Part shown: positions 1 to 64,000 of the stretch, in pieces
Numbering within the stretch: position 1 is the first letter of the stretch
Layout: each line of letters opens with the position of its first letter
From: Fimbriimonadaceae bacterium
GTDB lineage: Bacteria; Armatimonadota; Fimbriimonadia; Fimbriimonadales; Fimbriimonadaceae
DNA length: 64,000 bases
Direction of reading: 5' to 3'
Assembly: GCA_019187105.1 (NCBI GenBank)
Contig: JABAQM010000001.1
Location: forward strand, 2,076,734 to 2,140,733
The notes under the pieces: generated by a model
The model's database searches: none
The model's input: only the letters and a program-made list of their open reading frames with translations
What the model was told of the DNA's origin: nothing
Program-made: the position numbers and the translations under genes

Positions 1-147
1 GAGCCGCGTTCCACGTCCTGCCCGAGCCGGATTATCGAAGTTTGGCGTGCTGGTTCTGAATCGGGGTAGCGGGGTAGCGGGATAGGTTTGCTTCCAGCGT
101 GTTCCATGACTGCGCTGCCCGGTCAAACCCGTGCCCCGTACCCCGAT

Positions 148-630
148 TCACCCCCACCGAATAAACCGCAGCTCAGCTCCCATCTTCCGCCTGCGCTTGA
201 ATACGCCGACACCCTCACGCCCTCCTTTCTCGTTGGTATTGCCTTCGATCGTGGCGATCTCGTTCTTCTGTATCGAGATGACAAAACCGGTGTGCGAGTA
301 GCGGCCTTCTTCGCCCATCAGCACGAAGACGTCGCCAACAGCCGGTGAATCGAACAGGCACTTTCGGGCGGCTGCCCATTCGGCCAACTTCTGGCACCGC
401 GCGTCCCGGGGCAGGGGGCAGTCGAGGCCCAGCTTCCTTGCCGCCTCACGAACGCACCAGATGACGAATGCCGCACACCAAGGATGGCCCTCCGGCAACC
501 CGACGGCGGCCAGGTAGTCGCGAACGACACGGCCACGATTGCCAGGTTTTTCCCGAACCCCGACTTGGGTCTTGGCGATGTCCAGGGTTCGCTCGACGAG
601 TGTGGAATATCCCATCAAGACCATCGGCAT
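148..630 (-). CDS. CHAP-domain cysteine amidase/peptidase
   Basis: A 160-residue protein resembling CHAP (NlpC/P60 superfamily) peptidoglycan amidases. The putative catalytic Cys is residue 52 in HPWCAAF, the His is residue 113 in YSHTGFV, and a polar third member is Asn131 in EGNTN. The motif order Cys, His, Asn and the 'PAVGDVFVLMG' strand before the His match the family. No signal peptide is visible, so it may act in the cytoplasm, be phage-like, or be released by lysis. The start at 630 is ATG; another in-frame ATG lies at 615. A TTGACA-like box (644-649, reverse strand) lies just upstream, but no good -10 pairs with it. It is divergent from the exported gene at 786. The fold assignment is fairly safe; the substrate is inferred. 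Confidence 0.72.
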   Translation of the reverse strand: MPMVLMGYSTLVERTLDIAKTQVGVREKPGNRGRVVRDYLAAVGLPEGHPWCAAFVIWCVREAARKLGLDCPLPRDARCQKLAEWAAARKCLFDSPAVGDVFVLMGEEGRYSHTGFVISIQKNEIATIEGNTNEKGGREGVGVFKRRRKMGAELRFIRWG

Positions 631-785
631 GAACTGGGGTGATTGTCAACCAGCCGCCCTGACAAAACGTCCCAGGACGATGGTCCCTAATCCTTGCTGG
701 GACCGGGACCGATGGCCCGTTCCCGGTTCAGACCCGCCCGATACTAGGCTTCAGCGCACCGCGCGCACCAACAGAGGAAAAGGAC

Positions 786-1376
786 ATGAAGCAACGAAGT
801 TATGGACACGTACGGGCAATCGCCGCTCTTTGCGGGCTCACCGCCACCATCGCGATGGCGTCCGCCGGCACCCTGGGCGACAAGGACAAAGTCATTATCA
901 ACGGCGAGGCTATATCGCGGTCTGAGATGGATGCCTTTGAAATGGCATTCGGCGTTCGAATTCCCTCAGGCAAGTACTGGTACGACCGAATGAGCGGCGC
1001 CTGGGGACCGGAAGGCAAGCCGACCGCAGGGTTCACCCTTCCCGGCATGCGACTCGGCGGCAAGATGAAAGAGAATGCCAGCAAAGGCGACAGCGGCGTG
1101 TTCGTGAACGGCCGCGAGCTCCCCAAAGAAGATATCAAAGCGCTGAACGGCATCGGAATCTATCCGAAGAAGAACCGATATTGGTTGGACGCCTACGGCA
1201 ACTGCGGCCTCGAGAACGGGACGTTCCTGATGAACATCGTGGAATATGCCAGGCAGAACGGCTACTCCGGTGGCGCCTACCTTCACCGCACTTCCGCCGG
1301 CTACGTAGGCGGCGATGGCTCGACCAGTTACTTTTTCGATCCCAAGAGCGGTTCGAGCGTTATGGTTGGCGGTTAA
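786..1376 (+). CDS. exported protein with two YWxD...G repeats
   Basis: A 196-residue protein with an N-terminal signal peptide ending near AMASAG (residues 22-28). The mature part holds two copies of a ~40-residue unit. Copy 1 (about residues 37-77) reads NGEAISRSEMDAF ... P-GKYWYDRMSGAWGPEG. Copy 2 (about residues 105-145) reads NGRELPKEDIKAL ... P-KKNRYWLDAYGNCGLENG. Shared positions are N-G, a short helix with A(F/L), then YW-x-D and G-x-x-G-x-E/N-G. A Gly/Ser-rich tail ends the protein. A strong purine-rich ribosome binding site, AGAGGAAAAGGA, precedes the ATG. No enzyme motif is visible. The unit looks like a small extracellular or surface module; function unknown. Confidence 0.8.
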   Translation: MKQRSYGHVRAIAALCGLTATIAMASAGTLGDKDKVIINGEAISRSEMDAFEMAFGVRIPSGKYWYDRMSGAWGPEGKPTAGFTLPGMRLGGKMKENASKGDSGVFVNGRELPKEDIKALNGIGIYPKKNRYWLDAYGNCGLENGTFLMNIVEYARQNGYSGGAYLHRTSAGYVGGDGSTSYFFDPKSGSSVMVGG

Positions 1377-1430
1377 GCCTCCCATTCGACCCCACGTCCT
1401 GCTGCCGGAATATCGTAAGATGGCGGCAGG

Positions 1431-2399
1431 ATGGACTCGTCGTCATATTTCGTCATCGACGCGGCAACCGGCAACAAGTATGGACCGGCCGATCTCGCCA
1501 CTCTGAACCAGTGGGTTACCGAGGGTCGGATCCTCCCGTCGACGATGCTGGAGGATGCGCTTGGTGGAGCCCAGATCCGGGCGGACCGGCTGCCGGGTCT
1601 GATGGTCACCCGTGCCGCGTCGGCGCCACCGTCCATGTCTCCACCGCCAGAGGCCCGTCCGATGTCTCCGACGCCGGCGTACCATGCCGATGAAGGGTGG
1701 CGGGGCTACCCAATCGGCGTCCACTTCGACTTCCTCAACGACAGCTGGGGGCTGATGAAGCAGTCGTGGCAGGCATGGGTACCCGTGCTAGGGTTCATGC
1801 TCCTTGCCTACCTCGTATGCCAAATCCCAGGGGTGATCGCCGTCGGATTGGATTTCTTTACGGGCAATATTAGTTTCGATCAGAGGTTTTCAGGCAGCAA
1901 CATGGCCCTGTCCAGCCTATCGAGCTTGCTAACCTTGTTCGTCATGTATCCGCTGTATACCGGAGGTATCTGCTTTGCGCTGGATATCGTCGACGGAAAA
2001 CAACCACAATTCGCACGGCTATTCACACCGTACAAGCGTTGGTTTGGCAGCGTCGGATCCGTGTTTATCTACTACCTTTTGATGACGATCGGCTCGTTTC
2101 TTTGCCTGCTGCCAGGCCTGTACCTCGCGGGCCGACTCTTCTACTGGCCGGTGATGATTGCAGAGGAGCGAATGTCCTTTATGGACACGTTCTCTTATGT
2201 TTGGGAGCGACAAGCTCCATTCGCTTGGGCGATGTTTGGGCTTCTGTTCGTGGCATCGCTGCTCACGTGCCTCGGAGTCCTCGCGTTGGTTGTCGGGCTA
2301 TTGGCGACCATACCGATGGGGTACCTGACCCTCGCCTGCCAATACCGCGCCATGTACCCAGAATTCGCCCCGAAGGCCGATGTCGTCGGGACAGCTTGA
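1431..2399 (+). CDS. GYF_2-domain multi-pass membrane protein
   Basis: A 322-residue protein. Residues ~5-55 (YFVIDAATGNKYGP ... VTEGRILPSTML) form a GYF_2 domain, a small cytoplasmic peptide-binding module often fused to membrane domains. A Pro-rich linker (60-85) follows, then about five to six hydrophobic segments (residues ~115-310) with the small-residue-rich character of DUF975 or glycerophosphodiesterase-membrane-type domains. No catalytic site is seen. A TAAGAT hexamer (1416-1421) lies 9 nt before the ATG with no Shine-Dalgarno at proper spacing, suggesting a leaderless or near-leaderless mRNA. Likely a membrane-organising or stress-related protein; the specific role is unknown. Confidence 0.78.
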   Translation: MDSSSYFVIDAATGNKYGPADLATLNQWVTEGRILPSTMLEDALGGAQIRADRLPGLMVTRAASAPPSMSPPPEARPMSPTPAYHADEGWRGYPIGVHFDFLNDSWGLMKQSWQAWVPVLGFMLLAYLVCQIPGVIAVGLDFFTGNISFDQRFSGSNMALSSLSSLLTLFVMYPLYTGGICFALDIVDGKQPQFARLFTPYKRWFGSVGSVFIYYLLMTIGSFLCLLPGLYLAGRLFYWPVMIAEERMSFMDTFSYVWERQAPFAWAMFGLLFVASLLTCLGVLALVVGLLATIPMGYLTLACQYRAMYPEFAPKADVVGTA

Positions 2400-2405
2400 T
2401 CGAGC

Positions 2406-2870
2406 CTACTTCGTAAACATCGCCGACAGCATCTGCTCGATGTGATAGGCATCGTGGCCGAGGATATGGCCGGCATAGTCGGCAATAGTAAGGGTGCCAA
2501 ACTTCGCGTGGACGAAGCGTCGCCGGATTTCGAAGTCATTTCGTTCCTCGACGAAGGAGATCAGCCGGTTGCGGTCCCGCTCGAAGAGGTCGATGCAGTG
2601 GTCTTTCGTCCAGTTCCTGTAGCCCATTTCTTCGGCACGATCGGTCTCACTAAGGTTTGGCACCGGTGCGAGGTCGAAGGACAGCGCAGTCTCGCATCGT
2701 TGCAGATGGACGCTCTCCCAATCGGCCCAGTGGGCCATGGCTTCGCGGATGGTAAAGCGGTTTGGTCCGGTCGGTTGGTCCCACCTGGCCTCTGGAATGG
2801 CCTCGGCAATCAACCGATAGACTTCCAGATTCTTGCGCAGGCCGATGAGGATGTAAGGGCTAAGGTTCAC
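2406..2870 (-). CDS. DinB family protein
   Basis: A 154-residue DinB/YfiT-like four-helix-bundle protein. The family usually carries a metal site of three His; here they are suggested by EAMAHWADWE near residue 45-50 and GHILGHDAYHIEQM near the C terminus. Known relatives include mycothiol- or bacillithiol-dependent transferases, but most are uncharacterised. The start is a GTG at 2870 that overlaps the TGA of the upstream glycosidase-like gene in a GTGA overlap (2867-2870), so translation is probably coupled. An in-frame extension upstream to 3113 exists but is composed of residues antisense to nothing conserved and lies inside the upstream gene, so it was rejected as the start. Confidence 0.85.
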   Translation of the reverse strand: MNLSPYILIGLRKNLEVYRLIAEAIPEARWDQPTGPNRFTIREAMAHWADWESVHLQRCETALSFDLAPVPNLSETDRAEEMGYRNWTKDHCIDLFERDRNRLISFVEERNDFEIRRRFVHAKFGTLTIADYAGHILGHDAYHIEQMLSAMFTK

Positions 2871-5557
2871 TTGTCCCCCGTTCCTACGACGACATCCTTG
2901 CGGCGCGTGGCGGGAGTTACCCCGAGATGGACTAGCTTGCCGTCGCGGTACCGTGCCTCGACCGTGGTCTTCCGGGATGCCTTCAACCGGAATTGCACGT
3001 TCCACTTCTCCGGCCAGGCGGGGAGGACATAGATCTTCCCACCTACCTCTTGGAGGCACATGTGCTGCAACGTCAGCATGATGTTGCCGCCGTGGCATTG
3101 GTCCGGGAGCCAATCATAATTGGGTCCCCACGTTGCCGGCCACCGGTATTTCGAGTTCGAGTTGCCGACCTTATCGAGGAGCGAGCGGCCCGCTTCGTCG
3201 GCGAGTCCGGCCACCGCCGCACACTGGCCGTCATATTGCCAGCCTGCGTTCGACCGTTCGATCCGCTTCCGGAACGTCTCCCGGGCAAGCTCAAGGCGCC
3301 CGGTCCCGACACCGGCCCATTGGAACGGCCACAAGGCATACAGCTCGGGGTTTTCGACGTTCGAACGCTCGTCCTTGTATTGCTCGGCAGGAAGGATGCG
3401 GCCGTTGGCTATGGGGACGGAAACAAGTTCCCCGCGCATTCGAGTCAGCTGGTCCGCGAATGACTTGGAAACCAGTTTGTTTGGCAAATGAAGTAGCCGG
3501 CCAAGCACATCATGCAGGCCGACAAGTGTGGGTGTGTCGTTCACGACGGCGTGCCAGTATGTTTCCACGGCCTGCGCTGGCGTGATCGCCAGTTTTCCGT
3601 CCCTACGGGGAAATCGCGAATCGAAATAGTCCAGCACGGCCTTTGCCATCGGCAGCAGCTGCTGTTTCAAGAACCGTTCGTCGCCCGTATGATCGAACCG
3701 GTCGAGCATGAGGTCGAGGAGCTCCGGCCCTTGGTTCCAGGCATATTGCCACCACGGCGAGTTGATGTTGCTGGGCTCCAAGCCTTTTCGGTCCCACCCA
3801 TAGTCCCCGTTCGAGTAGGTACCGAAGATCGTCATCGTCTCGGGGAAATACACGCCGTCGGCGCCGTAGTACTCCTTCGCCCGGGCCGAGCATGCCTTTG
3901 TGTTGGACTGATACAGCCGGAAGATCGGGTCCATCAGATCGTAGTCGCCGGCTGCGACCATGGCGGCATAGGGAAGCCGGGTGTTCTGGTACCAATAGTC
4001 GCCACCCCACCGCCTCCAATCGGCGTTGAAAGGAAAGCCCATGGATTCGGGTTCGACCGTGAAGATCGAGCCGTTGAACTTGACGGGAAACTGGCCGCGG
4101 CTTCCACACGCGTTCATGTATCGCTGAAGGGCGTAGGCCTCTGTGATTCGTTTTCCGGCGTCGCCGAGGTCGAGAGTCTTCAGCACCTTCCCATCCCGAT
4201 AGAGGCGCATCTCACCGTTGGCGGTGTCGATCGTGCAGGCGACATGGGTCCGCTTTCCCGGGGTCAAGGCATTCTCGGCAAGAAGCTGGCGACTCCCGAC
4301 GATCAGGCGCAGCGCGTTGCCGGGGTGGGTGTCGAAGAGGAACCCGTCCGATGTGCCCGCGGTTAGCTTGTCGACCATCCGTCCGATCGGGTGTTCAGCA
4401 CTGGGGATGATCCAGGCCGAGACCGATAGACCCTTGGAAAAGTCGGGCTGCTCCACCGAGCTAAGGTGCTCGAGCATGTTTCCTTGCAAGACCAGCGATC
4501 TGTCAGAACCCGCACCAAGATCGCCCCACGTCTTGGCATGGCCAGCGATCTCCGCGCCGGAGAGTAGTCGGCTCCAGACGCCGACCCTTTCGATGTGGCC
4601 CTTGAACTGGTTCTGGCCATTGGAATCGACGGCGACTCGAATCGGGTGGGCATTCGCCGGGATTTCCAGGCGATCCTGAGCTTCGACTTCGATCCAGCTT
4701 CGATCCCAGAACGCCTTCCACCAGGCAGCGGTCCTTTTGCCGGCTCCGGATGCGGTCTGTTTGGATGCATGACGAAGCTTGTCAAGGTCGCTCCACCATT
4801 CTGAAACTGACTGGACCTTATCGACATGAACCCAAATGGGTATGTCGAACTGTCTTCGGCGGGCCTGATCGAAGACCGGTGCATGCATCCCGAAAGCTCG
4901 ATGGAGGAGGGGGTCGGGCTGCAGAGCGGCAAGGTGCCCAAGTCCCTGGTGCTTCCACGTTAGCGGCACGATCGAAGACTTGTTGTGGTGCACGACGTAC
5001 TGATTCGGCAGCGCAAAAATGACGTGATCCGCTTCCTCCCATACGGGATTCGGACACCCGCGCATGGTCCAACTTGAATCCAGCTCCTGTCCCTGGAGCT
5101 GCTTGCGCTCGGGCCGTAGGCGAATGAGGTCGACACTGACAGCGCGGGGCGACACTCCTTTTCCTCGCAACCAAACGACCGGGTTATGAGCGTCGACGAA
5201 GATATCGAGCTTCCAATCGTCGATCTGGATCTCCGCCCGTCCCTCGCGGGTGATCAACGTTTGGCGAAAGGTCGAGCCAGGCTTCAGTGGCGGGTCGAAG
5301 GTGAGCTTGACCTTCCCAACTTTCAGCAGCCGATTCACCTCGCTCCAGGCATCGGTGTGGGAGACATAGAACATTACGTCGCCGTTCTGCTCTACCCAAA
5401 GGTTGATGCCGACCTGCCCGTTACCCAGCGGCATCGACCCGGCGGCGTTGTCGCTCGGCGACGTCCAGACTACGTTCGGTGGTTCGACGGCATGGGTCAT
5501 CGGGCTGATGCAAAGCACGCCGCCAAGAAGCAGCGTTCGGATGCGGAGGGCGGGCAT
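2867..5557 (-). CDS. secreted DUF5703/GH95-like glycosidase with inserted LamG domain
   Basis: A large exported protein (896 residues from ATG 5557; a TTG at 5581 overlapping the prmC stop would add 8). The signal peptide is MPALRIRTLLLGGVLC...THA. The N-terminal beta-rich domain carries the PLGNGQVGINLWVEQNGD pattern seen in DUF5703 and GH95-like enzymes. Around residues 295-460 a concanavalin-A/LamG-like lectin domain is inserted (GLSVSAWI, TPGKRTHVACT, MRLYRDGK). The rest is an (alpha/alpha)6-barrel-like domain with NINSPWWQYAWNQGPEL and a C-terminal beta domain. It probably cleaves or binds a glycan outside the cytoplasm; the substrate is not inferable, and I cannot place the catalytic acid with confidence. 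Downstream it is coupled to the DinB gene. Confidence 0.75.
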   Translation of the reverse strand: MPALRIRTLLLGGVLCISPMTHAVEPPNVVWTSPSDNAAGSMPLGNGQVGINLWVEQNGDVMFYVSHTDAWSEVNRLLKVGKVKLTFDPPLKPGSTFRQTLITREGRAEIQIDDWKLDIFVDAHNPVVWLRGKGVSPRAVSVDLIRLRPERKQLQGQELDSSWTMRGCPNPVWEEADHVIFALPNQYVVHHNKSSIVPLTWKHQGLGHLAALQPDPLLHRAFGMHAPVFDQARRRQFDIPIWVHVDKVQSVSEWWSDLDKLRHASKQTASGAGKRTAAWWKAFWDRSWIEVEAQDRLEIPANAHPIRVAVDSNGQNQFKGHIERVGVWSRLLSGAEIAGHAKTWGDLGAGSDRSLVLQGNMLEHLSSVEQPDFSKGLSVSAWIIPSAEHPIGRMVDKLTAGTSDGFLFDTHPGNALRLIVGSRQLLAENALTPGKRTHVACTIDTANGEMRLYRDGKVLKTLDLGDAGKRITEAYALQRYMNACGSRGQFPVKFNGSIFTVEPESMGFPFNADWRRWGGDYWYQNTRLPYAAMVAAGDYDLMDPIFRLYQSNTKACSARAKEYYGADGVYFPETMTIFGTYSNGDYGWDRKGLEPSNINSPWWQYAWNQGPELLDLMLDRFDHTGDERFLKQQLLPMAKAVLDYFDSRFPRRDGKLAITPAQAVETYWHAVVNDTPTLVGLHDVLGRLLHLPNKLVSKSFADQLTRMRGELVSVPIANGRILPAEQYKDERSNVENPELYALWPFQWAGVGTGRLELARETFRKRIERSNAGWQYDGQCAAVAGLADEAGRSLLDKVGNSNSKYRWPATWGPNYDWLPDQCHGGNIMLTLQHMCLQEVGGKIYVLPAWPEKWNVQFRLKASRKTTVEARYRDGKLVHLGVTPATRRKDVVVGTGDK

Positions 5558-5577
5558 GACGCTTTCATTGTGCCCTT

Positions 5578-6411
5578 TCAATCGCCCGAGCGAACAAATC
5601 GAATGACGCGATCAATACCGGCGAGGTCAGGAATCACGACATCCATTTTCCAGCCGGCCCCTTCGAAGAGTTGAATGACATCGTCTCGCTGTCCCGCACC
5701 TATCTCGGTTAGTAGGATCCCGTTCGGCGCGAGATGCTGACCAGCTTCGATTGCGAGCCGCATGTAGAAGTCAAGACCTTTTTCACCGGCGAAGAGTGCT
5801 CGGGCCGGCTCATGGTAACGGACTTCAGGCGCAAGGAGAGCACCGTCCTCGACATATGGGGGGTTCGTCACCAAGAGATCGAACTTAAGGCTTCCGGTGC
5901 TGGAAAACAGGTCGGACTCGATCCATCGCACCGCGGCTCCCAATCGCGCCGCGTTGCGGCTGGCAACCTCCAAGGCTTCCGCAGAAATGTCGAGACCATA
6001 GATCCGCCACGCCTTTCGTTTCAGCGAAAGGGTGATGGCAATGCACCCGCTTCCGGTGCCGATGTCGGCTACCTTCGCGGTCTCCGGCAAGTCCAGCTTG
6101 AGGGCTTCTTCAACCAGGTGCTCGGTCTCCTGGCGAGGGATGAGGACGCGGGGGTCGACGCGAAAGCGATAGCCATAGAATTCGCGGTATCCGAGGATGT
6201 AGGCGAGCGGCTCCCGCCGCAGGCGTCTGGCGAGCAAGTCGTCGGCGGACTCGTCGGGCGGGGCGTCGAGGTCGACGAGGAGAGCCTGGCGGTTCTTGCC
6301 GGCGGCGAATGCGGCAATCACCTGGGCCTCCAAGAGCGGCGACTCGATTCCGGCTTCGGCGAGTCTTGCCGCTGCTTCCCGAACCCACTCTCCAACGGTT
6401 TCGTCGGACAC
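5578..6411 (-). CDS. prmC: peptide chain release factor N5-glutamine methyltransferase
   Basis: PrmC/HemK methylates the Gln of the GGQ motif in release factors RF1/RF2 using S-adenosylmethionine. About 277 residues, the normal family length. The N-terminal helical domain (TVGEWVREAAARLAEAGIES) is followed by a Rossmann methyltransferase: SAM-binding DIGTGSGCIAITLSLKR, acidic loop GLDISAEAL, and the diagnostic NPPYV substrate motif. The GTG at 6411 is preferred because it matches family N termini. An upstream ATG at 6474 would overlap the start codon of the divergent lipoprotein gene and add an unconserved stretch. The stop (TGA) overlaps a possible TTG start of the downstream glycosidase gene. 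Confidence 0.93.
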   Translation of the reverse strand: MSDETVGEWVREAAARLAEAGIESPLLEAQVIAAFAAGKNRQALLVDLDAPPDESADDLLARRLRREPLAYILGYREFYGYRFRVDPRVLIPRQETEHLVEEALKLDLPETAKVADIGTGSGCIAITLSLKRKAWRIYGLDISAEALEVASRNAARLGAAVRWIESDLFSSTGSLKFDLLVTNPPYVEDGALLAPEVRYHEPARALFAGEKGLDFYMRLAIEAGQHLAPNGILLTEIGAGQRDDVIQLFEGAGWKMDVVIPDLAGIDRVIRFVRSGD

Positions 6412-6472
6412 AAGGTGGATTGTGGCTCGGCTCTCCAGCCCTGAGACCCCTCTAGGCCGTAGAATTCTCACC

Positions 6473-7489
6473 ATGCGTGCATGGAAGGTTGTCGTCCTCG
6501 CCGGGCTGGTCGTCCTCGGCGGTTGCTCGGGTGGGGATCAGAGCGCCACCGATCCAACGGTGAAAGCGCCGGATGCGACGACAGACAAGTCGATCAAGTT
6601 CAAGGTCGCGCTGTTGACGCCTGGTCCAATTAGCGACGCCGGTTGGAGCGCAATGGCATACGAGGGGCTCAAGCAGATTGAGAAAGAGCTCGATGCCGAG
6701 GTCAACAACCAGGAGGCGAAAGACGCCCAAATTCGCGATGCCATGCGGGCTTACGCCCAGCAAGGCTACAAGCTCGTCTTCGGGCATGGTTTCGAATACA
6801 ACGCTCCTGCGATCGAAGTTGCCAAGCAATTCCCAGGCACGATCTTCGTGAGCAGCTCGGGCGGGGAGACAGCGGACAACGTTGGAGCGTTCCGCTTCTA
6901 TCTGGAGCAGGGCTTCTACCTGGCCGGGGCGATGGCGGCAAAGCTTTCGAAGACGGGCACGCTCGCAATGATCGGCGGCCCTGACGTGCCATCCATCCGC
7001 TCGACGTTCAAGGCGTTCAAAGCCGGCGCCGAGGTAGCGAAGCCGGGGGTCAAGGTCATCGAGACGTTCACCGGGAAGAACGAGGATATCGCGGCGGCCA
7101 AGCGAGCGACGCTGGCGGCCATAGCCGAGGGCGCCGATATGGTGATCCACCAAGCCAACGCTGCGGCCCAAGGGGTCTTCGACGCCTGCAAGGAACAGGG
7201 AGTGACCGCGTTCGGCGCCAACTTGGACCAGAACGGCAATCCGAGCGGTGTCGTCATCGCGTCGGCCGTCATCAAGGCGGGTCCTGCCTTCACCAAGCTT
7301 GCCCGCGACGTCAAGGACGGGGTCTACAAGGGATCCATCGTGCTGATGGGAATGGACCAGGGCGCCATCGATTTTGTGATCGACCCCGCGAAGGAAACCA
7401 AAATCCCGACGGACGTGCTGGAGTACGTGCTGAATTTGAAGCGCGAGATTCGCGAGGGCAAGTTCAACGTGCCGAAAGACGAGTTCTAG
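6473..7489 (+). CDS. BMP-family ABC transporter substrate-binding lipoprotein
   Basis: A 338-residue lipoprotein with lipobox LGGC (Cys18), followed by a Ser/Asp/Thr-rich linker. The mature part matches the Bmp/Med/PnrA family: FKVALLTPGPISDAGWS at the start, then GYKLVFGHGFEY, LAGAMAAKLSKTG and the hinge segment GADMVIHQANAAAQGV. Family members bind purine nucleosides (PnrA) or related ligands for ABC import. It is the first gene of an operon with an ATPase and permease. A TAGAAT hexamer (6460-6465) lies 7 nt before the ATG with no Shine-Dalgarno, so the mRNA is probably leaderless. Ligand identity is inferred only from family. Confidence 0.93.
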   Translation: MRAWKVVVLAGLVVLGGCSGGDQSATDPTVKAPDATTDKSIKFKVALLTPGPISDAGWSAMAYEGLKQIEKELDAEVNNQEAKDAQIRDAMRAYAQQGYKLVFGHGFEYNAPAIEVAKQFPGTIFVSSSGGETADNVGAFRFYLEQGFYLAGAMAAKLSKTGTLAMIGGPDVPSIRSTFKAFKAGAEVAKPGVKVIETFTGKNEDIAAAKRATLAAIAEGADMVIHQANAAAQGVFDACKEQGVTAFGANLDQNGNPSGVVIASAVIKAGPAFTKLARDVKDGVYKGSIVLMGMDQGAIDFVIDPAKETKIPTDVLEYVLNLKREIREGKFNVPKDEF

Positions 7490-7491
7490 CT

Positions 7492-8913
7492 ATCCCGACC
7501 CTCAACATCGAATCGGTTTCAAAATCATACGGCCCGGTCCGCGCTTTGGACGGGGTATCGACGAGTTGTGCCTCTGGCGAAATTCATGCGATCGTCGGTG
7601 AAAACGGCGCCGGCAAGTCGACGCTGATGCAGATCCTCGGGGGCTTCGTTGCTCCCGATGCCGGCCGGGTTGTCCTCGACGGGGTCCCACTTCCGGTGGG
7701 AGATCCGATTGGATGTCGTGCGCGGGGGATTCGGATGGTCCATCAGCATTTCATGCTGGTGCCGAGCTTCTCGGTGCGGGAGAACCTCGTGCTGGACGGC
7801 CTGAGCACGACCGGTTCTCCGGAAGAAGGTGCGGAGGCCGCGATCGAGCTTGGCCGCAGGCTGGGTTGGGAGATCGACCCAAAGGCAAGGGTCGCAGAGC
7901 TGCCGGTCGGGGTGCAGCAGCGCGTGGAGATTCTCAAGGCGATCGTCGGGGACAGCCCGGTGACCATCTTCGACGAGCCCACGGCGGTACTGACGGCCGA
8001 CGAGGTTGCCGATCTGTTCGGTGTCCTCAGGACCTTGCGAGGCGAGGGCCGGATGATCATTTTCATCGCCCACAAGATCGACGAGATTAGGGGCATTGCC
8101 GACCGGGTCACGGTGCTCAGGCGCGGCAAGGTCACCCTCAGGGCATCGATGGCGGAAACATCCAACGAAGACCTCATTCGCGCGATGGTCGGAGACCTGC
8201 CTCCGGAGCTTGCCGTGGACCGCAAAGCTCCCGGAAGAAAGGAGCTCCTCGTGGCAAATGGCGTGGTCATCAGAGGTGATCGTGGTGAGCGGGCGGTCGA
8301 TGGCGTAACCCTGGGCGTTGCTGCCGGCGAAATCCTCGGTATCGGCGGGGTCGACGGGAACGGACAGGTGGAGCTGGCGGAAGCTCTGGTCGGCATTCGC
8401 AAGGTCGAGGCGGGAACCGTCCGGCTGGGTGGCGACCATATTGCCTACATTCCGCAGGACCGGCAGCGCGATGGCCTCGCCCTTAGCCTTTCGATTCGAG
8501 ACAACCTCCTTCTGGGGGGTTATGCACGGCCCGAATTCTATCGCGGGCCGTGGATGTCGGCGGCTCGCGTGAATCGTTGGGCAGACGACTTGATCGAACG
8601 GTTTCAGATTAAGGTGGGCCAGGCGACCGATCCCGCGTCGAGCCTTTCCGGTGGCAATCAGCAGAAGGTGGTAGTCGCGCGGGCTCTGGCATCGAACCCG
8701 CAGGTTCTGGTGGTGGTCAATCCCACCCGCGGCCTCGACGTTCAGGCTGCGGCGTATGTGCACCAGGCGATGACGGACGCGGCGGCTAACGGCGCCGGCA
8801 TCGTCCTGTTCTCGACCGACCTCGATGAGCTTGCGCTGCTCGCCAACCGGACCCTGTTCATGTCCCGCGGTCGGCTTGGCGAAGCCCGCGCTGAAAAGTT
8901 GGTAGGCGGCTGA
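7492..8913 (+). CDS. ABC transporter ATP-binding protein (two ATPase domains, BMP system)
   Basis: About 473 residues with duplicated ABC ATPase domains, as in nucleoside and simple-sugar importers (YufO/MglA type). Domain 1 has Walker A GENGAGKST and Walker B VTIFDEPTAVL; domain 2 has the signature LSGGNQQKVV and a degenerate Walker B (LVVVNPTRGLD, N in place of D/E). The conserved N terminus LNIESVSKSYGPVRALDGVS lies upstream of the first usual start (TTG 7546), and no ATG, GTG, TTG or CTG occurs in frame across this stretch. The most natural start is ATC 7492, two nt after the lipoprotein stop; another ATC is at 7507. Its last base overlaps the permease ATG (TGATG). The ATPase energises uptake of the ligand bound by the lipoprotein. 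Confidence 0.88.
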   Translation: MPTLNIESVSKSYGPVRALDGVSTSCASGEIHAIVGENGAGKSTLMQILGGFVAPDAGRVVLDGVPLPVGDPIGCRARGIRMVHQHFMLVPSFSVRENLVLDGLSTTGSPEEGAEAAIELGRRLGWEIDPKARVAELPVGVQQRVEILKAIVGDSPVTIFDEPTAVLTADEVADLFGVLRTLRGEGRMIIFIAHKIDEIRGIADRVTVLRRGKVTLRASMAETSNEDLIRAMVGDLPPELAVDRKAPGRKELLVANGVVIRGDRGERAVDGVTLGVAAGEILGIGGVDGNGQVELAEALVGIRKVEAGTVRLGGDHIAYIPQDRQRDGLALSLSIRDNLLLGGYARPEFYRGPWMSAARVNRWADDLIERFQIKVGQATDPASSLSGGNQQKVVVARALASNPQVLVVVNPTRGLDVQAAAYVHQAMTDAAANGAGIVLFSTDLDELALLANRTLFMSRGRLGEARAEKLVGG

Positions 8914-9917
8914 TGCGGATCCTGATCGCGATTGCCGGAATCGCGCTCGCGGTGGTCTTGGTTCTTGCTGCCTTTGGGCTCCCAGTCGCCGAATCGCTGC
9001 GCCTGCTTGCGGATGGAGCGTTCGGCAGCAAGGTTGCGCTCGGGAGGACCCTCACGAAGGCGACGCCGCTGGTCCTCACTGGCCTCGCGATGACCGTGGC
9101 CTGGAGGACGGCGATGTACAACATCGGCGGCGAGGGCCAGTACCTGTTGGGCGCGATTACCGGCGCGGCGTTTGCAAAGGCGATGTGGGGTGTAGCGCCG
9201 GCAGCGATGAGTCTTGCGATTCTGGTCGGCTCGGTCATCGGTGGGGCGGCGATCGGCTGGTTTGCGGGTTGGCTTTTTACGGCAAGGCGAGTCGAAATCG
9301 TCATTTCGACCATCCTGCTCAATTTTCTGGTCATCCAGTTCGTCGATTGGGCAGTTCGCGGTCCTCTGCAGGAGCGTAAGGGACAGTTGCCGCTGACCGA
9401 TGCCTTGCCAAACGAGGCGATGCTGCTGCGTTTGATCCCCGGCACCGATCTCCATTCAGGTGTTTTCCTTTCCTTGGTTGCCGTAATCGTGGTGTGGGTG
9501 CTGCTTTATCGCACCCGGCTCGGCTTCGGATGGAGAGTGGTAGGCGCAAACGATGCGGCGGCTCGAGCGAGCGGCTTGGATCGGAACCGGCTGCGACTAT
9601 CGGCGATGGCGGTATCGGGCGCGCTGTGCGGACTCGCCGGCGGAATCGACTACAGTGGCGTCACTGGCCAGATCGGGGCCGGATTCTCGCAGCAGTGGGG
9701 ATTCATCGGGATTCCCGTCGCGTTGCTCGGCGGGCTGCATCCGGTTGGTGTCTTGGCGGCGGGGCTCTTCTTCGGAGCACTCTTCGCGGGGTCGGAAAAC
9801 CTGGCGCGTTTCAACACATCGGGGACGACGATCGTGTACGTGATCCAGGCGGTGGCTGTGCTGGGGCTACTTGTTGCTAACAATTTGAATCGGGGGAACG
9901 CGAGGAAGTCAACCTAG
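8913..9917 (+). CDS. BMP-type ABC transporter permease 1
   Basis: A 334-residue integral membrane permease of the BPD_transp_2 family (nucleoside/simple-sugar type, YufP-like) with about eight to nine hydrophobic segments. Typical landmarks are YNIGGEGQYLLGA in the first third, LLYRTRLGFGWRVVGANDAAARASG in the cytoplasmic coupling region, and GFIGIPVALLGGLHP. The ATG overlaps the ATPase TGA by one base, giving tight coupling. It would form a heterodimeric channel with the second permease at 11866, which is displaced about 2 kb downstream by inserted genes. Confidence 0.92.
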   Translation: MRILIAIAGIALAVVLVLAAFGLPVAESLRLLADGAFGSKVALGRTLTKATPLVLTGLAMTVAWRTAMYNIGGEGQYLLGAITGAAFAKAMWGVAPAAMSLAILVGSVIGGAAIGWFAGWLFTARRVEIVISTILLNFLVIQFVDWAVRGPLQERKGQLPLTDALPNEAMLLRLIPGTDLHSGVFLSLVAVIVVWVLLYRTRLGFGWRVVGANDAAARASGLDRNRLRLSAMAVSGALCGLAGGIDYSGVTGQIGAGFSQQWGFIGIPVALLGGLHPVGVLAAGLFFGALFAGSENLARFNTSGTTIVYVIQAVAVLGLLVANNLNRGNARKST

Positions 9918-9937
9918 GCAAAACGTGCGGAGGATTC

Positions 9938-10930
9938 GTGCGTCCCACTGTCATGCTGGCCTTTCTTGCAATTCTGGCGATCGGATCATTGCGATATGAA
10001 GCGACGCTGATCTACTCTGAAGAATCGTTCTCCGGCACGATCCACTGCGCCGTTCTAACCGACGCCGGACTCGCTGCCGGATACACCTCCGACCTTATGA
10101 CTCACCACGGACACGTTTTAAGTGCCAAGCCGTTTGTTTGGATCCAGGATAAGCTCTATCGCCTGCCGCTGGGAAAGAAAGGTCGCGAAGGCATCGTCCT
10201 TGACGGGAACGACCGTATGCTTGTTGGCGCAGTGGATGTCAAAGGGGCTGGCTACGTTCCGGCTCAGTGGATTCCGGGGGAAAGCGGGAGCTGGTCTTCA
10301 GCAAGGTTACGCGTTTATACCGGCCAAGCAGGGTTTGGATCGCACCTCGGCCCCGATGGTTCAATTTGGGTGACCAGCAATTACGTCGTCAAGGGGAGGC
10401 TCATCGGTGAAAATTGGGAGCAGAGCCAATTTGGCAATTTCGAACTCGTCGGCGTGGCCGCCGATGGCCGCCTGTTCGGAAATCGATTTCGAAATCGGCA
10501 GTTTGACGGTCGCCCGGATAACACGACTCCCGGATTCTACAGGGGGGCGAAGTGGAGCGTGCTAAAAGTCGGAGAACCAACTGGAGATCGATACTATGCC
10601 CGAGCCAAGGCTGTTAACTCGAAGGGAACCGTCATCGGCTACGTAGACTTCGCTAATGTCCTATGGGCAGGTAACACCTTGCAAGCCTTTCGAAAGGCTA
10701 CGCTGTGGGCTCTCAATGACGAGGGTGACATGGTAGGAACCGTCGAGGGCAGCAAGGACGATGTCCTAATTAAGCTGTGGAAGAAGGGCAAGGAGCACAC
10801 CGTGAGCGTCTCCTTGCCGAAAGAGAGTCTGGTGTATATCGAAAGATTGAACAACGGCGGCGTCATCGCCGCGCATGTCGCAAGAGGGATGTGGAGAGGT
10901 CTGTATTTACTCCGACCAAAGAAGCGATAG
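9938..10930 (+). CDS. exported hypothetical protein
   Basis: A 330-residue protein with an N-terminal hydrophobic segment (residues 4-17) acting as signal or anchor. The rest has repeated short strands of the form 'NDxGxxVG' (DGNDRMLVGAVD, VNSKGTVIGYVD, LNDEGDMVGTVE, LNNGGVIAAHV), reminiscent of HAF-type or propeller repeats in exported proteins. The start is GTG 9938 with a good Shine-Dalgarno GGAGG seven nt before it. It sits in the middle of a transporter operon, between permease 1 and permease 2, and has noticeably more AT-rich codons than its neighbours, which suggests later insertion. Function unknown. Confidence 0.75.
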   Translation: MRPTVMLAFLAILAIGSLRYEATLIYSEESFSGTIHCAVLTDAGLAAGYTSDLMTHHGHVLSAKPFVWIQDKLYRLPLGKKGREGIVLDGNDRMLVGAVDVKGAGYVPAQWIPGESGSWSSARLRVYTGQAGFGSHLGPDGSIWVTSNYVVKGRLIGENWEQSQFGNFELVGVAADGRLFGNRFRNRQFDGRPDNTTPGFYRGAKWSVLKVGEPTGDRYYARAKAVNSKGTVIGYVDFANVLWAGNTLQAFRKATLWALNDEGDMVGTVEGSKDDVLIKLWKKGKEHTVSVSLPKESLVYIERLNNGGVIAAHVARGMWRGLYLLRPKKR

Positions 10931-10959
10931 CCATGCCATTTAGGACCCACAGGACTGTT

Positions 10960-10991
10960 GGTCTTATAGGTTTTATTCGTCCTATAGGACC
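10960..10991. repeat. TATAGG hairpin repeat, copy 1
   Basis: GGTCTTATAGG (10960-10970) and CCTATAGGACC (10981-10991) form an 11-bp stem (one G-T wobble) around a 10-nt loop. A second copy of the same GGTC(C/T)TATAGG design is at 28550-28580. Both lie between the 3' ends of convergent genes. Confidence 0.7.
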
Positions 10992-11000
10992 TAAACCAAA

Positions 11001-11025
11001 GAGCAGGACCGAATCGGTCCTGCTC
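11001..11025. terminator. bidirectional stem-loop terminator
   Basis: A perfect 11-bp stem GAGCAGGACCG / CGGTCCTGCTC (11001-11011 and 11015-11025) with a 3-nt AAT loop. It sits between the convergent genes ending at 10930 (+) and 11052 (-). No long T tract is present, so Rho-independent strength is uncertain. Confidence 0.7.
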
Positions 11026-11051
11026 CCTAGAGCCTTTGCCGAGGAAAGGCC

Positions 11052-11714
11052 CTACTTGCGTCGCTTGCGAGCGATGGCGGCGAGGCCAAGGCCGAGCGCG
11101 GCGATCGAGGCAGGCTCCGGAACCACGTCGCCTTCGAACGTCACGAGGTCGTAGCGAATGGTGCCGCTGGTGCCATAGCTGCTGCCGTCCTGAGTTGCCC
11201 GATAAGCGCCGGTGCCGGGTTCGAACACCGCGAGCAGGCGAATCGCGAAGTTTGAGTTGTTGTTGACCGAGGTATTGCCCGACATGTCCTTGTTGAAGAC
11301 CTGCCAGAACGTGCCGCCGGCGGTGAGCTCGAACGTGTCGCCCTGGTTCCAGGTCGAGCCGTCGGTGGTGTAGTCCATGCGCAGGAAGCGCGAAGCGGTG
11401 TTGCTGTTGCGCTGATCCCACTTGATCTTGATGTTCTGGTAACCAAGCGTCGAAACCTTGTACTCCACGCCGGCGGTTCCGCTGTTCGTACCCTGGGCCG
11501 GGTAGGTCGTGGTGTTCCAGGCGCGGTTCGGCGAGCCGAGATCGTTCGGGCTTCCCGTGGCGAAGGTACTGGTGGTGCCGCCGACGAGGCTGGCAGTTCC
11601 GGTCCCGATCTGCGGGACGAGGGTGTCGTCGTTGAAGTTCCAGTGCGTAATGACGAGTGCGTTAGCCGCTCCGGCAATCGAAGCAGCCGCCAGGATTAAA
11701 AGCGTTTTGTTCAT
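11052..11714 (-). CDS. PEP-CTERM sorting-domain protein
   Basis: A 220-residue secreted protein. Signal peptide MNKTLLILAAASIAGAANA. The mature part is Thr/Asn/Gly-rich, beta-predicted, and resembles choice-of-anchor style exoproteins (ITHWNFNDDTLVPQIGTG, YPAQGTNSGTAG). The C terminus is a textbook PEP-CTERM signal: VPEPAS, a hydrophobic helix and a basic tail RKRRK. Proteins of this class are processed by an exosortase and linked to exopolysaccharide or the outer surface; no exosortase is in this window. The start at 11714 has Shine-Dalgarno GGGAGGAG; a longer frame from 11750 lacks support. The gene opposes the transporter operon in which it sits. Confidence 0.9.
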   Translation of the reverse strand: MNKTLLILAAASIAGAANALVITHWNFNDDTLVPQIGTGTASLVGGTTSTFATGSPNDLGSPNRAWNTTTYPAQGTNSGTAGVEYKVSTLGYQNIKIKWDQRNSNTASRFLRMDYTTDGSTWNQGDTFELTAGGTFWQVFNKDMSGNTSVNNNSNFAIRLLAVFEPGTGAYRATQDGSSYGTSGTIRYDLVTFEGDVVPEPASIAALGLGLAAIARKRRK

Positions 11715-11865
11715 ATTTGGTTCTCCTCCCAGACAAATAACCCGGCCCATCCGTGTGGGGCCGAAGCTGGAGGAAGACTACTCGATTTTTGTAAAGAGGG
11801 CGTTAACAGTTCTATTGTCGTGAAAGTGTTGCCACACGCCCACGCGGATACACTCCTGGAAGTCC

Positions 11866-12732
11866 GTGTTTGATCTTGCCCCGCTTCTCATCTTTGCCAC
11901 CCCGGTCGCGCTGGCCGCAATCGGCGAGGCGGTCAGCCAGCGGTCAGGTGTGATCAACGTGGGTATCGAAGGCTCGATGCTCGGTGGAGCCTATTTCGGC
12001 ATGCTGACGAGCTCGATAACCGGCAACGCCTATTTCGGGCTCCTGGCCGGGCTCGGCTACGGTATTGCCGCCGCCCTGATTCTGTCGCTATTCAGCGTCA
12101 TTCGCCAAGCTGACCAAGTGGTGGTTGGCACGGCGCTCAACTTGCTGGCGCTGGGCTTGACGGGCACCATGTTCCGCGCTCGATTCGGCTCGGGCGGGCA
12201 GCTCTTGAGCGTTCCTCAAGTTCCCCGAATCGTATTCGGGATCGATCTTGTCGTGGTCACGATGGTCGTCGCCGCAGCCGGAGCTTATTGGCTCCTCCAG
12301 CGAACGCATTGGGGCCTTGCCTTGCGATCGGCCGGCGAGTACCCGTCTGCGACCGAGGCCGCCGGGCAGTCGGTCAGGCGCATACGGATGGCGGCGGTGC
12401 TGATCGGTGGAGCCCTGGCCGGTTTGGGTGGCGCCTATCTGTCGCTCGGCATAGCGGGCTCGTTTGCCGAAAACATGACGGCTGGGCGCGGTTTTGTCGC
12501 GCTGGCGATGGTCACGTTTGGACGCTGGAACCCAATCCTCGCTGTCGGCGCCTCGCTGCTGATTGGCTACGCTGAGTCACTTCAATTCACCTTCCAAACA
12601 CGCGGCACTGGATTGCCGTATCAACTGTTTATAGCGATGCCCTACGCGCTGGCCCTCTTGGTCCTGATGGTCTTCGGACGCGGAACCCGCGCTCCTGCCG
12701 CCTTGGCCCAACCGTTCGAGAGGAGCGCTTGA
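11866..12732 (+). CDS. BMP-type ABC transporter permease 2
   Basis: A 288-residue permease of the BPD_transp_2 family (YufQ-like), with EAVSQRSGVINVGIEGSMLGGAYFG near the N terminus and FGRWNPILAVGASLLIGYAESLQF near the C terminus, both characteristic of the second permease of BMP systems. About eight transmembrane segments. The start is GTG 11866; a TACACT hexamer (11849-11854) lies 11 nt upstream, so it appears to have its own promoter although the partner genes are 2 kb upstream. The stop overlaps the next gene start as TTGA. Confidence 0.9.
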   Translation: MFDLAPLLIFATPVALAAIGEAVSQRSGVINVGIEGSMLGGAYFGMLTSSITGNAYFGLLAGLGYGIAAALILSLFSVIRQADQVVVGTALNLLALGLTGTMFRARFGSGGQLLSVPQVPRIVFGIDLVVVTMVVAAAGAYWLLQRTHWGLALRSAGEYPSATEAAGQSVRRIRMAAVLIGGALAGLGGAYLSLGIAGSFAENMTAGRGFVALAMVTFGRWNPILAVGASLLIGYAESLQFTFQTRGTGLPYQLFIAMPYALALLVLMVFGRGTRAPAALAQPFERSA

Positions 12733-13550
12733 GGACCGTCTCACTTACGCGACGGGTCGCCTTCAGCAGCGGTCACCGATACTGGGTCGATGCGTGGACC
12801 GACGACGAGAACCGCGCTGCCTTTGGAGAGTGGGCGAGCCACATGATGCACGGGCACAACTATGCGCTTGACGTTACGGTCGAGGGGCCGGTCGACCCGG
12901 CCAACGGCATGGTGATCAACATCAAGGTGATCGATGCCTTTCTTCAGGAACGCGTCGTCAGGATCTTTGCCCAGCGATCGATCAACGACGAGGTGCCCGG
13001 CTTTGATCGCCTCGCCCCGAGCGGCGAGAATATCCTCACTTTCATTCGGGAGCAGCTTAACGATCTCCCCTTACCGGTTACCCACCTGCGGCTTGAGGAA
13101 ACCTCCGATCTTGCCGTTGAATGGGATGCCTCCCAACCCAATCTCATGATGCTAACCCGAACCTACGAATTCGCCGCCAGCCACCGGCTGCACGAGCCCT
13201 CGCTTACCGAGGCTGAGAACCTTGAACTCTTCGGCAAGTGCAACAACCCGAGCGGGCATGGCCACAACTACCTGGTTGAGGTCGCCGTGATCGGTGAGCC
13301 CAAGCCGCCCACGAGCATGGTCGCCCGGATCGAAGAGCTCGACGCAGTCGTTGAGCGTGAGATCATCGACCGGTATGACCATAAGAACCTCAACTGCGAC
13401 GTGCCGGAGCTCGTTGGAAAGAACCCCACATCAGAAGTCGTTGCGCTAGCCATCTTCGAGCGACTGGAACCGCTCGTACCGGCAAAACTGGGAAAGGTCG
13501 TGCTTCACGAAACCGCACGGAACCGGTTCGAGGTCCGGGCCAAAAGTTAA
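12729..13550 (+). CDS. tandem 6-pyruvoyl-tetrahydropterin synthase (QueD/PTPS) fusion
   Basis: A 273-residue protein made of two PTPS/QueD domains. Family members convert dihydroneopterin triphosphate to pyruvoyl-tetrahydropterin or carboxy-tetrahydropterin (queuosine route). Domain 2 (~140-273) has the full PTPS active site: ASHRL zinc His, Cys in GKCNNPSGHGHNY, Asp-His in YDHKNLN, and Glu in LHETARNRFE. Domain 1 (~1-135) keeps zinc ligands (His16, His41, His43 in HGHNY) and the anchoring Glu (LRLEETSD) but has no Cys before HGH and no Asp-His (QRSINDEV). The start is TTG 12729, overlapping the permease stop (TTGA) with AGGAG at 12721-12725. FolE2, the enzyme of the preceding step, is encoded at 53182. 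Confidence 0.9.
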   Translation: MRTVSLTRRVAFSSGHRYWVDAWTDDENRAAFGEWASHMMHGHNYALDVTVEGPVDPANGMVINIKVIDAFLQERVVRIFAQRSINDEVPGFDRLAPSGENILTFIREQLNDLPLPVTHLRLEETSDLAVEWDASQPNLMMLTRTYEFAASHRLHEPSLTEAENLELFGKCNNPSGHGHNYLVEVAVIGEPKPPTSMVARIEELDAVVEREIIDRYDHKNLNCDVPELVGKNPTSEVVALAIFERLEPLVPAKLGKVVLHETARNRFEVRAKS

Positions 13551-13551
13551 A

Positions 13552-13610
13552 AGGCCCACGGCGTCACCGCCCCGGGCCTCGGATCATCGGTGATCTCCCA
13601 ACGGGAGATC
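13552..13610. terminator. double stem-loop between convergent genes
   Basis: Two hairpins lie between the PTPS gene (+, ends 13550) and the redoxin gene (-, ends 13625): AGGCCC (13552-13557) with GGGCCT (13574-13579), and GATCTCCC (13592-13599) with GGGAGATC (13603-13610) around an AAC loop. They probably terminate transcription in both directions. Confidence 0.65.
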
Positions 13611-13624
13611 TTAAGCTAGAACGG

Positions 13625-14188
13625 TCACCCAGCGGCGGCGTTCCGAGGTGCGCCAGTGGTGTCGATCTTCACCGCTGCGACCTTTCCAGCCCCCGCGATC
13701 GAGGCAGAGATATCGTTCAACTGACCAGTCGAATAGCCGTCCCACACCTTTGCGATTTTCTTGTCCTTTCCGACCAGAACTCCCCAGGGGGATCGCATGG
13801 CATCGTAGCTCTTGATGATCTTCATGTCGGGATCGAGGAGGACCGTGTACGGAGCCTTGAACTTGGACTGCCAAGTTTCGAACTCCTGCTTCTCTCCGTC
13901 GATAACCCCTACGAAAGCGACTTTGCCTTTGTAGCCAGCCGCAACACGGTTAAAGTACTTAACCGCTTCTGCGTTGACCGGGCAGGTCGCTTTGATGAAG
14001 TACACGAACACCGGGCCGTTTGCCGTAAGCGAGGCGAGCGTATGCTGCTTGCCATCGCTGCCGGTTGCCTTGAAGTCGGGGGCAGTTTTACCGACCTTCG
14101 ACTGAGGGTTGTCAAACCCGGTGATGGATAAGCCCACGACGGCTGCGACCGCTGCAGCCACCCCAAGCTTTAGGTATGAGCTGTTCAT
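13625..14188 (-). CDS. exported redoxin / peroxiredoxin-like protein
   Basis: A 187-residue thioredoxin-fold protein with an N-terminal signal or anchor segment (LGVAAAVAAVVGLSITG). The domain begins VGKTAPDFKATGSDGKQHTL, typical of AhpC/TSA and redoxin proteins. The expected active-site segment reads VFVYFIKATCPVNAEAV: a single Cys in TCPV, with no CxxC, so it is more like a one-Cys or peroxiredoxin-type centre than a TlpA disulphide reductase. The tail is Ala-rich. The start at 14188 has a TACAAT hexamer (14202-14197) 8 nt upstream and no Shine-Dalgarno; an in-frame extension to 14224 was not preferred. Confidence 0.82.
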   Translation of the reverse strand: MNSSYLKLGVAAAVAAVVGLSITGFDNPQSKVGKTAPDFKATGSDGKQHTLASLTANGPVFVYFIKATCPVNAEAVKYFNRVAAGYKGKVAFVGVIDGEKQEFETWQSKFKAPYTVLLDPDMKIIKSYDAMRSPWGVLVGKDKKIAKVWDGYSTGQLNDISASIAGAGKVAAVKIDTTGAPRNAAAG

Positions 14189-14235
14189 ACAGTCTAATTG
14201 TACGGTTTTTGGTTGACAAAACACTCCCGCACGGC

Positions 14236-14652
14236 TTATCGAATTGGTGCGATCACGCGATATCTACGCTTTTCCCCGCTCGGTTCGATCGATAGCCTCC
14301 AGCAATTTTGCGGGTCTATCAACTCGCCAAGGCGGTCAGGCCACTCGATGAGGAGCAGCACGGAGCCGATGAGATCTTCCAGGTCGAGCGTTCGAGCGTC
14401 CTCGAGGCGGTACAGGTCGACATGGCCGATCGGAGGCGTCGTTTCGTACTGGTGAATGAGGTTGAACGTCGGCGATCGGACGGGGCCTTCGTAACCCAGC
14501 GCACGCAGGATTTCGCGAACCAGCGTGGTTTTCCCGGCGCCAAGGGCTCCTTCGAGCAGCACCACGTCCGACGCGTCGAGCTTTGCCACGAGGTCGGATG
14601 CCCAACCAGGAAGCTCATCAAGGCCTAGCTCGATCCACTCCGGTTCCGCCAT
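14236..14652 (-). CDS. tsaE: tRNA threonylcarbamoyladenosine biosynthesis ATPase TsaE
   Basis: A 138-residue P-loop ATPase needed for t6A37 modification of ANN-decoding tRNAs. Walker A is GALGAGKTT, followed by LVREILRALGYEGPVRSPTFNL (the switch-like SPTF motif of TsaE), then HVDLYRLED and LLIEWPDRLGELI, all diagnostic. The length is normal. The ATG at 14652 is preferred over the TTG at 14670. Only 20 bp separate it from the divergent deacetylase gene. Partner genes tsaB, tsaC and tsaD are not in the window. Confidence 0.95.
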   Translation of the reverse strand: MAEPEWIELGLDELPGWASDLVAKLDASDVVLLEGALGAGKTTLVREILRALGYEGPVRSPTFNLIHQYETTPPIGHVDLYRLEDARTLDLEDLIGSVLLLIEWPDRLGELIDPQNCWRLSIEPSGEKRRYRVIAPIR

Positions 14653-14672
14653 TTTAGTACACTGCCCCAACG
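14653..14672. promoter_or_regulatory. 20-bp divergent promoter between tsaE and deacetylase
   Basis: The whole intergenic region is 20 bp. It contains TAGTACACT, whose two strands each give a -10-like hexamer: TACACT (14658-14663, 9 nt before the + start) and TGTACT/TACTAA on the minus strand just before the tsaE ATG. Divergent leaderless transcription would need overlapping polymerase footprints. Confidence 0.45.
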
Positions 14673-15386
14673 ATGCCGCCCAAGGTGCCGATCCTTATGT
14701 ACCACCGGATCGACCGACCAAACCGCAGATCCTCGGTTTACGGCCAATACATTTCGCCGAAGCTGTTCGAACGGCAGATGCTCTTGTTACGGCGAATGGG
14801 GTTCGAAACGGTGCCGCTGGACGCACTGGTGGGCGGCTGGCCAAGGTATCGACGCCCTATCGCAATCACGTTCGATGATGGATTTCAGAACTACCATGCA
14901 GCGGCCTTGCCGATTTTAAAGGGCCTCAGGATGACCTCCACCGTGTTTCTTGTCTCCGATCTCATCGGCAAGACGAACGTGTGGAACGAGGTGGAAGGAG
15001 ACGTGGTCGAGCCTCTGATGGGCGAGATGGAGGTTCGGGCGGCCCTTGCGGCCGGCCAAACCATCGGCAGCCACTCCCGGACCCACGCCGACCTGTGTCA
15101 GGCCTCGCCGGACCAGTTGCGAGAGGAAGTAGCCGATTCGAGGCGCGATCTCGAAGCTCGGTTCGGTTTGCCGATCAAATGGTTTTGCTATCCTTACGGA
15201 AGGCAGAATCCCGCCGTGGTCGAGGCGGTGCGAGCGGCGGGCTATCAGGGAGCAACATCGACCTTGCCCGGACCGAACGAGCCGTCGACCGACCCATTCC
15301 TTTGGCGGCGCACGAACATCCGCCGGGACACGACCATGCCGATCTTTTGGTACAAGCTCGTGCGGGCCCTTCGGCTGAATCGCTAA
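14673..15386 (+). CDS. polysaccharide deacetylase (NodB homology, CE4)
   Basis: A 237-residue NodB-fold esterase removing N- or O-acetyl groups from chitin-, peptidoglycan- or exopolysaccharide-type glycans. Motif 1 ITFDDGFQNY supplies the catalytic base Asp and metal Asp; motif 2 SHSRTHADL supplies the H-x4-H metal ligands (written GSHSRTHADL); motif 3 is WFCYPYGR. No signal peptide is visible; the protein starts directly with the fold (VPILMYHRID). It ends with a TAATG overlap into the glycosyltransferase gene, so the two are co-translated and probably work on the same polysaccharide. Confidence 0.92.
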   Translation: MPPKVPILMYHRIDRPNRRSSVYGQYISPKLFERQMLLLRRMGFETVPLDALVGGWPRYRRPIAITFDDGFQNYHAAALPILKGLRMTSTVFLVSDLIGKTNVWNEVEGDVVEPLMGEMEVRAALAAGQTIGSHSRTHADLCQASPDQLREEVADSRRDLEARFGLPIKWFCYPYGRQNPAVVEAVRAAGYQGATSTLPGPNEPSTDPFLWRRTNIRRDTTMPIFWYKLVRALRLNR

Positions 15387-16438
15387 TGCGGATCTTGCAG
15401 CTTTGCGGGGCGGGGAGCGTGCAGTACGGGGCATCGGTCAGCTATGCGACGCTTTGCAAGGGATTGCAGGATATCGGCGAGGACGTTACCGCCGGCTATC
15501 TGATCGGCAAATATCTGGGTGGCGACATGCGAGATCGTGGGCTACCTACGTTGGAGGTTCCGATCAGGCGGAAGATCGATCCGCGAGGAATCGGTTGCCT
15601 CGTCCGACTGCTGCGCGAGCACCAATTCGATGCGATGCAAGTACATATGTCCACCGCGTGCATCAACGGTGGAATAGCCGGTCGCTTGGCGAGGGTCCCG
15701 ACGGCTACGACCGTCCATGGACTGAGCAATGTGTGGAGCTATCGTTGGGGTCACCACATTATTTCGGTTTCCGAACAGGTCAGGCGGCACTTACGATCCC
15801 AAGGGATGCGGGAAGATCGGGTCTCGACCGTCCACAACGGCATCGTAATCGAGCCATTCCTGGTTCCCGAAGATAGGGCTATCATTCGTAAACAGTATGG
15901 TTTGGAAGGCACATCATTCGTTGTTGGAATGACTTGCCGCGTGGTTTGGGCAAAGGGCTTCCGCGTGATCCTGGAAGCCATGCCGGCGCTCGTGGCTGCA
16001 ATCCCAGACTTCGTGCTCTGGGTTCTGGGCGACGGGGCAAACTTCGGTGAGATCAAGGCGACCTTCGCGGAGTGGGTTGCAAGGGGCGTCGTTCGGTTCG
16101 AAGGCTATCAGCCCGTTCTACCGGCACTCTGGGCGATGGATGCCTACCTGCTTCCGAGCGAGTCGGAGGCTCTGCCGATGTCGATCATTGAAGCGATGGC
16201 GGCGCGACTGCCGGTGGTGGCCACTCGGGTCGGAGGAATACCGGAGATCGTGGACGAGACAACCGGGATTCTGATTGATCCGGGCGACGCCAAGGGGTTA
16301 TCGCAGGCGTTGGCCGAGGTCAATAGGACCGATTCCACGACTCTGGGGGATGCTGGACACCGGCGGGTGTTGGAGCGCTTCAGCCATCGCCACATGGCGC
16401 AGCGAACCGTGGAAGTCCTCAGGTCGATCCGGCCTTGA
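15386..16438 (+). CDS. GT4-family glycosyltransferase
   Basis: A 350-residue GT-B fold glycosyltransferase. It starts at the ATG in the TAATG overlap with the deacetylase stop; the protein begins MRILQLCGAGSVQYGASVSY, the usual N-terminal sugar-acceptor motif. The C-terminal nucleotide-sugar site shows PSESEALPMSIIEAMAA, containing the E-x7-E motif, and VVATRVGGIPEIVDETTG. Acceptor and donor are unknown. Its 3' end overlaps the convergent NAD(P)HX repair gene by 20 bp (16419-16438). Confidence 0.92.
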   Translation: MRILQLCGAGSVQYGASVSYATLCKGLQDIGEDVTAGYLIGKYLGGDMRDRGLPTLEVPIRRKIDPRGIGCLVRLLREHQFDAMQVHMSTACINGGIAGRLARVPTATTVHGLSNVWSYRWGHHIISVSEQVRRHLRSQGMREDRVSTVHNGIVIEPFLVPEDRAIIRKQYGLEGTSFVVGMTCRVVWAKGFRVILEAMPALVAAIPDFVLWVLGDGANFGEIKATFAEWVARGVVRFEGYQPVLPALWAMDAYLLPSESEALPMSIIEAMAARLPVVATRVGGIPEIVDETTGILIDPGDAKGLSQALAEVNRTDSTTLGDAGHRRVLERFSHRHMAQRTVEVLRSIRP

Positions 16439-17939
16439 TGACCTCGCGAGCGGCTGGGAGGCTATCGGCAAGCTCAGAGGCTGTGTAGCCGACCTCGCCA
16501 ATGTGTCTGGCACACAGATCTCCGGCGAGGCCATGCCAGAAGGCCCCGCACGTTGCCGCCTCTCTGAGTCCGACCTTCTGGGCGACCAAGGTGCCAATGA
16601 CGCCGGAAAGTACATCGCCCATACCTCCCGTCGCCATCCCAGGATTGCCGGTCGGATTAACTGCCAATGGATGCGAGCGTTCTGCAACGATGGTGTACGC
16701 GCCTTTCAGAAGAACGATGCTTTGATACTTTTCCGCGGCGAGCCGGACACTGCCGAATCGGTCCGACTGAATTTCGCCGACCGAAACTCCCAGGAGCCGC
16801 GACAACTCGCCGGGATGAGGGGTGATAACGGCGAACTGAGGTAGGTCGACACCAGCGGCGACCGCGTTGAGTGCGTCGGCGTCGATCACCACCGGCAAGC
16901 CACCTCCGTGTGACCAGATGTCGGCCAGCGTTCTGCGAACGTGCTCGGTCTGCCCCATGCCGGGACCGAACACGGCCGCGTCGAACGCAGATATTCGATC
17001 TCGGATCTCACGGGATGCGTCAGGCTGATTCAGGATGGGCCAAACGATCGCCTCCGGAAGGTGGCCAGCAACGATTTGACAGACACTGGGGTGCGAGCAG
17101 ACGGTCACGAGTCCGGCTCCGGCTCGTATCGCCCCCTTGGCGGCGAGAACGGCGGCGCCGGGCATGTCGGGACTGCCGGCGACGATCAGGACCCGTCCAT
17201 TCTCGCCCTTGTGGCTCTGCAGTTGTCGATCAGGCAGCACCTGCTTCACCCAAGCACCGGCCGTGATTCCGGCGACCGGCGGAAACGAGGTCAGCTCGGC
17301 CGGATAATCGAGCGGCGCCACGTGCCAATCCCCCGCACGGATCATGCCCGCGTTTAAGAACAGGTACGGCTTTGCAAACCCGATGACCACGGTCTGTTCG
17401 GCCCAGACCGCCACGCCCGGCGCGAGCCCGGAGTCGGCATCGATTCCGCTCGGGATGTCGATGGAGAGGACGGTTCCGCTAAAGCGGTTTACCGCCTCGA
17501 TCAGTTCAGCAACAGCACCCGTCGGGGCACCCTTTGCGCCAATCCCGAGCACGGCGTCGACCACCAAGTCGGCTTCGATGAGGGCTAGTTCGGCGGACCA
17601 AGAAGGATCGTCGACAAACACGGCCTGGAGACCCTCGGTAGGGAAAGCAAACGATTCCTTTGGCGACGCAATCAAGCACCGAACGCTCGATCCAGACTGG
17701 GCGAGCAAATGGGCGACCACGATCCCATCACCGCCATTGTTGCCCTTCCCAACGGCAACGACGAAGCGCTTGGCATCTGAATGGGTTTCGCGGATATGGC
17801 GAAATACTGCCTCGCCAGCCTGCTGCATAAGTCGGCCCTCAGCCATGCCGGCGGACTCGACCGCGGACCGATCGAGTTCTTTGATTTCGACCGAAGTGAG
17901 TATTTGTCCGTACGGATATCCGTCGTTATAGCGCTTCAC
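16419..17939 (-). CDS. nnr: bifunctional NAD(P)H-hydrate epimerase / ADP-dependent dehydratase
   Basis: A fused metabolite-repair enzyme that reverts hydrated NADH/NADPH. The N-terminal YjeF_N epimerase domain carries VAVGKGNNGGDGIVVAHLL and SIDIPSGIDADSG. The C-terminal YjeF_C (carbohydrate-kinase-like) dehydratase carries GRVLIVAGSPDMPGAAV, GPGMGQ, TPHPGELSRLLG, and NPTGNPGMATGGMGDVLSG, the phosphate-binding catalytic region. No ATG lies near the conserved N terminus (ILTSVEIKELD). I use GTG 17939 (506 residues); GTG 17963 is also possible. Either start overlaps the 3' end of the SprT-like gene, so the genes are probably coupled. Confidence 0.92.
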   Translation of the reverse strand: MKRYNDGYPYGQILTSVEIKELDRSAVESAGMAEGRLMQQAGEAVFRHIRETHSDAKRFVVAVGKGNNGGDGIVVAHLLAQSGSSVRCLIASPKESFAFPTEGLQAVFVDDPSWSAELALIEADLVVDAVLGIGAKGAPTGAVAELIEAVNRFSGTVLSIDIPSGIDADSGLAPGVAVWAEQTVVIGFAKPYLFLNAGMIRAGDWHVAPLDYPAELTSFPPVAGITAGAWVKQVLPDRQLQSHKGENGRVLIVAGSPDMPGAAVLAAKGAIRAGAGLVTVCSHPSVCQIVAGHLPEAIVWPILNQPDASREIRDRISAFDAAVFGPGMGQTEHVRRTLADIWSHGGGLPVVIDADALNAVAAGVDLPQFAVITPHPGELSRLLGVSVGEIQSDRFGSVRLAAEKYQSIVLLKGAYTIVAERSHPLAVNPTGNPGMATGGMGDVLSGVIGTLVAQKVGLREAATCGAFWHGLAGDLCARHIGEVGYTASELADSLPAAREVIKAGST

Positions 17940-18435
17940 AGCGGACGAACTCGACCTCCCCACCGCAACCGGAGTGCAAGAACCGCCGGCCCTTGGGAAG
18001 GCGGCGACGGCGATCGAACGATGTCTCGCACTTGGCGCAGCGATATGTCACGACCTGGCGACTGACGTTCCTGCGGCAGTCGTAGCTATGGCAGACCGAG
18101 GGCTCTTCGCCCAGGTCACGCATCGCCTGCTTCCACGCCTTTCCATGGCCGCGCCCGCGTAAACCCTGCCGGTCGACCGCCAGCAAGTGAGCGTATTCGT
18201 GCTTGAGGGTGCGTTCCGCCGATTCTGCATCGACGAGGACCAGGGTGCTCAACACGATCCTGAATCGCTTGAGGTCGGCGAGGCCGGCGGTCGTACGCAA
18301 GTTTCGCCATTCGAGGCTTGCCCGGCGCTTGAGGGGGAAGCTCCGGGTCAACTCGACTAGCAGCCGCTCGGTGAGTTCCGACAGGGGCAATTGGACCTGG
18401 GTTTTAGCCGTTTCCTCGAACAACGACATCTGCAT
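17926..18435 (-). CDS. SprT-like zinc metallopeptidase
   Basis: A 169-residue SprT-family protein. HEYAH at residues 79-83 is the HExxH zinc motif, with a downstream GHGKAW providing the probable third His. A C-terminal zinc ribbon is suggested by YRCAKC (Cys133, Cys136) and SGCGG (Cys157). SprT-like proteins are related to the DNA-protein crosslink protease SPRTN, but bacterial members are poorly characterised. The start is ATG 18435 (another ATG two codons later). It overlaps the downstream repair enzyme by about 14 bp. Confidence 0.88.
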   Translation of the reverse strand: MQMSLFEETAKTQVQLPLSELTERLLVELTRSFPLKRRASLEWRNLRTTAGLADLKRFRIVLSTLVLVDAESAERTLKHEYAHLLAVDRQGLRGRGHGKAWKQAMRDLGEEPSVCHSYDCRRNVSRQVVTYRCAKCETSFDRRRRLPKGRRFLHSGCGGEVEFVRCEAL

Positions 18436-18502
18436 CGCTTGCCATGCTCATTCTCGCATATCGGGAACCGGGTAAAACGCCGCCGAGAGGTATCGATTAG
18501 CG

Positions 18503-19846
18503 ATGAGCAAGAGCAAGGACGGTTTGACACGGCGAGAGTTGTTGGAAAAGGCGGGTGTTGCGGCAGCGGCGGGCATCGTGGGACCGGCGTTGATGAACAT
18601 TCCCAAGGTTGAACCGGCTCCCTCCAAGAAGCAGGTGGGCGCGAATGACAAGATCGTCCTCGGGTTGATTGGCTGCGGCGGGATGGGGATGGCCAACATC
18701 CGAACCTTCATGAACTACCCCGATGTGGAGGTCGCCGCCGTTTGCGACGTCGATTCTGCTCGCATTCCAAAGGATGCCGCTGAAATCGAGAAGAAGTACA
18801 ACCGGAAGCCAGACGTTTACAAGGACTATCGAGCCATCCTCGACCGTAAGGATATCGACGCCGTCGTCATCGGCACGCCCGACCACTGGCACGCCCTCAA
18901 TCTGATCCACACGTGCGAGGCCGGCAAAGACAGCTTCTGCGAAAAGCCGCTCAGTCACAACATCGTTGAGGCCATCTCGATGGCGGGGGCGGTAAGGAAG
19001 CACAATCGAGTGGTTCAGGTCGGCACCTGGCAGCGAAGCACGAAGGAATTCACGGATGCGATCGATTACATTCGGTCGGGAAAGCTCGGGAAGATCGTGC
19101 TTTGCAGGGCTTGGATCACCGACAACTTCCGCGCGGGCAAGGTTGCTCCATCGAGCCCGCCTTCGACCCTCGACTATGACATGTGGACCGGTCCGGCGAA
19201 GATGGTGCCATACCGGCAAAACGCCTGCCACTATAACTGGCGCTGGTTTATGAACTATGGCGGCGGTCTCGCCACCGACTGGGGTGTTCACATGATGGAC
19301 ATCGCGCTGCTGGCGATGAGCAAGACCCAAAACCTGGTCATGCCGAAGACAATCAGTTCGGCGGGCGGCATCCTCGCCTTCGTCGGCGATGACCGGGACG
19401 CCCCGGATACCACGGAGACGATCTACCGCTTCGACGATCCTGATTTCGTCATGACTTGGTCGGTGAAGCGTGATCACCCGGGTCTGCCGGGCCATGGCAC
19501 GGAGTTCGTCAGTGCGGATGGTCGGACGCTCCGGGTTTGGCGTGGCGGTTGGACGATCGTGGATGCGGATGGAAAGGAGCTGCCGAAAGAGAGCGCGGAG
19601 GATCCGCCCAGCCACTGGCGCGACTTCCTCGACTGCGTGAAATCTCGAAAGCAGCCGAGAGCCGACCTCCGCTCGATCGCCCAGACGACTGTCGTTTGCC
19701 ACCTTGCCAACGTGGCGCTCTATTCAGGCGAAACGATCAAATGGGACGCCAAAAAGATGGATCTGGTAGGAAAGGTTGGGCGCGATACCCAGTCTTATAG
19801 GCGCGAGTACCGAAAGGGTTACAAGTTGACGACGTACCCCTGGTAG
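18503..19846 (+). CDS. Tat-exported Gfo/Idh/MocA family oxidoreductase
   Basis: A 447-residue NAD(P)-dependent oxidoreductase acting on sugars or inositols outside the cytoplasm. A twin-arginine signal LTRRELLEKAG followed by an Ala-rich h-region gives Tat export. The Rossmann domain is VLGLIGCGGMG; the family hallmark EKPLSHN (catalytic Lys) is near residue 152. The C-terminal alpha/beta substrate domain includes NWRWFMNYGGGLATDWGVHMMD, typical of planctomycete/Armatimonadota exported members. It is followed by a stem-loop at 19871. No Shine-Dalgarno is visible before the ATG. Confidence 0.93.
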   Translation: MSKSKDGLTRRELLEKAGVAAAAGIVGPALMNIPKVEPAPSKKQVGANDKIVLGLIGCGGMGMANIRTFMNYPDVEVAAVCDVDSARIPKDAAEIEKKYNRKPDVYKDYRAILDRKDIDAVVIGTPDHWHALNLIHTCEAGKDSFCEKPLSHNIVEAISMAGAVRKHNRVVQVGTWQRSTKEFTDAIDYIRSGKLGKIVLCRAWITDNFRAGKVAPSSPPSTLDYDMWTGPAKMVPYRQNACHYNWRWFMNYGGGLATDWGVHMMDIALLAMSKTQNLVMPKTISSAGGILAFVGDDRDAPDTTETIYRFDDPDFVMTWSVKRDHPGLPGHGTEFVSADGRTLRVWRGGWTIVDADGKELPKESAEDPPSHWRDFLDCVKSRKQPRADLRSIAQTTVVCHLANVALYSGETIKWDAKKMDLVGKVGRDTQSYRREYRKGYKLTTYPW

Positions 19847-19870
19847 CCGCAAGGTCACCACAGTTTCTAA

Positions 19871-19893
19871 GCCCCAGGTAGCGGATCTGGGGC
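19871..19893 (+). terminator. stem-loop after oxidoreductase gene
   Basis: GCCCCAG (19871-19877) and CTGGGGC (19887-19893) form a 7-bp stem with a 9-nt loop, 24 bp after the stop. No T tract follows on the plus strand. Confidence 0.55.
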
Positions 19894-19954
19894 AAAAACG
19901 GCATCAAGATCGCTAACTCAGGGAGCGAGGTTCGCGTAACATTAAGGAATTCTC

Positions 19955-20251
19955 ATGAAGTTCTTGGTAATCAGCTCCCTGGTTGTCGGTCTCATCGCCG
20001 GTCCGCTCGTTATGGTTTCTCAGGCTAAGCCGGCGTTTGCCTCTAAGGAGAAGAAGGCTTGTGGCTACTGTCATCTTCGACCAAGCGGCGGCGGCGCGCG
20101 CGGCTTTCGCGGACTCTATTACCGATCCAACAAGCTGAGCTTCAAGGGTTTTGACGAGAAGAAGGAAGCTGAGAAAGCCGGCGTGAAGCCGGATGCAATG
20201 GGCAAGGATGCCAAGCCAACTAAGCCATATCCGCCCAAGAACTCCAAATGA
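19955..20251 (+). CDS. small exported c-type cytochrome-like protein
   Basis: A 98-residue protein with a signal peptide (residues 1-30, ending near AFA) and one CxxCH haem-attachment motif, CGYCH, in KKACGYCHLRPSGGG. The rest is Gly-, Lys- and Pro-rich. A distal Met ligand is not obvious (one candidate in PDAMGKD). It is smaller than a typical class I cytochrome c. A good Shine-Dalgarno TAAGGAA (19943-19949) overlaps the end of a TAACAT hexamer. Probably a periplasmic electron carrier or a cytochrome-like fragment; no redox partners are adjacent. Confidence 0.7.
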   Translation: MKFLVISSLVVGLIAGPLVMVSQAKPAFASKEKKACGYCHLRPSGGGARGFRGLYYRSNKLSFKGFDEKKEAEKAGVKPDAMGKDAKPTKPYPPKNSK

Positions 20252-20314
20252 GTTCAAAAATCTAAAGTAACGCCTCAAGTTTAAGCCTGCTCAAGCCGAC
20301 ATTCATACCGGGGA

Positions 20315-23300
20315 ATGTCGTTGCAGGATGTGTGTTTACCGAGGCGATTAAACGTTGCCATCAGTTGGTTGGGGATTGCTGGAATTTGCGCCGGCATCGC
20401 TCAAGCCATTTTGGGGGTCGTAGCTACTTCCTTCGTCCAAATGGCACCTGGCCTGGCGGTCGTCGCACTTGGCAGCACGGCTATTTATCTGGCCCGGGGT
20501 TTGGAGCGGCAGGCAGCGAGCTTTGCGTGTGTTGCAGCATCGGTTTCGGCGATCGCGCTGGGCATAGATCCTGAACTCAATCACGCTGCATGCCTCTTGG
20601 TCGCCGTCTCGTGCATGGTTGGTCACCTTCGATCATCCACGAGACCCGCGAGCGCCTTCCTTGCCGCGATCGGCGGCTCCTTTGCGATTGCCTCAGGGAT
20701 CGCCTCAGCGATGGGCATTTCCGGTCGACCGGTAGTCGGCATGGTTGGCCCTATCGCGATGGGCCTGTCCTTTGCCGCGGTTTTCCTGGCCCAATTCCCG
20801 TCATTGGCGGGCACCCGCCGAGCGTTCTCGCTCCCCGTACTTTGCTTCTTATCCGTACTGTCGCTCACGTTCGTGATGGCTGAGGAGACTCGGCAAGGCG
20901 GCTTTAGGGAGGCGCATCGGTCAGCTCAGCGGTCAACGGGATTACTGGTTCAGTCCCTCAATCGGGCGCTGGAGCTGAGGAGACGTGCCGTTGAGCGTGT
21001 GGCTGCCCTCTACGAAATCGGCCAGCCGGCTGATCTCGCATTTTGGAGGGTGCAGGCCAACTCGCTGATCAGAGATTTCCCGGGTCTAACGACGATCGAA
21101 CGGGTCGACGCCAACGGCCAACTGGAATGGTTGATTCCATTCAACCCGCCGCCGGAACAGCAACAGCAGCTTAACAGCGATCCGTTCCGACAGAAGGTCA
21201 TTTTCGATCAGCTGTCCGACGCCAAGCCGGGCCTCGGTCCGGTGCTCGTCATGCGCAACGGCCACAAAGGCGTGCTTCAAGTCGCTCCGACGAACTCGAA
21301 CGGAACACCCAATGGAGCCATTCTTGGTCTGATCGATCTCCTGGCAACGAGCGACCTCGTGCTTTCGCATGCGGTTATCAACCGAGAAGCGGTCTCGATT
21401 TTCTTTGGCTCCGAAATTATTCAACAGCGGAGGCGCGAGGCAAAGATCGAGGGGCACGGCGCCACCCTGCAGACCGGCCAATTTGGAGTGGAGGTCGCGC
21501 CGACGCTCGCGTCCCTTCCCGCAGCCGCAACTGTCCTGCCGCTGGCCATCCTCTTTGTGGGTGTGGTCATGAGCCTAAAGCTCGCTTTGATCGTCCGGTT
21601 TGCTATCATCGCCCGCCAATCACTCGGAGACCTGCGGATCGCCAACGACCGGGTTGTGGCGGAACGGGAACAACTTAAGTCCGCCATCGATGTCGCCAGG
21701 CTCGGCGTGTGGCAGTATTCGGTCGCCGACAGGACTGCCACGGTCGACGCTCGCAGCGCCGAAGTCCTCGGCCTCAAGACCGATGGCGACTCTCTAGAAG
21801 TTCCGCTGTTCGATTGGCTCGAATTCGAACCCGACGCGGCGGAAGCGTTCAATGGCCGGCTGGAGCGTGGAGAAGCGATTTCAGACGAGGTGCGGGTTAG
21901 GACACCCAATGGCGTTACCAAGCTTGTCGGACTCTATGGTCACTCCTCAAAGGACGCCTCCGGTGCCGTAGTGGGATTTACCGGAGTGCTCGCAGATGTG
22001 GACGAGCAGAGGGCAACCGAGTTGCAGCTCGCCAAATCCAACGCGAAGTTCCAGGCGATGCTGGAGTCATCACCCCTCGGTATTTTCCTCACCGAACCCG
22101 ACGGGACCTGCACCTATACCAATGCTGCCTACGACCAGATTTCTGGTCTTCCCCCCGCGGCCAGCCGCGGCTATTCCTGCCTCCTCGGAGTGCACAGTGA
22201 AGATAGGGGTCGTGTCTCGTCGGAATGGTTCAAGGCTATCGAAGGTCTGAAACCGATTGCGACAACCTTCCGATTCTCGTGGATCGATGGTACGGTTCGC
22301 GACTGCGCGATTCAGGCTTCACCGATCTGGGTAGGAAGCGAGGTCATCGGCTTCATAGGATTCCTCCAGGACATTACCGACCGGCTGAGGTCTCAGGACG
22401 AGCTCAAGCGCGCTCGGGACAGAGTCGAAGCGCTGCTCAATTCGACCAATGCGGTTGTTCACTCGCTCAAGCCGTTCGGCACGTTCAGTCCAACGTATGT
22501 GACGCCCAACGTCGCCGAGATTTTTGGGCTGAGTCCTTCGGAACTGCTCCATTCAAACGAGTACCTGTTCCAGCGAATCCATGAGGATGACCTTGAGCTA
22601 TTCACCACCCTGAACGAGCAGGTGCTGCGGGCCGGCACGGCGACGGTCGAGTACCGGATTCTCGATGGCTCTGACTCGTACCGATGGGTAAGGGACAGCC
22701 GCAACCTGATTTTTGACGGGGAACAGAGGCCGGTTGAGATTGCCGGCTATTGGATCGACATCACCCCTCAGCGACTGGCGGAGGAAGCCCTTCGCGAAAA
22801 GTCAGCGATCAACGAGGCGATGCTGGAGACGGCCAACTACGGCATCATGACCACGCGGCCTGACGGAACGATCACGAGTGTCAATCCGGCAGTCTCGGAA
22901 ATCCTCGGCGTCAAGCCGACAGACCTCGTCGGTCAGCGAACCCTCGATTCGCTCTATCTCAAGGAAGAACTGAAAGTCTGTGCCGAGCAGGCATCGCGGG
23001 TGCTGGGCGTGGCTTTTGAGCCGAACTTTACTGCTTTGATCGCCATGGTCGAAAACGGTGTTGCCGACGTCGATAATTGGACGCTCGTCGGCGCCGATGG
23101 CAAGCAGGTTCCCGTAACGGTCAGCCTCAGCCGAATCGTCCTGACAGACGGATCACTGATTGGCTACATGGCCATTCTGCAGGATGATACGGAGAGGCGG
23201 CTGTATCAGTCACAGATCGACCATCAGATGACCCAACTGAGCGAGGCGAGGCTCATGCTCGAAGAGCAGCAGTTTGAGCTTCACGCCAAGAATCTGGAGC

Positions 23301-23800
23301 TTGAACGGCTTGCTACCACCGATGGGCTAACCGGGCTGCTGAACCGGCGTGCGCTTATGGAGAGGCTTCGCCATGCAATCGCCCTTTCCGATAGACACGG
23401 CCAAGATATTTCGATCCTGATGATGGACGTCGACCATTTCAAGGCTTACAACGACAGCTTTGGCCATCCGGCCGGCGACGAGGTCCTCCGCCGAGTGGCA
23501 GAGGTCATTCGACAGTCCTCCCGCACCACCGATGTTTCGGGACGGTATGGCGGAGAAGAATTCGTGCTGGTGCTTCCGGAGACGGGTGTAGAAGGTGGGC
23601 TGATGCTCGCAGAGAGGATCCGGACGTCGATCGAAACCCACGATTGGCCTAATCGTCCCATCACGGCTAGCATCGGGGTCTGTACGCGCCACGAAGGCGA
23701 GAACGACGAAGCCTTGCTCACGCGCGTTGACGAGGCGCTCTACGAGAGTAAAAGGGCGGGCAGGAACCGAGTTTCGGTGTCGAGCCAGAAGGCAGCTTAG
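20315..23800 (+). CDS. CHASE/PAS/GGDEF membrane diguanylate cyclase
   Basis: A 1161-residue c-di-GMP synthase. An N-terminal block of about six transmembrane helices (to ~residue 190) precedes a periplasmic CHASE-like sensor (~195-400), then a transmembrane helix (~405-430). At least four PAS/PAC repeats follow (~455-565, 580-700, 705-825, 830-955), then a coiled linker and a C-terminal GGDEF domain. The catalytic motif is GGEEF in SGRYGGEEFVLVLPE, and an inhibitory I-site RTTD lies five residues upstream, so it should be active and product-inhibited. No EAL domain. Its 3' end shares a TTAG stop overlap with the convergent gene at 23797. The start ATG 20315 has only a close GGGGA before it. 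Confidence 0.93.
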   Translation: MSLQDVCLPRRLNVAISWLGIAGICAGIAQAILGVVATSFVQMAPGLAVVALGSTAIYLARGLERQAASFACVAASVSAIALGIDPELNHAACLLVAVSCMVGHLRSSTRPASAFLAAIGGSFAIASGIASAMGISGRPVVGMVGPIAMGLSFAAVFLAQFPSLAGTRRAFSLPVLCFLSVLSLTFVMAEETRQGGFREAHRSAQRSTGLLVQSLNRALELRRRAVERVAALYEIGQPADLAFWRVQANSLIRDFPGLTTIERVDANGQLEWLIPFNPPPEQQQQLNSDPFRQKVIFDQLSDAKPGLGPVLVMRNGHKGVLQVAPTNSNGTPNGAILGLIDLLATSDLVLSHAVINREAVSIFFGSEIIQQRRREAKIEGHGATLQTGQFGVEVAPTLASLPAAATVLPLAILFVGVVMSLKLALIVRFAIIARQSLGDLRIANDRVVAEREQLKSAIDVARLGVWQYSVADRTATVDARSAEVLGLKTDGDSLEVPLFDWLEFEPDAAEAFNGRLERGEAISDEVRVRTPNGVTKLVGLYGHSSKDASGAVVGFTGVLADVDEQRATELQLAKSNAKFQAMLESSPLGIFLTEPDGTCTYTNAAYDQISGLPPAASRGYSCLLGVHSEDRGRVSSEWFKAIEGLKPIATTFRFSWIDGTVRDCAIQASPIWVGSEVIGFIGFLQDITDRLRSQDELKRARDRVEALLNSTNAVVHSLKPFGTFSPTYVTPNVAEIFGLSPSELLHSNEYLFQRIHEDDLELFTTLNEQVLRAGTATVEYRILDGSDSYRWVRDSRNLIFDGEQRPVEIAGYWIDITPQRLAEEALREKSAINEAMLETANYGIMTTRPDGTITSVNPAVSEILGVKPTDLVGQRTLDSLYLKEELKVCAEQASRVLGVAFEPNFTALIAMVENGVADVDNWTLVGADGKQVPVTVSLSRIVLTDGSLIGYMAILQDDTERRLYQSQIDHQMTQLSEARLMLEEQQFELHAKNLELERLATTDGLTGLLNRRALMERLRHAIALSDRHGQDISILMMDVDHFKAYNDSFGHPAGDEVLRRVAEVIRQSSRTTDVSGRYGGEEFVLVLPETGVEGGLMLAERIRTSIETHDWPNRPITASIGVCTRHEGENDEALLTRVDEALYESKRAGRNRVSVSSQKAA

Positions 23801-24345
23801 AAGAGGGGGCGCTGCAAAAGCAGCTCCAGCCGAGATTCCACTTGGCCGAAATTGCACTGGTAGAAGGCCACGTCGCGGCCGGAAACTCGGAATGAGGTCG
23901 TCCAGCCGCCGAAGTCGTTGGCCCACTCGTCGTTGAAGTCAGGCCGCACCACGGGCTTTCCAAGCGTTTTCGCGATCCGGTCGATTAACGATCTACTCTT
24001 GGCCCGGTTGACCGTCTTACTTGATTCGACCGTCAACAAGACGCCAAAGATGGGAAGGCTTTCACTCCAGGCGCCTCCTGGCTTGCCATCGAGTAAGCGT
24101 TGCCTTTGATTCCTGTTCAAGAAGGCTACCGATCCTTGAATCGGACCGGAGATGGTAACCACATATCCCGGCAAGGCTCCGTCTACCGCAGGCACCCATT
24201 GGGGTTTGCCAAACCTCAGGCCCTTGCCGGCCTTAGCTTTGACATCGGCCAGCGTGAAGGAAGGCTTGATGGATTGCAGGAAACGCAACGACCTATCCAA
24301 ATCTATCGGCGACGCCAGCAGAGCGACCACGGCGGCAGCGATCAT
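23797..24345 (-). CDS. exported hypothetical protein
   Basis: A 182-residue protein with a short hydrophobic N terminus (MIAAAVVALLASP) consistent with a signal peptide. No catalytic motif was recognised; the centre has alternating strands (GYVVTISGPIQGSVAFLNR, FGVLLTVESSK). The ATG overlaps the stop of the TIGR03790 gene as ATGA (24342-24345), so it belongs to that operon. The tail (VAFYQCNFGQVESRLELLL) is conserved-looking but unassigned. It shares a TTAG stop-codon overlap with the diguanylate cyclase. Confidence 0.75.
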   Translation of the reverse strand: MIAAAVVALLASPIDLDRSLRFLQSIKPSFTLADVKAKAGKGLRFGKPQWVPAVDGALPGYVVTISGPIQGSVAFLNRNQRQRLLDGKPGGAWSESLPIFGVLLTVESSKTVNRAKSRSLIDRIAKTLGKPVVRPDFNDEWANDFGGWTTSFRVSGRDVAFYQCNFGQVESRLELLLQRPLF

Positions 24346-25415
24346 TTTTTGTAAGGGTTGCAGAGGGGGTCGCCGATGACGACATCCTTGTACATGAGGA
24401 TCGGGGAAGCCATATAGATGCTTTCGGCCAGATTGAAGCCGCTGGTGTACCGGTCGAACATAACATCGGGGATCGCGAGGGAGAAGGTGAAGGGTTCGCT
24501 TACATAGCCTTTAATGCCCGTTACACCCTGCTCGATCAGGTCGGCAATAAGGGATTGGCCGCCGGTAGTGCGACGGAACGTTCGGCCGGACGTACTCACG
24601 AACGTTTCGCAGATCGCCCCCGGCTTGAACTTGATCTTGTGGTAGGTCTCGGGGCTAAAGGCGCCATCGTTGCTTCCCCAGCTGGCATAGCCGGCGACAG
24701 GATCGCTGGGGGCGGCAAAGGTCGACGACTTCTCAAGCTCCACCTCGAATCCCTTGGCCTTCAGCACAGCTTCGGCTCTGGCCATGGATTGTTCCAGTCG
24801 AAGGAAGTCGCCCGATTTGCGATTGGCAGCAGAGTCGAAGAAAAACTTTCCCTTTTCAGGCTTCGCCGCCAGCGAATTGTCGATCATCCGCTTGACGTGT
24901 TCCACTTCGTACCCATCCAGCCGGCAGACGAGATACATGTTGTAGCGCTTGCTGCTGAACGATTCGTTCTTCTGGAAGTAGGGGCTGATGTTCTTCTTGA
25001 TGGCGGCTTCCTCGAGCTTGGGGATCGGGGTGATGCCGAGGTTCATGGCCATCAGGTGGGAGTCCAGAGAAAAGCCAAAGTCATGGTCGAGGCGGAGCGG
25101 AACCCCTTTCGTGGTCACGATGAAGTCGATCTGGTGCTTGAGCTCACCTATCCTCTTCTTGACCGGGTTGAGGATCTGGCTCGTGAATTCACTAAGCGTG
25201 ACGTTCTCGGTGGTCGAACAATCGACGTCGACGACGTTCTCGCTCGGGATGATCCGTTTGCGAACGTAGTAGGAGGCGATCTCGGTGCTCTCCGGGCTGC
25301 GTCGATTCATCACCACAAGGACGCGCTTGCTCTCGGGCGGTGATTGGACCTTGGCCTGCGGTGGTTTCTGGCACCCCAAAACAAAAAGCAGGAGAGAGAT
25401 GTACATAAGCCGCAT
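24342..25415 (-). CDS. TIGR03790 family lipoprotein
   Basis: A 357-residue protein with a lipoprotein signal (FVLGC, Cys15). The mature protein matches the TIGR03790 family found in polysaccharide-rich environmental bacteria: RVLVVMNRRSPESTEIASYYVRKR, DFIVTTKGVPLR, CRLDGY, and an ending with YMASPILMYKDVVIGDPLCNPY. The family is of unknown biochemical function; its members are mostly exported and often near surface-assembly genes. A strong Shine-Dalgarno AAGGAA precedes ATG 25415. It is coupled to the downstream exported gene and follows a GT2 and a FemAB-like gene in the same direction, suggesting a shared envelope role. Confidence 0.88.
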   Translation of the reverse strand: MRLMYISLLLFVLGCQKPPQAKVQSPPESKRVLVVMNRRSPESTEIASYYVRKRIIPSENVVDVDCSTTENVTLSEFTSQILNPVKKRIGELKHQIDFIVTTKGVPLRLDHDFGFSLDSHLMAMNLGITPIPKLEEAAIKKNISPYFQKNESFSSKRYNMYLVCRLDGYEVEHVKRMIDNSLAAKPEKGKFFFDSAANRKSGDFLRLEQSMARAEAVLKAKGFEVELEKSSTFAAPSDPVAGYASWGSNDGAFSPETYHKIKFKPGAICETFVSTSGRTFRRTTGGQSLIADLIEQGVTGIKGYVSEPFTFSLAIPDVMFDRYTSGFNLAESIYMASPILMYKDVVIGDPLCNPYKK

Positions 25416-25429
25416 TCGTTCCTTTCGAG

Positions 25430-26098
25430 CTACTTGAACAGCCAGTCGCGAGAGCGCTTGCGCCGTCGGTACCGCACCATCGCATGCGCAATCTCCTTAT
25501 ACATTTTCGCCCTGGCCGCAGTTCCCTTGACGAAACCAAGCTTCTCTTCCTTGGCTGTATTGCTGACGCCAGGCAGAATCACGCGAAGGATTCTCGCCTT
25601 TTGGCGTTTGGCAAAGGTGTTGATGCTAACTTCAACGCCCATCCGGATATCAGAGAGGTGAGGAATTGAGTCGAACAGCGACCGTCGCATCGCCCGTTGG
25701 CCGCTGATGTACGGGCTGATGCGCTGGGCGGTATCGCTCCAGAACTTTCCGCCGCGAAACACGCCGATGCACATGTCGCACGAGTTCGCAAGAACCGGTC
25801 GGATGATTTGATCGACGTGGTCGGCGCGGAGGCCGATCAGGTCCGCATCGACGAACGTCACGACTTGGGCAGTCGTCGCTCCGACGCCGGCGCACATGGC
25901 GCCCGCCTTGCCCATGTTGAAGGGAAGCTCGATCACTCGCACGCCGGGGTATCGGCGCGCGACGGTGACGGTGTCGTCGGTGCTGGCGTCGCTGACAACG
26001 ATAATCTCCCCGGCCAACTTGGCCGAGCAAACTGCGTCGAGTACTCGACTCAGGCGTCCCCCCTCGTTGTAAGCGGGGATGATCGTGGCGACTTTCAA
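25430..26098 (-). CDS. GT2-family glycosyltransferase
   Basis: A 222-residue GT-A glycosyltransferase. It opens with ATIIPAYNEGG and EIIVVSDASTDDTV; the metal-binding DxD site is FVDADLIG. The NMGKAGAMCAG segment is typical of dolichol-phosphate-mannose-synthase-like GT2 enzymes. The C terminus is strongly basic (RYRRRKRSRDW) and could associate with the membrane. The start is TTG 26098; no canonical ATG is available at the conserved N terminus. Donor and acceptor are unknown; it is downstream of a FemAB-like gene. Confidence 0.9.
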   Translation of the reverse strand: MKVATIIPAYNEGGRLSRVLDAVCSAKLAGEIIVVSDASTDDTVTVARRYPGVRVIELPFNMGKAGAMCAGVGATTAQVVTFVDADLIGLRADHVDQIIRPVLANSCDMCIGVFRGGKFWSDTAQRISPYISGQRAMRRSLFDSIPHLSDIRMGVEVSINTFAKRQKARILRVILPGVSNTAKEEKLGFVKGTAARAKMYKEIAHAMVRYRRRKRSRDWLFK

Positions 26099-26135
26099 GC
26101 TAACTTTCGACCGTCCTCGGGAAAAATCCTACCCG

Positions 26136-27188
26136 TTACCTTAACCCTCGACCTTCGAATCGTTGTCGGAGCTTAGCCTCGATCCCATGGGACAAGAGGC
26201 GCTTTCTGCGCTCCCAGTCACCAAGTAATCCAGAAGTTTTCCACATCCAACGGACATTGCCGTAAACGTTCTGCGGTTGCCACCGGAGCTTGTAAGGTTC
26301 AACGCCTCGAAGGAAGTCGAAGATTCCCATTCCTTCGTCGATTGCCCGGTGGATCGAGTCGGCTACGAGCAGTGTGCCGGGCGAATAAGACTTGGCGCCC
26401 GGATCAAAACCCGATTGGTAAAAGTAGTAGCCGTTTCCGGCTTGCAGGACATAAAGGACCCCAACGAGCTTTCCGTCGGCGTACAGGCCGGCGAGGCGGC
26501 ACTGGCCTTCACGGACTGCAGCAGCGGCGTAGCGGTGATGAAAGGCGCGCCGCCTTGCCGATGCGAATGCTCCTGGCAATCCGCGACTCCGCCAGCGGGC
26601 CGAATGGAGCCTGAAGAAGCCGTTCAAGAGGTCGTCAACATTGGATTCGGTCGCTTGCCGAATCTCCACGTTTCTCAGGCGGTCGATACGCCGCACGTCA
26701 TACCGCAGACTCTTGCTCAAGGTCTTCAGGTATCCGTCGAAGGTCGACGGCAGCTCGAGGACGGCACATTCAGCCTGGGAAATGGAACCCGGCATCGATT
26801 CGACCGGCGCGAAGCGGGCATTGAGCTGTTGCATATCGATCAGGCGGGCGCCGCTCGAACCCAAGGCCTCATCCAAGGCCGGCCACACGCTGCCCTCATA
26901 TCCTTGAGCGATGAGGGGGTGGCAGTAGTCGGACACACTTGCTGCCAGAGGCATCAACGTGCGACCCAGACCTCCTCGGAATCCAAGTGCCCAAAGAGCC
27001 ACGAGGTCTTGGCCCTGCCAGAGGGTAACCACCGCCGGACGCCAATCCTTGCCGTACTCCTCCCACCACGCAGCGTGCCAGGCCCGCGACTGAAACGGAG
27101 TCAGAACCGCGGAGTTCGCAGCGAGTCCGTCCCACGCCTTGGCAAGGTTCTCGATCCAACTCGGCTCCGTTCGAATTTCGGTTCGCAA
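26136..27188 (-). CDS. FemAB/CelD-like GNAT acyltransferase
   Basis: A 350-residue protein of the Acetyltransf_6 (BcsL/CelD, FemAB-like) class. The motifs include FQSRAWHAAWWEEYG near the N terminus, LSKSLRYDVRRIDRLRN in the middle, and the acyl-CoA or aminoacyl-tRNA-like fold landmarks YFYQSGFDPGAKSYSPGTLL and FDFLRGVEPYKLRWQPQ near the end. Such proteins are common in exopolysaccharide clusters and in PEP-CTERM/EpsH systems. The start appears to be TTG 27188 with GATAAT (27201-27196) 7 nt upstream, so the mRNA may be leaderless with a TTG start. The exact acyl donor is unknown. Confidence 0.85.
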   Translation of the reverse strand: MRTEIRTEPSWIENLAKAWDGLAANSAVLTPFQSRAWHAAWWEEYGKDWRPAVVTLWQGQDLVALWALGFRGGLGRTLMPLAASVSDYCHPLIAQGYEGSVWPALDEALGSSGARLIDMQQLNARFAPVESMPGSISQAECAVLELPSTFDGYLKTLSKSLRYDVRRIDRLRNVEIRQATESNVDDLLNGFFRLHSARWRSRGLPGAFASARRRAFHHRYAAAAVREGQCRLAGLYADGKLVGVLYVLQAGNGYYFYQSGFDPGAKSYSPGTLLVADSIHRAIDEGMGIFDFLRGVEPYKLRWQPQNVYGNVRWMWKTSGLLGDWERRKRLLSHGIEAKLRQRFEGRGLR

Positions 27189-27319
27189 CTAACCCATTAT
27201 CTACGATGACGGGCAGCCGAGGATTTGCATCCGGGATCATCTTAGGTTCGAAAACTTGTGTGGAGCGTCAACAGTTTTGTATCATGGAGAGAAGCGCAGT
27301 GCGCGCAGGAGGATCGGCT

Positions 27320-28531
27320 TTGAATATGTTAAGTTTGGCCCTGGTCGCGGGCCTATGGATACCGGGAGGCATGTCCGGTAAAGAAGCGCTCGATTCGCTG
27401 AATAAGTATCGGACCGAGCTTCAACAAGAGGCGATGAAGACGCGCGATACGGCTGCTCTGAGCGCGATTGGCGACAAGGTTTCGGCCAAGGCCAATGAGC
27501 TTATCGGCGAGTTGGCGCCAGCCAAGATCGAGGCCGCCGAGTCTCTCGACTGGTCCAAGGTGTTTGCGGCTGCCAAGCGCCATAAAGACGCACTGTTTCT
27601 AGCGTCCCGATATCTCGAAACGAATCCGACCAACAGCGACTTGTATCTGGCCCACACACAGGTGATGTCGTGTGCTGCGATGGTGCCGGATGCGGCAGCC
27701 CTTAAGAAATCGCTCTCCGTCATCAAGCCATCGAGTCCGACGGAAAGCATGTCGCTTGCGAACATGACGGCCTACCAGTACCTTGAAGTTATTGAGAAGG
27801 CAGAAGGCAAGAAGGCTGCCCTCGACCTGCTAACGTCAGTCGAATCGCGGATGATGTGGAGCGGTCTCGTGGATGCCAAGCAGCAGCCCATGATCGAGTC
27901 TTCGCAGATCGCGCTTGCCGGCGCCCGCAAGGACCTGCTGATGGGTCTGGGTCGCCGTGATGAGGCGATCGCCGGTCTCAAGAAGTTCAAAGCCACGCTG
28001 AACCCGGAGAGCACCAATGTCCGGCGGGTCGACGCGATGATCGTTCAGGGCGAGCTTCTCGAAGCCGCGGCGCCGACCATTCCGTTCACCAAGACGATCG
28101 GGGAATTCACATCCCTGGAGTCCCTCAAGGGCAAAGTCGTGCTCGTCGATTTCTTTGCGCACTGGTGTGGGCCCTGCATTCGGTCCTTCCCGGAGCTCGT
28201 CGAGATGAAGAACGAGTGGGGCTCAAAGGGCCTTGAGGTCGTCGGCGTTACCCGCTATTACGGCTACTACAAGCGTGAGAATGCTGAAAAGCGCGACATG
28301 GCTCAGGACGTGGAGTTTGGCAAGATGAAGGAATTCATGGCCGAGCACAAGATGACCTGGCCCGTGATCTACACGGATAAGGCCCCTTATGACAGCTACG
28401 GCGTGACGGGCATTCCGCATGTCGCGGTTATCGGCCGCGACGGCAAGGTCAAGCACGTAAAAATCGGCTACTCCCCGGATGGGATGGCCGAGTTCAAAGC
28501 GCTCGTCGGCAAGCTTCTCGAAGAGAAGTAA
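27320..28531 (+). CDS. exported TlpA-like thioredoxin with helical N-terminal domain
   Basis: About 403 residues. An N-terminal signal (MLSLALVAGLWIPGGMSG) is followed by a long helical, TPR-like region (residues ~30-250), then a C-terminal TlpA/ResA-type thioredoxin domain with the redox motif CGPC in FAHWCGPCIRSFPEL and the cis-Pro segment TGIPHVAVIGRDGKV. It should reduce or isomerise disulphides outside the cytoplasm, for example in cytochrome c maturation. The start TTG 27320 has AGGAGG 7 nt upstream; ATG 27326 and ATG 27284 are alternatives. It is followed by a hairpin repeat at 28550. Confidence 0.87.
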   Translation: MNMLSLALVAGLWIPGGMSGKEALDSLNKYRTELQQEAMKTRDTAALSAIGDKVSAKANELIGELAPAKIEAAESLDWSKVFAAAKRHKDALFLASRYLETNPTNSDLYLAHTQVMSCAAMVPDAAALKKSLSVIKPSSPTESMSLANMTAYQYLEVIEKAEGKKAALDLLTSVESRMMWSGLVDAKQQPMIESSQIALAGARKDLLMGLGRRDEAIAGLKKFKATLNPESTNVRRVDAMIVQGELLEAAAPTIPFTKTIGEFTSLESLKGKVVLVDFFAHWCGPCIRSFPELVEMKNEWGSKGLEVVGVTRYYGYYKRENAEKRDMAQDVEFGKMKEFMAEHKMTWPVIYTDKAPYDSYGVTGIPHVAVIGRDGKVKHVKIGYSPDGMAEFKALVGKLLEEK

Positions 28532-28549
28532 GGTACTCGGACAAGAGTG

Positions 28550-28580
28550 GGACCTATAGGACCAACGGTCTTATAGGTCC
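28550..28580. repeat. TATAGG hairpin repeat, copy 2
   Basis: GGACCTATAGGAC (28550-28562) and GTCTTATAGGTCC (28568-28580) form a 13-bp stem (one G-T wobble) around a CAACG loop, extendable outward through AGTGG/CCACT with a small bulge. It lies between convergent genes ending at 28531 (+) and 28589 (-) and is related to the hairpin at 10960-10991. Confidence 0.75.
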
Positions 28581-28588
28581 CTGCCCAC

Positions 28589-29713
28589 TTAAGCCCCGAG
28601 CCGGTCCGGGTTGAGAGCTTCCAACTCCGGTACCACGAACCTTCCGTCCTTACGGATCAGGCGTCCATCGAACCAGATCTCCCCGCCGCCGTATTCCGGC
28701 CGTTGGATCATGACCGTATCCCAGTGGATCGCCGACTTGTTCCCGTTTCCACCGGGAGGCGGGTAGGCATTGCCGGGCGTCAAGTGGAAGGACCCGGCGA
28801 TCTTCTCGTCGAAGAGCGTGTCCTTCATCGGGTGCAGGACGAATGGGTTGAATCCCAATGACCATTCGCCAAAATAGCGTCCCCCTTCGTCGGTGTCGAG
28901 AATCTCGTTGAGCTTCTTGGATTGATCGCCGGCTGCCGCGTCGACGATCTTGCCATCCTTGCAGACATAACGGATGCCTTTGAATTCGACGCCCTGGTAC
29001 AGACTGACGGTATTGAACTCGATCGTACCGTTCACGCTATCGCGAACCGGGCAGCTGAAGCACTCGCCGTCGGGGATGTTGGCTTCGCCGCAGCATGGGA
29101 CACTGCCGATTCCCTTGATACTGAATTCCAGGTCGGTCCCCGGCCCTTTGATGTGGACTCGGTCGGTGTTGTCCATGAGTTCCTTAAGCGGGCCACAGGC
29201 TTGCTGCATCCGCTTGTAGTCCATGCAGCAAACCCGGAAGTAGAAGTCTTCGAACGCGGCCGTGCTCATTCCTGCCTGTTGGGCGAAGCTTGGCGTGGGC
29301 CACTTCATGGCAACCCACTTGGTCTTTGGAACGCGCCGCTCGAAGACGACCGGGGTCGAATACAGCCGCTGCCATGCCGATTGCGTCGCTTCCGGAACAT
29401 CGGCCTGCTCCGCGTAATTGTTGCTCCCACGCAGGGCGATATAGGCCGTCATGCGGTCCATTTCGTAGGCTTCCACGTCGGCGATCGTTCGGATGTTGTC
29501 CTCGGTGATAGCGAGCTGGAGCTGGCGGCGGAGCTTGGCCGTTTCGAGCCGAAGGAGAACCTGCGAGCCAGCTGACTGGGCGACCCGCACGAATTCCGCA
29601 ACCGCGTCCTCCGGCATATCGAAGGCGTGGATCAGCACCTTATCTTGGTTGTTGAGGGCAACGGAGTGGGAACAGATCAACTCAGCAAGGCGAGTAACCC
29701 GAGGGTCAAGCAT
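28589..29713 (-). CDS. M29-family metalloaminopeptidase
   Basis: A 374-residue M29 (AmpS/PepS/AP-T) aminopeptidase, a cytoplasmic di-metal enzyme that trims N-terminal residues. Recognisable elements are GEANIPDGECFSCPV (family motif NxPxGE, metal Glu), FHLTPGNAYP (metal His), and the C-terminal IHWDTVMI (metal His and Asp). The length is slightly short of the usual ~410. ATG 29713 has TACGCT (29726-29721) 7 nt upstream and no Shine-Dalgarno. It is divergent from the PhyH gene across a 36-bp gap. Confidence 0.9.
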   Translation of the reverse strand: MLDPRVTRLAELICSHSVALNNQDKVLIHAFDMPEDAVAEFVRVAQSAGSQVLLRLETAKLRRQLQLAITEDNIRTIADVEAYEMDRMTAYIALRGSNNYAEQADVPEATQSAWQRLYSTPVVFERRVPKTKWVAMKWPTPSFAQQAGMSTAAFEDFYFRVCCMDYKRMQQACGPLKELMDNTDRVHIKGPGTDLEFSIKGIGSVPCCGEANIPDGECFSCPVRDSVNGTIEFNTVSLYQGVEFKGIRYVCKDGKIVDAAAGDQSKKLNEILDTDEGGRYFGEWSLGFNPFVLHPMKDTLFDEKIAGSFHLTPGNAYPPPGGNGNKSAIHWDTVMIQRPEYGGGEIWFDGRLIRKDGRFVVPELEALNPDRLGA

Positions 29714-29749
29714 GGTCGAGAGCGTACCAGTCGGCTAAGCTAACTAACG
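29714..29749. promoter_or_regulatory. 36-bp divergent promoter region
   Basis: Two -10-like hexamers face away from each other: TACGCT (29726-29721, minus strand, 7 nt from the aminopeptidase ATG) and TAAGCT (29736-29741, plus strand, 8 nt from the PhyH ATG). No -35 elements are convincing. Confidence 0.5.
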
Positions 29750-30631
29750 ATGATCGACGTGCCCAAGCCTCTGACCGCCGAGCAGGTTTCGCAATACGTC
29801 GAGAACGGATTTCTCGCCGTCGAGGGGCTCGTTACCGACTTCGAGCTGGAGGAGCTGAAGCGGGAAACCTTCGACATCGCGAAGGGAAAGTACCCTTGCG
29901 AGTCGCTAAAGGCCCTGCCGTCCGATACAAGCGATGAGGAGGCCGTGAAATCCATCCTCTGCATCCACCAGCCCCATTGGATCAGCCCTATCATCGAGAG
30001 GTACTGTCGCCATTCGCTCATCTGTGGGGTGCTGTCTCAGATTGTCGGGGCGCACCTGCCGCATTGGGATGGCAGCGTCAAGTGTATGCAGAGCATGCTC
30101 TTTGTCAAGCCACCAGGATTCCAGGGACAGGCGTGGCATCAGGACGAGATCTACATTCCGACGCGAGACCGCAGCCTTGCCGGAGCGTGGATCGCCATCG
30201 ACGATGCAACGATCGAAAACGGCTGCTTGTGGGTAGTTCCCGGCTCGCACCGCTCGGGCTACCTGTTCCCGCAACGGCAACACGACAACGCCGACGAGTA
30301 TGATTTCGCACCGGAAAGCCACGGTTTTGACCCGAAAGATTCAGTTCCGCTGGAAGCCAAGGCCGGTACGGTGCTGTTCTTCCACGGCTACCTGCTCCAC
30401 AAGTCGCTCAAGAACCGGACCACGGACGTGTATCGCCGCGTGCTGGTGAACCACTATTGCAATGCCTATACCCTGCTGCCGTGGTGGCTCAACGAAGGCG
30501 AATCGCCCAGCTCGGCCGACCGGCGTTGCGTGATCGCGGTGGCGGGCGAAGACCCCTACGCCTGGAAAGGATACGAGACGCATCCCGACAATGTTTGGCT
30601 TCGCACGTGCAAGGCCAATACGGATTCTTGA
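29750..30631 (+). CDS. PhyH-family Fe(II)/2-oxoglutarate dioxygenase
   Basis: A 293-residue phytanoyl-CoA dioxygenase-like enzyme. The Fe(II) facial triad is suggested by His and Asp in WHQDEIYIPT and the distal His in FFHGYLLHKSLKN; the 2-oxoglutarate-binding Arg is likely in the region VYRRVLVNHYC. The family hydroxylates diverse small molecules, so the substrate cannot be named. A downstream WWLNEGESP and WKGYETHPDNVW tail is conserved in Armatimonadota/planctomycete homologues as far as I can judge. The mRNA is probably leaderless. Confidence 0.9.
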   Translation: MIDVPKPLTAEQVSQYVENGFLAVEGLVTDFELEELKRETFDIAKGKYPCESLKALPSDTSDEEAVKSILCIHQPHWISPIIERYCRHSLICGVLSQIVGAHLPHWDGSVKCMQSMLFVKPPGFQGQAWHQDEIYIPTRDRSLAGAWIAIDDATIENGCLWVVPGSHRSGYLFPQRQHDNADEYDFAPESHGFDPKDSVPLEAKAGTVLFFHGYLLHKSLKNRTTDVYRRVLVNHYCNAYTLLPWWLNEGESPSSADRRCVIAVAGEDPYAWKGYETHPDNVWLRTCKANTDS

Positions 30632-30686
30632 CGATTTTGAGCCACTCGGCGCTTTGAGTCGTCGTAATATTGGCGGAGATTAACTC

Positions 30687-31235
30687 GTGAAGCACCTCTG
30701 GACTCTCCTCTTCGTGTTGCTGGCTAGCTTGGGAACCTCTCAAGCGCAAACGCCTGCGCCCGGCGAGGTCTTCATGAAAATCTCCGTCGAGAACCGCGGT
30801 GACGTGGTCGTCAAGCTCCACACGGACAAGGCGCCGCGGACCTGTGCCCAGATCATTCGGCTGGTCGAGCAGGGCTTCTACAACAACCAGCGGGTGTTCC
30901 GCGTGGAGAAAAAGCCCCGGCCCTTCCTGGTGCAGATGGGCGACCCGCTGACAAAGACCAAAACGATCGACGACCCTGCCATCGGGACCGGCAACAGCGG
31001 CAGCGCGATACCTTACGAGAACAGCGGCCTGACCCATGAGGATGGGGCGGTGGGCCTGTCGGCGCTTCCCCGAAACCCGAACAGCGGAGATTGCCAGTTC
31101 CACTTCATTCTTGGTCCGGCCAAGTTCCTGGATGGGCAGCACACGGTGTTTGGGACGGTTGTCGGTGGGAAGGCAGTGCTGCGTTCAATCGAACGTGGAG
31201 ATCGTATTAGCAGCGTCACCATCCTGCGCGGCTAG
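30687..31235 (+). CDS. exported cyclophilin-type peptidyl-prolyl isomerase
   Basis: A 182-residue periplasmic PPIase with a signal peptide (residues 1-20, ending SQA). The cyclophilin core shows KLHTDKAPRTCAQIIRLVEQGFYNNQ, FRV (active-site Phe/Arg region), QMGDPLT, and QFHFILGPAKFLDGQHTVFGTVV; the latter includes the catalytic FxF and the WLDGxHTVFG-type motif with F replacing W. The start is GTG 30687 with Shine-Dalgarno GGCGGAG. A TAATAT hexamer lies further upstream. It assists folding of exported proteins. Confidence 0.93.
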   Translation: MKHLWTLLFVLLASLGTSQAQTPAPGEVFMKISVENRGDVVVKLHTDKAPRTCAQIIRLVEQGFYNNQRVFRVEKKPRPFLVQMGDPLTKTKTIDDPAIGTGNSGSAIPYENSGLTHEDGAVGLSALPRNPNSGDCQFHFILGPAKFLDGQHTVFGTVVGGKAVLRSIERGDRISSVTILRG

Positions 31236-31251
31236 GTAACATCCCCGCTCG

Positions 31252-32202
31252 GTGAAGTTGGTCCGTAGCATCCTGTTGCGATTGTTGTACGGCACCCTCA
31301 GCCTGCTGTTCATCTCCCTCATCACCTTCGCCGCCTCTTCCTTGTCGCCCGGCGATCCAGCCCAGCGAATTGCAGGAGAAAAGGCTTCGCCGGAAACCGT
31401 TCAGCGCATTCGCGAGAACATGGGTTTGGATCGTCCGTGGCCGGAGCGTTACGTGAAGTTCATCGCCGGTGCGACGAAGTTCGACTTTGGCCAGAGCTAT
31501 TACGGCACCAAGGAAGATGTCGGGACGATCATCAAGCGCAACCTGCCGATGACCCTGAAGATCGCGGCGATGGCAATCCTGCTGGCGGCGATTCTGGGGA
31601 TTTTGATGGGCACCTTGGCGGCGGTTTACGAGAACCGGTTTGCCGACCGCAGCGTCCTGGTTCTTTCGACACTGGGCGTTACGCTGCCTAACTTCGTATT
31701 GGCGCCGATCCTCGTGTACATCTTCTATTTGAAGCTCGATCAGCTTCCCGCGACGTGGTCGACGACCCTGGTGGTGCCCGAGATTTACTACTTGATCCTT
31801 CCGGTCGTCATTCTGGCGGCCAGACCCACGGCGCAGCTCACGCGCCTGACCCGGGCCAGCATGATCGAAACGCTGAATCAGGACTTCATTCGGCTTGCGA
31901 TCGCCAAAGGTGTGCCATCGCTTCGCTTGATTTTCAGACATGCCCTCCGGAATGCGATCCTGCCGGTGGTTACGGCGATCGGCACAAACTTTGGCTTCCT
32001 TCTCACCGGCTCCTTCGTGGTCGAGACGATCTTCACGTTGCCGGGAATCGGTCGTGAAGGCATTCTCGCGATCCAGCGCAACGACATTCCGATGGTGCAG
32101 GCAACCGTTTTGCTGGCGGGGGCGATCTTCATCCTGATCAACCTGCTTGTCGATATCGCGCTGCCGGTGCTCGATCCCCGAATTCGCGAGGCCCAGGTGT
32201 GA
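31252..32202 (+). CDS. DppB/OppB-type ABC permease
   Basis: A 316-residue BPD_transp_1 permease with six transmembrane segments and an OppB_N-like N terminus (SLSPGDPAQRIAGEKASPETVQ, MGLDRPWPERYVKF). The cytoplasmic EAA loop is RLAIAKGVPSLRLIFRHALRNAILPVV. It belongs to dipeptide, oligopeptide or nickel importers. Start GTG 31252, with TAACAT (31237-31242) 9 nt upstream. It overlaps the partner permease by GTGA. No binding protein or ATPase gene is adjacent. Confidence 0.93.
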   Translation: MKLVRSILLRLLYGTLSLLFISLITFAASSLSPGDPAQRIAGEKASPETVQRIRENMGLDRPWPERYVKFIAGATKFDFGQSYYGTKEDVGTIIKRNLPMTLKIAAMAILLAAILGILMGTLAAVYENRFADRSVLVLSTLGVTLPNFVLAPILVYIFYLKLDQLPATWSTTLVVPEIYYLILPVVILAARPTAQLTRLTRASMIETLNQDFIRLAIAKGVPSLRLIFRHALRNAILPVVTAIGTNFGFLLTGSFVVETIFTLPGIGREGILAIQRNDIPMVQATVLLAGAIFILINLLVDIALPVLDPRIREAQV

Positions 32203-33002
32203 AGAAAGCCGACTGGCTGTTTCGGTTGGGAATCGTGTTCCTTGTGCTCCTTGCCCTGTTCGCCATCTTCGGCCCTTGGGTAAGGCACCCGTACGACGTC
32301 GCGATGGGAGCCTCCAAGGAGCCGCCTTCCGCCCGGTTCTGGCTCGGCACGGACGAGATCGGTCGGGACATCGTTGCCAGGCTCGCCTACGGCGCGCGCA
32401 TGTCGCTGCTCGTCGGCGTTTCCGTCCAGGCGATCAGCCTGGTGCTTGGGATCGTCGTCGGCGTTCTCGGGGTCTTCGCCCCGCGATGGATTTCCGTACC
32501 GCTTCTTCGGCTCACCGACGGGATGTTTGCGTTCCCGGACATTCTGCTGGCGATCCTGATCATCGGTGTATGGTCGATGGGGCTGGCGCCGGTCATCGTT
32601 GCCCTCTCAATCACGGCTTGGCCCGGCGTCGCCCGGTTGGTGCGTGGGCAGATCGCCTCGCTCAAGGACCGGGAGTTTGTCGTAGCGGCCAGAGCGATGG
32701 GAGCTTCGCCGGCTTACCTGGTCATCCGGCACATCCTGCCTCACCTATGGGGCATTTTGTTGGCAGTGAGCATGGTCGATTTGGCAGGCACCATCCTGGC
32801 CGAGAGCACGCTGAGCTTCCTCGGCATCGGGATCCAAGATCCGACGCCCAGCTGGGGCAAGATGATCAACTATGCCCGGTTCGAGATGCAGTCGAATCCG
32901 ATGTTGCTCTTGTGGCCGTGCCTGCTGCTCAGCGCGACGATCTTCGCGATGAACTTCGTCGGTGACGGCCTGCGGGCCGCGCTCGATCCGCGGAATCGGT
33001 GA
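32199..33002 (+). CDS. DppC/OppC-type ABC permease
   Basis: A 267-residue permease, partner of the preceding gene. It has the OppC_N segment and the typical 'GTDEIGRDIVARLAYGARMSL' region (seen as LGTDEIGRDIVA), the EAA loop REFVVAARAMGASPAYLVIRHILPH, and the ending NFVGDGLRAALDPRNR, diagnostic of DppC. Start GTG 32199 overlaps the upstream stop (GTGA). The transporter would need ATPases and a binding protein encoded elsewhere. Confidence 0.94.
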   Translation: MKKADWLFRLGIVFLVLLALFAIFGPWVRHPYDVAMGASKEPPSARFWLGTDEIGRDIVARLAYGARMSLLVGVSVQAISLVLGIVVGVLGVFAPRWISVPLLRLTDGMFAFPDILLAILIIGVWSMGLAPVIVALSITAWPGVARLVRGQIASLKDREFVVAARAMGASPAYLVIRHILPHLWGILLAVSMVDLAGTILAESTLSFLGIGIQDPTPSWGKMINYARFEMQSNPMLLLWPCLLLSATIFAMNFVGDGLRAALDPRNR

Positions 33003-33118
33003 GGCGCGCGCCCCAGCTTCGAGGCTTTTAACCGGACGGCGGAGACTTACCCAGCGACGGGCAAACCTTGGATTTTCGGAATGCAGAGCCCTCTCTTGGG
33101 GATGCAAAAGCGGCGCAC

Positions 33119-35248
33119 TCAAACCTTGTGCAGGCCCGGTTCGAGCTTAGCGGTGTGGTCCTTCCAGACCAATTCCACGGGTACGGGGCTTTCCACCTTG
33201 ATTCGACCATCCTCGTACTGCACGACAATTTCGCCGTCGAGGTGCTCCACCCTTGCCTCGAACTTGCGGAGCGAACCGGGTCTGGGCCGCACGATGACGT
33301 CTCGCCACCCTGGCGAGCCGCTCCGAATGCCGGCAATATGGCGGAAAAACCCGAGAACGGGGTGTGCCGACCAGGCGTGGCAATCTGAACGGGTTGGCTC
33401 GGGGTTCTCGGCAAAGGTGGTCAGACCCATGTCCAGCATGTCTTCCCACGGCCCCATCCATGCGAGATAGTCGTCGGGCTGGATGGCTTCGAGCTTGTAG
33501 AAATCGAAGTAGTACGTGCAGCGGGCGGCGTTCTCAGCCTGCAGCCGCTTGGCCGGCCACGGATCGACGGGTAACCCCATCCACTGTCCTGCAATCCGGT
33601 AAAGGGCTTCGGCGTGCTCCGACGGAGTGCCCTCCAGATCTTCGACGTGGCTGATGAGGCCACCCTGCTCCATGAACATGGTCAGGAATTCCTGCTTTAG
33701 GGCGCTGCGGCGCTCCCGAACGGCATGGCCCTGCACGGCGAGAAGATCGATGTGAGCCAGGCGTGCCAGGACGTGAAACAACCGCAACACCGTGGCGGAC
33801 GAGCCGCCTGGTGGAACGCCACTTTTCCATCCCGGGACCCAGTCGCAGAAGTTCCAATACTGCTCCGGCTCCATCGGCTCGAAGAGTCGTTCGAAGGCGC
33901 GTATCACGTGGCCGGCGCGGAGGACGAGGGCATCCTGCAGTGGCACACGGTCGTGATAAACCTGGTCATGCAGCATGAGCACCCATATCAGGCTGAATGG
34001 AGGGATGACCTGTACCTGGCGAGAGGGATATCGGCTCTGGGTGAATCCAGTATCGAGAATGGACCACGAAAACTGGTCGATGGAATTGCGCTGGAGCGCA
34101 CGGTCCCTTGAAAGGTAGTAACCGATCAGCGCTTGGATGCGGGTGTCTCCCACGTATTGGAGCTGTTCGTAGTAGGGACAGTCAAAGTAGGTTTCCCCTG
34201 CGCAAAGCTGGCTGGTGCGGACGCCGGCCTCGATGATTCGATCGACCGATGGCTGGTCGCACTCGAACGTCGACTTCGACTCAAGCGGATAGCCGGTCTC
34301 GATGAGCTCGAAAGACTCGACTCGAACTGGCTCCGTGCTTTGGACATCGACGTACCGAAACGTGCGCCACCAGAGCGGTTCGAAAATAACGGGAGAATCG
34401 CCGAGGATGATGCGGTCTTGGTATCCCTCGATCGATTTCTCGGCGAGATCGTCCCGATGCCCCTTCTTTCGATGGGCTCCCACCGGCGCCTCGGCATACG
34501 TCAAGGTAACTTCCGCTCCGGGCGGGCCCGAGAGGGTGAGGCGTGGGTAGCCGCACCGCAACGTGCCGAAGTCATAGATTCCGGGCGATCGCTCGACGGC
34601 GCCGCATTCGGCGGGATCGTAGCGCATCATGGGAATGGTCCGTTCGCAAAGCATCCAGGGGGTTCCCCCTCCATCGGAGCCCCGCGGTTCGGCGTGGCTG
34701 ATGACGTGGGGTTCGGTCCATTCCAATAGGGGTTGGTTTGCGCCTGTCTGCCAGCCGGTTTCCGGCAGCCGCGCATCCCAGATTTCGCCTGGGCCCACAT
34801 CGATGTAATAGTCGGGATCGCGCGAATGCATCATCGCAAATTGGCGGCCGTTTAGTCGGGCAACGTGCCAAAGATCGGGTGTCGATAGTTCTTCGAAAGC
34901 CGCCGCCGCCTCCACCACCAGGGCAGTCCGCACCGAGTGTTGCGCCATGGGTGCAAACCATCCAAAGTTCCACACCAGGGCGGCCAGCCAGTTGTCACCC
35001 TTTTGAAGCCAGGGCGCGATATCGAGGGAGTCGTAGAACCAGTGAGTCGCATCGCCACGTTGGGGACCGAAGGCGACCATCTGGCCGTTAACGTACAACC
35101 GATATCGCTGATCGGCGCTGATGCGGAGGGGGAGGCTTTGGGGAACGTTGCGGAGCTCGAAGTGGCGGCGAAAGGCGAATACGCCGAGGTCCGCTTGGGG
35201 GTCGTATCCAGGGCCGATCCAATCCGCACGCCAAGGCTGGAGCAGCAC
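33119..35248 (-). CDS. alpha-L-rhamnosidase-like glycoside hydrolase (GH78)
   Basis: A 709-residue GH78-type enzyme. The N-terminal part contains beta-sandwich domains (FRRHFELRNV, RYRLYVNGQMVAFGP) typical of Bac_rhamnosid_N. The six-hairpin catalytic domain shows the hallmark YFDCPYYEQLQYVGDTRIQ, carrying the likely acidic catalytic residues, and NFCDWVPGW later on, with a C-terminal beta domain. No signal peptide is visible, so it may act in the cytoplasm on imported oligosaccharides. Start GTG 35248 has Shine-Dalgarno GGAAGGGG 8 nt upstream; an upstream ATG (35311) would add an unconserved N terminus. Cleavage of terminal alpha-L-rhamnose is inferred from family. Confidence 0.88.
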   Translation of the reverse strand: MLLQPWRADWIGPGYDPQADLGVFAFRRHFELRNVPQSLPLRISADQRYRLYVNGQMVAFGPQRGDATHWFYDSLDIAPWLQKGDNWLAALVWNFGWFAPMAQHSVRTALVVEAAAAFEELSTPDLWHVARLNGRQFAMMHSRDPDYYIDVGPGEIWDARLPETGWQTGANQPLLEWTEPHVISHAEPRGSDGGGTPWMLCERTIPMMRYDPAECGAVERSPGIYDFGTLRCGYPRLTLSGPPGAEVTLTYAEAPVGAHRKKGHRDDLAEKSIEGYQDRIILGDSPVIFEPLWWRTFRYVDVQSTEPVRVESFELIETGYPLESKSTFECDQPSVDRIIEAGVRTSQLCAGETYFDCPYYEQLQYVGDTRIQALIGYYLSRDRALQRNSIDQFSWSILDTGFTQSRYPSRQVQVIPPFSLIWVLMLHDQVYHDRVPLQDALVLRAGHVIRAFERLFEPMEPEQYWNFCDWVPGWKSGVPPGGSSATVLRLFHVLARLAHIDLLAVQGHAVRERRSALKQEFLTMFMEQGGLISHVEDLEGTPSEHAEALYRIAGQWMGLPVDPWPAKRLQAENAARCTYYFDFYKLEAIQPDDYLAWMGPWEDMLDMGLTTFAENPEPTRSDCHAWSAHPVLGFFRHIAGIRSGSPGWRDVIVRPRPGSLRKFEARVEHLDGEIVVQYEDGRIKVESPVPVELVWKDHTAKLEPGLHKV

Positions 35249-35370
35249 GCTAAACGCCCCTTCCCATCGTACTTGGCAACTCGATCTGCATGGCCCTTCG
35301 ACAGCTGCCAAGCAATAAGCAGCAAGAACGTCCTAGATTACCGGACGTTGGAGAGGGTTCAAAGGTTGAG

Positions 35371-36156
35371 CTAACTCGTAAGGAACGTCACACTTTCGGC
35401 CAATCCGCGGCCAGTCGCCAACACATTGAGCATGGCCCGCATCTTCGCCTGGACAGCGATATGGTTCGAGCCTTCCATGCTGTTTCGCCATTCCTTGAGC
35501 GCACCGCTGGGTGGGCGGCTGTCAGTTGTTTCGCCTGATAGCGACCAGTCGACGCGGCCTTGCAGGCCGTTTACGGCATCGGCCGTCTCATTCAGGTTCG
35601 AAAGTGCCTCCTGAAGTACCGCCTGGGCGCGGGCGGCTTCGGTTGACGTCAACACGCTGGAACCCTTCAAGCCAAGCCCGGACGCATCCGAGGCTTTAAC
35701 GGTCACGTGAAGGTTTTCGGAACGCCCAGAACCGACTTGCAGGCGAACGACGATTCGGTCAGAGCTCCCGTTGGATTTCAGTAAGTTGACGGCACCGAAT
35801 CCAGAGTTCTGCGCAACATGATCGATCCGACTGGTCAATCGGCGGTATTCCTGCTCGAGCTCTGACCGCCGTCCGGCTTCGGTTTCGACGCTGCTCGACT
35901 CATTTGCCATCTGCATCATCGACCCGACATTCCGTTGGATTTCGACCAAGGCGTCTTGAGCGGCGGACAAGATGCGGTGGGCATTTTGCAGCCCGCCCTT
36001 GGCATCGTTGAGACGCCAAAGCTCGGCACGGTTTGGGGTGAATGCGAGCGTACTGCTGTCGGCTGACCGCACGGGCGACACGACCTTCGGCTCGGGGGGC
36101 ACCACGGGCGGAGACGCAGAGATTGCGGCGCTTTCCGGGACTGGTTGGACGGACAT
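35371..36156 (-). CDS. flagellin-like (FliC/FlgL-type) protein
   Basis: A 261-residue protein with a Pro/Val-rich N-terminal segment (residues ~5-35), then a helical region with flagellin D0/D1-type features: LNDAKGGLQNAHRILSAAQ, DALVEIQRNVGSMMQMANES, an E-Q-E-Y-x2-L-x-S-R-I-D stretch, and GFGAVNLL, which aligns with the canonical NDxxG...EGAL...I...M..LA..A and FNGxxLL blocks. The C-terminal helix (AQAVLQEALSNLNETADAVNGLQGRV) resembles the flagellin C-terminal D0/D1. The normal conserved N terminus (MxxxINTN) is missing. Good Shine-Dalgarno GCGGAGG. No other flagellar gene is nearby. It could be a divergent hook-associated protein or a repurposed filament-like protein. Confidence 0.7.
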   Translation of the reverse strand: MSVQPVPESAAISASPPVVPPEPKVVSPVRSADSSTLAFTPNRAELWRLNDAKGGLQNAHRILSAAQDALVEIQRNVGSMMQMANESSSVETEAGRRSELEQEYRRLTSRIDHVAQNSGFGAVNLLKSNGSSDRIVVRLQVGSGRSENLHVTVKASDASGLGLKGSSVLTSTEAARAQAVLQEALSNLNETADAVNGLQGRVDWSLSGETTDSRPPSGALKEWRNSMEGSNHIAVQAKMRAMLNVLATGRGLAESVTFLTS

Positions 36157-36340
36157 GGAAACCTCCGCTTCGTCGGTTTTGGACGCCTCAGGGACGCCTG
36201 GACGAGTCAGGGAACCGAGTCGTTACGCCGTGCGACGGTTCGCGAACTTCACGCAGCCACCGAAGGGGTTTGCCATATCGGCGTCAACGCCGCGTCCGCA
36301 AGGATGCCGGATTTTTGAACCCGTTCGGACATAATGATCC

Positions 36341-37486
36341 GTGCCAAGGCGAGCCATTGTCATCGTTTTGGATGGGTGCGGCGCAGGCGCGGCGCCGGAT
36401 GCTGAGGACTTTGGCGATGATGCCGGCTCCGACACGCTGAGGCATGTCTGGCAGGCTGCCGGCGGCATCGATGCCCCCCTCCTGATCCAAAGTGGATATT
36501 TGGCGAGTGCCGCCCCAATTGGGTCGTCGCCGAAGCTCGGGCGTTTTCCTTCACGCTATGGCCGGCTCCAGGAACTCTCCCGTGGCGGCAAGGATTCGGT
36601 TACGGGCCACTGGGAAATGATGGGAATTGTGGTGGACGAGCCTTTCCCCACCTACCCGGACGGGTTTCCAATTGCGCTCATCAAGGCCTTTGAACGGAGA
36701 ATCGGCACCCAAACGCTGGGGAATCGCCCGGCGAGTGGCACGGCGATTATTGCCGAGCTTGGACAATCCCACGTCGACACCGGATTTCCAATCGTTTACA
36801 CCTCTGCTGACAGCGTGTTTCAAATCGCCTGTCACGAAAAAGTCGTTCCGGTGGAAACGCTCTACGACTTTTGCCGGATCGCTCGCGAGCTTTGTGTGGC
36901 TCCGAACCACGTGCAGCGCGTCATTGCCCGACCGTTCGACGATGATGGCGGCGGCGGGTTCGTACGCACGGAACGCCGAAAGGACTTTCCGCTTAAGCCT
37001 CCGCGGAATCTCGTGGATGTGGTCGGGAATGTGCACGGCATCGGCGTGGTGCCGGAGCTGTTCGGCGGCCGTGGATTTCGCGCCGTCCGGCGGACCCAGA
37101 GCAACGCCGAGCACGAGGTCGCCTTGAGGGAGGCCCTCGCCGGTGATGCGAGGTTCGTGTTTGCCAATTTCGAAGACTTCGACATGCTGTATGGCCACCG
37201 CAACGATCCGCTCGGATTCGCCAAGTGCCTCGAGCAATTCGACCGCTTTCTCCTCACGATCGTGGAGTCGCTGACGGACGAAGACCTCATCATCCTCACC
37301 GCCGACCACGGCAACGACCCGACGACGCCCTCAACTGATCATTCCCGGGAGTACGTGCCGGTCGTGGTGGCAGGAGCCGGTCAAGCGGCTGGATCCCTCG
37401 GAGACGTGGCCGGCATGGCATCGATCGGGGCAACGGTGGCAGCCCATCTCGGAATCGAGTGGAAGGCAGGACGCTCCCTGATTTAG
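36341..37486 (+). CDS. deoB: phosphopentomutase
   Basis: A 381-residue alkaline-phosphatase-superfamily enzyme that interconverts ribose-1-phosphate (or deoxyribose-1-phosphate) and the 5-phosphate in nucleoside salvage. Metal and catalytic motifs are IVLDGCGAGAAPDAEDFGD, GSDTLRH (active-site Thr), GKDSVTGHWEMMG, IVYTSADSVFQIA, and the C-terminal TADHGNDP...STDHSREYVPV. The start is GTG 36341 with CATAAT (36330-36335) 5 nt upstream, probably leaderless. It fits the nucleoside-type transporter at 6.5 kb. It shares a TTAG stop overlap with the convergent ThuA gene. Confidence 0.96.
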   Translation: MPRRAIVIVLDGCGAGAAPDAEDFGDDAGSDTLRHVWQAAGGIDAPLLIQSGYLASAAPIGSSPKLGRFPSRYGRLQELSRGGKDSVTGHWEMMGIVVDEPFPTYPDGFPIALIKAFERRIGTQTLGNRPASGTAIIAELGQSHVDTGFPIVYTSADSVFQIACHEKVVPVETLYDFCRIARELCVAPNHVQRVIARPFDDDGGGGFVRTERRKDFPLKPPRNLVDVVGNVHGIGVVPELFGGRGFRAVRRTQSNAEHEVALREALAGDARFVFANFEDFDMLYGHRNDPLGFAKCLEQFDRFLLTIVESLTDEDLIILTADHGNDPTTPSTDHSREYVPVVVAGAGQAAGSLGDVAGMASIGATVAAHLGIEWKAGRSLI

Positions 37487-38181
37487 TTGATCCGGCGCGA
37501 CGTCCACTGGAAAGCTCGCCATAGTTGCTCCATGAAGAGGGGCTCGCGGAACGTTTCCTGGGTATGTCCCATTCCCGTGTACCAGGATCGACCCTTGTCG
37601 ACCGACTTGCACCAAATGATGGGATGGTCGGCGCCCATATCACCGCCCTTGTAAGTCGATTCGTCGAGCGTGGCCAGCACCGTGACGTTGGGGCGCGGGT
37701 TGGCGCGATAGTTGTACCACTCGTCGGTGCGCTTCCATATTGCGGGCAGGTGCTCGGTTGTCGCGTGCTTTCGATCTTCCACTTTTGTGTCTGCGGGCTG
37801 AATGGCGGGATGGCCCTTGAAGTAGGCGCCGACCAGGCGCCCATACCACGGCCAGTCGTACTCGGTATCGGCAGCGGCATGCACGCCGACGAATCCCTTT
37901 CCGCTAATCAGGAAGCGTTGGAGGGCTTTTTCCTGCTCGCTGTTCAGCACGTCACCGGTCGTCGACACGAAGGCGACGACATCGAAATCCTTGAGGCGCT
38001 CGTCGACGAACCAGGTTGCATCTTCGGTGAAGCTGACCTTGAAGCCCTTTCGTTTGGCGAGGCTGCCGATCTCCTGGATCGCCACCGGAATCGAGTCGTG
38101 TCGGAATCCGGCCGTCTTCGTAAACACGAGAACGTGAATCGGATCGCCGAGAATCGCTGCGCAAGCTAGCAGAGTCACCAT
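37483..38181 (-). CDS. ThuA-domain protein
   Basis: A 232-residue ThuA-like protein (class I glutamine-amidotransferase-like fold) with a short N-terminal hydrophobic region (MVTLLACAAILG), probably exported. Family motifs: VLVFTKTAGFRHDSIP, GKGFVGVHAAADTEYDWPWYG, LVGAYFKGHPAI, and near the end SWYTGMGHTQETF. ThuA proteins are linked to trehalose or sugar utilisation but their reaction is unsettled. TAATCT (38197-38192) lies 10 nt before the ATG. Divergent from the sugar ABC operon across 53 bp, which suggests a joint role in sugar use. Confidence 0.92.
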   Translation of the reverse strand: MVTLLACAAILGDPIHVLVFTKTAGFRHDSIPVAIQEIGSLAKRKGFKVSFTEDATWFVDERLKDFDVVAFVSTTGDVLNSEQEKALQRFLISGKGFVGVHAAADTEYDWPWYGRLVGAYFKGHPAIQPADTKVEDRKHATTEHLPAIWKRTDEWYNYRANPRPNVTVLATLDESTYKGGDMGADHPIIWCKSVDKGRSWYTGMGHTQETFREPLFMEQLWRAFQWTSRRIN

Positions 38182-38234
38182 CGCACTGGCGAGATTACCA
38201 AGGCCGACTCAACCGGGATAAACTCCCGTGCCGA

Positions 38235-39713
38235 ATGCGGCTCGAAGTTCGGAACCTGGTGAAGGAGTTCCCGGCGGTGCGCGCCCTCGATGGCGTCACC
38301 CTGGCCTTCCAGCCCGGAACCGTGCACGGCATCGTTGGAGAAAACGGTGCTGGCAAGAGCACGCTGATGAAGATCCTGAACGGGATCGAGCAGCCAACCT
38401 CCGGCTCAATCCTGATTGAGGGGAATCAGCGAACGTTTCCGTCTGCTGCAGAATCGATCGCCGCCGGGATCGCGATGATCCACCAGGAACTCAACCTAAT
38501 CGAAACGCTGACGGTGGCGGAGAACATCTTCCTGGGTCGCGAGCCGAAGAAGGGTCCCTTTATCGATCGCGGCAAGCTCCGCGAGATGACGCGGGAGGTG
38601 CTCGACAAGGTTGGAGCGAAGATCGATCCCGATCGGATGGTTGAGGATCTCTCGCTAGCTCAGAAACAGATGGTCGAGATCGCCAAGGCAGTTGCCTACA
38701 ACGCAGAAGTGGTGATCATGGATGAGCCGACCGCGGTGCTATCGAGCCCGGAAGTGGAGGCACTGTTCAAGCTCATCTCGGATCTTCGGGATCGCGGGGT
38801 GACGGTGCTCTATATCTCCCACATCCTGAACGAGGTTATTCGCATCTGCAACACGATTTCGGTCATGCGAGATGGCAAGCTGGTTGAAACCGTGGAAGCG
38901 GGTGAGGCCACCCCGGCCAGTCTGGCCAAGGCGATGGTCGGCCGAGAGATCGCTGACGTGTTTCCACCCAAGCTGCCCGCGCCGTCCAGTGATCCCGCGC
39001 TGGAGGTCTTGGACCTCCATGTCGACGACTGGGTCGATGGTGTGTCGCTCAGCGTGCGGCCGGGTGAAATCGTCGGTCTGGGGGGCCTCATTGGTGCTGG
39101 TCGAACCGAGCTAGCCGAAGCGATCGTCGGTCTGCGGAGATCACGTGGAACCATGAGGCTCTTCGGAAAGCCGTACCACCCGTCGGGACCTGCTTCCGCC
39201 ATGAAGCGCGGCGTCGGCTACGTGAGCGAGGACCGCAAAGGGAAGGGGCTGGTTCTCGAAATGAACACGGTTCACAACACCACGCTGGCCAACCTCAAGT
39301 TCTACGGCAGGGTCGTGACCGATCACGGGCGGGAAAGGACGTCCACGGCAGAGTGGATCAAGCGGCTCGGAATTCGGGCGAACGACCCCCAAGCGTCCGT
39401 GCGGTATCTCAGTGGGGGCAACCAGCAGAAAGTGTCGGTAGCGAAGTGGCTCGATACCAAGCCCAAGGTCCTGATCGTGGACGAACCGACGCGGGGCGTC
39501 GACGTCGGCGCGAAGCGAGAAATGTACAGCCTCATTCACGACCTCGCCAAGCAGGGAGAAGCCGTCATCGTCATTTCGTCGGAAATGCCCGAGCTCATCG
39601 GGCTCTGTCACCGGGTGCTGGTGATGCGGCACGGAAAAGTCGTCGGCGAGCTTGAAGGCGCCGATATCACGGAGGAGCGAATGATGGTTCTCGCCGCGGG
39701 AGTGGATGGCTAA
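38235..39713 (+). CDS. sugar ABC transporter ATP-binding protein (RbsA/MglA type)
   Basis: A 492-residue protein with two fused ABC ATPase domains. Domain 1: Walker A GENGAGKST, signature region DLSLAQKQMVEIAKA, Walker B VVIMDEPTAVL. Domain 2: RYLSGGNQQKVSVAKWL and VLIVDEPTRGVDVGAK. This architecture is specific to ribose, galactose and xylose-type importers. GATAAACT upstream gives TAAACT (38219-38224) 10 nt before the ATG. It overlaps the permease gene by 8 bp. Confidence 0.95.
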   Translation: MRLEVRNLVKEFPAVRALDGVTLAFQPGTVHGIVGENGAGKSTLMKILNGIEQPTSGSILIEGNQRTFPSAAESIAAGIAMIHQELNLIETLTVAENIFLGREPKKGPFIDRGKLREMTREVLDKVGAKIDPDRMVEDLSLAQKQMVEIAKAVAYNAEVVIMDEPTAVLSSPEVEALFKLISDLRDRGVTVLYISHILNEVIRICNTISVMRDGKLVETVEAGEATPASLAKAMVGREIADVFPPKLPAPSSDPALEVLDLHVDDWVDGVSLSVRPGEIVGLGGLIGAGRTELAEAIVGLRRSRGTMRLFGKPYHPSGPASAMKRGVGYVSEDRKGKGLVLEMNTVHNTTLANLKFYGRVVTDHGRERTSTAEWIKRLGIRANDPQASVRYLSGGNQQKVSVAKWLDTKPKVLIVDEPTRGVDVGAKREMYSLIHDLAKQGEAVIVISSEMPELIGLCHRVLVMRHGKVVGELEGADITEERMMVLAAGVDG

Positions 39714-40713
39714 GCCCAGTCCGGGAAGGTTTTTGCAGGAATACGGCGTCCTCATCGCCTTGGTCCTGCTCTTCGTTTTCAGCGCCGTTAAACAGCCGGG
39801 CGTCTTTCTCGCGCCTGAAAATCTGCGCAACCTGGTTAACCAAAACGTTGCGATCGGAATCATTGCCGTAGGCATGACCTTGGTGATCATCCTCGGTGGG
39901 ATCGACCTCTCGGTCGGCAGCATGATGGCACTGGGAGCGGGGCTTTCCGTGCTAGCCCTCAACAAGGTGATGGGGCAAGGGGGCTCGGAGTCCGCCGCGG
40001 TGTGGGCGGCGATCGCGGTGGGGCTCGGTATATCAACCGCGATGGGGTTGGTCAACGGCGTGGTTACCGCTTACGGCCGCATCGCGCCGTTTATCGTGAC
40101 CCTGGCCGGCCTTGCCGGATTCCGTTCGATCATTCTTGCGATCGCGGACGGGGGTGAGATTCGGTCCGCGAGCCAGACGTCGTTCCCGGCATTGGCTTCG
40201 GGAGGATTCCCGATTCCAGGCGTCGTCGATGGGGTGGGTCGTCCGCTGATTCTCACCTGGGGCATCCTGGCCTTCGTCGCGGTGGCGCTGGTTGCCGGCT
40301 TTATTCTCAACCGGACGTCCTTGGGTCGGCAGATCATTGCGGTTGGCGCGAATGAGCAGGCGGCCCGGTACTCGGCGGTGGCGACGCGCAGGGTCAAGGT
40401 CGTGACCTATGGCCTTCTCGGATTGTTCACCGGCATTGCCGCGATCGTGAATTCGGCGCGCTTCAACGCGGTCTCCTCGGCTCAGTCCGGACTCTACTAC
40501 GAGTTGGATGCGATCGCCGCAGTCGTCATCGGAGGTACCGCGATGTCGGGTGGCCGAGGCCGCATCTGGGGCACGGTCGCCGGCGTGCTTATCCTGGCGA
40601 TCATCACGAACATGCTGACGACGTCGAATGTTTCGACCTATTGGCAGGGGCTGGTGAAGGGGCTTATCATTCTCGTCGCTGTTCTGATCCAACGGGGCCG
40701 AAGCGAATCATAA
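39706..40713 (+). CDS. sugar ABC transporter permease (RbsC type)
   Basis: A 335-residue permease of BPD_transp_2 with about eight to ten transmembrane segments. It has the RbsC landmarks NVAIGIIAVGMTLVIILGGIDLS and SVGSMMALGAG near the N terminus, LGRQIIAVGANEQAARYSAV in the cytoplasmic loop, and AAVVIGGTAMSGGRGRIWGT. It starts inside the ATPase gene (8-bp overlap), so subunit stoichiometry is probably set by coupling. Confidence 0.95.
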   Translation: MAKPSPGRFLQEYGVLIALVLLFVFSAVKQPGVFLAPENLRNLVNQNVAIGIIAVGMTLVIILGGIDLSVGSMMALGAGLSVLALNKVMGQGGSESAAVWAAIAVGLGISTAMGLVNGVVTAYGRIAPFIVTLAGLAGFRSIILAIADGGEIRSASQTSFPALASGGFPIPGVVDGVGRPLILTWGILAFVAVALVAGFILNRTSLGRQIIAVGANEQAARYSAVATRRVKVVTYGLLGLFTGIAAIVNSARFNAVSSAQSGLYYELDAIAAVVIGGTAMSGGRGRIWGTVAGVLILAIITNMLTTSNVSTYWQGLVKGLIILVAVLIQRGRSES

Positions 40714-40745
40714 TGCAAACTACCAGGAGGGATTACGAGGCTTAA

Positions 40746-41765
40746 ATGAAGACACTTTGGATGGGTGCCGCGCTTGCGGCTTTGATGGCGTTGGGCGGAT
40801 GTGAAGGCGGCGGTGGCGGCACCGGCAGCGGAAGTGGCACAGCCGGCACGACGGGGACCACCTCGACGACCGCTTCCAACGGAAAGAAGCTTAGGATCGG
40901 TGTGAGCGTCCCTGCCGCCGATCACGGCTGGACCGCCGGAATCAAGTGGTGGGCCGATCAGGCGATGGCGATGTATCCGGACGTCGAATGGACGTTCCAG
41001 ACGGCTGAGAACCCCGACAAGCAGATTAAGGACATCGAGACGATGCTCGTCAAGGGCCAGGACGGAATGGTGATCCTCGCGACCGAAAGCGCTCCCGTGA
41101 CTCCGGCGGCAAAGCAGGTTCATGAGCGTGGCGTTTATCTCGTGAGCGTCGACCGCGGGTTCCTCGAGCCGGTCGCCGACCTCTTTGTCGAAGGCGATAA
41201 CGAGGCGTTCGGTCGCAAGTCGGCCGAGTTCATGGTCAAGCAACTCAACGGCCAGGGCAAGATCGTGATCCTCGAAGGCATCCCCTCGACGGTCAACACC
41301 GACCGAGTCAAGGCGGCTCGAGCGGTGTTCGCGGCCAATCCCGGAATCGAAGTGCTGGACTCGCAGAGCGGCATGTGGAATCGTGAGAAGGCTCAGAACG
41401 TGATGCAGACGATGCTGCAGAAGCATCCCAAGATCGACGCGGTGTGGGCCAGCGACGACGACATGGCGCTTGGCGTCGAGGCGGCGCTGAAGGAAGCCGG
41501 CCGCGACAAGGAGATGTGGATTCTCGGTGGCGCCGGCATGAAGGAGATCATCAAGCGCGTGATGGACAAGGATCCGATGTACCCGGCCAATATCACGTAT
41601 TCGCCGTCGATGATCGCGGTCGGCATCCACTTGGCGGTGGCGAATCTGCGCGATGGCAAGCAGGCCGAGCTCAAGAAGTTCATGCCGCGGCACATCAAGC
41701 TTGATGTGGACCTGATCACGCCCGATAACGCCAAGGACTTCTACTTCGCGGACGCGGCGTACTAA
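40746..41765 (+). CDS. sugar ABC transporter substrate-binding lipoprotein
   Basis: A 339-residue lipoprotein (lipobox LGGC, Cys19) with a long Gly/Thr/Ser linker (residues 20-48). The mature part is Peripla_BP_4: KLRIGVSVPAADHGWTAGIKWWADQ, the pentose-binding-protein landmark KDIETMLVKGQDGMVIL, and DAVWASDDDMALGVEAALKEAG. The ligand is probably a simple sugar; in context it could be fucose or a related hexose. A strong double Shine-Dalgarno (GGAGGG then GAGG) precedes the ATG, consistent with higher expression of the binding protein than the membrane parts. Confidence 0.95.
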   Translation: MKTLWMGAALAALMALGGCEGGGGGTGSGSGTAGTTGTTSTTASNGKKLRIGVSVPAADHGWTAGIKWWADQAMAMYPDVEWTFQTAENPDKQIKDIETMLVKGQDGMVILATESAPVTPAAKQVHERGVYLVSVDRGFLEPVADLFVEGDNEAFGRKSAEFMVKQLNGQGKIVILEGIPSTVNTDRVKAARAVFAANPGIEVLDSQSGMWNREKAQNVMQTMLQKHPKIDAVWASDDDMALGVEAALKEAGRDKEMWILGGAGMKEIIKRVMDKDPMYPANITYSPSMIAVGIHLAVANLRDGKQAELKKFMPRHIKLDVDLITPDNAKDFYFADAAY

Positions 41766-41778
41766 GCCAAAGCCCAGC

Positions 41779-42780
41779 ATGGAATATCGGCGGCTCGGAA
41801 GGACCGGCATCCAGGTCAGCGTGGCCTGTATGGGCACGATGACGTTCGGCTGGGAGCCGGACGATTGGGGAAGCGACGAGGCGGCATCGTTGAAGATCGC
41901 CGCCAAGGCCCTCGATCTCGGGATCAACTTCTTCGACACCGCCGATGTTTACGCCCAGGGCCTCAGCGAGACGATAACCGGGAAAGCGCTAAAGGGCAAG
42001 CGCGACCAAATCGTGCTCGCCACGAAGTGCCACTTCCCGATGGGTGACGGGCTGAACGACCGGGGGAACTCGCGCCGACACATCATCGCCGCCTGCGAAG
42101 CGTCGCTCAGGCGGCTACAGAACGATTGGATCGACCTCTATCAGATCCATCGGCCCGACCCCCACGTGCCCATCGACGAAACCCTTCGAGCCCTCGACGA
42201 CCTCGTCCGGAGCGGCAAGGTGCGGTACCTCGGCTGTTCGACCTTCGCCGGGTGGCAGGCAGCGGAAGCCCACTACGTTGCGCGGTCTCTCGGAACGGCC
42301 GGTTTCGTCAGCGAGCAGCCGCCCTACAACCTGCTCGATCGCCGCATCGAGCGGGAGCTGCTGCCTTTCTGCCGGACTTACGACTGGGCCGTCCTGCCGT
42401 GGTCGCCGATGGCGGGCGGCATCCTCAGCGGGCGCTACTTGGATGACAAGGACAAGGCGGGCCGCTACAGCAAGAGCGACCCGGCGGGCAGGGTCAAGCA
42501 GGCGCCGAAATCGAAGTTGGTGCGGTTTCGCGCACTTGCCCAGCGGTCGCGGCTCTCGATGGGAGAGCTTGCCCTGGCGTGGGTGGCCAACCAGGCGGGG
42601 GTGACGAGCCCAATCATCGGCGCCCGCAGCATCGAGCAGCTCGAATCAGCGGTGCGAGCGTGCCAAACGAAGCTCACCGAGCGGCAGCTGCAGGCCATCG
42701 ACGTGATTTTCCCCCCAGGCACGAACCACCTGGACTATTACCGCGTGCCCACCGAACCGGGTCTGCGGCCTTACGCGTAG
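41779..42780 (+). CDS. aldo/keto reductase
   Basis: A 333-residue NADPH-dependent aldo/keto reductase. The (beta/alpha)8 barrel begins YRRLGRTGIQVSVACMGTMTFGW. The catalytic tetrad is visible as Asp and Tyr in FDTADVYAQG, Lys in LATKCHF, and His in YQIHRPD. The C-terminal NADP-phosphate-binding region includes TSPIIGARSIEQL. It lies 13 bp after the sugar-binding protein gene and upstream of a fucosidase, so it may reduce the imported sugar or its aldehyde products; the substrate is inferred. Confidence 0.93.
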   Translation: MEYRRLGRTGIQVSVACMGTMTFGWEPDDWGSDEAASLKIAAKALDLGINFFDTADVYAQGLSETITGKALKGKRDQIVLATKCHFPMGDGLNDRGNSRRHIIAACEASLRRLQNDWIDLYQIHRPDPHVPIDETLRALDDLVRSGKVRYLGCSTFAGWQAAEAHYVARSLGTAGFVSEQPPYNLLDRRIERELLPFCRTYDWAVLPWSPMAGGILSGRYLDDKDKAGRYSKSDPAGRVKQAPKSKLVRFRALAQRSRLSMGELALAWVANQAGVTSPIIGARSIEQLESAVRACQTKLTERQLQAIDVIFPPGTNHLDYYRVPTEPGLRPYA

Positions 42781-42816
42781 GCGCTCCCCTGGCCGTCATC
42801 AGGGTAGCCTCGCCCC

Positions 42817-44205
42817 ATGATTGCGGTCCTTGCCGCCCTCGCCTGTGCCATGGAAACGCCCGTCAAGCCCCCGGCGCCGCTGCCACCCGTGCCTTCGGCA
42901 CGACAGCTCGCGTGGCATGACATGGAGTACTACGCGTTCGTCCACTTCGGCCCCAACACCTTCACGGATCGCGAGTGGGGCGAGGGCAAGGAAGATCCCA
43001 AAGTCTTCGCCCCGACCGAGTTGGATTGTCGGCAATGGGTGCGTACGTTCAAGGCTGCCGGCATGTCGGGCGTGATCATCACGGCCAAGCACCACGACGG
43101 ATTTTGCCTGTGGCCGTCGAAGTATTCGACCCACACGGTGGCCCAATCCTCCTATCGTGGCGACGTGCTCAAAGAGCTGTCAGATGCGTGCCGCGAAGCA
43201 GGGCTGAAGTTCGGCGTGTACGTTTCGCCGTGGGATCGAAACCATCCGACGTATGGCACCGATGAGTACAACGAGGTTTTCAAAAATACGCTTCGCGAGG
43301 TCCTGACGAACTATGGCCCTGTCTTCGAGGTGTGGTTCGACGGGGCGAATGGCGAGGGTCCGAACGGCAAGAAGCAGGTGTACGATTTTCCGGGCTTCCA
43401 TGCGGTCGTGAGGAAGCTGCAGCCGCAGGCGGTGATGTTCAGCGACGCCGGCCCGGACATTCGCTGGGTCGGCAATGAGGCGGGGCACTCGGATCCCACC
43501 TGCTGGTCGACGGTCGACCGCGACCGCTATGTGCCAGGGACGCCGCTCTACGCGGAGCTGACACAGGGCAAGGAAGGTGGGACTCATTGGGTTCCGGCCG
43601 AGTGCGACGTCTCGATCCGCCCGGGGTGGTTCTATCACGCTTCGCAGGACGACAAGGTCAAGACTCCCGACCAGCTCGTCGATTTGTGGTTCCGGAGTGT
43701 GGGCCAAAACGGTTCGTTCCTGTTGAACGTGCCGCCGGATCGGCGCGGGTTGATCCACGAGAAGGATGTCCTTGCTCTACTGGGCTTGCGCAGGAAGCTC
43801 GATGCCATCTTTGCCAACGATCTTGCCCGAACGGCCGCGGCATCAAGCGAGGACTCGCGAGGAAAGGGCTTCGAAGCGGCAAACGTCAATGACGGGGACC
43901 CCAAAACCTACTTCGCCGCATCCGACGGCGCGCAATCCGCTACGGTGACGCTTACGTGGCCTTCGCAGCAGAAGATCGAAGTCATCGAGCTCGGAGAGGC
44001 GATCGCCCTCGGCCAGCGGGTAAAGCGCTTCGCCGTCGACGCTTGGAATGGCGAGGTGTGGCGCGGGATTGCGGAAGGCACGACGATTGGCAGAAAGCGA
44101 TTGCTCAAGGTGTCTGGAACCCTGGCAAAGGCGGTGAGGATCCGGATTCAGGACTCGAGGGCCTGTCCCACGCTAAGCACGTTCCGAGTCTGGCAGAGTC
44201 GATAA
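42817..44205 (+). CDS. secreted alpha-L-fucosidase (GH29) with F5/8-type C-terminal domain
   Basis: A 462-residue protein with a short signal peptide (MIAVLAALACAMETP). The GH29 barrel shows YAFVHFGPNTFTDREWG, VIITAKHHDGFCLWPSKYS, GLKFGVYVSPWDRN, and EVWFDGANG, where the Asp is the expected nucleophile. A C-terminal beta-sandwich (from ~residue 335, with EAANVNDGDPKTYF) looks like a discoidin/F5_F8-type carbohydrate-binding module. It should release terminal alpha-L-fucose outside the cytoplasm. TAGCCT (42805-42810) lies 6 nt before the ATG, giving it its own leaderless-type promoter. It ends with TAATG into the GNAT gene. Confidence 0.93.
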   Translation: MIAVLAALACAMETPVKPPAPLPPVPSARQLAWHDMEYYAFVHFGPNTFTDREWGEGKEDPKVFAPTELDCRQWVRTFKAAGMSGVIITAKHHDGFCLWPSKYSTHTVAQSSYRGDVLKELSDACREAGLKFGVYVSPWDRNHPTYGTDEYNEVFKNTLREVLTNYGPVFEVWFDGANGEGPNGKKQVYDFPGFHAVVRKLQPQAVMFSDAGPDIRWVGNEAGHSDPTCWSTVDRDRYVPGTPLYAELTQGKEGGTHWVPAECDVSIRPGWFYHASQDDKVKTPDQLVDLWFRSVGQNGSFLLNVPPDRRGLIHEKDVLALLGLRRKLDAIFANDLARTAAASSEDSRGKGFEAANVNDGDPKTYFAASDGAQSATVTLTWPSQQKIEVIELGEAIALGQRVKRFAVDAWNGEVWRGIAEGTTIGRKRLLKVSGTLAKAVRIRIQDSRACPTLSTFRVWQSR

Positions 44206-44693
44206 TGACGATTCGCGCCCTGACCTCGGATGACTGGCCAGCGGTCAAACGGATCTTCGAAGCCGGGATCGCCACCAAGCAAGCCACCTTCGAGACTCAG
44301 TCCCCCACCTGGGATGGTTGGAATGGCAGCCACTTAGCGGGTGGCCGCTTCGTCGCCGAGATCGACGGCGAGATCGTCGGGTGGGTGGCCTTCAGCCCCA
44401 CATCGGACCGCTGCGTATATGGCGGCGTCGTCGAGAACAGCGTTTACATCGATCCCGCGCACGCCGGCAAGGGGATTGGGCGAACCCTTCTGAATGCAGC
44501 CATCGAATGGTCGGAAACCAACGATATCTGGACGATCCAGGCGGGGATCTTTCCCGAGAATGAAGCGAGCGTCAGGCTCCACCAGTCCTGCGGCTTTCGG
44601 ATCGTCGGCAACCGCGAGCGCCTTGGCAAGATGGACGGCAGCTGGAGGGATGTCCTGCTGCTTGAGCGCCGGAGCAAAGTCGCCGGGAAGTAG
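44205..44693 (+). CDS. GNAT acetyltransferase (phosphinothricin-acetyltransferase-like)
   Basis: A 162-residue GNAT enzyme. The start is the ATG in the TAATG overlap with the fucosidase stop. The N terminus TIRALTSDDWPAVKRIFEAGI and the centre VGWVAFSPTS are typical of the PAT/YncA subgroup. The acetyl-CoA pyrophosphate loop is VYIDPAHAGKGIGRTLLNAAI, and the C-terminal IQAGIFPENEASVRLHQSCGFRIVG is the usual GNAT helix-strand. It acetylates a small amine, possibly a toxic amino-acid analogue; the substrate is unknown. Confidence 0.93.
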   Translation: MTIRALTSDDWPAVKRIFEAGIATKQATFETQSPTWDGWNGSHLAGGRFVAEIDGEIVGWVAFSPTSDRCVYGGVVENSVYIDPAHAGKGIGRTLLNAAIEWSETNDIWTIQAGIFPENEASVRLHQSCGFRIVGNRERLGKMDGSWRDVLLLERRSKVAGK

Positions 44694-44702
44694 ACTCAAC
44701 CG

Positions 44703-46046
44703 ATGCAAAGACCGAGCGAGCGACTTGAGGCAGCTCGGCGACGACTGCTCCAGCCCTTCCGGGAGTTCGTCGAACTGCAGGCGTCGGGCGGCATCCTCCT
44801 CTTGGCCGCTTCCGTTGCCGCTCTGATCTGGGCGAATAGTCCAGCGGCCCCATCCTATGGGGCCTTTCGTCACACCGTGATCGGCTTCGATATCGGTGTC
44901 TTCAAGCTCATGGAGCCTGTCGAGCGATGGGTGAACGACGGGCTTATGGCGATCTTCTTCCTACTGGTTGGACTTGAGATCAAGCGGGAGGTGCTGGTCG
45001 GAGAGCTTTCTTCGACCAGAAAGGCCGCCTTGCCGATCGCCGCCGCACTTGGCGGCATGATCGTTCCCGCAGTTCTGTATCTCTCGGTGAATGTCAGGTC
45101 TGGCTACGCCAATGGTTGGGCGGTTCCGATGGCCACGGACATCGCGTTCAGCCTCGGTGTTCTCGCGATGATGGGAAGCCGCATACCGATCAGCCTCAAG
45201 GTGTTTCTGACGGCTTTGGCCATCGTCGACGACATCGGGGCAGTACTCGTCATCGCTTTCTTCTATTCGTCTTCACTGAATCTGGCCGCTCTAGCCGTTG
45301 TCGCCGGCTGTGTCGCGCTGTTGCTCATCCTGAATTACTCGGATGTCCGCCAGCTGCCCGTTTATCTTCTGATCGGGGTGGTTCTCTGGTTAGCGATGCT
45401 GAAATCAGGGGTTCACGCCACGGTTGCGGGGATCCTTCTGGCCGCGTCGATTCCAGCGAGGACTCGAATCAATGCCGGTGACTTCTTACGCCGGACTCGT
45501 CGGCTTGTGGATGATTTCGATCGTTATGGCAGTGACGACGAAGACGTTCTCCTTAGCGAGCAGAGGCAAGGGGTTTTGCGAGGCATCGAGGTTGCCTGTG
45601 AGCAGATGCAAATGCCGCTTCAACGGCTCGAGCACAACCTCCACCCCTACGTCACCTACCTTATCGTGCCGATCTTCGCACTCGCGAATGCCGGAGTGGC
45701 CATGCCCGCAATCGGGGAGTTGGCGATGCCGGCCAGCTTGGGTGTGATTCTGGGACTGACAATTGGGAAGCCCCTCGGGATTGTCGGCTTCGCCTGGATC
45801 GCATGCCGGACCAACTTAGCCTCCCTGCCAAGCGGATTGACTTGGGCGCAAATGTGGGGAGTGGGTTGTCTGGGCGGGATCGGCTTTACCATGGCGCTGT
45901 TCATCGCCGGTATGGCTATCACCGACGCGACCTTGGAGACACTAAAGCTAAGCATCCTTCTCAGCTCGGTCGTCGCCGGACTCCTGGGTTGGATCGTGCT
46001 TTCCAGAGCAGCCGGTTCCGACAGGCAAGTCGAAGGGGTAGCTTAA
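44703..46046 (+). CDS. nhaA: Na+/H+ antiporter NhaA
   Basis: A 447-residue NhaA-family antiporter, electrogenic exchanging two H+ for one Na+ in the cytoplasmic membrane. About eleven to twelve transmembrane segments. The ion-binding pair is Asp-Asp in AIVDDIGAVLVIAFF, and GWAVPMATDIAFSLGVLAM is the conserved NhaA helix 4 region. The C terminus is longer than E. coli NhaA (447 versus 388), with an extra hydrophilic loop (residues ~255-300). TAGACT (44691-44696) lies 6 nt before the ATG; it includes the TAG stop of the upstream GNAT gene. Confidence 0.96.
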   Translation: MQRPSERLEAARRRLLQPFREFVELQASGGILLLAASVAALIWANSPAAPSYGAFRHTVIGFDIGVFKLMEPVERWVNDGLMAIFFLLVGLEIKREVLVGELSSTRKAALPIAAALGGMIVPAVLYLSVNVRSGYANGWAVPMATDIAFSLGVLAMMGSRIPISLKVFLTALAIVDDIGAVLVIAFFYSSSLNLAALAVVAGCVALLLILNYSDVRQLPVYLLIGVVLWLAMLKSGVHATVAGILLAASIPARTRINAGDFLRRTRRLVDDFDRYGSDDEDVLLSEQRQGVLRGIEVACEQMQMPLQRLEHNLHPYVTYLIVPIFALANAGVAMPAIGELAMPASLGVILGLTIGKPLGIVGFAWIACRTNLASLPSGLTWAQMWGVGCLGGIGFTMALFIAGMAITDATLETLKLSILLSSVVAGLLGWIVLSRAAGSDRQVEGVA

Positions 46047-46068
46047 GACCCCTTCATATCTGCTCCAC

Positions 46069-46269
46069 CTAGCCCGTGGTTGTCGTCGACGAACCGCCGG
46101 TCTGGTCATCAATCTTGACGTCGACCTTCGGAGGCGGGTTCGGGGTATTCACCTCAACTTTGCTTGGGGGATTGACTATCGTATCTGGATCGTCGTCCTC
46201 GATCGTGCATCCGGCTCCAACCGACGCGGTGACGACTAGGGCAAGGAACATCAGCTTCGTGCTCACCAT
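46069..46269 (-). CDS. small lipoprotein
   Basis: A 66-residue lipoprotein. Signal and lipobox VGAGC (Cys21), then an acidic stretch EDDDPDT, a short Pro/Val/Lys repeat (PPSKVEVNTP, PPPKVDVKID), and a Ser/Thr/Gly tail. Its composition suggests an extended surface-anchored tether. The start ATG 46269 is preferred; an in-frame extension to 46365 is not lipoprotein-like. Convergent with nhaA, 22 bp apart. Confidence 0.65.
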   Translation of the reverse strand: MVSTKLMFLALVVTASVGAGCTIEDDDPDTIVNPPSKVEVNTPNPPPKVDVKIDDQTGGSSTTTTG

Positions 46270-46394
46270 GTAATTGGGAACGCAAACTCGACATTGCAGA
46301 AATGTATGAAGGTCCCCTACTGGGCTATGGAAGTGATCAACACGCAGGGGAGACCCTACGGGCACGGTGGCGGTAAGGCTGGGATAATGGGATC

Positions 46395-47102
46395 ATGCCC
46401 GACTTGTTTCCACTGATAAAGCTGCATCGCGTCGATGTGGCCATCGTGGAGATTCGCCGGCGTGCTGCGGCTTGGGATCCGGGCCGTGCTCTGTCCGCAG
46501 AAATCCAGCGGCTGACAGATTTAATCGAGGCTGCCCAAAAAGAGCATCAGCACCGACAAGCCACGGTAACCGATCTTGAGCTCCGCCAGAAGACGCTGAG
46601 AGATAAGCTCGCGAAATTCGACAAGGACCTCTATGGCGGCAACGTGGTCAACCCGCGTGAGGTCGAGGCGATTCAGAAAGAGATGGAGCTTCTAAAAAAG
46701 CACATCAGCGATCTCGACGGTGACATTCTCGAGGCCATTGAGCGGGTGCCGGAGGCGGAGGCGGACCTTCCCCAACTGCGAAAGGAACTTGAGATTCGTC
46801 AGCGGCAATTGGCTGACCATCAAAAGAAAGCCCATGAGGAGAAAGCCAAGATGGAGGCCGAGTTCAAGGAGCTTTCCAGTCAGCGCCCATCCATCGAGTC
46901 AAAGGTCGATCCCGGCCTGCTAAAGCAATACGACGCGATCCGCAAACGTTACGACGGCATTGGCATGAGTGAAATCACTCCTTCTGGCACCTGTGCACGC
47001 TGCGGCGTACAGGTGCCCTCGAAGAGCATCGTCATGGCGAAGGAAGGCAAGCTCGTAACGTGCGACGCGTGCCACCGTCTGCTGTATAAGCTCGAAGGAT
47101 GA
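46395..47102 (+). CDS. coiled-coil C4-type zinc-ribbon protein (CT398-like)
   Basis: A 235-residue protein of the zf-RING_7/CT398 family: a long antiparallel coiled coil (residues ~20-170, rich in Glu, Lys, Gln, Leu) followed by a C-terminal zinc ribbon with CARC and CDAC (two CxxC knuckles). Members are widely conserved and proposed to act with nucleic acid or secretion machinery, but without a firm role. GATAAT (46383-46388) lies 6 nt before the ATG, a particularly clean leaderless promoter arrangement. The ATGA overlap (47099-47102) couples it to the next lipoprotein gene. Confidence 0.88.
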   Translation: MPDLFPLIKLHRVDVAIVEIRRRAAAWDPGRALSAEIQRLTDLIEAAQKEHQHRQATVTDLELRQKTLRDKLAKFDKDLYGGNVVNPREVEAIQKEMELLKKHISDLDGDILEAIERVPEAEADLPQLRKELEIRQRQLADHQKKAHEEKAKMEAEFKELSSQRPSIESKVDPGLLKQYDAIRKRYDGIGMSEITPSGTCARCGVQVPSKSIVMAKEGKLVTCDACHRLLYKLEG

Positions 47103-47818
47103 AGCGCCTACTTCTGCTTCTGCTCGTTTTGGCGGGGTGTGCGAAGTTCCCCGGTGAGCCCCCTCTTACCTCGTCGAAGCGAATCACCTTTTATCTGAAT
47201 GTCGCGGGACGGATTCGCGACGGCTCGCACATCGACGATGGCGGGCTGCCTTATGTATACATGGTGGCGATCGGCGTGTCCACCGAAGCGAACCCGACCA
47301 CCAATGGACCGATACCTGTCATTCAGCAGCCCTGGGGCAACGGTTTCGTAGCGGGCAACTGCACCCACTTCGTTTGGTACAACCCACTCGACGTGCCGCG
47401 ATATGGGCTGTATCGGTTTCGCGACGCAAATTTGAACGAGTATCAGAAGATCGGTACGCCGGTGGTGACGGTCGAACCGTCAGAAAACCCCAATGGCGAC
47501 CTGAGGGACCGTACCATCCAGTTCTCGATCGACCTGGGTCAGCTCGCGACCGACCAGATCACGGAAGACCAGATCCAAACCCTGCAAGTGAATTTTCTGA
47601 CGATGGACAACATCCCGCAGGGCAATGCGGGCCGGAAGGCGTGGGATGCATTGGGCGATGGCCGAACCGCGAGCGGTATCAATACCTGGATCAACGTTCC
47701 GGTCACCACGAATGGAATCTACGATTACACGCGGTTTCCTGAGATCGAACCGGCAAATGACGTCGCAAGTCCCGATCTCGACATCATCCGCTGGTTTATC
47801 GAGGTCCGCTCCAACTAA
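47099..47818 (+). CDS. hypothetical lipoprotein
   Basis: A 239-residue lipoprotein (MKRLLLLLLVLAGC, Cys14). The mature protein has beta-rich segments: ITFYLNVAGRIRDGSHIDDG, NCTHFVWYNPLDVPRYGLYRF, and DRTIQFSIDLGQLATDQI, which resembles surface or cell-envelope proteins reporting numeric or physical values in planctomycete-like genomes. No enzyme motif. It overlaps the preceding gene (ATGA) and is followed by the GT2 gene with TAATG, forming a three-gene coupled operon. Confidence 0.8.
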   Translation: MKRLLLLLLVLAGCAKFPGEPPLTSSKRITFYLNVAGRIRDGSHIDDGGLPYVYMVAIGVSTEANPTTNGPIPVIQQPWGNGFVAGNCTHFVWYNPLDVPRYGLYRFRDANLNEYQKIGTPVVTVEPSENPNGDLRDRTIQFSIDLGQLATDQITEDQIQTLQVNFLTMDNIPQGNAGRKAWDALGDGRTASGINTWINVPVTTNGIYDYTRFPEIEPANDVASPDLDIIRWFIEVRSN

Positions 47819-48744
47819 TGCCCCGGGTATCGGTACTGCTCACCTGCTATAACCATCTCGCGTACCTGCCCCAGGCGTTGGACAGCGTGCTCCGGCAGAC
47901 GTTTGAGGATTTCGAGGTGTTGGTCATCGACGATGTTTCCACCGACGGCACGCGCGAGTGGCTCACTTCAGAACTGCCCGCCGATGATCGTCTTCGCGTC
48001 ATTCTAAACGACACGAATCTGGGAACCTACGCCACGCTAAACGTGGGCCTCGAACAGGCGACCGGCGAATTCATCGCGATCCTGAACGACGATGATCTTT
48101 GGGCGGCGACGAAACTGGAGCGACAGCTTGCGCTCTTCGATGAACATCCTGAAGTCGGCTTGGTGCATACCGACGGGTGGTTCATCGACGGTCAGGGCCG
48201 ACAAATGGCGGGATCGCCGCTAGGATTCGAGTTTCCGCGGACGGAGACCGGCGATGTCCTGCTGGCTCTGGTTTATGCTAACAAGATCATTGCCAGCGCG
48301 GCATTGGTTCGCCGCGAGTGTTTTGACGAGGTGGGAGCCTTCGATGTGGCGTACTTCGGCAGCGGGGATTGGGACATGTGGCTCCGGATCGCCGAGCACT
48401 ACGCGATCGGCTATGTGAATGAGCCCCTGACGTTCTATCGGGTTCACGGCGAAAACGCGTCACACAAGCTGGATCGAATCTGGCGCGACGACCAGGTTCT
48501 GCGGGAACGAATTGTGGATCGCATCCCCGCTTACGCGAAGAAGGGATTCCCTCCTGCCGCCTTTCGTCGGGCGATGGCCCACAACTGGGCCTGTCTTGGC
48601 ACCGTTCGGACGCTGAATGGCGATGCATCCTCTGGTCGCGAAGCGTACTGGAAGTCGATTCAGCTCCAACCCAAGCGCTGGAAGAGCCTGGCCCGGTACT
48701 TGGCCACCTTCCTGCCAGCGAAGCTCTTCCGCAAGCTGCTCTAG
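47818..48744 (+). CDS. GT2-family glycosyltransferase
   Basis: A 308-residue GT-A enzyme. N-terminal VSVLLTCYNHLAYLPQALDSV and LVIDDVSTDGTREWL; the DxD metal site is in AILNDDDLWAATK; SGDWDMWLRIAEHYAIGYVNEPLTFYRVH is the typical GT2 acceptor-side segment. It is co-translated with an unknown lipoprotein and a CT398-like protein. Probably part of surface glycan assembly; the sugar is unknown. A strong terminator for the opposing gene lies just downstream. Confidence 0.93.
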   Translation: MPRVSVLLTCYNHLAYLPQALDSVLRQTFEDFEVLVIDDVSTDGTREWLTSELPADDRLRVILNDTNLGTYATLNVGLEQATGEFIAILNDDDLWAATKLERQLALFDEHPEVGLVHTDGWFIDGQGRQMAGSPLGFEFPRTETGDVLLALVYANKIIASAALVRRECFDEVGAFDVAYFGSGDWDMWLRIAEHYAIGYVNEPLTFYRVHGENASHKLDRIWRDDQVLRERIVDRIPAYAKKGFPPAAFRRAMAHNWACLGTVRTLNGDASSGREAYWKSIQLQPKRWKSLARYLATFLPAKLFRKLL

Positions 48745-48760
48745 ATCTCAAAAAAGAAGA

Positions 48761-48783
48761 GGCCCCCGAATCAATCGGGGGCC
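48761..48783 (-). terminator. rho-independent terminator with T tract
   Basis: A perfect 9-bp stem GGCCCCCGA / TCGGGGGCC (48761-48769 and 48775-48783) with loop ATCAA. On the minus strand it is followed by TCTTCTTTTTT, so it is a classic intrinsic terminator for the PEP-CTERM gene at 48800; it also separates it from the convergent GT2 gene. Confidence 0.88.
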
Positions 48784-48799
48784 GAATCGTAAGACGAGC

Positions 48800-49756
48800 T
48801 TACTTGCTGTTGCGTCGTCGGCGGGCAGCGATAGCGGCCACGCCTGCGCCGAGGGCAATCATCGTCGCGGGCTCCGGCACGACGCGCATGATGCGGTCGT
48901 TGTTGAACTCGGAGATGTAGAGGTAGCCGTCTGCGCCGATCGTCATTGCGCCGATGCTGTCCCATCCGGTGCCGACCACGGTGGTGTTGCCGAGACCGTC
49001 AACCGTCATGATGGTGCCACCGTTCTTGATGATCATCTGGTTGCCGAACATGCCCGAACCCCAGAACATATGGGCGTTGAAGTTCAAGCCGCTGAGGAAG
49101 TTCGGATTCTGCAGCACGCCGCCGGAGTTGAAGCGGCGGACGATGCCATCGGTGCCATTGACGTAAATGTCGCCCGTGCTCGGGTCGACGGTGGCGCCGA
49201 AGGCGCTGCCGTTGCTAAGCGTGGCGATCGTGGTTACAACGCCACCGGCGGTGACGCGGTTCACGAAGCCCTGCTCCTGGTCGGTGGTGATCAGGCTGTT
49301 GCCACCCGGCTCGAAGACGTGCGAGGCGGGGTTGCCGAGCGCAACGTCGGTGACGAGGTTGAAAACCGTCTGGTCGGGTCGGATGACCTGGATGAATCCC
49401 TGGGGACCGGGGCCGCCGCCAAACACCATGACCGAGCCGGCGATGCCGGTGATGGCGCCGTTGGTGTCGAAGAGCACGCCGTCCGGATCGTGGATCGCGG
49501 TGTCGCCGTATTCGACGCCAAAGCCGCTGTTATACGCGACGCGATGGATCTTGAGGTCATCCCCGCCGCCGCCGCCGGAACCGGTGTTGTCGCGGCCTAC
49601 GAACAGGTCGCCATTGGCATCGTTGAAGCTGAGCGAGAGCGGATCGACGCACTTGGCGTAGAACTCCACCGTCTTGCCCGTGTAAGTCTGGGCCGAAGCC
49701 ATAACGCTGGCAAGCGCGAAAATTGCCAGAACTGAGCCTTTCTTATAATTGAGCAT
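48800..49756 (-). CDS. PEP-CTERM beta-propeller protein
   Basis: A 318-residue secreted protein. Signal peptide MLNYKKGSVLAIFALASVMASAQ, then NHL/SMP-30-like propeller strands (GDLFVGRDNTGSG, DPSTGDIYVNGTDGIVRRF, ADGYLYISEFNNDRIMRV), a Gly-rich loop, and a C-terminal PEP-CTERM signal: VPEPAT, hydrophobic helix, and RRRRNSK. Likely a surface-exposed or exopolysaccharide-associated protein; whether the propeller binds a ligand or acts as a hydrolase is unknown. Start ATG 49756 has AGGAGA about 12 nt upstream. Confidence 0.9.
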   Translation of the reverse strand: MLNYKKGSVLAIFALASVMASAQTYTGKTVEFYAKCVDPLSLSFNDANGDLFVGRDNTGSGGGGGDDLKIHRVAYNSGFGVEYGDTAIHDPDGVLFDTNGAITGIAGSVMVFGGGPGPQGFIQVIRPDQTVFNLVTDVALGNPASHVFEPGGNSLITTDQEQGFVNRVTAGGVVTTIATLSNGSAFGATVDPSTGDIYVNGTDGIVRRFNSGGVLQNPNFLSGLNFNAHMFWGSGMFGNQMIIKNGGTIMTVDGLGNTTVVGTGWDSIGAMTIGADGYLYISEFNNDRIMRVVPEPATMIALGAGVAAIAARRRRNSK

Positions 49757-49941
49757 TGCTATTTCCAATCTCCTTTACGGATCGTTTGGGGTCGATGCCC
49801 CGAATGCGCAGCGCAATTCCTGGAAGCATTGCGGGCACACATTCAATGACTATTATTATGTCGCCGAAAACATGAACCAAGGATTAATTTTTCAATGAAT
49901 AGTCTGCATAGGCCCGCCATTACGTGATTTTTGGGCCTTTG

Positions 49942-49970
49942 TCGACAACTGCCCACAACTCGGATAGACT
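49942..49970 (+). promoter_or_regulatory. sigma-70-like promoter
   Basis: TCGACA (49942-49947, five of six matches to TTGACA), a 17-bp spacer, and TAGACT (49965-49970, four of six to TATAAT). Transcription should start around 49977-49979, next to a GTG at 49979 and about 50 nt before the preferred start of the glycosidase gene. Confidence 0.6.
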
Positions 49971-50026
49971 GAAGTGCGGTGTCGGTTCAATTGGGCTGGC
50001 CCGATTTTTGCGTTCGAAAGGAGCCT

Positions 50027-51265
50027 GTGTTGCTGCGCGTCTTGCTGCTGATCGCGATCTGTCTGACCTACTGGTGCTGTGGGGGTCAGTCGTCGGTCCA
50101 GTACGGTGTCGTGGGCCACAACCGCATCGGTTCTGAATTCTTCGGCCTGCACATCCACCACGCCGCGAATCGAACGCCGTTTCCCAGCGCGAAATTCGGG
50201 GCCTTCCGCACCCACGACGCGGGCGGGACCACGTGGTCTGCCATGGAGCGCTACGAAGGAGCCTGGGATTTCGAGAGCATGGACCGCATCGTGACGATGA
50301 TGCGGGCCCGGGGGGTTCCGATTCTCCACACGCTCGGCCAGACCCCTCGGTGGGCGGCGCGGCATCCCGAGACGCCTTCACCGTATGGGTGGCCCATGGA
50401 AGGAGCCCCATCGCCGCCAAGCGATCTGAAGACCTGGAAGCGATACGTCGAGGTCGTCGCCAAACGATATAAGGGCCAGATCGAGGCCTATGAGATTTGG
50501 AACGAGCCCAACTCGCCGAACTTCTGGGTCGGCACACCGGAGGAGATGGCGGAAATGACCCGCATTGCAGCCGAGGTCATCCGTTCAGTCGATCCGCAGG
50601 CGATTCTCGTCTCACCGCCGTGCTCCTCAGCCGAAGGGCTCGAATGGTTCGGGCGGTTTCTCGCAGCGGGTGGAGGCAGGCATGTCGACGTAATCGGCTA
50701 TCACATGTACCTGCGCGACGAAGATTTGCCGGAGGCGACGAGCACGTTTGCGGCGTACCTCCGCTACCTCTTGGCTCGCCATGGCTTGGAGGTCAAGCCG
50801 CTGTGGGATACCGAGAGCTTCATCGGCAAAGCCGGCAAGCACGAGTACCAGGGTGAGTTGGCGGCAGGCCTCCTCGCCAGGGCATTCCTCGTCCACGCTG
50901 CCGAAGGCATTGAGCGGTTCTACTGGTATGCGTGGGACAACGTCGAATACCCGGGTATCCGGCTGGTCAGCGACGCGATCGACGTACCATCGGAGGCGGG
51001 CGATGCCATGGCCAAACTTCAGGATTGGCTGGTGGGCAGAAAGATCATTTCGGTCGATCGAACCGGCGGGCGATGGACGATCACCCTCACGACCCCATCC
51101 GGCGCGATCGAGCGCATTCTCTGGTGCAAGGGAGTCGATCAGTTCATGTCGGTTCCCGCCCCATCGACGTGGGGGGCGAGCGAGTGTCAGACGATCACCG
51201 GCAAGAAGATCCCGGTTAAGGATGGGCGGCTGGAAATCGGTCCCATCCCGGTAAGAATTCTGTAG
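50027..51265 (+). CDS. secreted clan-A glycoside hydrolase (GH39/GH5-like)
   Basis: About 412 residues. A hydrophobic N-terminal segment (LLRVLLLIAICLTYWCCGG) serves as signal or lipoprotein-like anchor. The (beta/alpha)8 barrel of clan GH-A shows an acid/base Glu in YEIWNEPNSPNFW and a probable nucleophile Glu in PLWDTESFIGK, matching GH39-like beta-xylosidases or iduronidases. Start is uncertain: GTG 50027 or TTG 50030 with AAAGGAG just upstream; GTG 49979 next to the -10 box is also possible (leaderless, longer N terminus). The enzyme probably acts on a plant or microbial polysaccharide outside the cell; substrate not identified. Confidence 0.82.
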   Translation: MLLRVLLLIAICLTYWCCGGQSSVQYGVVGHNRIGSEFFGLHIHHAANRTPFPSAKFGAFRTHDAGGTTWSAMERYEGAWDFESMDRIVTMMRARGVPILHTLGQTPRWAARHPETPSPYGWPMEGAPSPPSDLKTWKRYVEVVAKRYKGQIEAYEIWNEPNSPNFWVGTPEEMAEMTRIAAEVIRSVDPQAILVSPPCSSAEGLEWFGRFLAAGGGRHVDVIGYHMYLRDEDLPEATSTFAAYLRYLLARHGLEVKPLWDTESFIGKAGKHEYQGELAAGLLARAFLVHAAEGIERFYWYAWDNVEYPGIRLVSDAIDVPSEAGDAMAKLQDWLVGRKIISVDRTGGRWTITLTTPSGAIERILWCKGVDQFMSVPAPSTWGASECQTITGKKIPVKDGRLEIGPIPVRIL

Positions 51266-51333
51266 GCCGAAAGTACCGATATCTGGGACGAGGCTTTTCA
51301 AAGACGACCGTTTTAGCGGATGATATCCGTGGG

Positions 51334-53118
51334 ATGGAAGTCGCTATTGGCGGTGAAATGCGCAAGGACAGGGAAGCTCAAGGGGAAGCAAGCGCACTGC
51401 TTCGCCTTGTTGAGCACCTGCGCGACACCCCCAACGCTGCTTCCGAATCTGCAGCCCAACTGGCGAACCGGTTTGACGTTCCGGAACCGCTGGTGGCGGA
51501 TGCCCTGGAGGTCCTTCGAGAATCCCGGCGGGACATGGAGGAACTTACCGGAGCCAAGCGCATTCCCCTTCAGGTACGGCTTCGTGAACGTGTGAACCAG
51601 GCGGCGGAATGGACGCACCGTCATCCACTGTTGGCCTCCGTGCTGCTGGGAGTCTTCGGAGCGCTGCAAGTCCACTTATCCGACGTAGCCGGCTGGCCGC
51701 GGGTGGTCACCGAGCTTTCCCAGCTGATCATGGGCAACGCGTGCGTCCTTTGGATTGCGTACCAACGTGGCCAGGTTCGTTATTCGCTGCCGATCAGCAC
51801 GGTGACGCTCATGACCTTTGCCGCCTTTCTGAATGGCCTTCGATTGATTTGGCCACTCAATACCCAGAACTCAAACTTGACGCCGATGGCGTTTCTTTTC
51901 AACGCGGCAAGTCTTTCGCTCTTCCTGGCTGGCTTGGCTGCGGTTGCAGCCTTATTTGGCGCGCTACGGCGGGTCAAAAGGGAATTCGAGGACGAGGCGA
52001 AGCTCGACCGCCGAGACCTGCTGGAGCAGGTGTTGCAGCTGAAGCAGCGCCTCGGCGCGGGCCGCTTAACGACTCTTGGCGTCGATCGGTACGAGCGCCT
52101 AAAGTGGTCCAAGCAGCACTGGCCGATTTTCGCGGTCGCACTTGGCGCGCTCGGCGGCGTTTTCTCGATTGCTTGCGGCAGTTGGCTTGGCGAGCCCGGC
52201 GAGGCGGTCGGAACGGGAGTGCAAGCGAATACGATCGCTGTGTTTTGGATCGGACTCGCCACGTTTTCCTTCCTTGGCGTGGGTTTTCTCGCCGGGGGCT
52301 GGCGCCGCGCCCTGATCGCAGGATCGGTCTCGATTCTCGTTTACTTTGGACTCTGCCAGTCCGCAATGGCCGAAGGCTGGGCGGTTTTCGATCCGTTTGC
52401 GACCTCAAGCTTCGCCAGTAGGGCCCAGATCGCCCCCATGATCGGGCAGATCTTCCAGATGGTGCTCATCTTGCTGGCGACGATGGGTGGGGTCGGCTCC
52501 GGATTGATCCAGCACCGGCTTCGCAAGGTCATGCTGAAGCAGGAAGACAATGCGGCGATGCTGGCCGAAATCATCCGTCTTCAGGGGATGCTACACGTCC
52601 AGAAGTCGGAGGTCGTTGCGCTCGTCGTGGATGTCGTCAAGAGCACGATGATAAAGCGCGACGAGGACCCGATGGTGGTCGAATTCAGCTTCAGGAGCTT
52701 CCACAACTATATCGCCCGACAAGTGCAACGATTCGGTGGGCGCATTTACTTCACTGCCGGCGATGCCGCGATCGCGGAGTTTACAGACGCCAACCGAGCC
52801 TTCCAGGCGGCGACCACCATTCAAGCCGAGATTGAGGCGTTCAATGAGATTGGAAACCACCTGCGGAGCCCGTTCCAGACTCGGATCGCTCTCCATGCCG
52901 GGTTGCTGCACGGCGGTCTAGACCAGGTTCACTTCACCGACGTGATCGACGTGGCCGCCCACCTCGAAAAGCACTCGCCGGTGGGTGGTGTGGCGCTCAC
53001 CGAGCCGGTTGCGGCCCAGCTGGACGGTGTGGTTCTCGAACGTCTATCCGAACCCGTCGACGGGTTCGCCGCCTACCGCTTCCTTCCTGTGCGGGAGACG
53101 GCCGTCAAGGCGTCTTGA
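51334..53118 (+). CDS. membrane class III nucleotidyl cyclase homologue
   Basis: A 594-residue protein. The N-terminal cytoplasmic helical region (to ~80) precedes about seven transmembrane helices in two groups (~90-210 and ~265-400), with a short cytoplasmic helix between (~210-260). The C-terminal domain (~425-590) is class III cyclase-like: the first metal Asp in ALVVDVVKSTMI, the second in FTAGDAAIAEF, and RIALHAGLLHGG. However, the usual transition-state motif VNxAARL is replaced by VIDVAAHL (Asn to Asp, Arg to His). It may have altered substrate, low activity, or be a non-catalytic sensor. No Shine-Dalgarno is obvious. Confidence 0.85.
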   Translation: MEVAIGGEMRKDREAQGEASALLRLVEHLRDTPNAASESAAQLANRFDVPEPLVADALEVLRESRRDMEELTGAKRIPLQVRLRERVNQAAEWTHRHPLLASVLLGVFGALQVHLSDVAGWPRVVTELSQLIMGNACVLWIAYQRGQVRYSLPISTVTLMTFAAFLNGLRLIWPLNTQNSNLTPMAFLFNAASLSLFLAGLAAVAALFGALRRVKREFEDEAKLDRRDLLEQVLQLKQRLGAGRLTTLGVDRYERLKWSKQHWPIFAVALGALGGVFSIACGSWLGEPGEAVGTGVQANTIAVFWIGLATFSFLGVGFLAGGWRRALIAGSVSILVYFGLCQSAMAEGWAVFDPFATSSFASRAQIAPMIGQIFQMVLILLATMGGVGSGLIQHRLRKVMLKQEDNAAMLAEIIRLQGMLHVQKSEVVALVVDVVKSTMIKRDEDPMVVEFSFRSFHNYIARQVQRFGGRIYFTAGDAAIAEFTDANRAFQAATTIQAEIEAFNEIGNHLRSPFQTRIALHAGLLHGGLDQVHFTDVIDVAAHLEKHSPVGGVALTEPVAAQLDGVVLERLSEPVDGFAAYRFLPVRETAVKAS

Positions 53119-53181
53119 CGCCAAAGCGTCTATCATATCGGGCAAACGTCCGCGAAAGCTGGAACGTAGGAAGCGATGCGT

Positions 53182-53994
53182 ATGAAATCCGAGTCTGATA
53201 GTCGCACCAGTGCGTTGGTCGACATCCAGAGCACGATCGATCAGCGGAATATTCCGATCGACAAGGTCGGCGTGCGGAACATCAAGTATCCGATCGTCGT
53301 TCTCGACCGAGCCAACGAGCGGCAGCACACGATTGGTACTTTCGAGCTTACGGTTGATCTTCCCCACCACTTCAAGGGAACTCACATGAGTCGGTTCCTC
53401 GAGGCGCTGAACGAGCATAAGCACGAAGTGACGATCCAGAGCGTTCCGAAGCTTCTGGAGAGTCTGCGGGATCGCCTTCATGCGAAATCCGCCCACATGG
53501 TGGTCGAGTTTCCGTTCTTCATGGTCAAGAAGGCCCCGGTCACCGGACGATCCGGAATGATGGAGTTCATGTGCGGGTTTTCCGCCGAGCTGAACGGTGA
53601 CCTCGATGTCGAGATGATCGTCAAGGTTCCGGTCACCACGCTGTGCCCCTGCAGCAAGGAAATCAGCGAATATGGGGCGCACAACCAGCGCGGTCTGGTA
53701 ACGGCACGGGTGAAGGCAAACGAGCACATCTGGTTGGAAGAGCTCATCGAGATGATCGAGTCTTCGGCTTCGTGTGCGCTCTATCCGGTGTTGAAGCGGC
53801 CTGATGAGAAGTTCGTCACCGAGCACGCCTACCAGAACCCGCGGTTCGTCGAGGACATGGTTCGGGAAGTGGCAGTCAAGTTCGACGCTGATATGCGAAT
53901 CGACTCATACGAGATCGAGGTGGAGAACTTCGAGTCGATCCACGCCCACAATGCCTATGCCTATCTGAAGCGAGATCGGGCGAAGCTGGCCTAG
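53182..53994 (+). CDS. folE2: GTP cyclohydrolase FolE2 (type IB)
   Basis: A 270-residue GTP cyclohydrolase IB, the metal-flexible alternative to FolE, converting GTP to dihydroneopterin triphosphate for folate and queuosine/pterin synthesis. Landmarks: VGVRNIKYPIVV, the catalytic/metal Cys in TTLCPCSKEISEYGAHNQRG, and HAHNAYAYLKR at the C terminus. ATG 53182 is preferred over ATG 53176 because AGGAAG lies 8 nt upstream of it. Its product feeds the tandem PTPS at 12729. FolE2 often replaces FolE under zinc limitation; no Zur-like site was recognised here. Confidence 0.96.
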   Translation: MKSESDSRTSALVDIQSTIDQRNIPIDKVGVRNIKYPIVVLDRANERQHTIGTFELTVDLPHHFKGTHMSRFLEALNEHKHEVTIQSVPKLLESLRDRLHAKSAHMVVEFPFFMVKKAPVTGRSGMMEFMCGFSAELNGDLDVEMIVKVPVTTLCPCSKEISEYGAHNQRGLVTARVKANEHIWLEELIEMIESSASCALYPVLKRPDEKFVTEHAYQNPRFVEDMVREVAVKFDADMRIDSYEIEVENFESIHAHNAYAYLKRDRAKLA

Positions 53995-54009
53995 TCGGAA
54001 TTCGCCGGG

Positions 54010-55389
54010 TCAGCCGCCGGTTTTGCCCTGGTCCAGATTCACGATCGTGCCCATGAGGGTTTTTTCCGCGGTGCCGGCGTCGCCTAGCTGGAGCGCGCGG
54101 AGCGCCATCGTGACTTCTTGGGCTTCGGAAGTCCTACCTTGCTGAACCAAGAGTGCCTGCGTCTTTTGCAGGTCGGCAATCGCGGCAGCGGCGGTGATCT
54201 GCTGGGTCTTCAATCCCATGATCGTCTTCTCCACGGCTCGGCTGGCGGAGGCGATTTGGTAAGCCTGGGCGACCCTTGGATCGACCGGGGCTCCGTAGCG
54301 GGCCGCATCGGCGGTGAACTCGATGGTCAGATCCAAGTCTTGTCGTTCGCGCTTGCCGGTCTGGGTGTCGTCCCATACCACGCGTCCATGGGCGACCCGG
54401 TACCAGCCCAGCGGGTGGTTGGCGAAGTCCAGGTCCACCACCACCTGGATCGTCGAGCCACGCTCAACGTCGGTGAGCGGGATCGAAAAGGTTCGTTCGG
54501 TTGGAATCACGGAAAGTCCGGTTGCGCCGCGCAGGGACACCCACCGAGCCAATGACAGTTCGACGTCGAGGTTTCCGGCGGCAACCGTCATGAGCTTGTC
54601 GAGCTCCGTGCGGAAGATTTCCGGGATCAGCTCTGGGCGGGGAATGAAGTAGTAGTTGCCGCCCGCCTTCTTCGACATCGAGGCGAGGAGCTCCTCGTTG
54701 TAATCGGGTCCGAATCCTAGGAAGGTCACCGTGATGCCGCGCGCCTTTATATCGGCGGCGAGCTGGACGAGCGAGGCAAAATCCTTGATACCGGTGGTGG
54801 GGTCGCCGTCGGAGAGCACCACCATCCGGGTAGCTCGTCCGGCTGCTTCGGTCTGGCCGAGCTGCTGGGCGGCCATCGAGATTCCGCCATACAGGTCGGT
54901 GGTATTGCCCGCGGTTAGGCGACCGATGCCGTCCTTGATCGGCTGCTTATTGGTGACGCGCTGGGGCGGCATGAGCAGGTCGACGGTTTCTTCGAAGGTC
55001 ACGATGCTGAGCACGTCGTTCGGAGAGAGCATGTCGACGACGTATTGGCAGGCCTGCTTGACGTATTCGAGCGGCGAGCCCTCCATCGATCCGGATCGGT
55101 CGATCACCAAGCAGAGGTTGACCGCCGTGCGCGGACCGGCATCGCCGACTCCGGGCAGGGCATTGCCGCTGCCGGCGGTGACTTCGATAAGGAACTGTTC
55201 ACGAGCGGGGCCGTTGGCAAGGGTGGCTTCCCGGCTCGGGGTCACCGCAACGCTCAGGCTCGGTTCCCCGGGAAGCGACGCTGCCGCCATCGCCGTCGTG
55301 CGCGCCGGATCGAAACCGGTCATGGCTTGGGTGCGGTTTGGGTCTCCAACCGGGGCACCGAGTACGGTTTTATTGGGGTCGTTGTTCAA
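54010..55389 (-). CDS. VWA-domain protein
   Basis: A 459-residue protein with a von Willebrand factor A domain (~90-265). The MIDAS metal site reads VIDRSGSMEG (DxSxS), with a Thr and Asp downstream (NTTDLYGG, LSDGDPTTG). The N terminus is Pro/Thr/Ala-rich with no signal peptide. The C-terminal half is strand- and helix-rich (EVTMALRALQLGDAGTAEKTL), a protein-interaction type extension. The start is TTG 55389, overlapping the FHA gene stop as TTGA. Together with the two FHA genes it forms a phospho-signalling or surface-assembly module. Confidence 0.88.
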   Translation of the reverse strand: MNNDPNKTVLGAPVGDPNRTQAMTGFDPARTTAMAAASLPGEPSLSVAVTPSREATLANGPAREQFLIEVTAGSGNALPGVGDAGPRTAVNLCLVIDRSGSMEGSPLEYVKQACQYVVDMLSPNDVLSIVTFEETVDLLMPPQRVTNKQPIKDGIGRLTAGNTTDLYGGISMAAQQLGQTEAAGRATRMVVLSDGDPTTGIKDFASLVQLAADIKARGITVTFLGFGPDYNEELLASMSKKAGGNYYFIPRPELIPEIFRTELDKLMTVAAGNLDVELSLARWVSLRGATGLSVIPTERTFSIPLTDVERGSTIQVVVDLDFANHPLGWYRVAHGRVVWDDTQTGKRERQDLDLTIEFTADAARYGAPVDPRVAQAYQIASASRAVEKTIMGLKTQQITAAAAIADLQKTQALLVQQGRTSEAQEVTMALRALQLGDAGTAEKTLMGTIVNLDQGKTGG

Positions 55390-56735
55390 GGCGCCACTTC
55401 CACGCGAAACTGGGTCAGGCCGATCTGCACGATGTCTCCCATTTTGAGCGAACTCGTGGAAATCTTTTGGCCATTGACGGTTGTGCCGTTGGTGCTTCCC
55501 AAATCGGTAACGCTGAGACCGCTTGGTCCAACGGCAAAGTTCGCATGCCGCCGGCTTGCCATCGAGTCAAACGTGAGGGCGAGTCCAGAGCCCTCTCGGC
55601 CGACCTCTAGTGTCCGGCGAATCTCGACCCTCTGCCCGGCGATGGGCCCGCTGGTAGCGAGAAGGACGGCTGCTTGGCCGGCGGGTTGGGACATGGGTTG
55701 GGCCATGACCGTCGGCTGGCCAGTCGAAAAGACGGTGGTCGCCTGCATCGTGGGGGCCGTGGGTCCGACGGGAACGCCCTGCGGCATGTTCGGCAAGCTG
55801 GACGGCTCGAAACGCTGAGGAGTGGCAGTTCTTGCCGGTCTCGCTCCTTTCGTCATAAACTGGAGATTGAAGCTCGCGACCTGAATCAAGTCGCCCGGCT
55901 GCAGAAGAGCTTGCTGCACCCGCATTCCGTTTACGCCCACGCCGATCGGGCTACCATGATCGTACAAAACGTAGCTACCGCCTTGGCGAACGATGCTGGC
56001 GTGAGCCGGGACGATGTTGTCATCGCCGAACAACGGGACGTGGGCGTTCTCGCTGCGGCCGATCCACGACTGGACGGCGTCAAGGGGATAGTCCTTGCCC
56101 TCGTTTCGGCCAAGCAGGACTCGCACCCAAGCTTGCCGGGTCAGCGCTTCGACGATTCCGATCAGCAGTCCGATCCCAGCTCCGGTGCAGATCAGACCGA
56201 CGAGTCGGGAATACGTGCCGGATTCGTTTCCTCCACCAATGGCTATCTGAGCCGGACCCAGGGTGGTGCTAGTGATTTCAAAGGCCAGTCCTCCGATAGC
56301 TCCTCCAAGCAACCCCCCAACCATGCCTTGGAACCCACGGCGGGTGCTCCTGCCGACCAAGCCTTCTGCGATGCCCAGAATGCCGCCGAACAAAGACCAC
56401 CCGAGACTCCTTGCGACGAGTCGGATCGGAGACGCTTCACCTCCGAGCGCCGAATAGATGCTGTTGCCGATTGAGTAACCGAGGGGGCCGGCAACCGCAC
56501 CGACCACGAAGCCGTAAAGGGCTCCCTTTGCAAGATGCGTCTTTGTTCCCTGGAACCACCCGCTGACGCCACCGATGAGGCCTCCAATCGAGATTCCGGT
56601 TACGACGCTGAAGAAGGCGGACCATCGATCCCAGTCTCGCGCTGCGTACACACCTGGAGAGCTTGGTTCAGAAATTATCCAAGCGAGCGTTCCTCCCGCG
56701 GCGCCGGCCAACAGCAACAACAGAGCGCGACTCAT
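55386..56735 (-). CDS. membrane protein with two FHA domains
   Basis: A 449-residue protein. The N-terminal ~215 residues hold several Gly-rich transmembrane helices (SVVTGISIGGLIGGVSGWF, GFVVGAVAGPLGYSIGN). Two FHA domains follow: FHA1 (~225-300), with a degraded phosphothreonine site (VPAHASIVRQ instead of the SxRHA core), and FHA2 (~375-449) with the canonical GREGSG, MASRRHANF, and DLGSTNGTTVNG. FHA domains bind phospho-Thr, so FHA2 is likely functional. The start ATG 56735 immediately follows the stop of the upstream FHA gene (TAA then ATG). TTGA coupling leads into the VWA gene. Confidence 0.9.
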   Translation of the reverse strand: MSRALLLLLAGAAGGTLAWIISEPSSPGVYAARDWDRWSAFFSVVTGISIGGLIGGVSGWFQGTKTHLAKGALYGFVVGAVAGPLGYSIGNSIYSALGGEASPIRLVARSLGWSLFGGILGIAEGLVGRSTRRGFQGMVGGLLGGAIGGLAFEITSTTLGPAQIAIGGGNESGTYSRLVGLICTGAGIGLLIGIVEALTRQAWVRVLLGRNEGKDYPLDAVQSWIGRSENAHVPLFGDDNIVPAHASIVRQGGSYVLYDHGSPIGVGVNGMRVQQALLQPGDLIQVASFNLQFMTKGARPARTATPQRFEPSSLPNMPQGVPVGPTAPTMQATTVFSTGQPTVMAQPMSQPAGQAAVLLATSGPIAGQRVEIRRTLEVGREGSGLALTFDSMASRRHANFAVGPSGLSVTDLGSTNGTTVNGQKISTSSLKMGDIVQIGLTQFRVEVAP

Positions 56736-57944
56736 TTAAGTCTCAAAACGAAACTGGATGGCACCAAATTGCACGGTGTCTCCAGCTCGGAGTTCCTGGG
56801 CTCCGTTGAGGCGTTGGCCGTTCACGAAGGTGCCGTTGGTGCTGCCAAGGTCTGTCACCGTAACCGCATCGCCAGTTCGAGAGATTTCAGCATGTCTTCT
56901 GGAAACCGTCGATTCGGTCGCGAGCGCAAGCTCGGCAGCGCCCTCCCGTCCGATAGTCGTCGCGCCATCGGGCACCAGCCAAGGCGTGCCATCGCGGACG
57001 AGTCTTGGGTTCGCAACCGGGGATACGGCTGCTGCTGCCGGGGTATCCGCAGGTGCCTCTCCGAGAATGATCTGTGCGGGCTGAGGCGTGGGCATCGGAC
57101 CCGCTGGCACGATGTCCGGCTCGGGGTCATCGGCCGGGTCTGCGGGGATCTGGACGCCGACCTTCTCAAGCTTGGCGTTCAGCATGTCCGCGTTCTTGCG
57201 TGTGTAAACGAGAATGCCGTAGATCAACATGCCCGCCAAGCCAAGCCCGACGATGTACAGCAGGATGTTCCCCCCTGTGCTGGGTGGGGGAGAGGCAGGC
57301 GCGGGAGGCTCGGCTTTCTTGGCACCGGGATCGGTCGTAGCTGCCGCAGGGTCGACAGTGGCGACGGCGTCGGTCAGCGCAATGACAAGCGGCGCCCGGG
57401 CGGCAGGATCGAAGGGACCAAGCACATAGCTGACGGCGGGCGACACTTTGGATTCCTCGCCAACGTTGTATCGTGCCTGCAGGGTCATCTTTCCGGCCTT
57501 GACCGCGTAGAACGTGGCGACTCCCTGCCGGTCCGGTGAAAGAAGCTTGGATTGGGTGACATTGCCGGCGGTGAGATCGACGGTCGCGGCTGCAACGGGT
57601 TTTCCCTGGGACTCGCAGCGAACGCGGACCGAATAGTGATGGGTGTAATCGGCGTCGGTTACTTTCCAGCCCTTGCGAGCTACCGCCACTTTGCGGGTGG
57701 CCAGGGCATTGCGATCGACATCCCAGACGTGAACGTAATGCGTGTCGAGGGTGGATCCGTCGCCTACCGAAACACTTCCAGTGCTGCCTGACACCATGTT
57801 CTGGCCGGGAACATCGAACTCGCCGGCTGACACCCATGCCTGACGATTCGCGTTGTCTGGAAAGGTGATCGATATGGCGCCCTGAGCTTGGCATGCCTGG
57901 ATCGCGGCAAAAGCAGACACCGCGACCGCCAATCGTCGAAGCAT
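56736..57944 (-). CDS. exported FHA-domain protein
   Basis: About 402 residues from ATG 57944 (the frame is open to 57968). A signal peptide (MLRRLAVAVSAFAAIQACQAQG) and a beta-sandwich exodomain (~25-230, VRVRCESQGKPVAAATVDLT) precede a Pro-rich linker and a transmembrane helix (~245-270, ILLYIVGLGLAGMLIYGIL). The cytoplasmic C-terminal FHA domain (~330-402) has the canonical GREGAAE, VSRRHAEIS, DLGSTNGTFVNG. TAAACT (57957-57952) lies 7 nt before the ATG. It would link an extracytoplasmic sensor to an intracellular phospho-Thr reader; no kinase is in the window. Confidence 0.88.
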   Translation of the reverse strand: MLRRLAVAVSAFAAIQACQAQGAISITFPDNANRQAWVSAGEFDVPGQNMVSGSTGSVSVGDGSTLDTHYVHVWDVDRNALATRKVAVARKGWKVTDADYTHHYSVRVRCESQGKPVAAATVDLTAGNVTQSKLLSPDRQGVATFYAVKAGKMTLQARYNVGEESKVSPAVSYVLGPFDPAARAPLVIALTDAVATVDPAAATTDPGAKKAEPPAPASPPPSTGGNILLYIVGLGLAGMLIYGILVYTRKNADMLNAKLEKVGVQIPADPADDPEPDIVPAGPMPTPQPAQIILGEAPADTPAAAAVSPVANPRLVRDGTPWLVPDGATTIGREGAAELALATESTVSRRHAEISRTGDAVTVTDLGSTNGTFVNGQRLNGAQELRAGDTVQFGAIQFRFET

Positions 57945-57977
57945 GCGCGAAAGTTTAGCCCGCATCATCGGTAGCCG

Positions 57978-58703
57978 CTAATCCCAACTGTATGAGCCGT
58001 CTTCCGGCATGACATCGGGTCTGGAGGGGAAACCCGTCTCGTTGAACTTGTCGTATCCCAAGCGAAGCTCTTTCCAGAAGTTTGCGTGCACCGGCAATCG
58101 TTTGACGGCTTCGGCAAAGGATTTGGTCTCGAACCGGCCCGGAAAAATGTGAACCTGAATCTGTCGCTGGCCCCGGTCTCGCGCCTGCTTGGCGACCGCG
58201 TAGATCTCCTCAATCTTCTTGTCGGTCATTGCCAGGCAGCCGATACTCACGTTGCTGCCGTGGATGAAGATGTCGCCGCCAGGATCCTCTTTGTCGCCCC
58301 GTATGCGGTCGGAACGATTCGGGTAGTCAATGCCGAGGGATAGGTGGTAGCGGCTGTTGGGGTTGAAACGGTCGATCAAGTAAAAGCCCTCAGGCACCTG
58401 GAGATCTCCCTGTTTCCGCTTCGGTCCGAGCTTTCCCGACATGCCGGCAATGGGATAGGTTTCGAGAAGCTTAAATGGCTTGCCGTCCTCGTTCGAGACC
58501 CACAGCTCAAGCTCCCTTTCGTGTTTAAAGGCGCGGATGAAGACCCGCATCTTAGCCCACTCGATACCGAGCTGTTTGGCTCTGGCCTTCAGTGGCTTTA
58601 GATTTGACGAGAAGCGGTCACTGGAACCTTGCCTTGCTGCCCACATGGTGGCGGCGAAGAGGACGGCCACGACTCCGATGCCAAGTTGCATTCTGTAAAC
58701 CAT
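57978..58703 (-). CDS. L,D-transpeptidase (YkuD/YafK-like)
   Basis: A 241-residue exported enzyme with an N-terminal signal/anchor (LGIGVVAVLFAATMWAARQ). The YkuD catalytic motif is IFIHGSNVSIGCLAM, with His and Cys in the HxxxxxxGC pattern; GFYLIDRFNPNSRYHLSLGIDYPN is the usual upstream strand. It cross-links peptidoglycan or attaches proteins (YafK-like) through L,D bonds. The C-terminal tail is hydrophilic. A TACACT hexamer sits further upstream, and GCAGGTG is a possible Shine-Dalgarno. It is separate from the FHA operon, which has its own -10 in the 33-bp gap. Confidence 0.92.
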   Translation of the reverse strand: MVYRMQLGIGVVAVLFAATMWAARQGSSDRFSSNLKPLKARAKQLGIEWAKMRVFIRAFKHERELELWVSNEDGKPFKLLETYPIAGMSGKLGPKRKQGDLQVPEGFYLIDRFNPNSRYHLSLGIDYPNRSDRIRGDKEDPGGDIFIHGSNVSIGCLAMTDKKIEEIYAVAKQARDRGQRQIQVHIFPGRFETKSFAEAVKRLPVHANFWKELRLGYDKFNETGFPSRPDVMPEDGSYSWD

Positions 58704-58778
58704 GACTCAATGCACCTGCTTTCACAAGTGTAGATCGCTGAGCAGGGAGCAACCTCATCGCATCACAATGTAGGTTCG

Positions 58779-59513
58779 ATGGAGTGGCTGGGCAACGTCG
58801 TTGACTTTTTCGTCCATCTCGACCGCCACCTCGACGAGCTCATTCGCAACTACGGAACGGGCACCTACGCCATCCTGTTCACGATTATCTTCCTGGAGAC
58901 CGGATTGGTGATCATGCCGTTTCTCCCCGGTGATTCGCTGCTGTTCGCTGCGGGCATGCTGGCAAACCGCCCCAATGCCACCCTGGACCCGAACCTGTTG
59001 TTTCTGATCCTGAGCCTCGCCGCGATCTGTGGGGACAACGTGAATTATGCGATCGGGAAATACCTGGGACCCCGGCTCTTTCGGAACGCTGATTCGAGGT
59101 TTTTCAAACGAGAGCATCTGGACAAGACCCACGCCTTCTTCGAACGGTATGGCGGCAAGACGATCATCGTGGCCCGTTTTGTGCCGATCGTCCGAACGCT
59201 GGCGCCGTTCGTGGCGGGTCTCGGAACGATGACTTACGGCCGCTTCATCGGATACAGCATTTTCGCCGCGTTTTTCTGGGTCGGCGTCTGCATGTATGCC
59301 GGATTTTTCTTCGGGGCGATACCTTGGGTGCGAGACAATTTTGCCGCCGCCATCATGATCATCGTGGCCGCCAGCGTCATTCCTGCCGTCATCAAGATCC
59401 TTCACTCCCGTCGTGCGAAAAGCGTCGTATCAGCTCGGCGAGATGCGGAAATTGCCGAATCAGCTCACCTTGAGGCGGCATCGACCAATCCTCAAAGTCA
59501 AACCCCGGAATGA
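58779..59513 (+). CDS. DedA family membrane protein
   Basis: A 244-residue SNARE-associated/DedA transporter-like protein, proposed to flip undecaprenyl phosphate or phospholipids. Signature sequences: FLETGLVIMPFLPGDSLLFAAGML (with the conserved Glu and Pro-Gly-Asp), IAICGDNVNYAIGKYLG, and the family motif GGKTIIVARFVPIVRTLAPFVAGLG with the two essential Arg. Four to five transmembrane segments. The last ~40 residues (from IKILHSRRA) are hydrophilic and run antisense through the 3' part of the cupin gene; they are probably a non-essential tail. No clear Shine-Dalgarno precedes the ATG. Confidence 0.93.
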   Translation: MEWLGNVVDFFVHLDRHLDELIRNYGTGTYAILFTIIFLETGLVIMPFLPGDSLLFAAGMLANRPNATLDPNLLFLILSLAAICGDNVNYAIGKYLGPRLFRNADSRFFKREHLDKTHAFFERYGGKTIIVARFVPIVRTLAPFVAGLGTMTYGRFIGYSIFAAFFWVGVCMYAGFFFGAIPWVRDNFAAAIMIIVAASVIPAVIKILHSRRAKSVVSARRDAEIAESAHLEAASTNPQSQTPE

Positions 59514-59883
59514 CGGTGCACCCGCACAGGGCCCACTGATCGTCGCGGCACCAAGTCGCCTGCAGACACTCAGCGGGCACGAGTTCGAAAGGGCGCTCCC
59601 CCTGCTCCAAGTTTTGCCCCAGCCGGCGGGACTCGTGGTGGCCCTCGGTGTCGACGACTTCCAGGGTGGCGCCTTCGCCACTATAGTAGTGCCAAAGCTC
59701 GTCGGACTTCACCTTATGCCAGGCAAGGACTCCGCTTGGCGGGACCAACACGTAAATTGAGGTCCCGGCAGATCGATCGCCGTTCCTTCGGTCGGAACGA
59801 TAGATTTCCCGGAAGAATCCACCTTCAGGATGGGGCTGCAACTCAAGCAGTTCGACCAAGCGTTGCCAATCGGATGCGGGCAC
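59392..59883 (-). CDS. cupin_5 (DUF985) family protein
   Basis: A 163-residue cupin of the DUF985/cupin_5 family, sugar-epimerase-like single-domain proteins of uncertain substrate. Motifs: LQPHPEGGFFREIYRSD, VLAWHKVKSDELWHYYSG (metal His residues), PAECLQATW, and GFDFEDWSMP followed by ELIRQFPHLAELIRRF, the normal C-terminal helix of the family. The start is GTG 59883. Its last 122 bp overlap the DedA gene antisense, and both reading frames look genuine. It is 21 bp downstream of the ArsR gene and probably co-transcribed with it. Confidence 0.9.
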   Translation of the reverse strand: MPASDWQRLVELLELQPHPEGGFFREIYRSDRRNGDRSAGTSIYVLVPPSGVLAWHKVKSDELWHYYSGEGATLEVVDTEGHHESRRLGQNLEQGERPFELVPAECLQATWCRDDQWALCGCTVIPGFDFEDWSMPPQGELIRQFPHLAELIRRFSHDGSEGS

Positions 59884-59904
59884 GCGATGAGTATGGCGAA
59901 AGGG

Positions 59905-60288
59905 CTACTTCTTCGCGGCCTGTTCCCTAGCAGGCACCTGGACGACAGCTTGGGTCGGCGCCTCTCGTGCGTCCCGGACAATGCTGCGGGTAACCCGATT
60001 CACTTCTTCGCAGGCCTCGGGCACGATTTTGCAGATGACGTTCTTCCCTCGACGCGACATCGTGATGAGTCCGGCCATTCGGAGCTCTTTGAGGTGGAAG
60101 GAGACCTTGGAACTCACTCGTGGCGCACCCGTGATGAAACAGCAGATCTCACCGACGGTTGCCCCGCTCTCGGACCGGATTGCCCGCTCGGTCTCGTCGT
60201 GGAGGGACAGGAGGTATGCGAAGATGCGAAGCCTGGTTGGATCGCCCAGCGCTTTGAACATCGCGGCAATCCGCTCCGGCGACTCCAT
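59905..60288 (-). CDS. ArsR-family winged-helix repressor
   Basis: A 127-residue ArsR/SmtB-type regulator. The N-terminal helices MFKALGDPTRLRIFAYLLS are diagnostic, and the recognition helix is VSSKVSFHLKELRMAGLI. A pair of Cys in GEICCFITGAP could form a thiol or metal switch, but the classical alpha3 metal-site CxC spacing is not present. TAGACT (60302-60297) lies 8 nt before the ATG, and two TCT(T/C)AAGA palindromes lie upstream in operator-like positions, suggesting autoregulation of itself and the cupin gene. Confidence 0.93.
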   Translation of the reverse strand: MESPERIAAMFKALGDPTRLRIFAYLLSLHDETERAIRSESGATVGEICCFITGAPRVSSKVSFHLKELRMAGLITMSRRGKNVICKIVPEACEEVNRVTRSIVRDAREAPTQAVVQVPAREQAAKK

Positions 60289-60296
60289 GGCCCACT

Positions 60297-60334
60297 AGTC
60301 TACATGGTCTTAAGAGTCGGTTAACGTCTCAAGA
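60297..60334 (-). promoter_or_regulatory. arsR promoter with tandem palindromic operator
   Basis: On the minus strand: -35-like TTAACC (60324-60319), -10 TAGACT (60302-60297), 16-bp spacer. TCTTAAGA (60308-60315, perfect palindrome) sits between the two promoter elements and TCTCAAGA (60327-60334, one mismatch) sits directly upstream of the -35. Centres are 19 bp apart, nearly two helical turns. Confidence 0.55.
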
Positions 60335-60758
60335 CGTTTTCTTTGGTGAAAAACCTTGCATTCGGGATTCCCGTGCCGTGTCAGAAATCCGCGAATGCCA
60401 GGCGAGCGAACCCATAGCGGAGATCCAATGGCCGAATCCGTGGGCATTTTTACACGTTCTTAATGAATTTATAGCGCTCTGGCATAGGCCTTCCCTCAAC
60501 GCCGTTATCGAATTTTCGTTGGATTGAGCCGGCAAACAGAAGGTGTTTCCATGTCATTTGGATGCAAATGACGCACTTACCGGCCATTCCACGTCGCTAA
60601 CTACCTGTGCGACGAGGGCTCCGGACCATGCCAGCCGTATTCAGGGCCGCTTCTGGCTAAACTCCAGCTCGGTAGTACCAATGTTTCAAGTTATGTTGAA
60701 GTGTAGTTTAAACGTATCTTTAGAACTCTCTTCAGGAATGGGTTGTGAGAGGCCATAC
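60335..60758. other. non-coding, lower-GC stretch
   Basis: About 420 bp without a convincing gene on either strand. Codon-like bias is absent and the base composition is more AT-rich than flanking genes. It begins with AACGTC-TCAA-GACGTT followed by TTCTTT (a weak plus-strand terminator that overlaps the second arsR operator). The far end leads into the prepilin remnant. It may be the decayed upstream region of that gene. Confidence 0.5.
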
Positions 60759-61313
60759 ATGATAAAACAGCGCGCGTTCGCCTCGGTTGAAATACTTGTA
60801 CATCGCCAATGGACTTCTTCTGCCGCGAAAGCGACGCACGATCGATCCGATGAACGTTGTTCCCAAGAGCTCGGTAGACGGAATCGCCGAGACCATCAAG
60901 ATCGCTCCCATGTCCGAGGTGATTCCCTGTATCAACGACACGTCCGGGGCGTCCGGCCAAGCGTACAAGACGCACCGATCGATGAACGCGATCAAGATGC
61001 TGGATGGCTCGCCTTTCGTCGGTGAGAACGTGAACCAGATCGGCAAGGACTACTATGCGGTAACCAATGTGGAAGCCGAGCAAACCTTCGACAAGTGCGC
61101 CAAAGACTCCGCCAACGGCCTCTTGCACATCGCGTACATCGCTCGGGCCACCGACACCAGGGCGGCGCGGTTTACATCTATGCGGATACCCACGCCAAGT
61201 TCGAGAAGCTCGCCAAAACGCTCGATCCGAACCGGTGGCAGTGGGGAAAGCGCGCCTATACTGCGGGCGGCGGCAGGATCTTCAAGAGCGGAACCTCCGA
61301 AGAAGTCCAGTAA
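60759..61313 (+). pseudogene. broken prepilin-type (H-X9-DG class) protein
   Basis: A remnant spread over two frames. It starts ATG 60759 with Shine-Dalgarno GAGAGG 6 nt upstream: MIKQRAFASVEILV, a degraded form of the FTLIELLVVIAI prepilin N terminus. After about residue 14 the frame changes (near 60800) to IANGLLLPRKRR ... HIAYIARATD, then changes back near 61170 to GGAVYIYADTHAKFEKL, DPNRWQWGKRAY, the usual C-terminal end of H-X9-DG prepilins (normally DGHAK). Two single-base indels in opposite senses would explain it. The peptidase-recognition Gly and the Glu5 context are also poor, so it is probably dead rather than a sequencing artefact. Confidence 0.65.
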
Positions 61314-61332
61314 ATTGGCCAATTCTGGAATA

Positions 61333-61363
61333 GTCCTCGGCGAAAATGCCGGGGACTTTTCTT
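61333..61363 (+). terminator. rho-independent terminator
   Basis: GTCCTCGGC (61333-61341) pairs with GCCGGGGAC (61348-61356), one wobble, loop GAAAAT, followed by TTTTCTT (61357-61363). A complete intrinsic terminator 20 bp after the prepilin remnant. Confidence 0.88.
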
Positions 61364-61431
61364 GGTCCGAGCCTGCTGCGGGGTAGGAATCTGACCACGC
61401 CAAAGTCTATAATAGGAAGGTCCCGCGCCCC

Positions 61432-61782
61432 ATGTTCAACCTGCTTCCGGCCCTCATCCTGCTGATGCTGCAGGCTCCAGGCTCCCCGATGGTGGAGCCG
61501 GGTCAGCCGGCTTGGAAGACGATTATCGGCGCACAGGCACTGGCGGACACCGATGGCGACGCGTTCGATGCAGAGGCGCCCGTGGCGTCAGTATCGTCCG
61601 TCGTAACTCTACTTCGGTGGTGCGCGTTCATAGCGCTTCTGGGAAACGAGCTTGCTGCCGAGCAGGATCAGCCCACCATATCGGAGGCGCCTCAGCGTCG
61701 CTGTTCTGAGCCGCAAAGGGGATCGCTTGAACCGGGCTTTCTAACCCCCGGCCGTACCCGCGACGGCCCAGTGCTCGCTTGA
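61432..61782 (+). CDS. small hydrophobic leader-like ORF upstream of secA
   Basis: A 116-residue open frame. A perfect TATAAT (61408-61413) is 18 nt before the ATG, so a short leader is expected; AGGAAGG follows the -10 directly and would be partly outside the transcript. The N terminus is signal-like ([16 protein letters not shown]); a second hydrophobic stretch is [15 protein letters not shown]. The C terminus ends [15 protein letters not shown]. Codon choice is normal in the first ~55 codons and less typical afterwards, so a frameshift or a shorter true peptide is possible. No homologue is recognised. Position just before secA is reminiscent of secretion-monitor leaders, but this is inference. 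Confidence 0.4.
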
Positions 61783-61815
61783 ATCACATTCGTCCGACGC
61801 GCCTTGGTGCGCGTC
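61750..61815 (+). promoter_or_regulatory. two hairpins upstream of secA
   Basis: Hairpin 1: GGCCGT (61750-61755) with ACGGCC (61763-61768), loop of 7, inside the end of the small ORF. Hairpin 2: GACGCG (61796-61801) with CGCGTC (61810-61815), loop CCTTGGTG, 25 nt before the secA ATG. No Shine-Dalgarno precedes secA, so the structures could affect its translation or mRNA stability. Confidence 0.4.
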
Positions 61816-61840
61816 CCAGTGCGTTCAACGAGCATTTACT

Positions 61841-64000
61841 ATGGTTAGCTTTCTAAGAAAATTATTTGACACAAGCGAAAAGGACGTCAAGGTCCTTCAA
61901 CCCATCGTCGACCAGATCAACGGCCTAGAACCTTCGATCCAAGCCCTCTCCGATGAAGAACTTCGAGCCAAGGCCCAAGAGCTGAGGGTTCGAGCGCGCG
62001 GCGGTGAGGCATTGGACGATCTGTTGCCGGAGACGTTTGCCATCGTTCGCGAGGTGAGCCGCCGTACCCTCGGGATGCGGCAGTTCGACGTCCAGTTGCT
62101 GGGCAGCATGGTTCTGCACCAGGGACGGATCTCCGAAATGAAGACTGGCGAAGGCAAGACGCTTGTCGCCGTTGCAGCGATGGTCCTCAATGCCTTAAGC
62201 GGCCACGGCGCCCACCTCGTGACGGTCAATGACTACCTGGCCCGTCGCGACGCGGTCTGGATGGGACCGATCTACCACTTCATGGGCCTTACCGTTGGCA
62301 TCATCCAAGGCCAGGGCGCCGATTCGGATGAGCTCGGTGGCAGTTACCGATATGCACCAGGTGCTCTCCACGACGACCCGCGCTACCTGAACCTCGTACC
62401 CTGCAGTCGGCGCGAGGCATACGAGTGCGACATCACCTACGGCACCAACCACGAGTTCGGGTTCGACTATCTGCGAGACAACATGGCGTTCGACAAGGAC
62501 GACCTCGTGATGACCGAGCTGCACTACGCCATCATCGACGAGGTCGACTCGATTCTGATCGACGAAGCTCGTACGCCTCACATCATCAGCGGCCCTTCGA
62601 TGGAGGATGTTTCGGTTTACAAGGAAGTCGACAAGGTCGTGCGCACCATGAAGGAGGAGATCCACTACACCTCCGACAAGAAGAACCACCAAGCAAGCCT
62701 TACCGAAGAAGGCATGGACTATGTGGAGCAGCAGATGTCGATCGACAACATCGCGAGCGACCCCAAGATCTTTCACCACGTGAACGCCTCGGTCAAGGCG
62801 TATGCGATCTTCCAGAAGGACGTCGACTACGTCGTTCGCAACAACGAAGTCGTGATCGTCGACGAGAACACGGGCCGGATGATGTTCGGTCGCCGATACT
62901 CGGACGGCCTTCACCAGGCGCTTGAGGCAAAGGAAGGGGTACCCGTCCAACGCGAAAGCCAAACGGTGGCGGTCATCACGTTCCAGAACCTCTTCCGCCT
63001 CTACGAAAAGCTTGCGGGAATGACCGGTACGGCCAAGACCGAGGAAGACGAATTCAGAAAGATCTATGGCCTGGACGTCGTCACGATTCCGACCCATCGG
63101 CCGATGATCCGAACGGACAACGAGGACACGGTCTACAAATCGATGGATGCCAAGTTCCGTGGCATCGCGCGCGAGATCATGCGCCTGTACACCAAGCAGC
63201 AGCCGGTGCTGGTTGGAACGAGATCGATCGAAATGTCGGAGATGGTCTCCCACCAGCTGTCGGCCGATATGCTGCAGCGATTGCTCCTGGCCGATCGCCT
63301 ATTCGAGATCAAGGAGACGGGCAAGGACTTCTCAAAAGACATCCGGAAGGAGATCGATGCGATCGTCACCCAGCCGCTGACCGAGATCAATCGCCAGGCG
63401 CTCTCCCAACTTCTTTCCCAGTGCGATTTGCCCGGCGACCCCTTCGCCAAGGTCCACTATGATTGGTACCTGTCGAAGTATCAAATCCCGGCCGAGAACG
63501 AGACTTACCTGGATGAGGCGCTCCGGCACGGCATCCCGCACAACATTCTCAACGCGAAATTCCACGAGCGGGAAGCTCTGATCATTGCCGAAGCCGGTAG
63601 AAAGGGCGCGGTGACGATCGCCACCAACATGGCCGGCCGCGGCGTCGACATCTTGCTCGGTGGCCGTGTGGCAGACGAGCAAGTTGAGCGGTCTCGCGAC
63701 AGCTCCGGCGACGAGGCGTTTGAGAACTACCACGATTCCACCTTTGCGAGCTTCCGCCGTGGAGGGAAGGAGCGCGCTGCTCCGCCACTCCCCCTCGATA
63801 ACCAGGAGCGGGCGGGTCTGGCTGAGCAAGTACGCGCGCTTGGCGGCCTCTATATCTTGGGCACCGAGCGGCACGAGAGCCGCCGAATCGACAACCAGCT
63901 TCGCGGTCGCGCAGGCCGACAAGGAGATCCGGGCGAATCGAAGTTCTTTGTCTCACTGGAAGATCAGCTCTGGAAGATCTTCAACGCGAAGATGCTCGAG
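61841..64000 (+). CDS. secA: protein translocase ATPase SecA (5' part, runs off the window)
   Basis: The first 720 codons of SecA, with no stop before the window end. SecA drives Sec-dependent export of the many signal-peptide proteins encoded here. N terminus [20 protein letters not shown]; Walker A region [15 protein letters not shown]-like Walker [23 protein letters not shown]; and the helicase motifs [10 protein letters not shown] and RGRAGRQGD. Two regions are longer than in E. coli SecA: about 80 extra residues between [11 protein letters not shown] and [10 protein letters not shown], and about 50 extra between [10 protein letters not shown] and [10 protein letters not shown]. The start ATG 61841 has no visible Shine-Dalgarno. 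Confidence 0.97.

Follow-up and report, generated by a model that had tools for sequence, protein, structure and literature searches.

6-Pyruvoyl-tetrahydropterin synthase (PTPS) is a textbook example of an enzyme with an intersubunit active site. One gene in the 64,000-nucleotide stretch of DNA analysed here (the window) encodes two PTPS domains in a single chain, of which the N-terminal domain (D1) appeared to lack the catalytic residues that the C-terminal domain (D2) retains. This raises the question of what such a protein makes and in what role D1 is kept.

The encoded protein gave two matches to the Pfam PTPS family (PF01242), with an E-value of 4e-49 for the whole protein and of 8.7e-29 and 1.5e-18 for the individual domains. 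These values place both matches far above chance, and D1 and D2 each belong to the family by a significant profile match of their own. The coding sequence starts with a TTG codon, which overlaps the stop codon of the permease gene located upstream. In the AlphaFold2 model D1 showed the strands and helices of a T-fold. The positions of the two domains, of their key residues and of the neighbouring genes are listed in Table 1.

Table 1. Features of the tandem PTPS locus (positions in the window; fractions refer to the Armatimonadota tandems).
Feature	Position	Strand	Remarks
Bmp/PnrA-like substrate-binding lipoprotein	6455-7489	+	PF02608, 3.7e-45
ABC ATPase, importer operon	7546-8913	+	PF00005
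Permease 1, importer operon	8913-9917	+	PF02653
Permease 2, directly upstream of PTPS gene	11866-12732	+	PF02653
Tandem PTPS gene	12729-13550	+	273 aa; last in Bmp/PnrA-type ABC importer operon
D1, pseudo-active PTPS T-fold	12738-13127	+	approx. residues 4-133; PF01242 and TIGR00039; AlphaFold2 pLDDT ~95
D1 zinc His H16	12774-12776	+	37/37
D1 W35 at catalytic-Cys position	12831-12833	+	Trp 32/37, Cys 0/37
D1 H41-G42-H43, zinc ligands	12849-12857	+	37/37
D1 A81-Q82 at catalytic Asp-His position	12969-12974	+	His 0/37
D1 E100, equivalent of the Glu in the rat PTPS Thr-Thr-Glu segment	13026-13028	+	37/37
D1 E124, pterin-anchoring Glu	13098-13100	+	37/37
D2, catalytic PTPS T-fold	13146-13538	+	approx. 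residues 140-270; best PDB match human/rat PTPS
D2 catalytic Cys C171, CNNPSGHGH motif	13239-13241	+	37/37
D2 catalytic Asp-His D217-H218	13377-13382	+	37/37
D2 pterin-anchoring Glu E261	13509-13511	+	37/37
FolE2 (GTP cyclohydrolase IB)	53176-53994	+	PF02649, 1e-96

The full canonical set of residues (H152, C171, H177, H179, D217-H218, E236 and E261) is present in D2, in agreement with the original prediction of two fused PTPS/QueD folds, the second carrying the Cys, the Asp-His pair and the Glu. The Cys, the Asp-His pair, the Glu and the three zinc His residues, together with the CxxxxxHGH spacing that defines PTPS-II, were thus found in one domain, and in D2 only. As had been proposed, D1 retains its three zinc His residues and the anchoring Glu and has lost the catalytic Cys and the Asp-His pair; Trp and Ala-Gln occupy their positions. 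A Cys relocated to another position in D1, which would have contradicted this picture, was ruled out because the D1 sequence contains no cysteine at all. D1 also keeps the equivalent of the Glu in the Thr-Thr-Glu segment, described for rat PTPS as the pterin acceptor in PMC7546909. A Glu replacing the catalytic Cys, as in PTPS-III, was found in neither domain (Trp in D1, Cys in D2), and the residues are not divided between the two domains as in a split-site T-fold protein, all of them being held by D2. Within its group the window protein is somewhat atypical: it has Ala-Gln in D1 where DQ or DG is common, and its HGH motif is preceded by SHMM where others have SPYN.

Conservation was analyzed in a residue table of 178 domains, the Armatimonadota part of which comprised 37 distinct tandems. 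In D1, each of the three zinc His residues and the Glu residues were found in 37/37 sequences and the catalytic Cys and His in none; the canonical catalytic set of D2 was complete in every tandem. The pattern predicted from one protein held in all of these Armatimonadota tandems. The tandem was found in nearly all of the 40 relatives searched, from the same family and order, and tandem relatives also occur in Bacilli, Chloroflexota, Actinomycetota, Planctomycetota and other groups; no full-length tandem PTPS was found in plasmid records. The pseudo-active D1 is a family trait, old and widespread in several bacterial phyla. In Bacilli, D1 has kept the Cys in 7/8 sequences, the catalytic His is replaced by Gly in 8/8, and the three zinc His and two Glu residues are nearly invariant. 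The Planctomycetota D1 has lost the zinc motif as well.

Mean pairwise identity was 51.5% for D1 and 59.0% for D2. The pocket residues of D1 are invariant and the domain has motifs of its own; dN/dS, calculated from unsaturated pairs, was approximately 0.2-0.3 in both domains. D1 evolves under purifying selection. A frameshifted or decaying pseudogene was ruled out as the origin of D1, since the domain is kept across 37 genomes under such selection. The same observations, with the invariance of the zinc and anchor residues, support the proposal that D1 has been kept as a partner without catalytic function.

Among known systems, the closest to D2 is PTPS-II: human/rat PTPS (3I2B, 1GTQ) was its best PDB match by sequence (approximately 43-46% identity) and by fold (TMt 0.92), the Cys, Asp-His, Glu and zinc residues are the same, and relatives of the tandem have a gene context of tetrahydrobiopterin (BH4) synthesis. 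PTPS-II differs in having one domain per chain and forming a homohexamer, a dimer of trimers, whereas the window protein consists of two fused domains, one of them non-catalytic. With QueD (PTPS-I; E. coli 4NTK) the window protein shares the superfamily and the residues, and it likely fills the QueD step as well; QueD is a single-domain protein with a short Cys-to-HGH spacing, encoded in queuosine operons, and the window protein differs in these respects. D1 resembles PTPS-III (Plasmodium type) in being a PTPS fold without the catalytic Cys, although the residue at that position is Glu in PTPS-III and Trp in D1. Uricase (urate oxidase) also has two T-folds per chain and gave a weak two-domain Foldseek match (TMq 0.42-0.44); it has no metal cofactor, a different chemistry and four T-folds per ring. 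Bimodular QueF of V. cholerae and E. coli is, like the window protein, a tandem of T-folds in which the N-terminal module has no catalytic Cys (PMC5372742). It catalyses another reaction, and its site is split between the modules, whereas D2 of the window protein keeps all elements.

A closer parallel to bimodular QueF than the window tandem was found in Verrucomicrobiota, in a protein composed of three fused PTPS domains. The Cys and all three zinc His residues were present in the third domain only and the Asp-His pair in the first and second only; of the zinc His residues, the second domain has two and the first none. This division was seen in 17/17 distinct sequences, which, being mutually related, represent few evolutionary events, perhaps one. 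The same division of residues was observed in one pair of separate, adjacent genes from Bryobacterales (L074, n=1), where PTPS1 has the Asp-His pair without the Cys and PTPS2 has the Cys with Glu-Ser replacing Asp-His.

The tandem PTPS gene comes after an ABC importer of the Bmp/PnrA type (purine-nucleoside-like) in most family members; in the window the importer and its neighbours span 6455-12732. The order permease 2 to tandem PTPS is the same in most members. The two permease genes are adjacent in most relatives; in the window they are separated (9938-11750) by a hypothetical gene and a PEP-CTERM-type gene on the reverse strand. FolE of type I is absent from this genome, and the substrate, dihydroneopterin triphosphate, is likely supplied by FolE2. 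No gene for a sepiapterin-reductase-like short-chain dehydrogenase (SDR) was located in the neighbourhood of the window's PTPS gene.

Links to BH4 synthesis were found in the relatives. The gene orders FolE-tandem-SDR in Bacillus (L043) and tandem-SDR-phenylalanine hydroxylase (PAH) in Chloroflexota (L045), and the FolE genes adjoining the PTPS gene pairs of L074 and of Calditrichia (L080), were confirmed by Pfam. In an Armatimonadota outgroup (L032) the tandem is flanked by PAH on one side and FolE on the other, and in L042 it lies between a Bmp/ABC importer and an SDR gene. A Verrucomicrobiota cluster (L079) has the order HPPD-HmgA-FolE-triple PTPS-SDR, and a biopterin hydroxylase of approximately 600 aa was encoded in all six triple-PTPS genomes tested. 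The Verrucomicrobiota hydroxylase (L079, L084, L076 and L062) is about twice the usual bacterial length.

PAH was detected in 88 of the 111 genomes of the phylum with at least two PTPS matches, versus 3/94 with one or none, and outside the order in 7/27 versus 2/90 (p = 0.0005); these co-occurrences are confounded by shared ancestry, and the number of PTPS matches is a proxy for the tandem. The window genome encodes PAH at C1:2970287, and no pterin genes were recognised by eye beside it (L118). PAH was not detected in three tandem-bearing family genomes (G008, G092 and G126), nor in most tandem-bearing Bacilli. The genomic link to FolE, SDR or an aromatic amino acid hydroxylase is thus found in relatives and by co-occurrence, without adjacency in the window, and the gene context points to BH4-type pterin synthesis. 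In the Bacilli loci L043, L048 and L050, the FolE-tandem PTPS-SDR genes are followed by those of an anti-sigma-like ATPase and a hydrolase and by genes that by eye resemble a STAS/PP2C partner-switch module, and most such genomes have no PAH.

Our preferred reading, to which we assign a probability of about 0.66, is that the protein is a PTPS-II-type synthase made of two fused T-folds, with D2 as the catalytic domain and D1 as a conserved pterin-binding pseudo-subunit, feeding the cofactor of PAH and probably queuosine synthesis too. D2, with every catalytic residue in place, would perform PTPS-II chemistry, converting dihydroneopterin triphosphate to 6-pyruvoyl-tetrahydropterin, and its product would feed the tetrahydropterin cofactor of phenylalanine hydroxylase. 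D1 probably binds a pterin without turnover, because its zinc and pterin-binding Glu residues are kept, and would act as a fixed structural partner. A bacterial BH4-type pathway would thereby be assigned to this Armatimonadota group. Judged from the residues, the fold and enzyme type (PTPS-II) are known and the fused, conserved pseudo-active domain would be the new part; a search of mostly open-access literature gave no published description of a tandem or triple PTPS.

The role in queuosine synthesis could be read differently. The tandem is the sole PTPS/QueD homologue in this genome (PF01242 search; also the sole COG0720 protein), and QueC, QueE and QueF are all present, QueE having been assigned by eye from its sequence beside QueC. 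With the queuosine pathway present and no other QueD, the tandem probably fills the QueD step. Twelve further family genomes have the tandem only, and QueC, the gene tested, is kept in 11 of them, G020 being the exception; in these relatives without a separate QueD the tandem would probably also make the QueD product. From the same facts, and from a whole-protein score above the cut-off of the NCBI QueD model (TIGR03367, 89 bits), it could be argued that the protein simply serves this organism as QueD (6-carboxytetrahydropterin synthase) and takes no part in BH4-type synthesis. We regard this as quite improbable: the cut-off is reached only by the sum of the two domains (96 bits), D1 and D2 scoring 42 and 58 alone; three PTPS matches, from the tandem and a separate PTPS gene, are seen in most of the family; G020 has the tandem and PAH without QueC or a separate QueD; FolE, SDR and PAH genes accompany the tandem in other genomes; and the long CNNPxGHGH motif is like that of eukaryotic PTPS. 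Since it takes the combined score of two domains, each below the threshold, to pass the QueD model, the naming of tandem PTPS proteins as QueD is likely a systematic error.

The part ascribed to D1 also has competitors. It might be no more than an inert spacer that binds no ligand and completes the structure of the assembly. This would fit the loss of the catalytic Cys and His from all Armatimonadota D1, and also the Planctomycetota D1 without a zinc motif, from which some lineages tolerate full decay. This is unlikely in view of the zinc His and Glu residues that remain invariant in the Armatimonadota and nearly so in the Bacilli, and of a constraint on D1 similar to that on D2. Alternatively, D1 could lend residues to D2 in one shared site, for which the Verrucomicrobiota triples, the L074 gene pair and the interdomain site of bimodular QueF (PMC5372742) provide models. 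This is less probable still: the Armatimonadota D1 lacks both the Cys and the Asp-His pair that it would have to lend, D2 keeps both, and true sharing should have cost D2 one half. The reading of D1 as a pterin-binding pseudo-subunit is preferred to either.

The single-chain AlphaFold2 models had a pLDDT of 95.5 and a pTM of 0.90 for the tandem, and of 90.8 and 0.88 for the triple. In Foldseek searches no solved single chain fitted the whole tandem well, its single domains matching PTPS, and the value for the triple was approximately 0.30. The original prediction had relied on PTPS active sites being located at subunit interfaces; this is supported by the title under which PMC7546909 cites Burgisser et al. 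(1995), where the triad is intersubunit. Because both halves of the triad are present in D2, unlike in the Verrucomicrobiota D3, and neither is left in D1, D2 must, as far as its residues indicate, pair with the D2 of another chain; the triad being intersubunit, the Cys/zinc half of one D2 would meet the Asp-His half of the other. Strands at the N and C termini reportedly join neighbouring subunits of a ring, the catalytic His being supplied by the opposite trimer (Nar et al., in 1994). If so, the shortness of the linker would place D1 and D2 next to each other in a ring, and a ring of three members cannot be built up from chains of two domains. The pseudo-hexamer with half the sites, suggested in the original prediction, would meet this difficulty. 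The assembly may be a uricase-like ring of four T-folds, may leave D1 outside the catalytic ring, or may be otherwise unusual.

In contrast to L074, both adjacent PTPS genes of L080 are complete. In the domain tree the D1 domains of Armatimonadota, Bacilli and others grouped with PTPS1 of L080 at modest support values (56-82); the C-terminal domains fell elsewhere. The tree and the intact L080 pair make it plausible that an intact gene pair was the ancestral state of the fusion. In these natural variants the halves of the triad lie in one domain (D2), are lost together (D1) or are spread over separate domains or genes (the triple, L074), so that how subunits pair and how a pseudo-subunit is used become testable by ordinary expression and mutation. 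A broader proposal, which we put forward tentatively and hold to be possible rather than probable, is that the PTPS T-fold repeatedly evolved fused, fixed-stoichiometry assemblies (tandem, split pair and single-chain trimer) with a partitioned intersubunit site, and that the zinc/pterin pocket of D1 has been put to a new use, for instance as an internal sensor of the substrate or of the tetrahydropterin end-product. If so, one chain of the Verrucomicrobiota type would be a whole ring with one active site.

A further gene pair was noted in Acidobacteria (L065). In its first gene (8001-8435) the Asp-His pair is kept and the Cys is replaced by Glu (FGLESQTHGHNY), which resembles the PTPS-III substitution.
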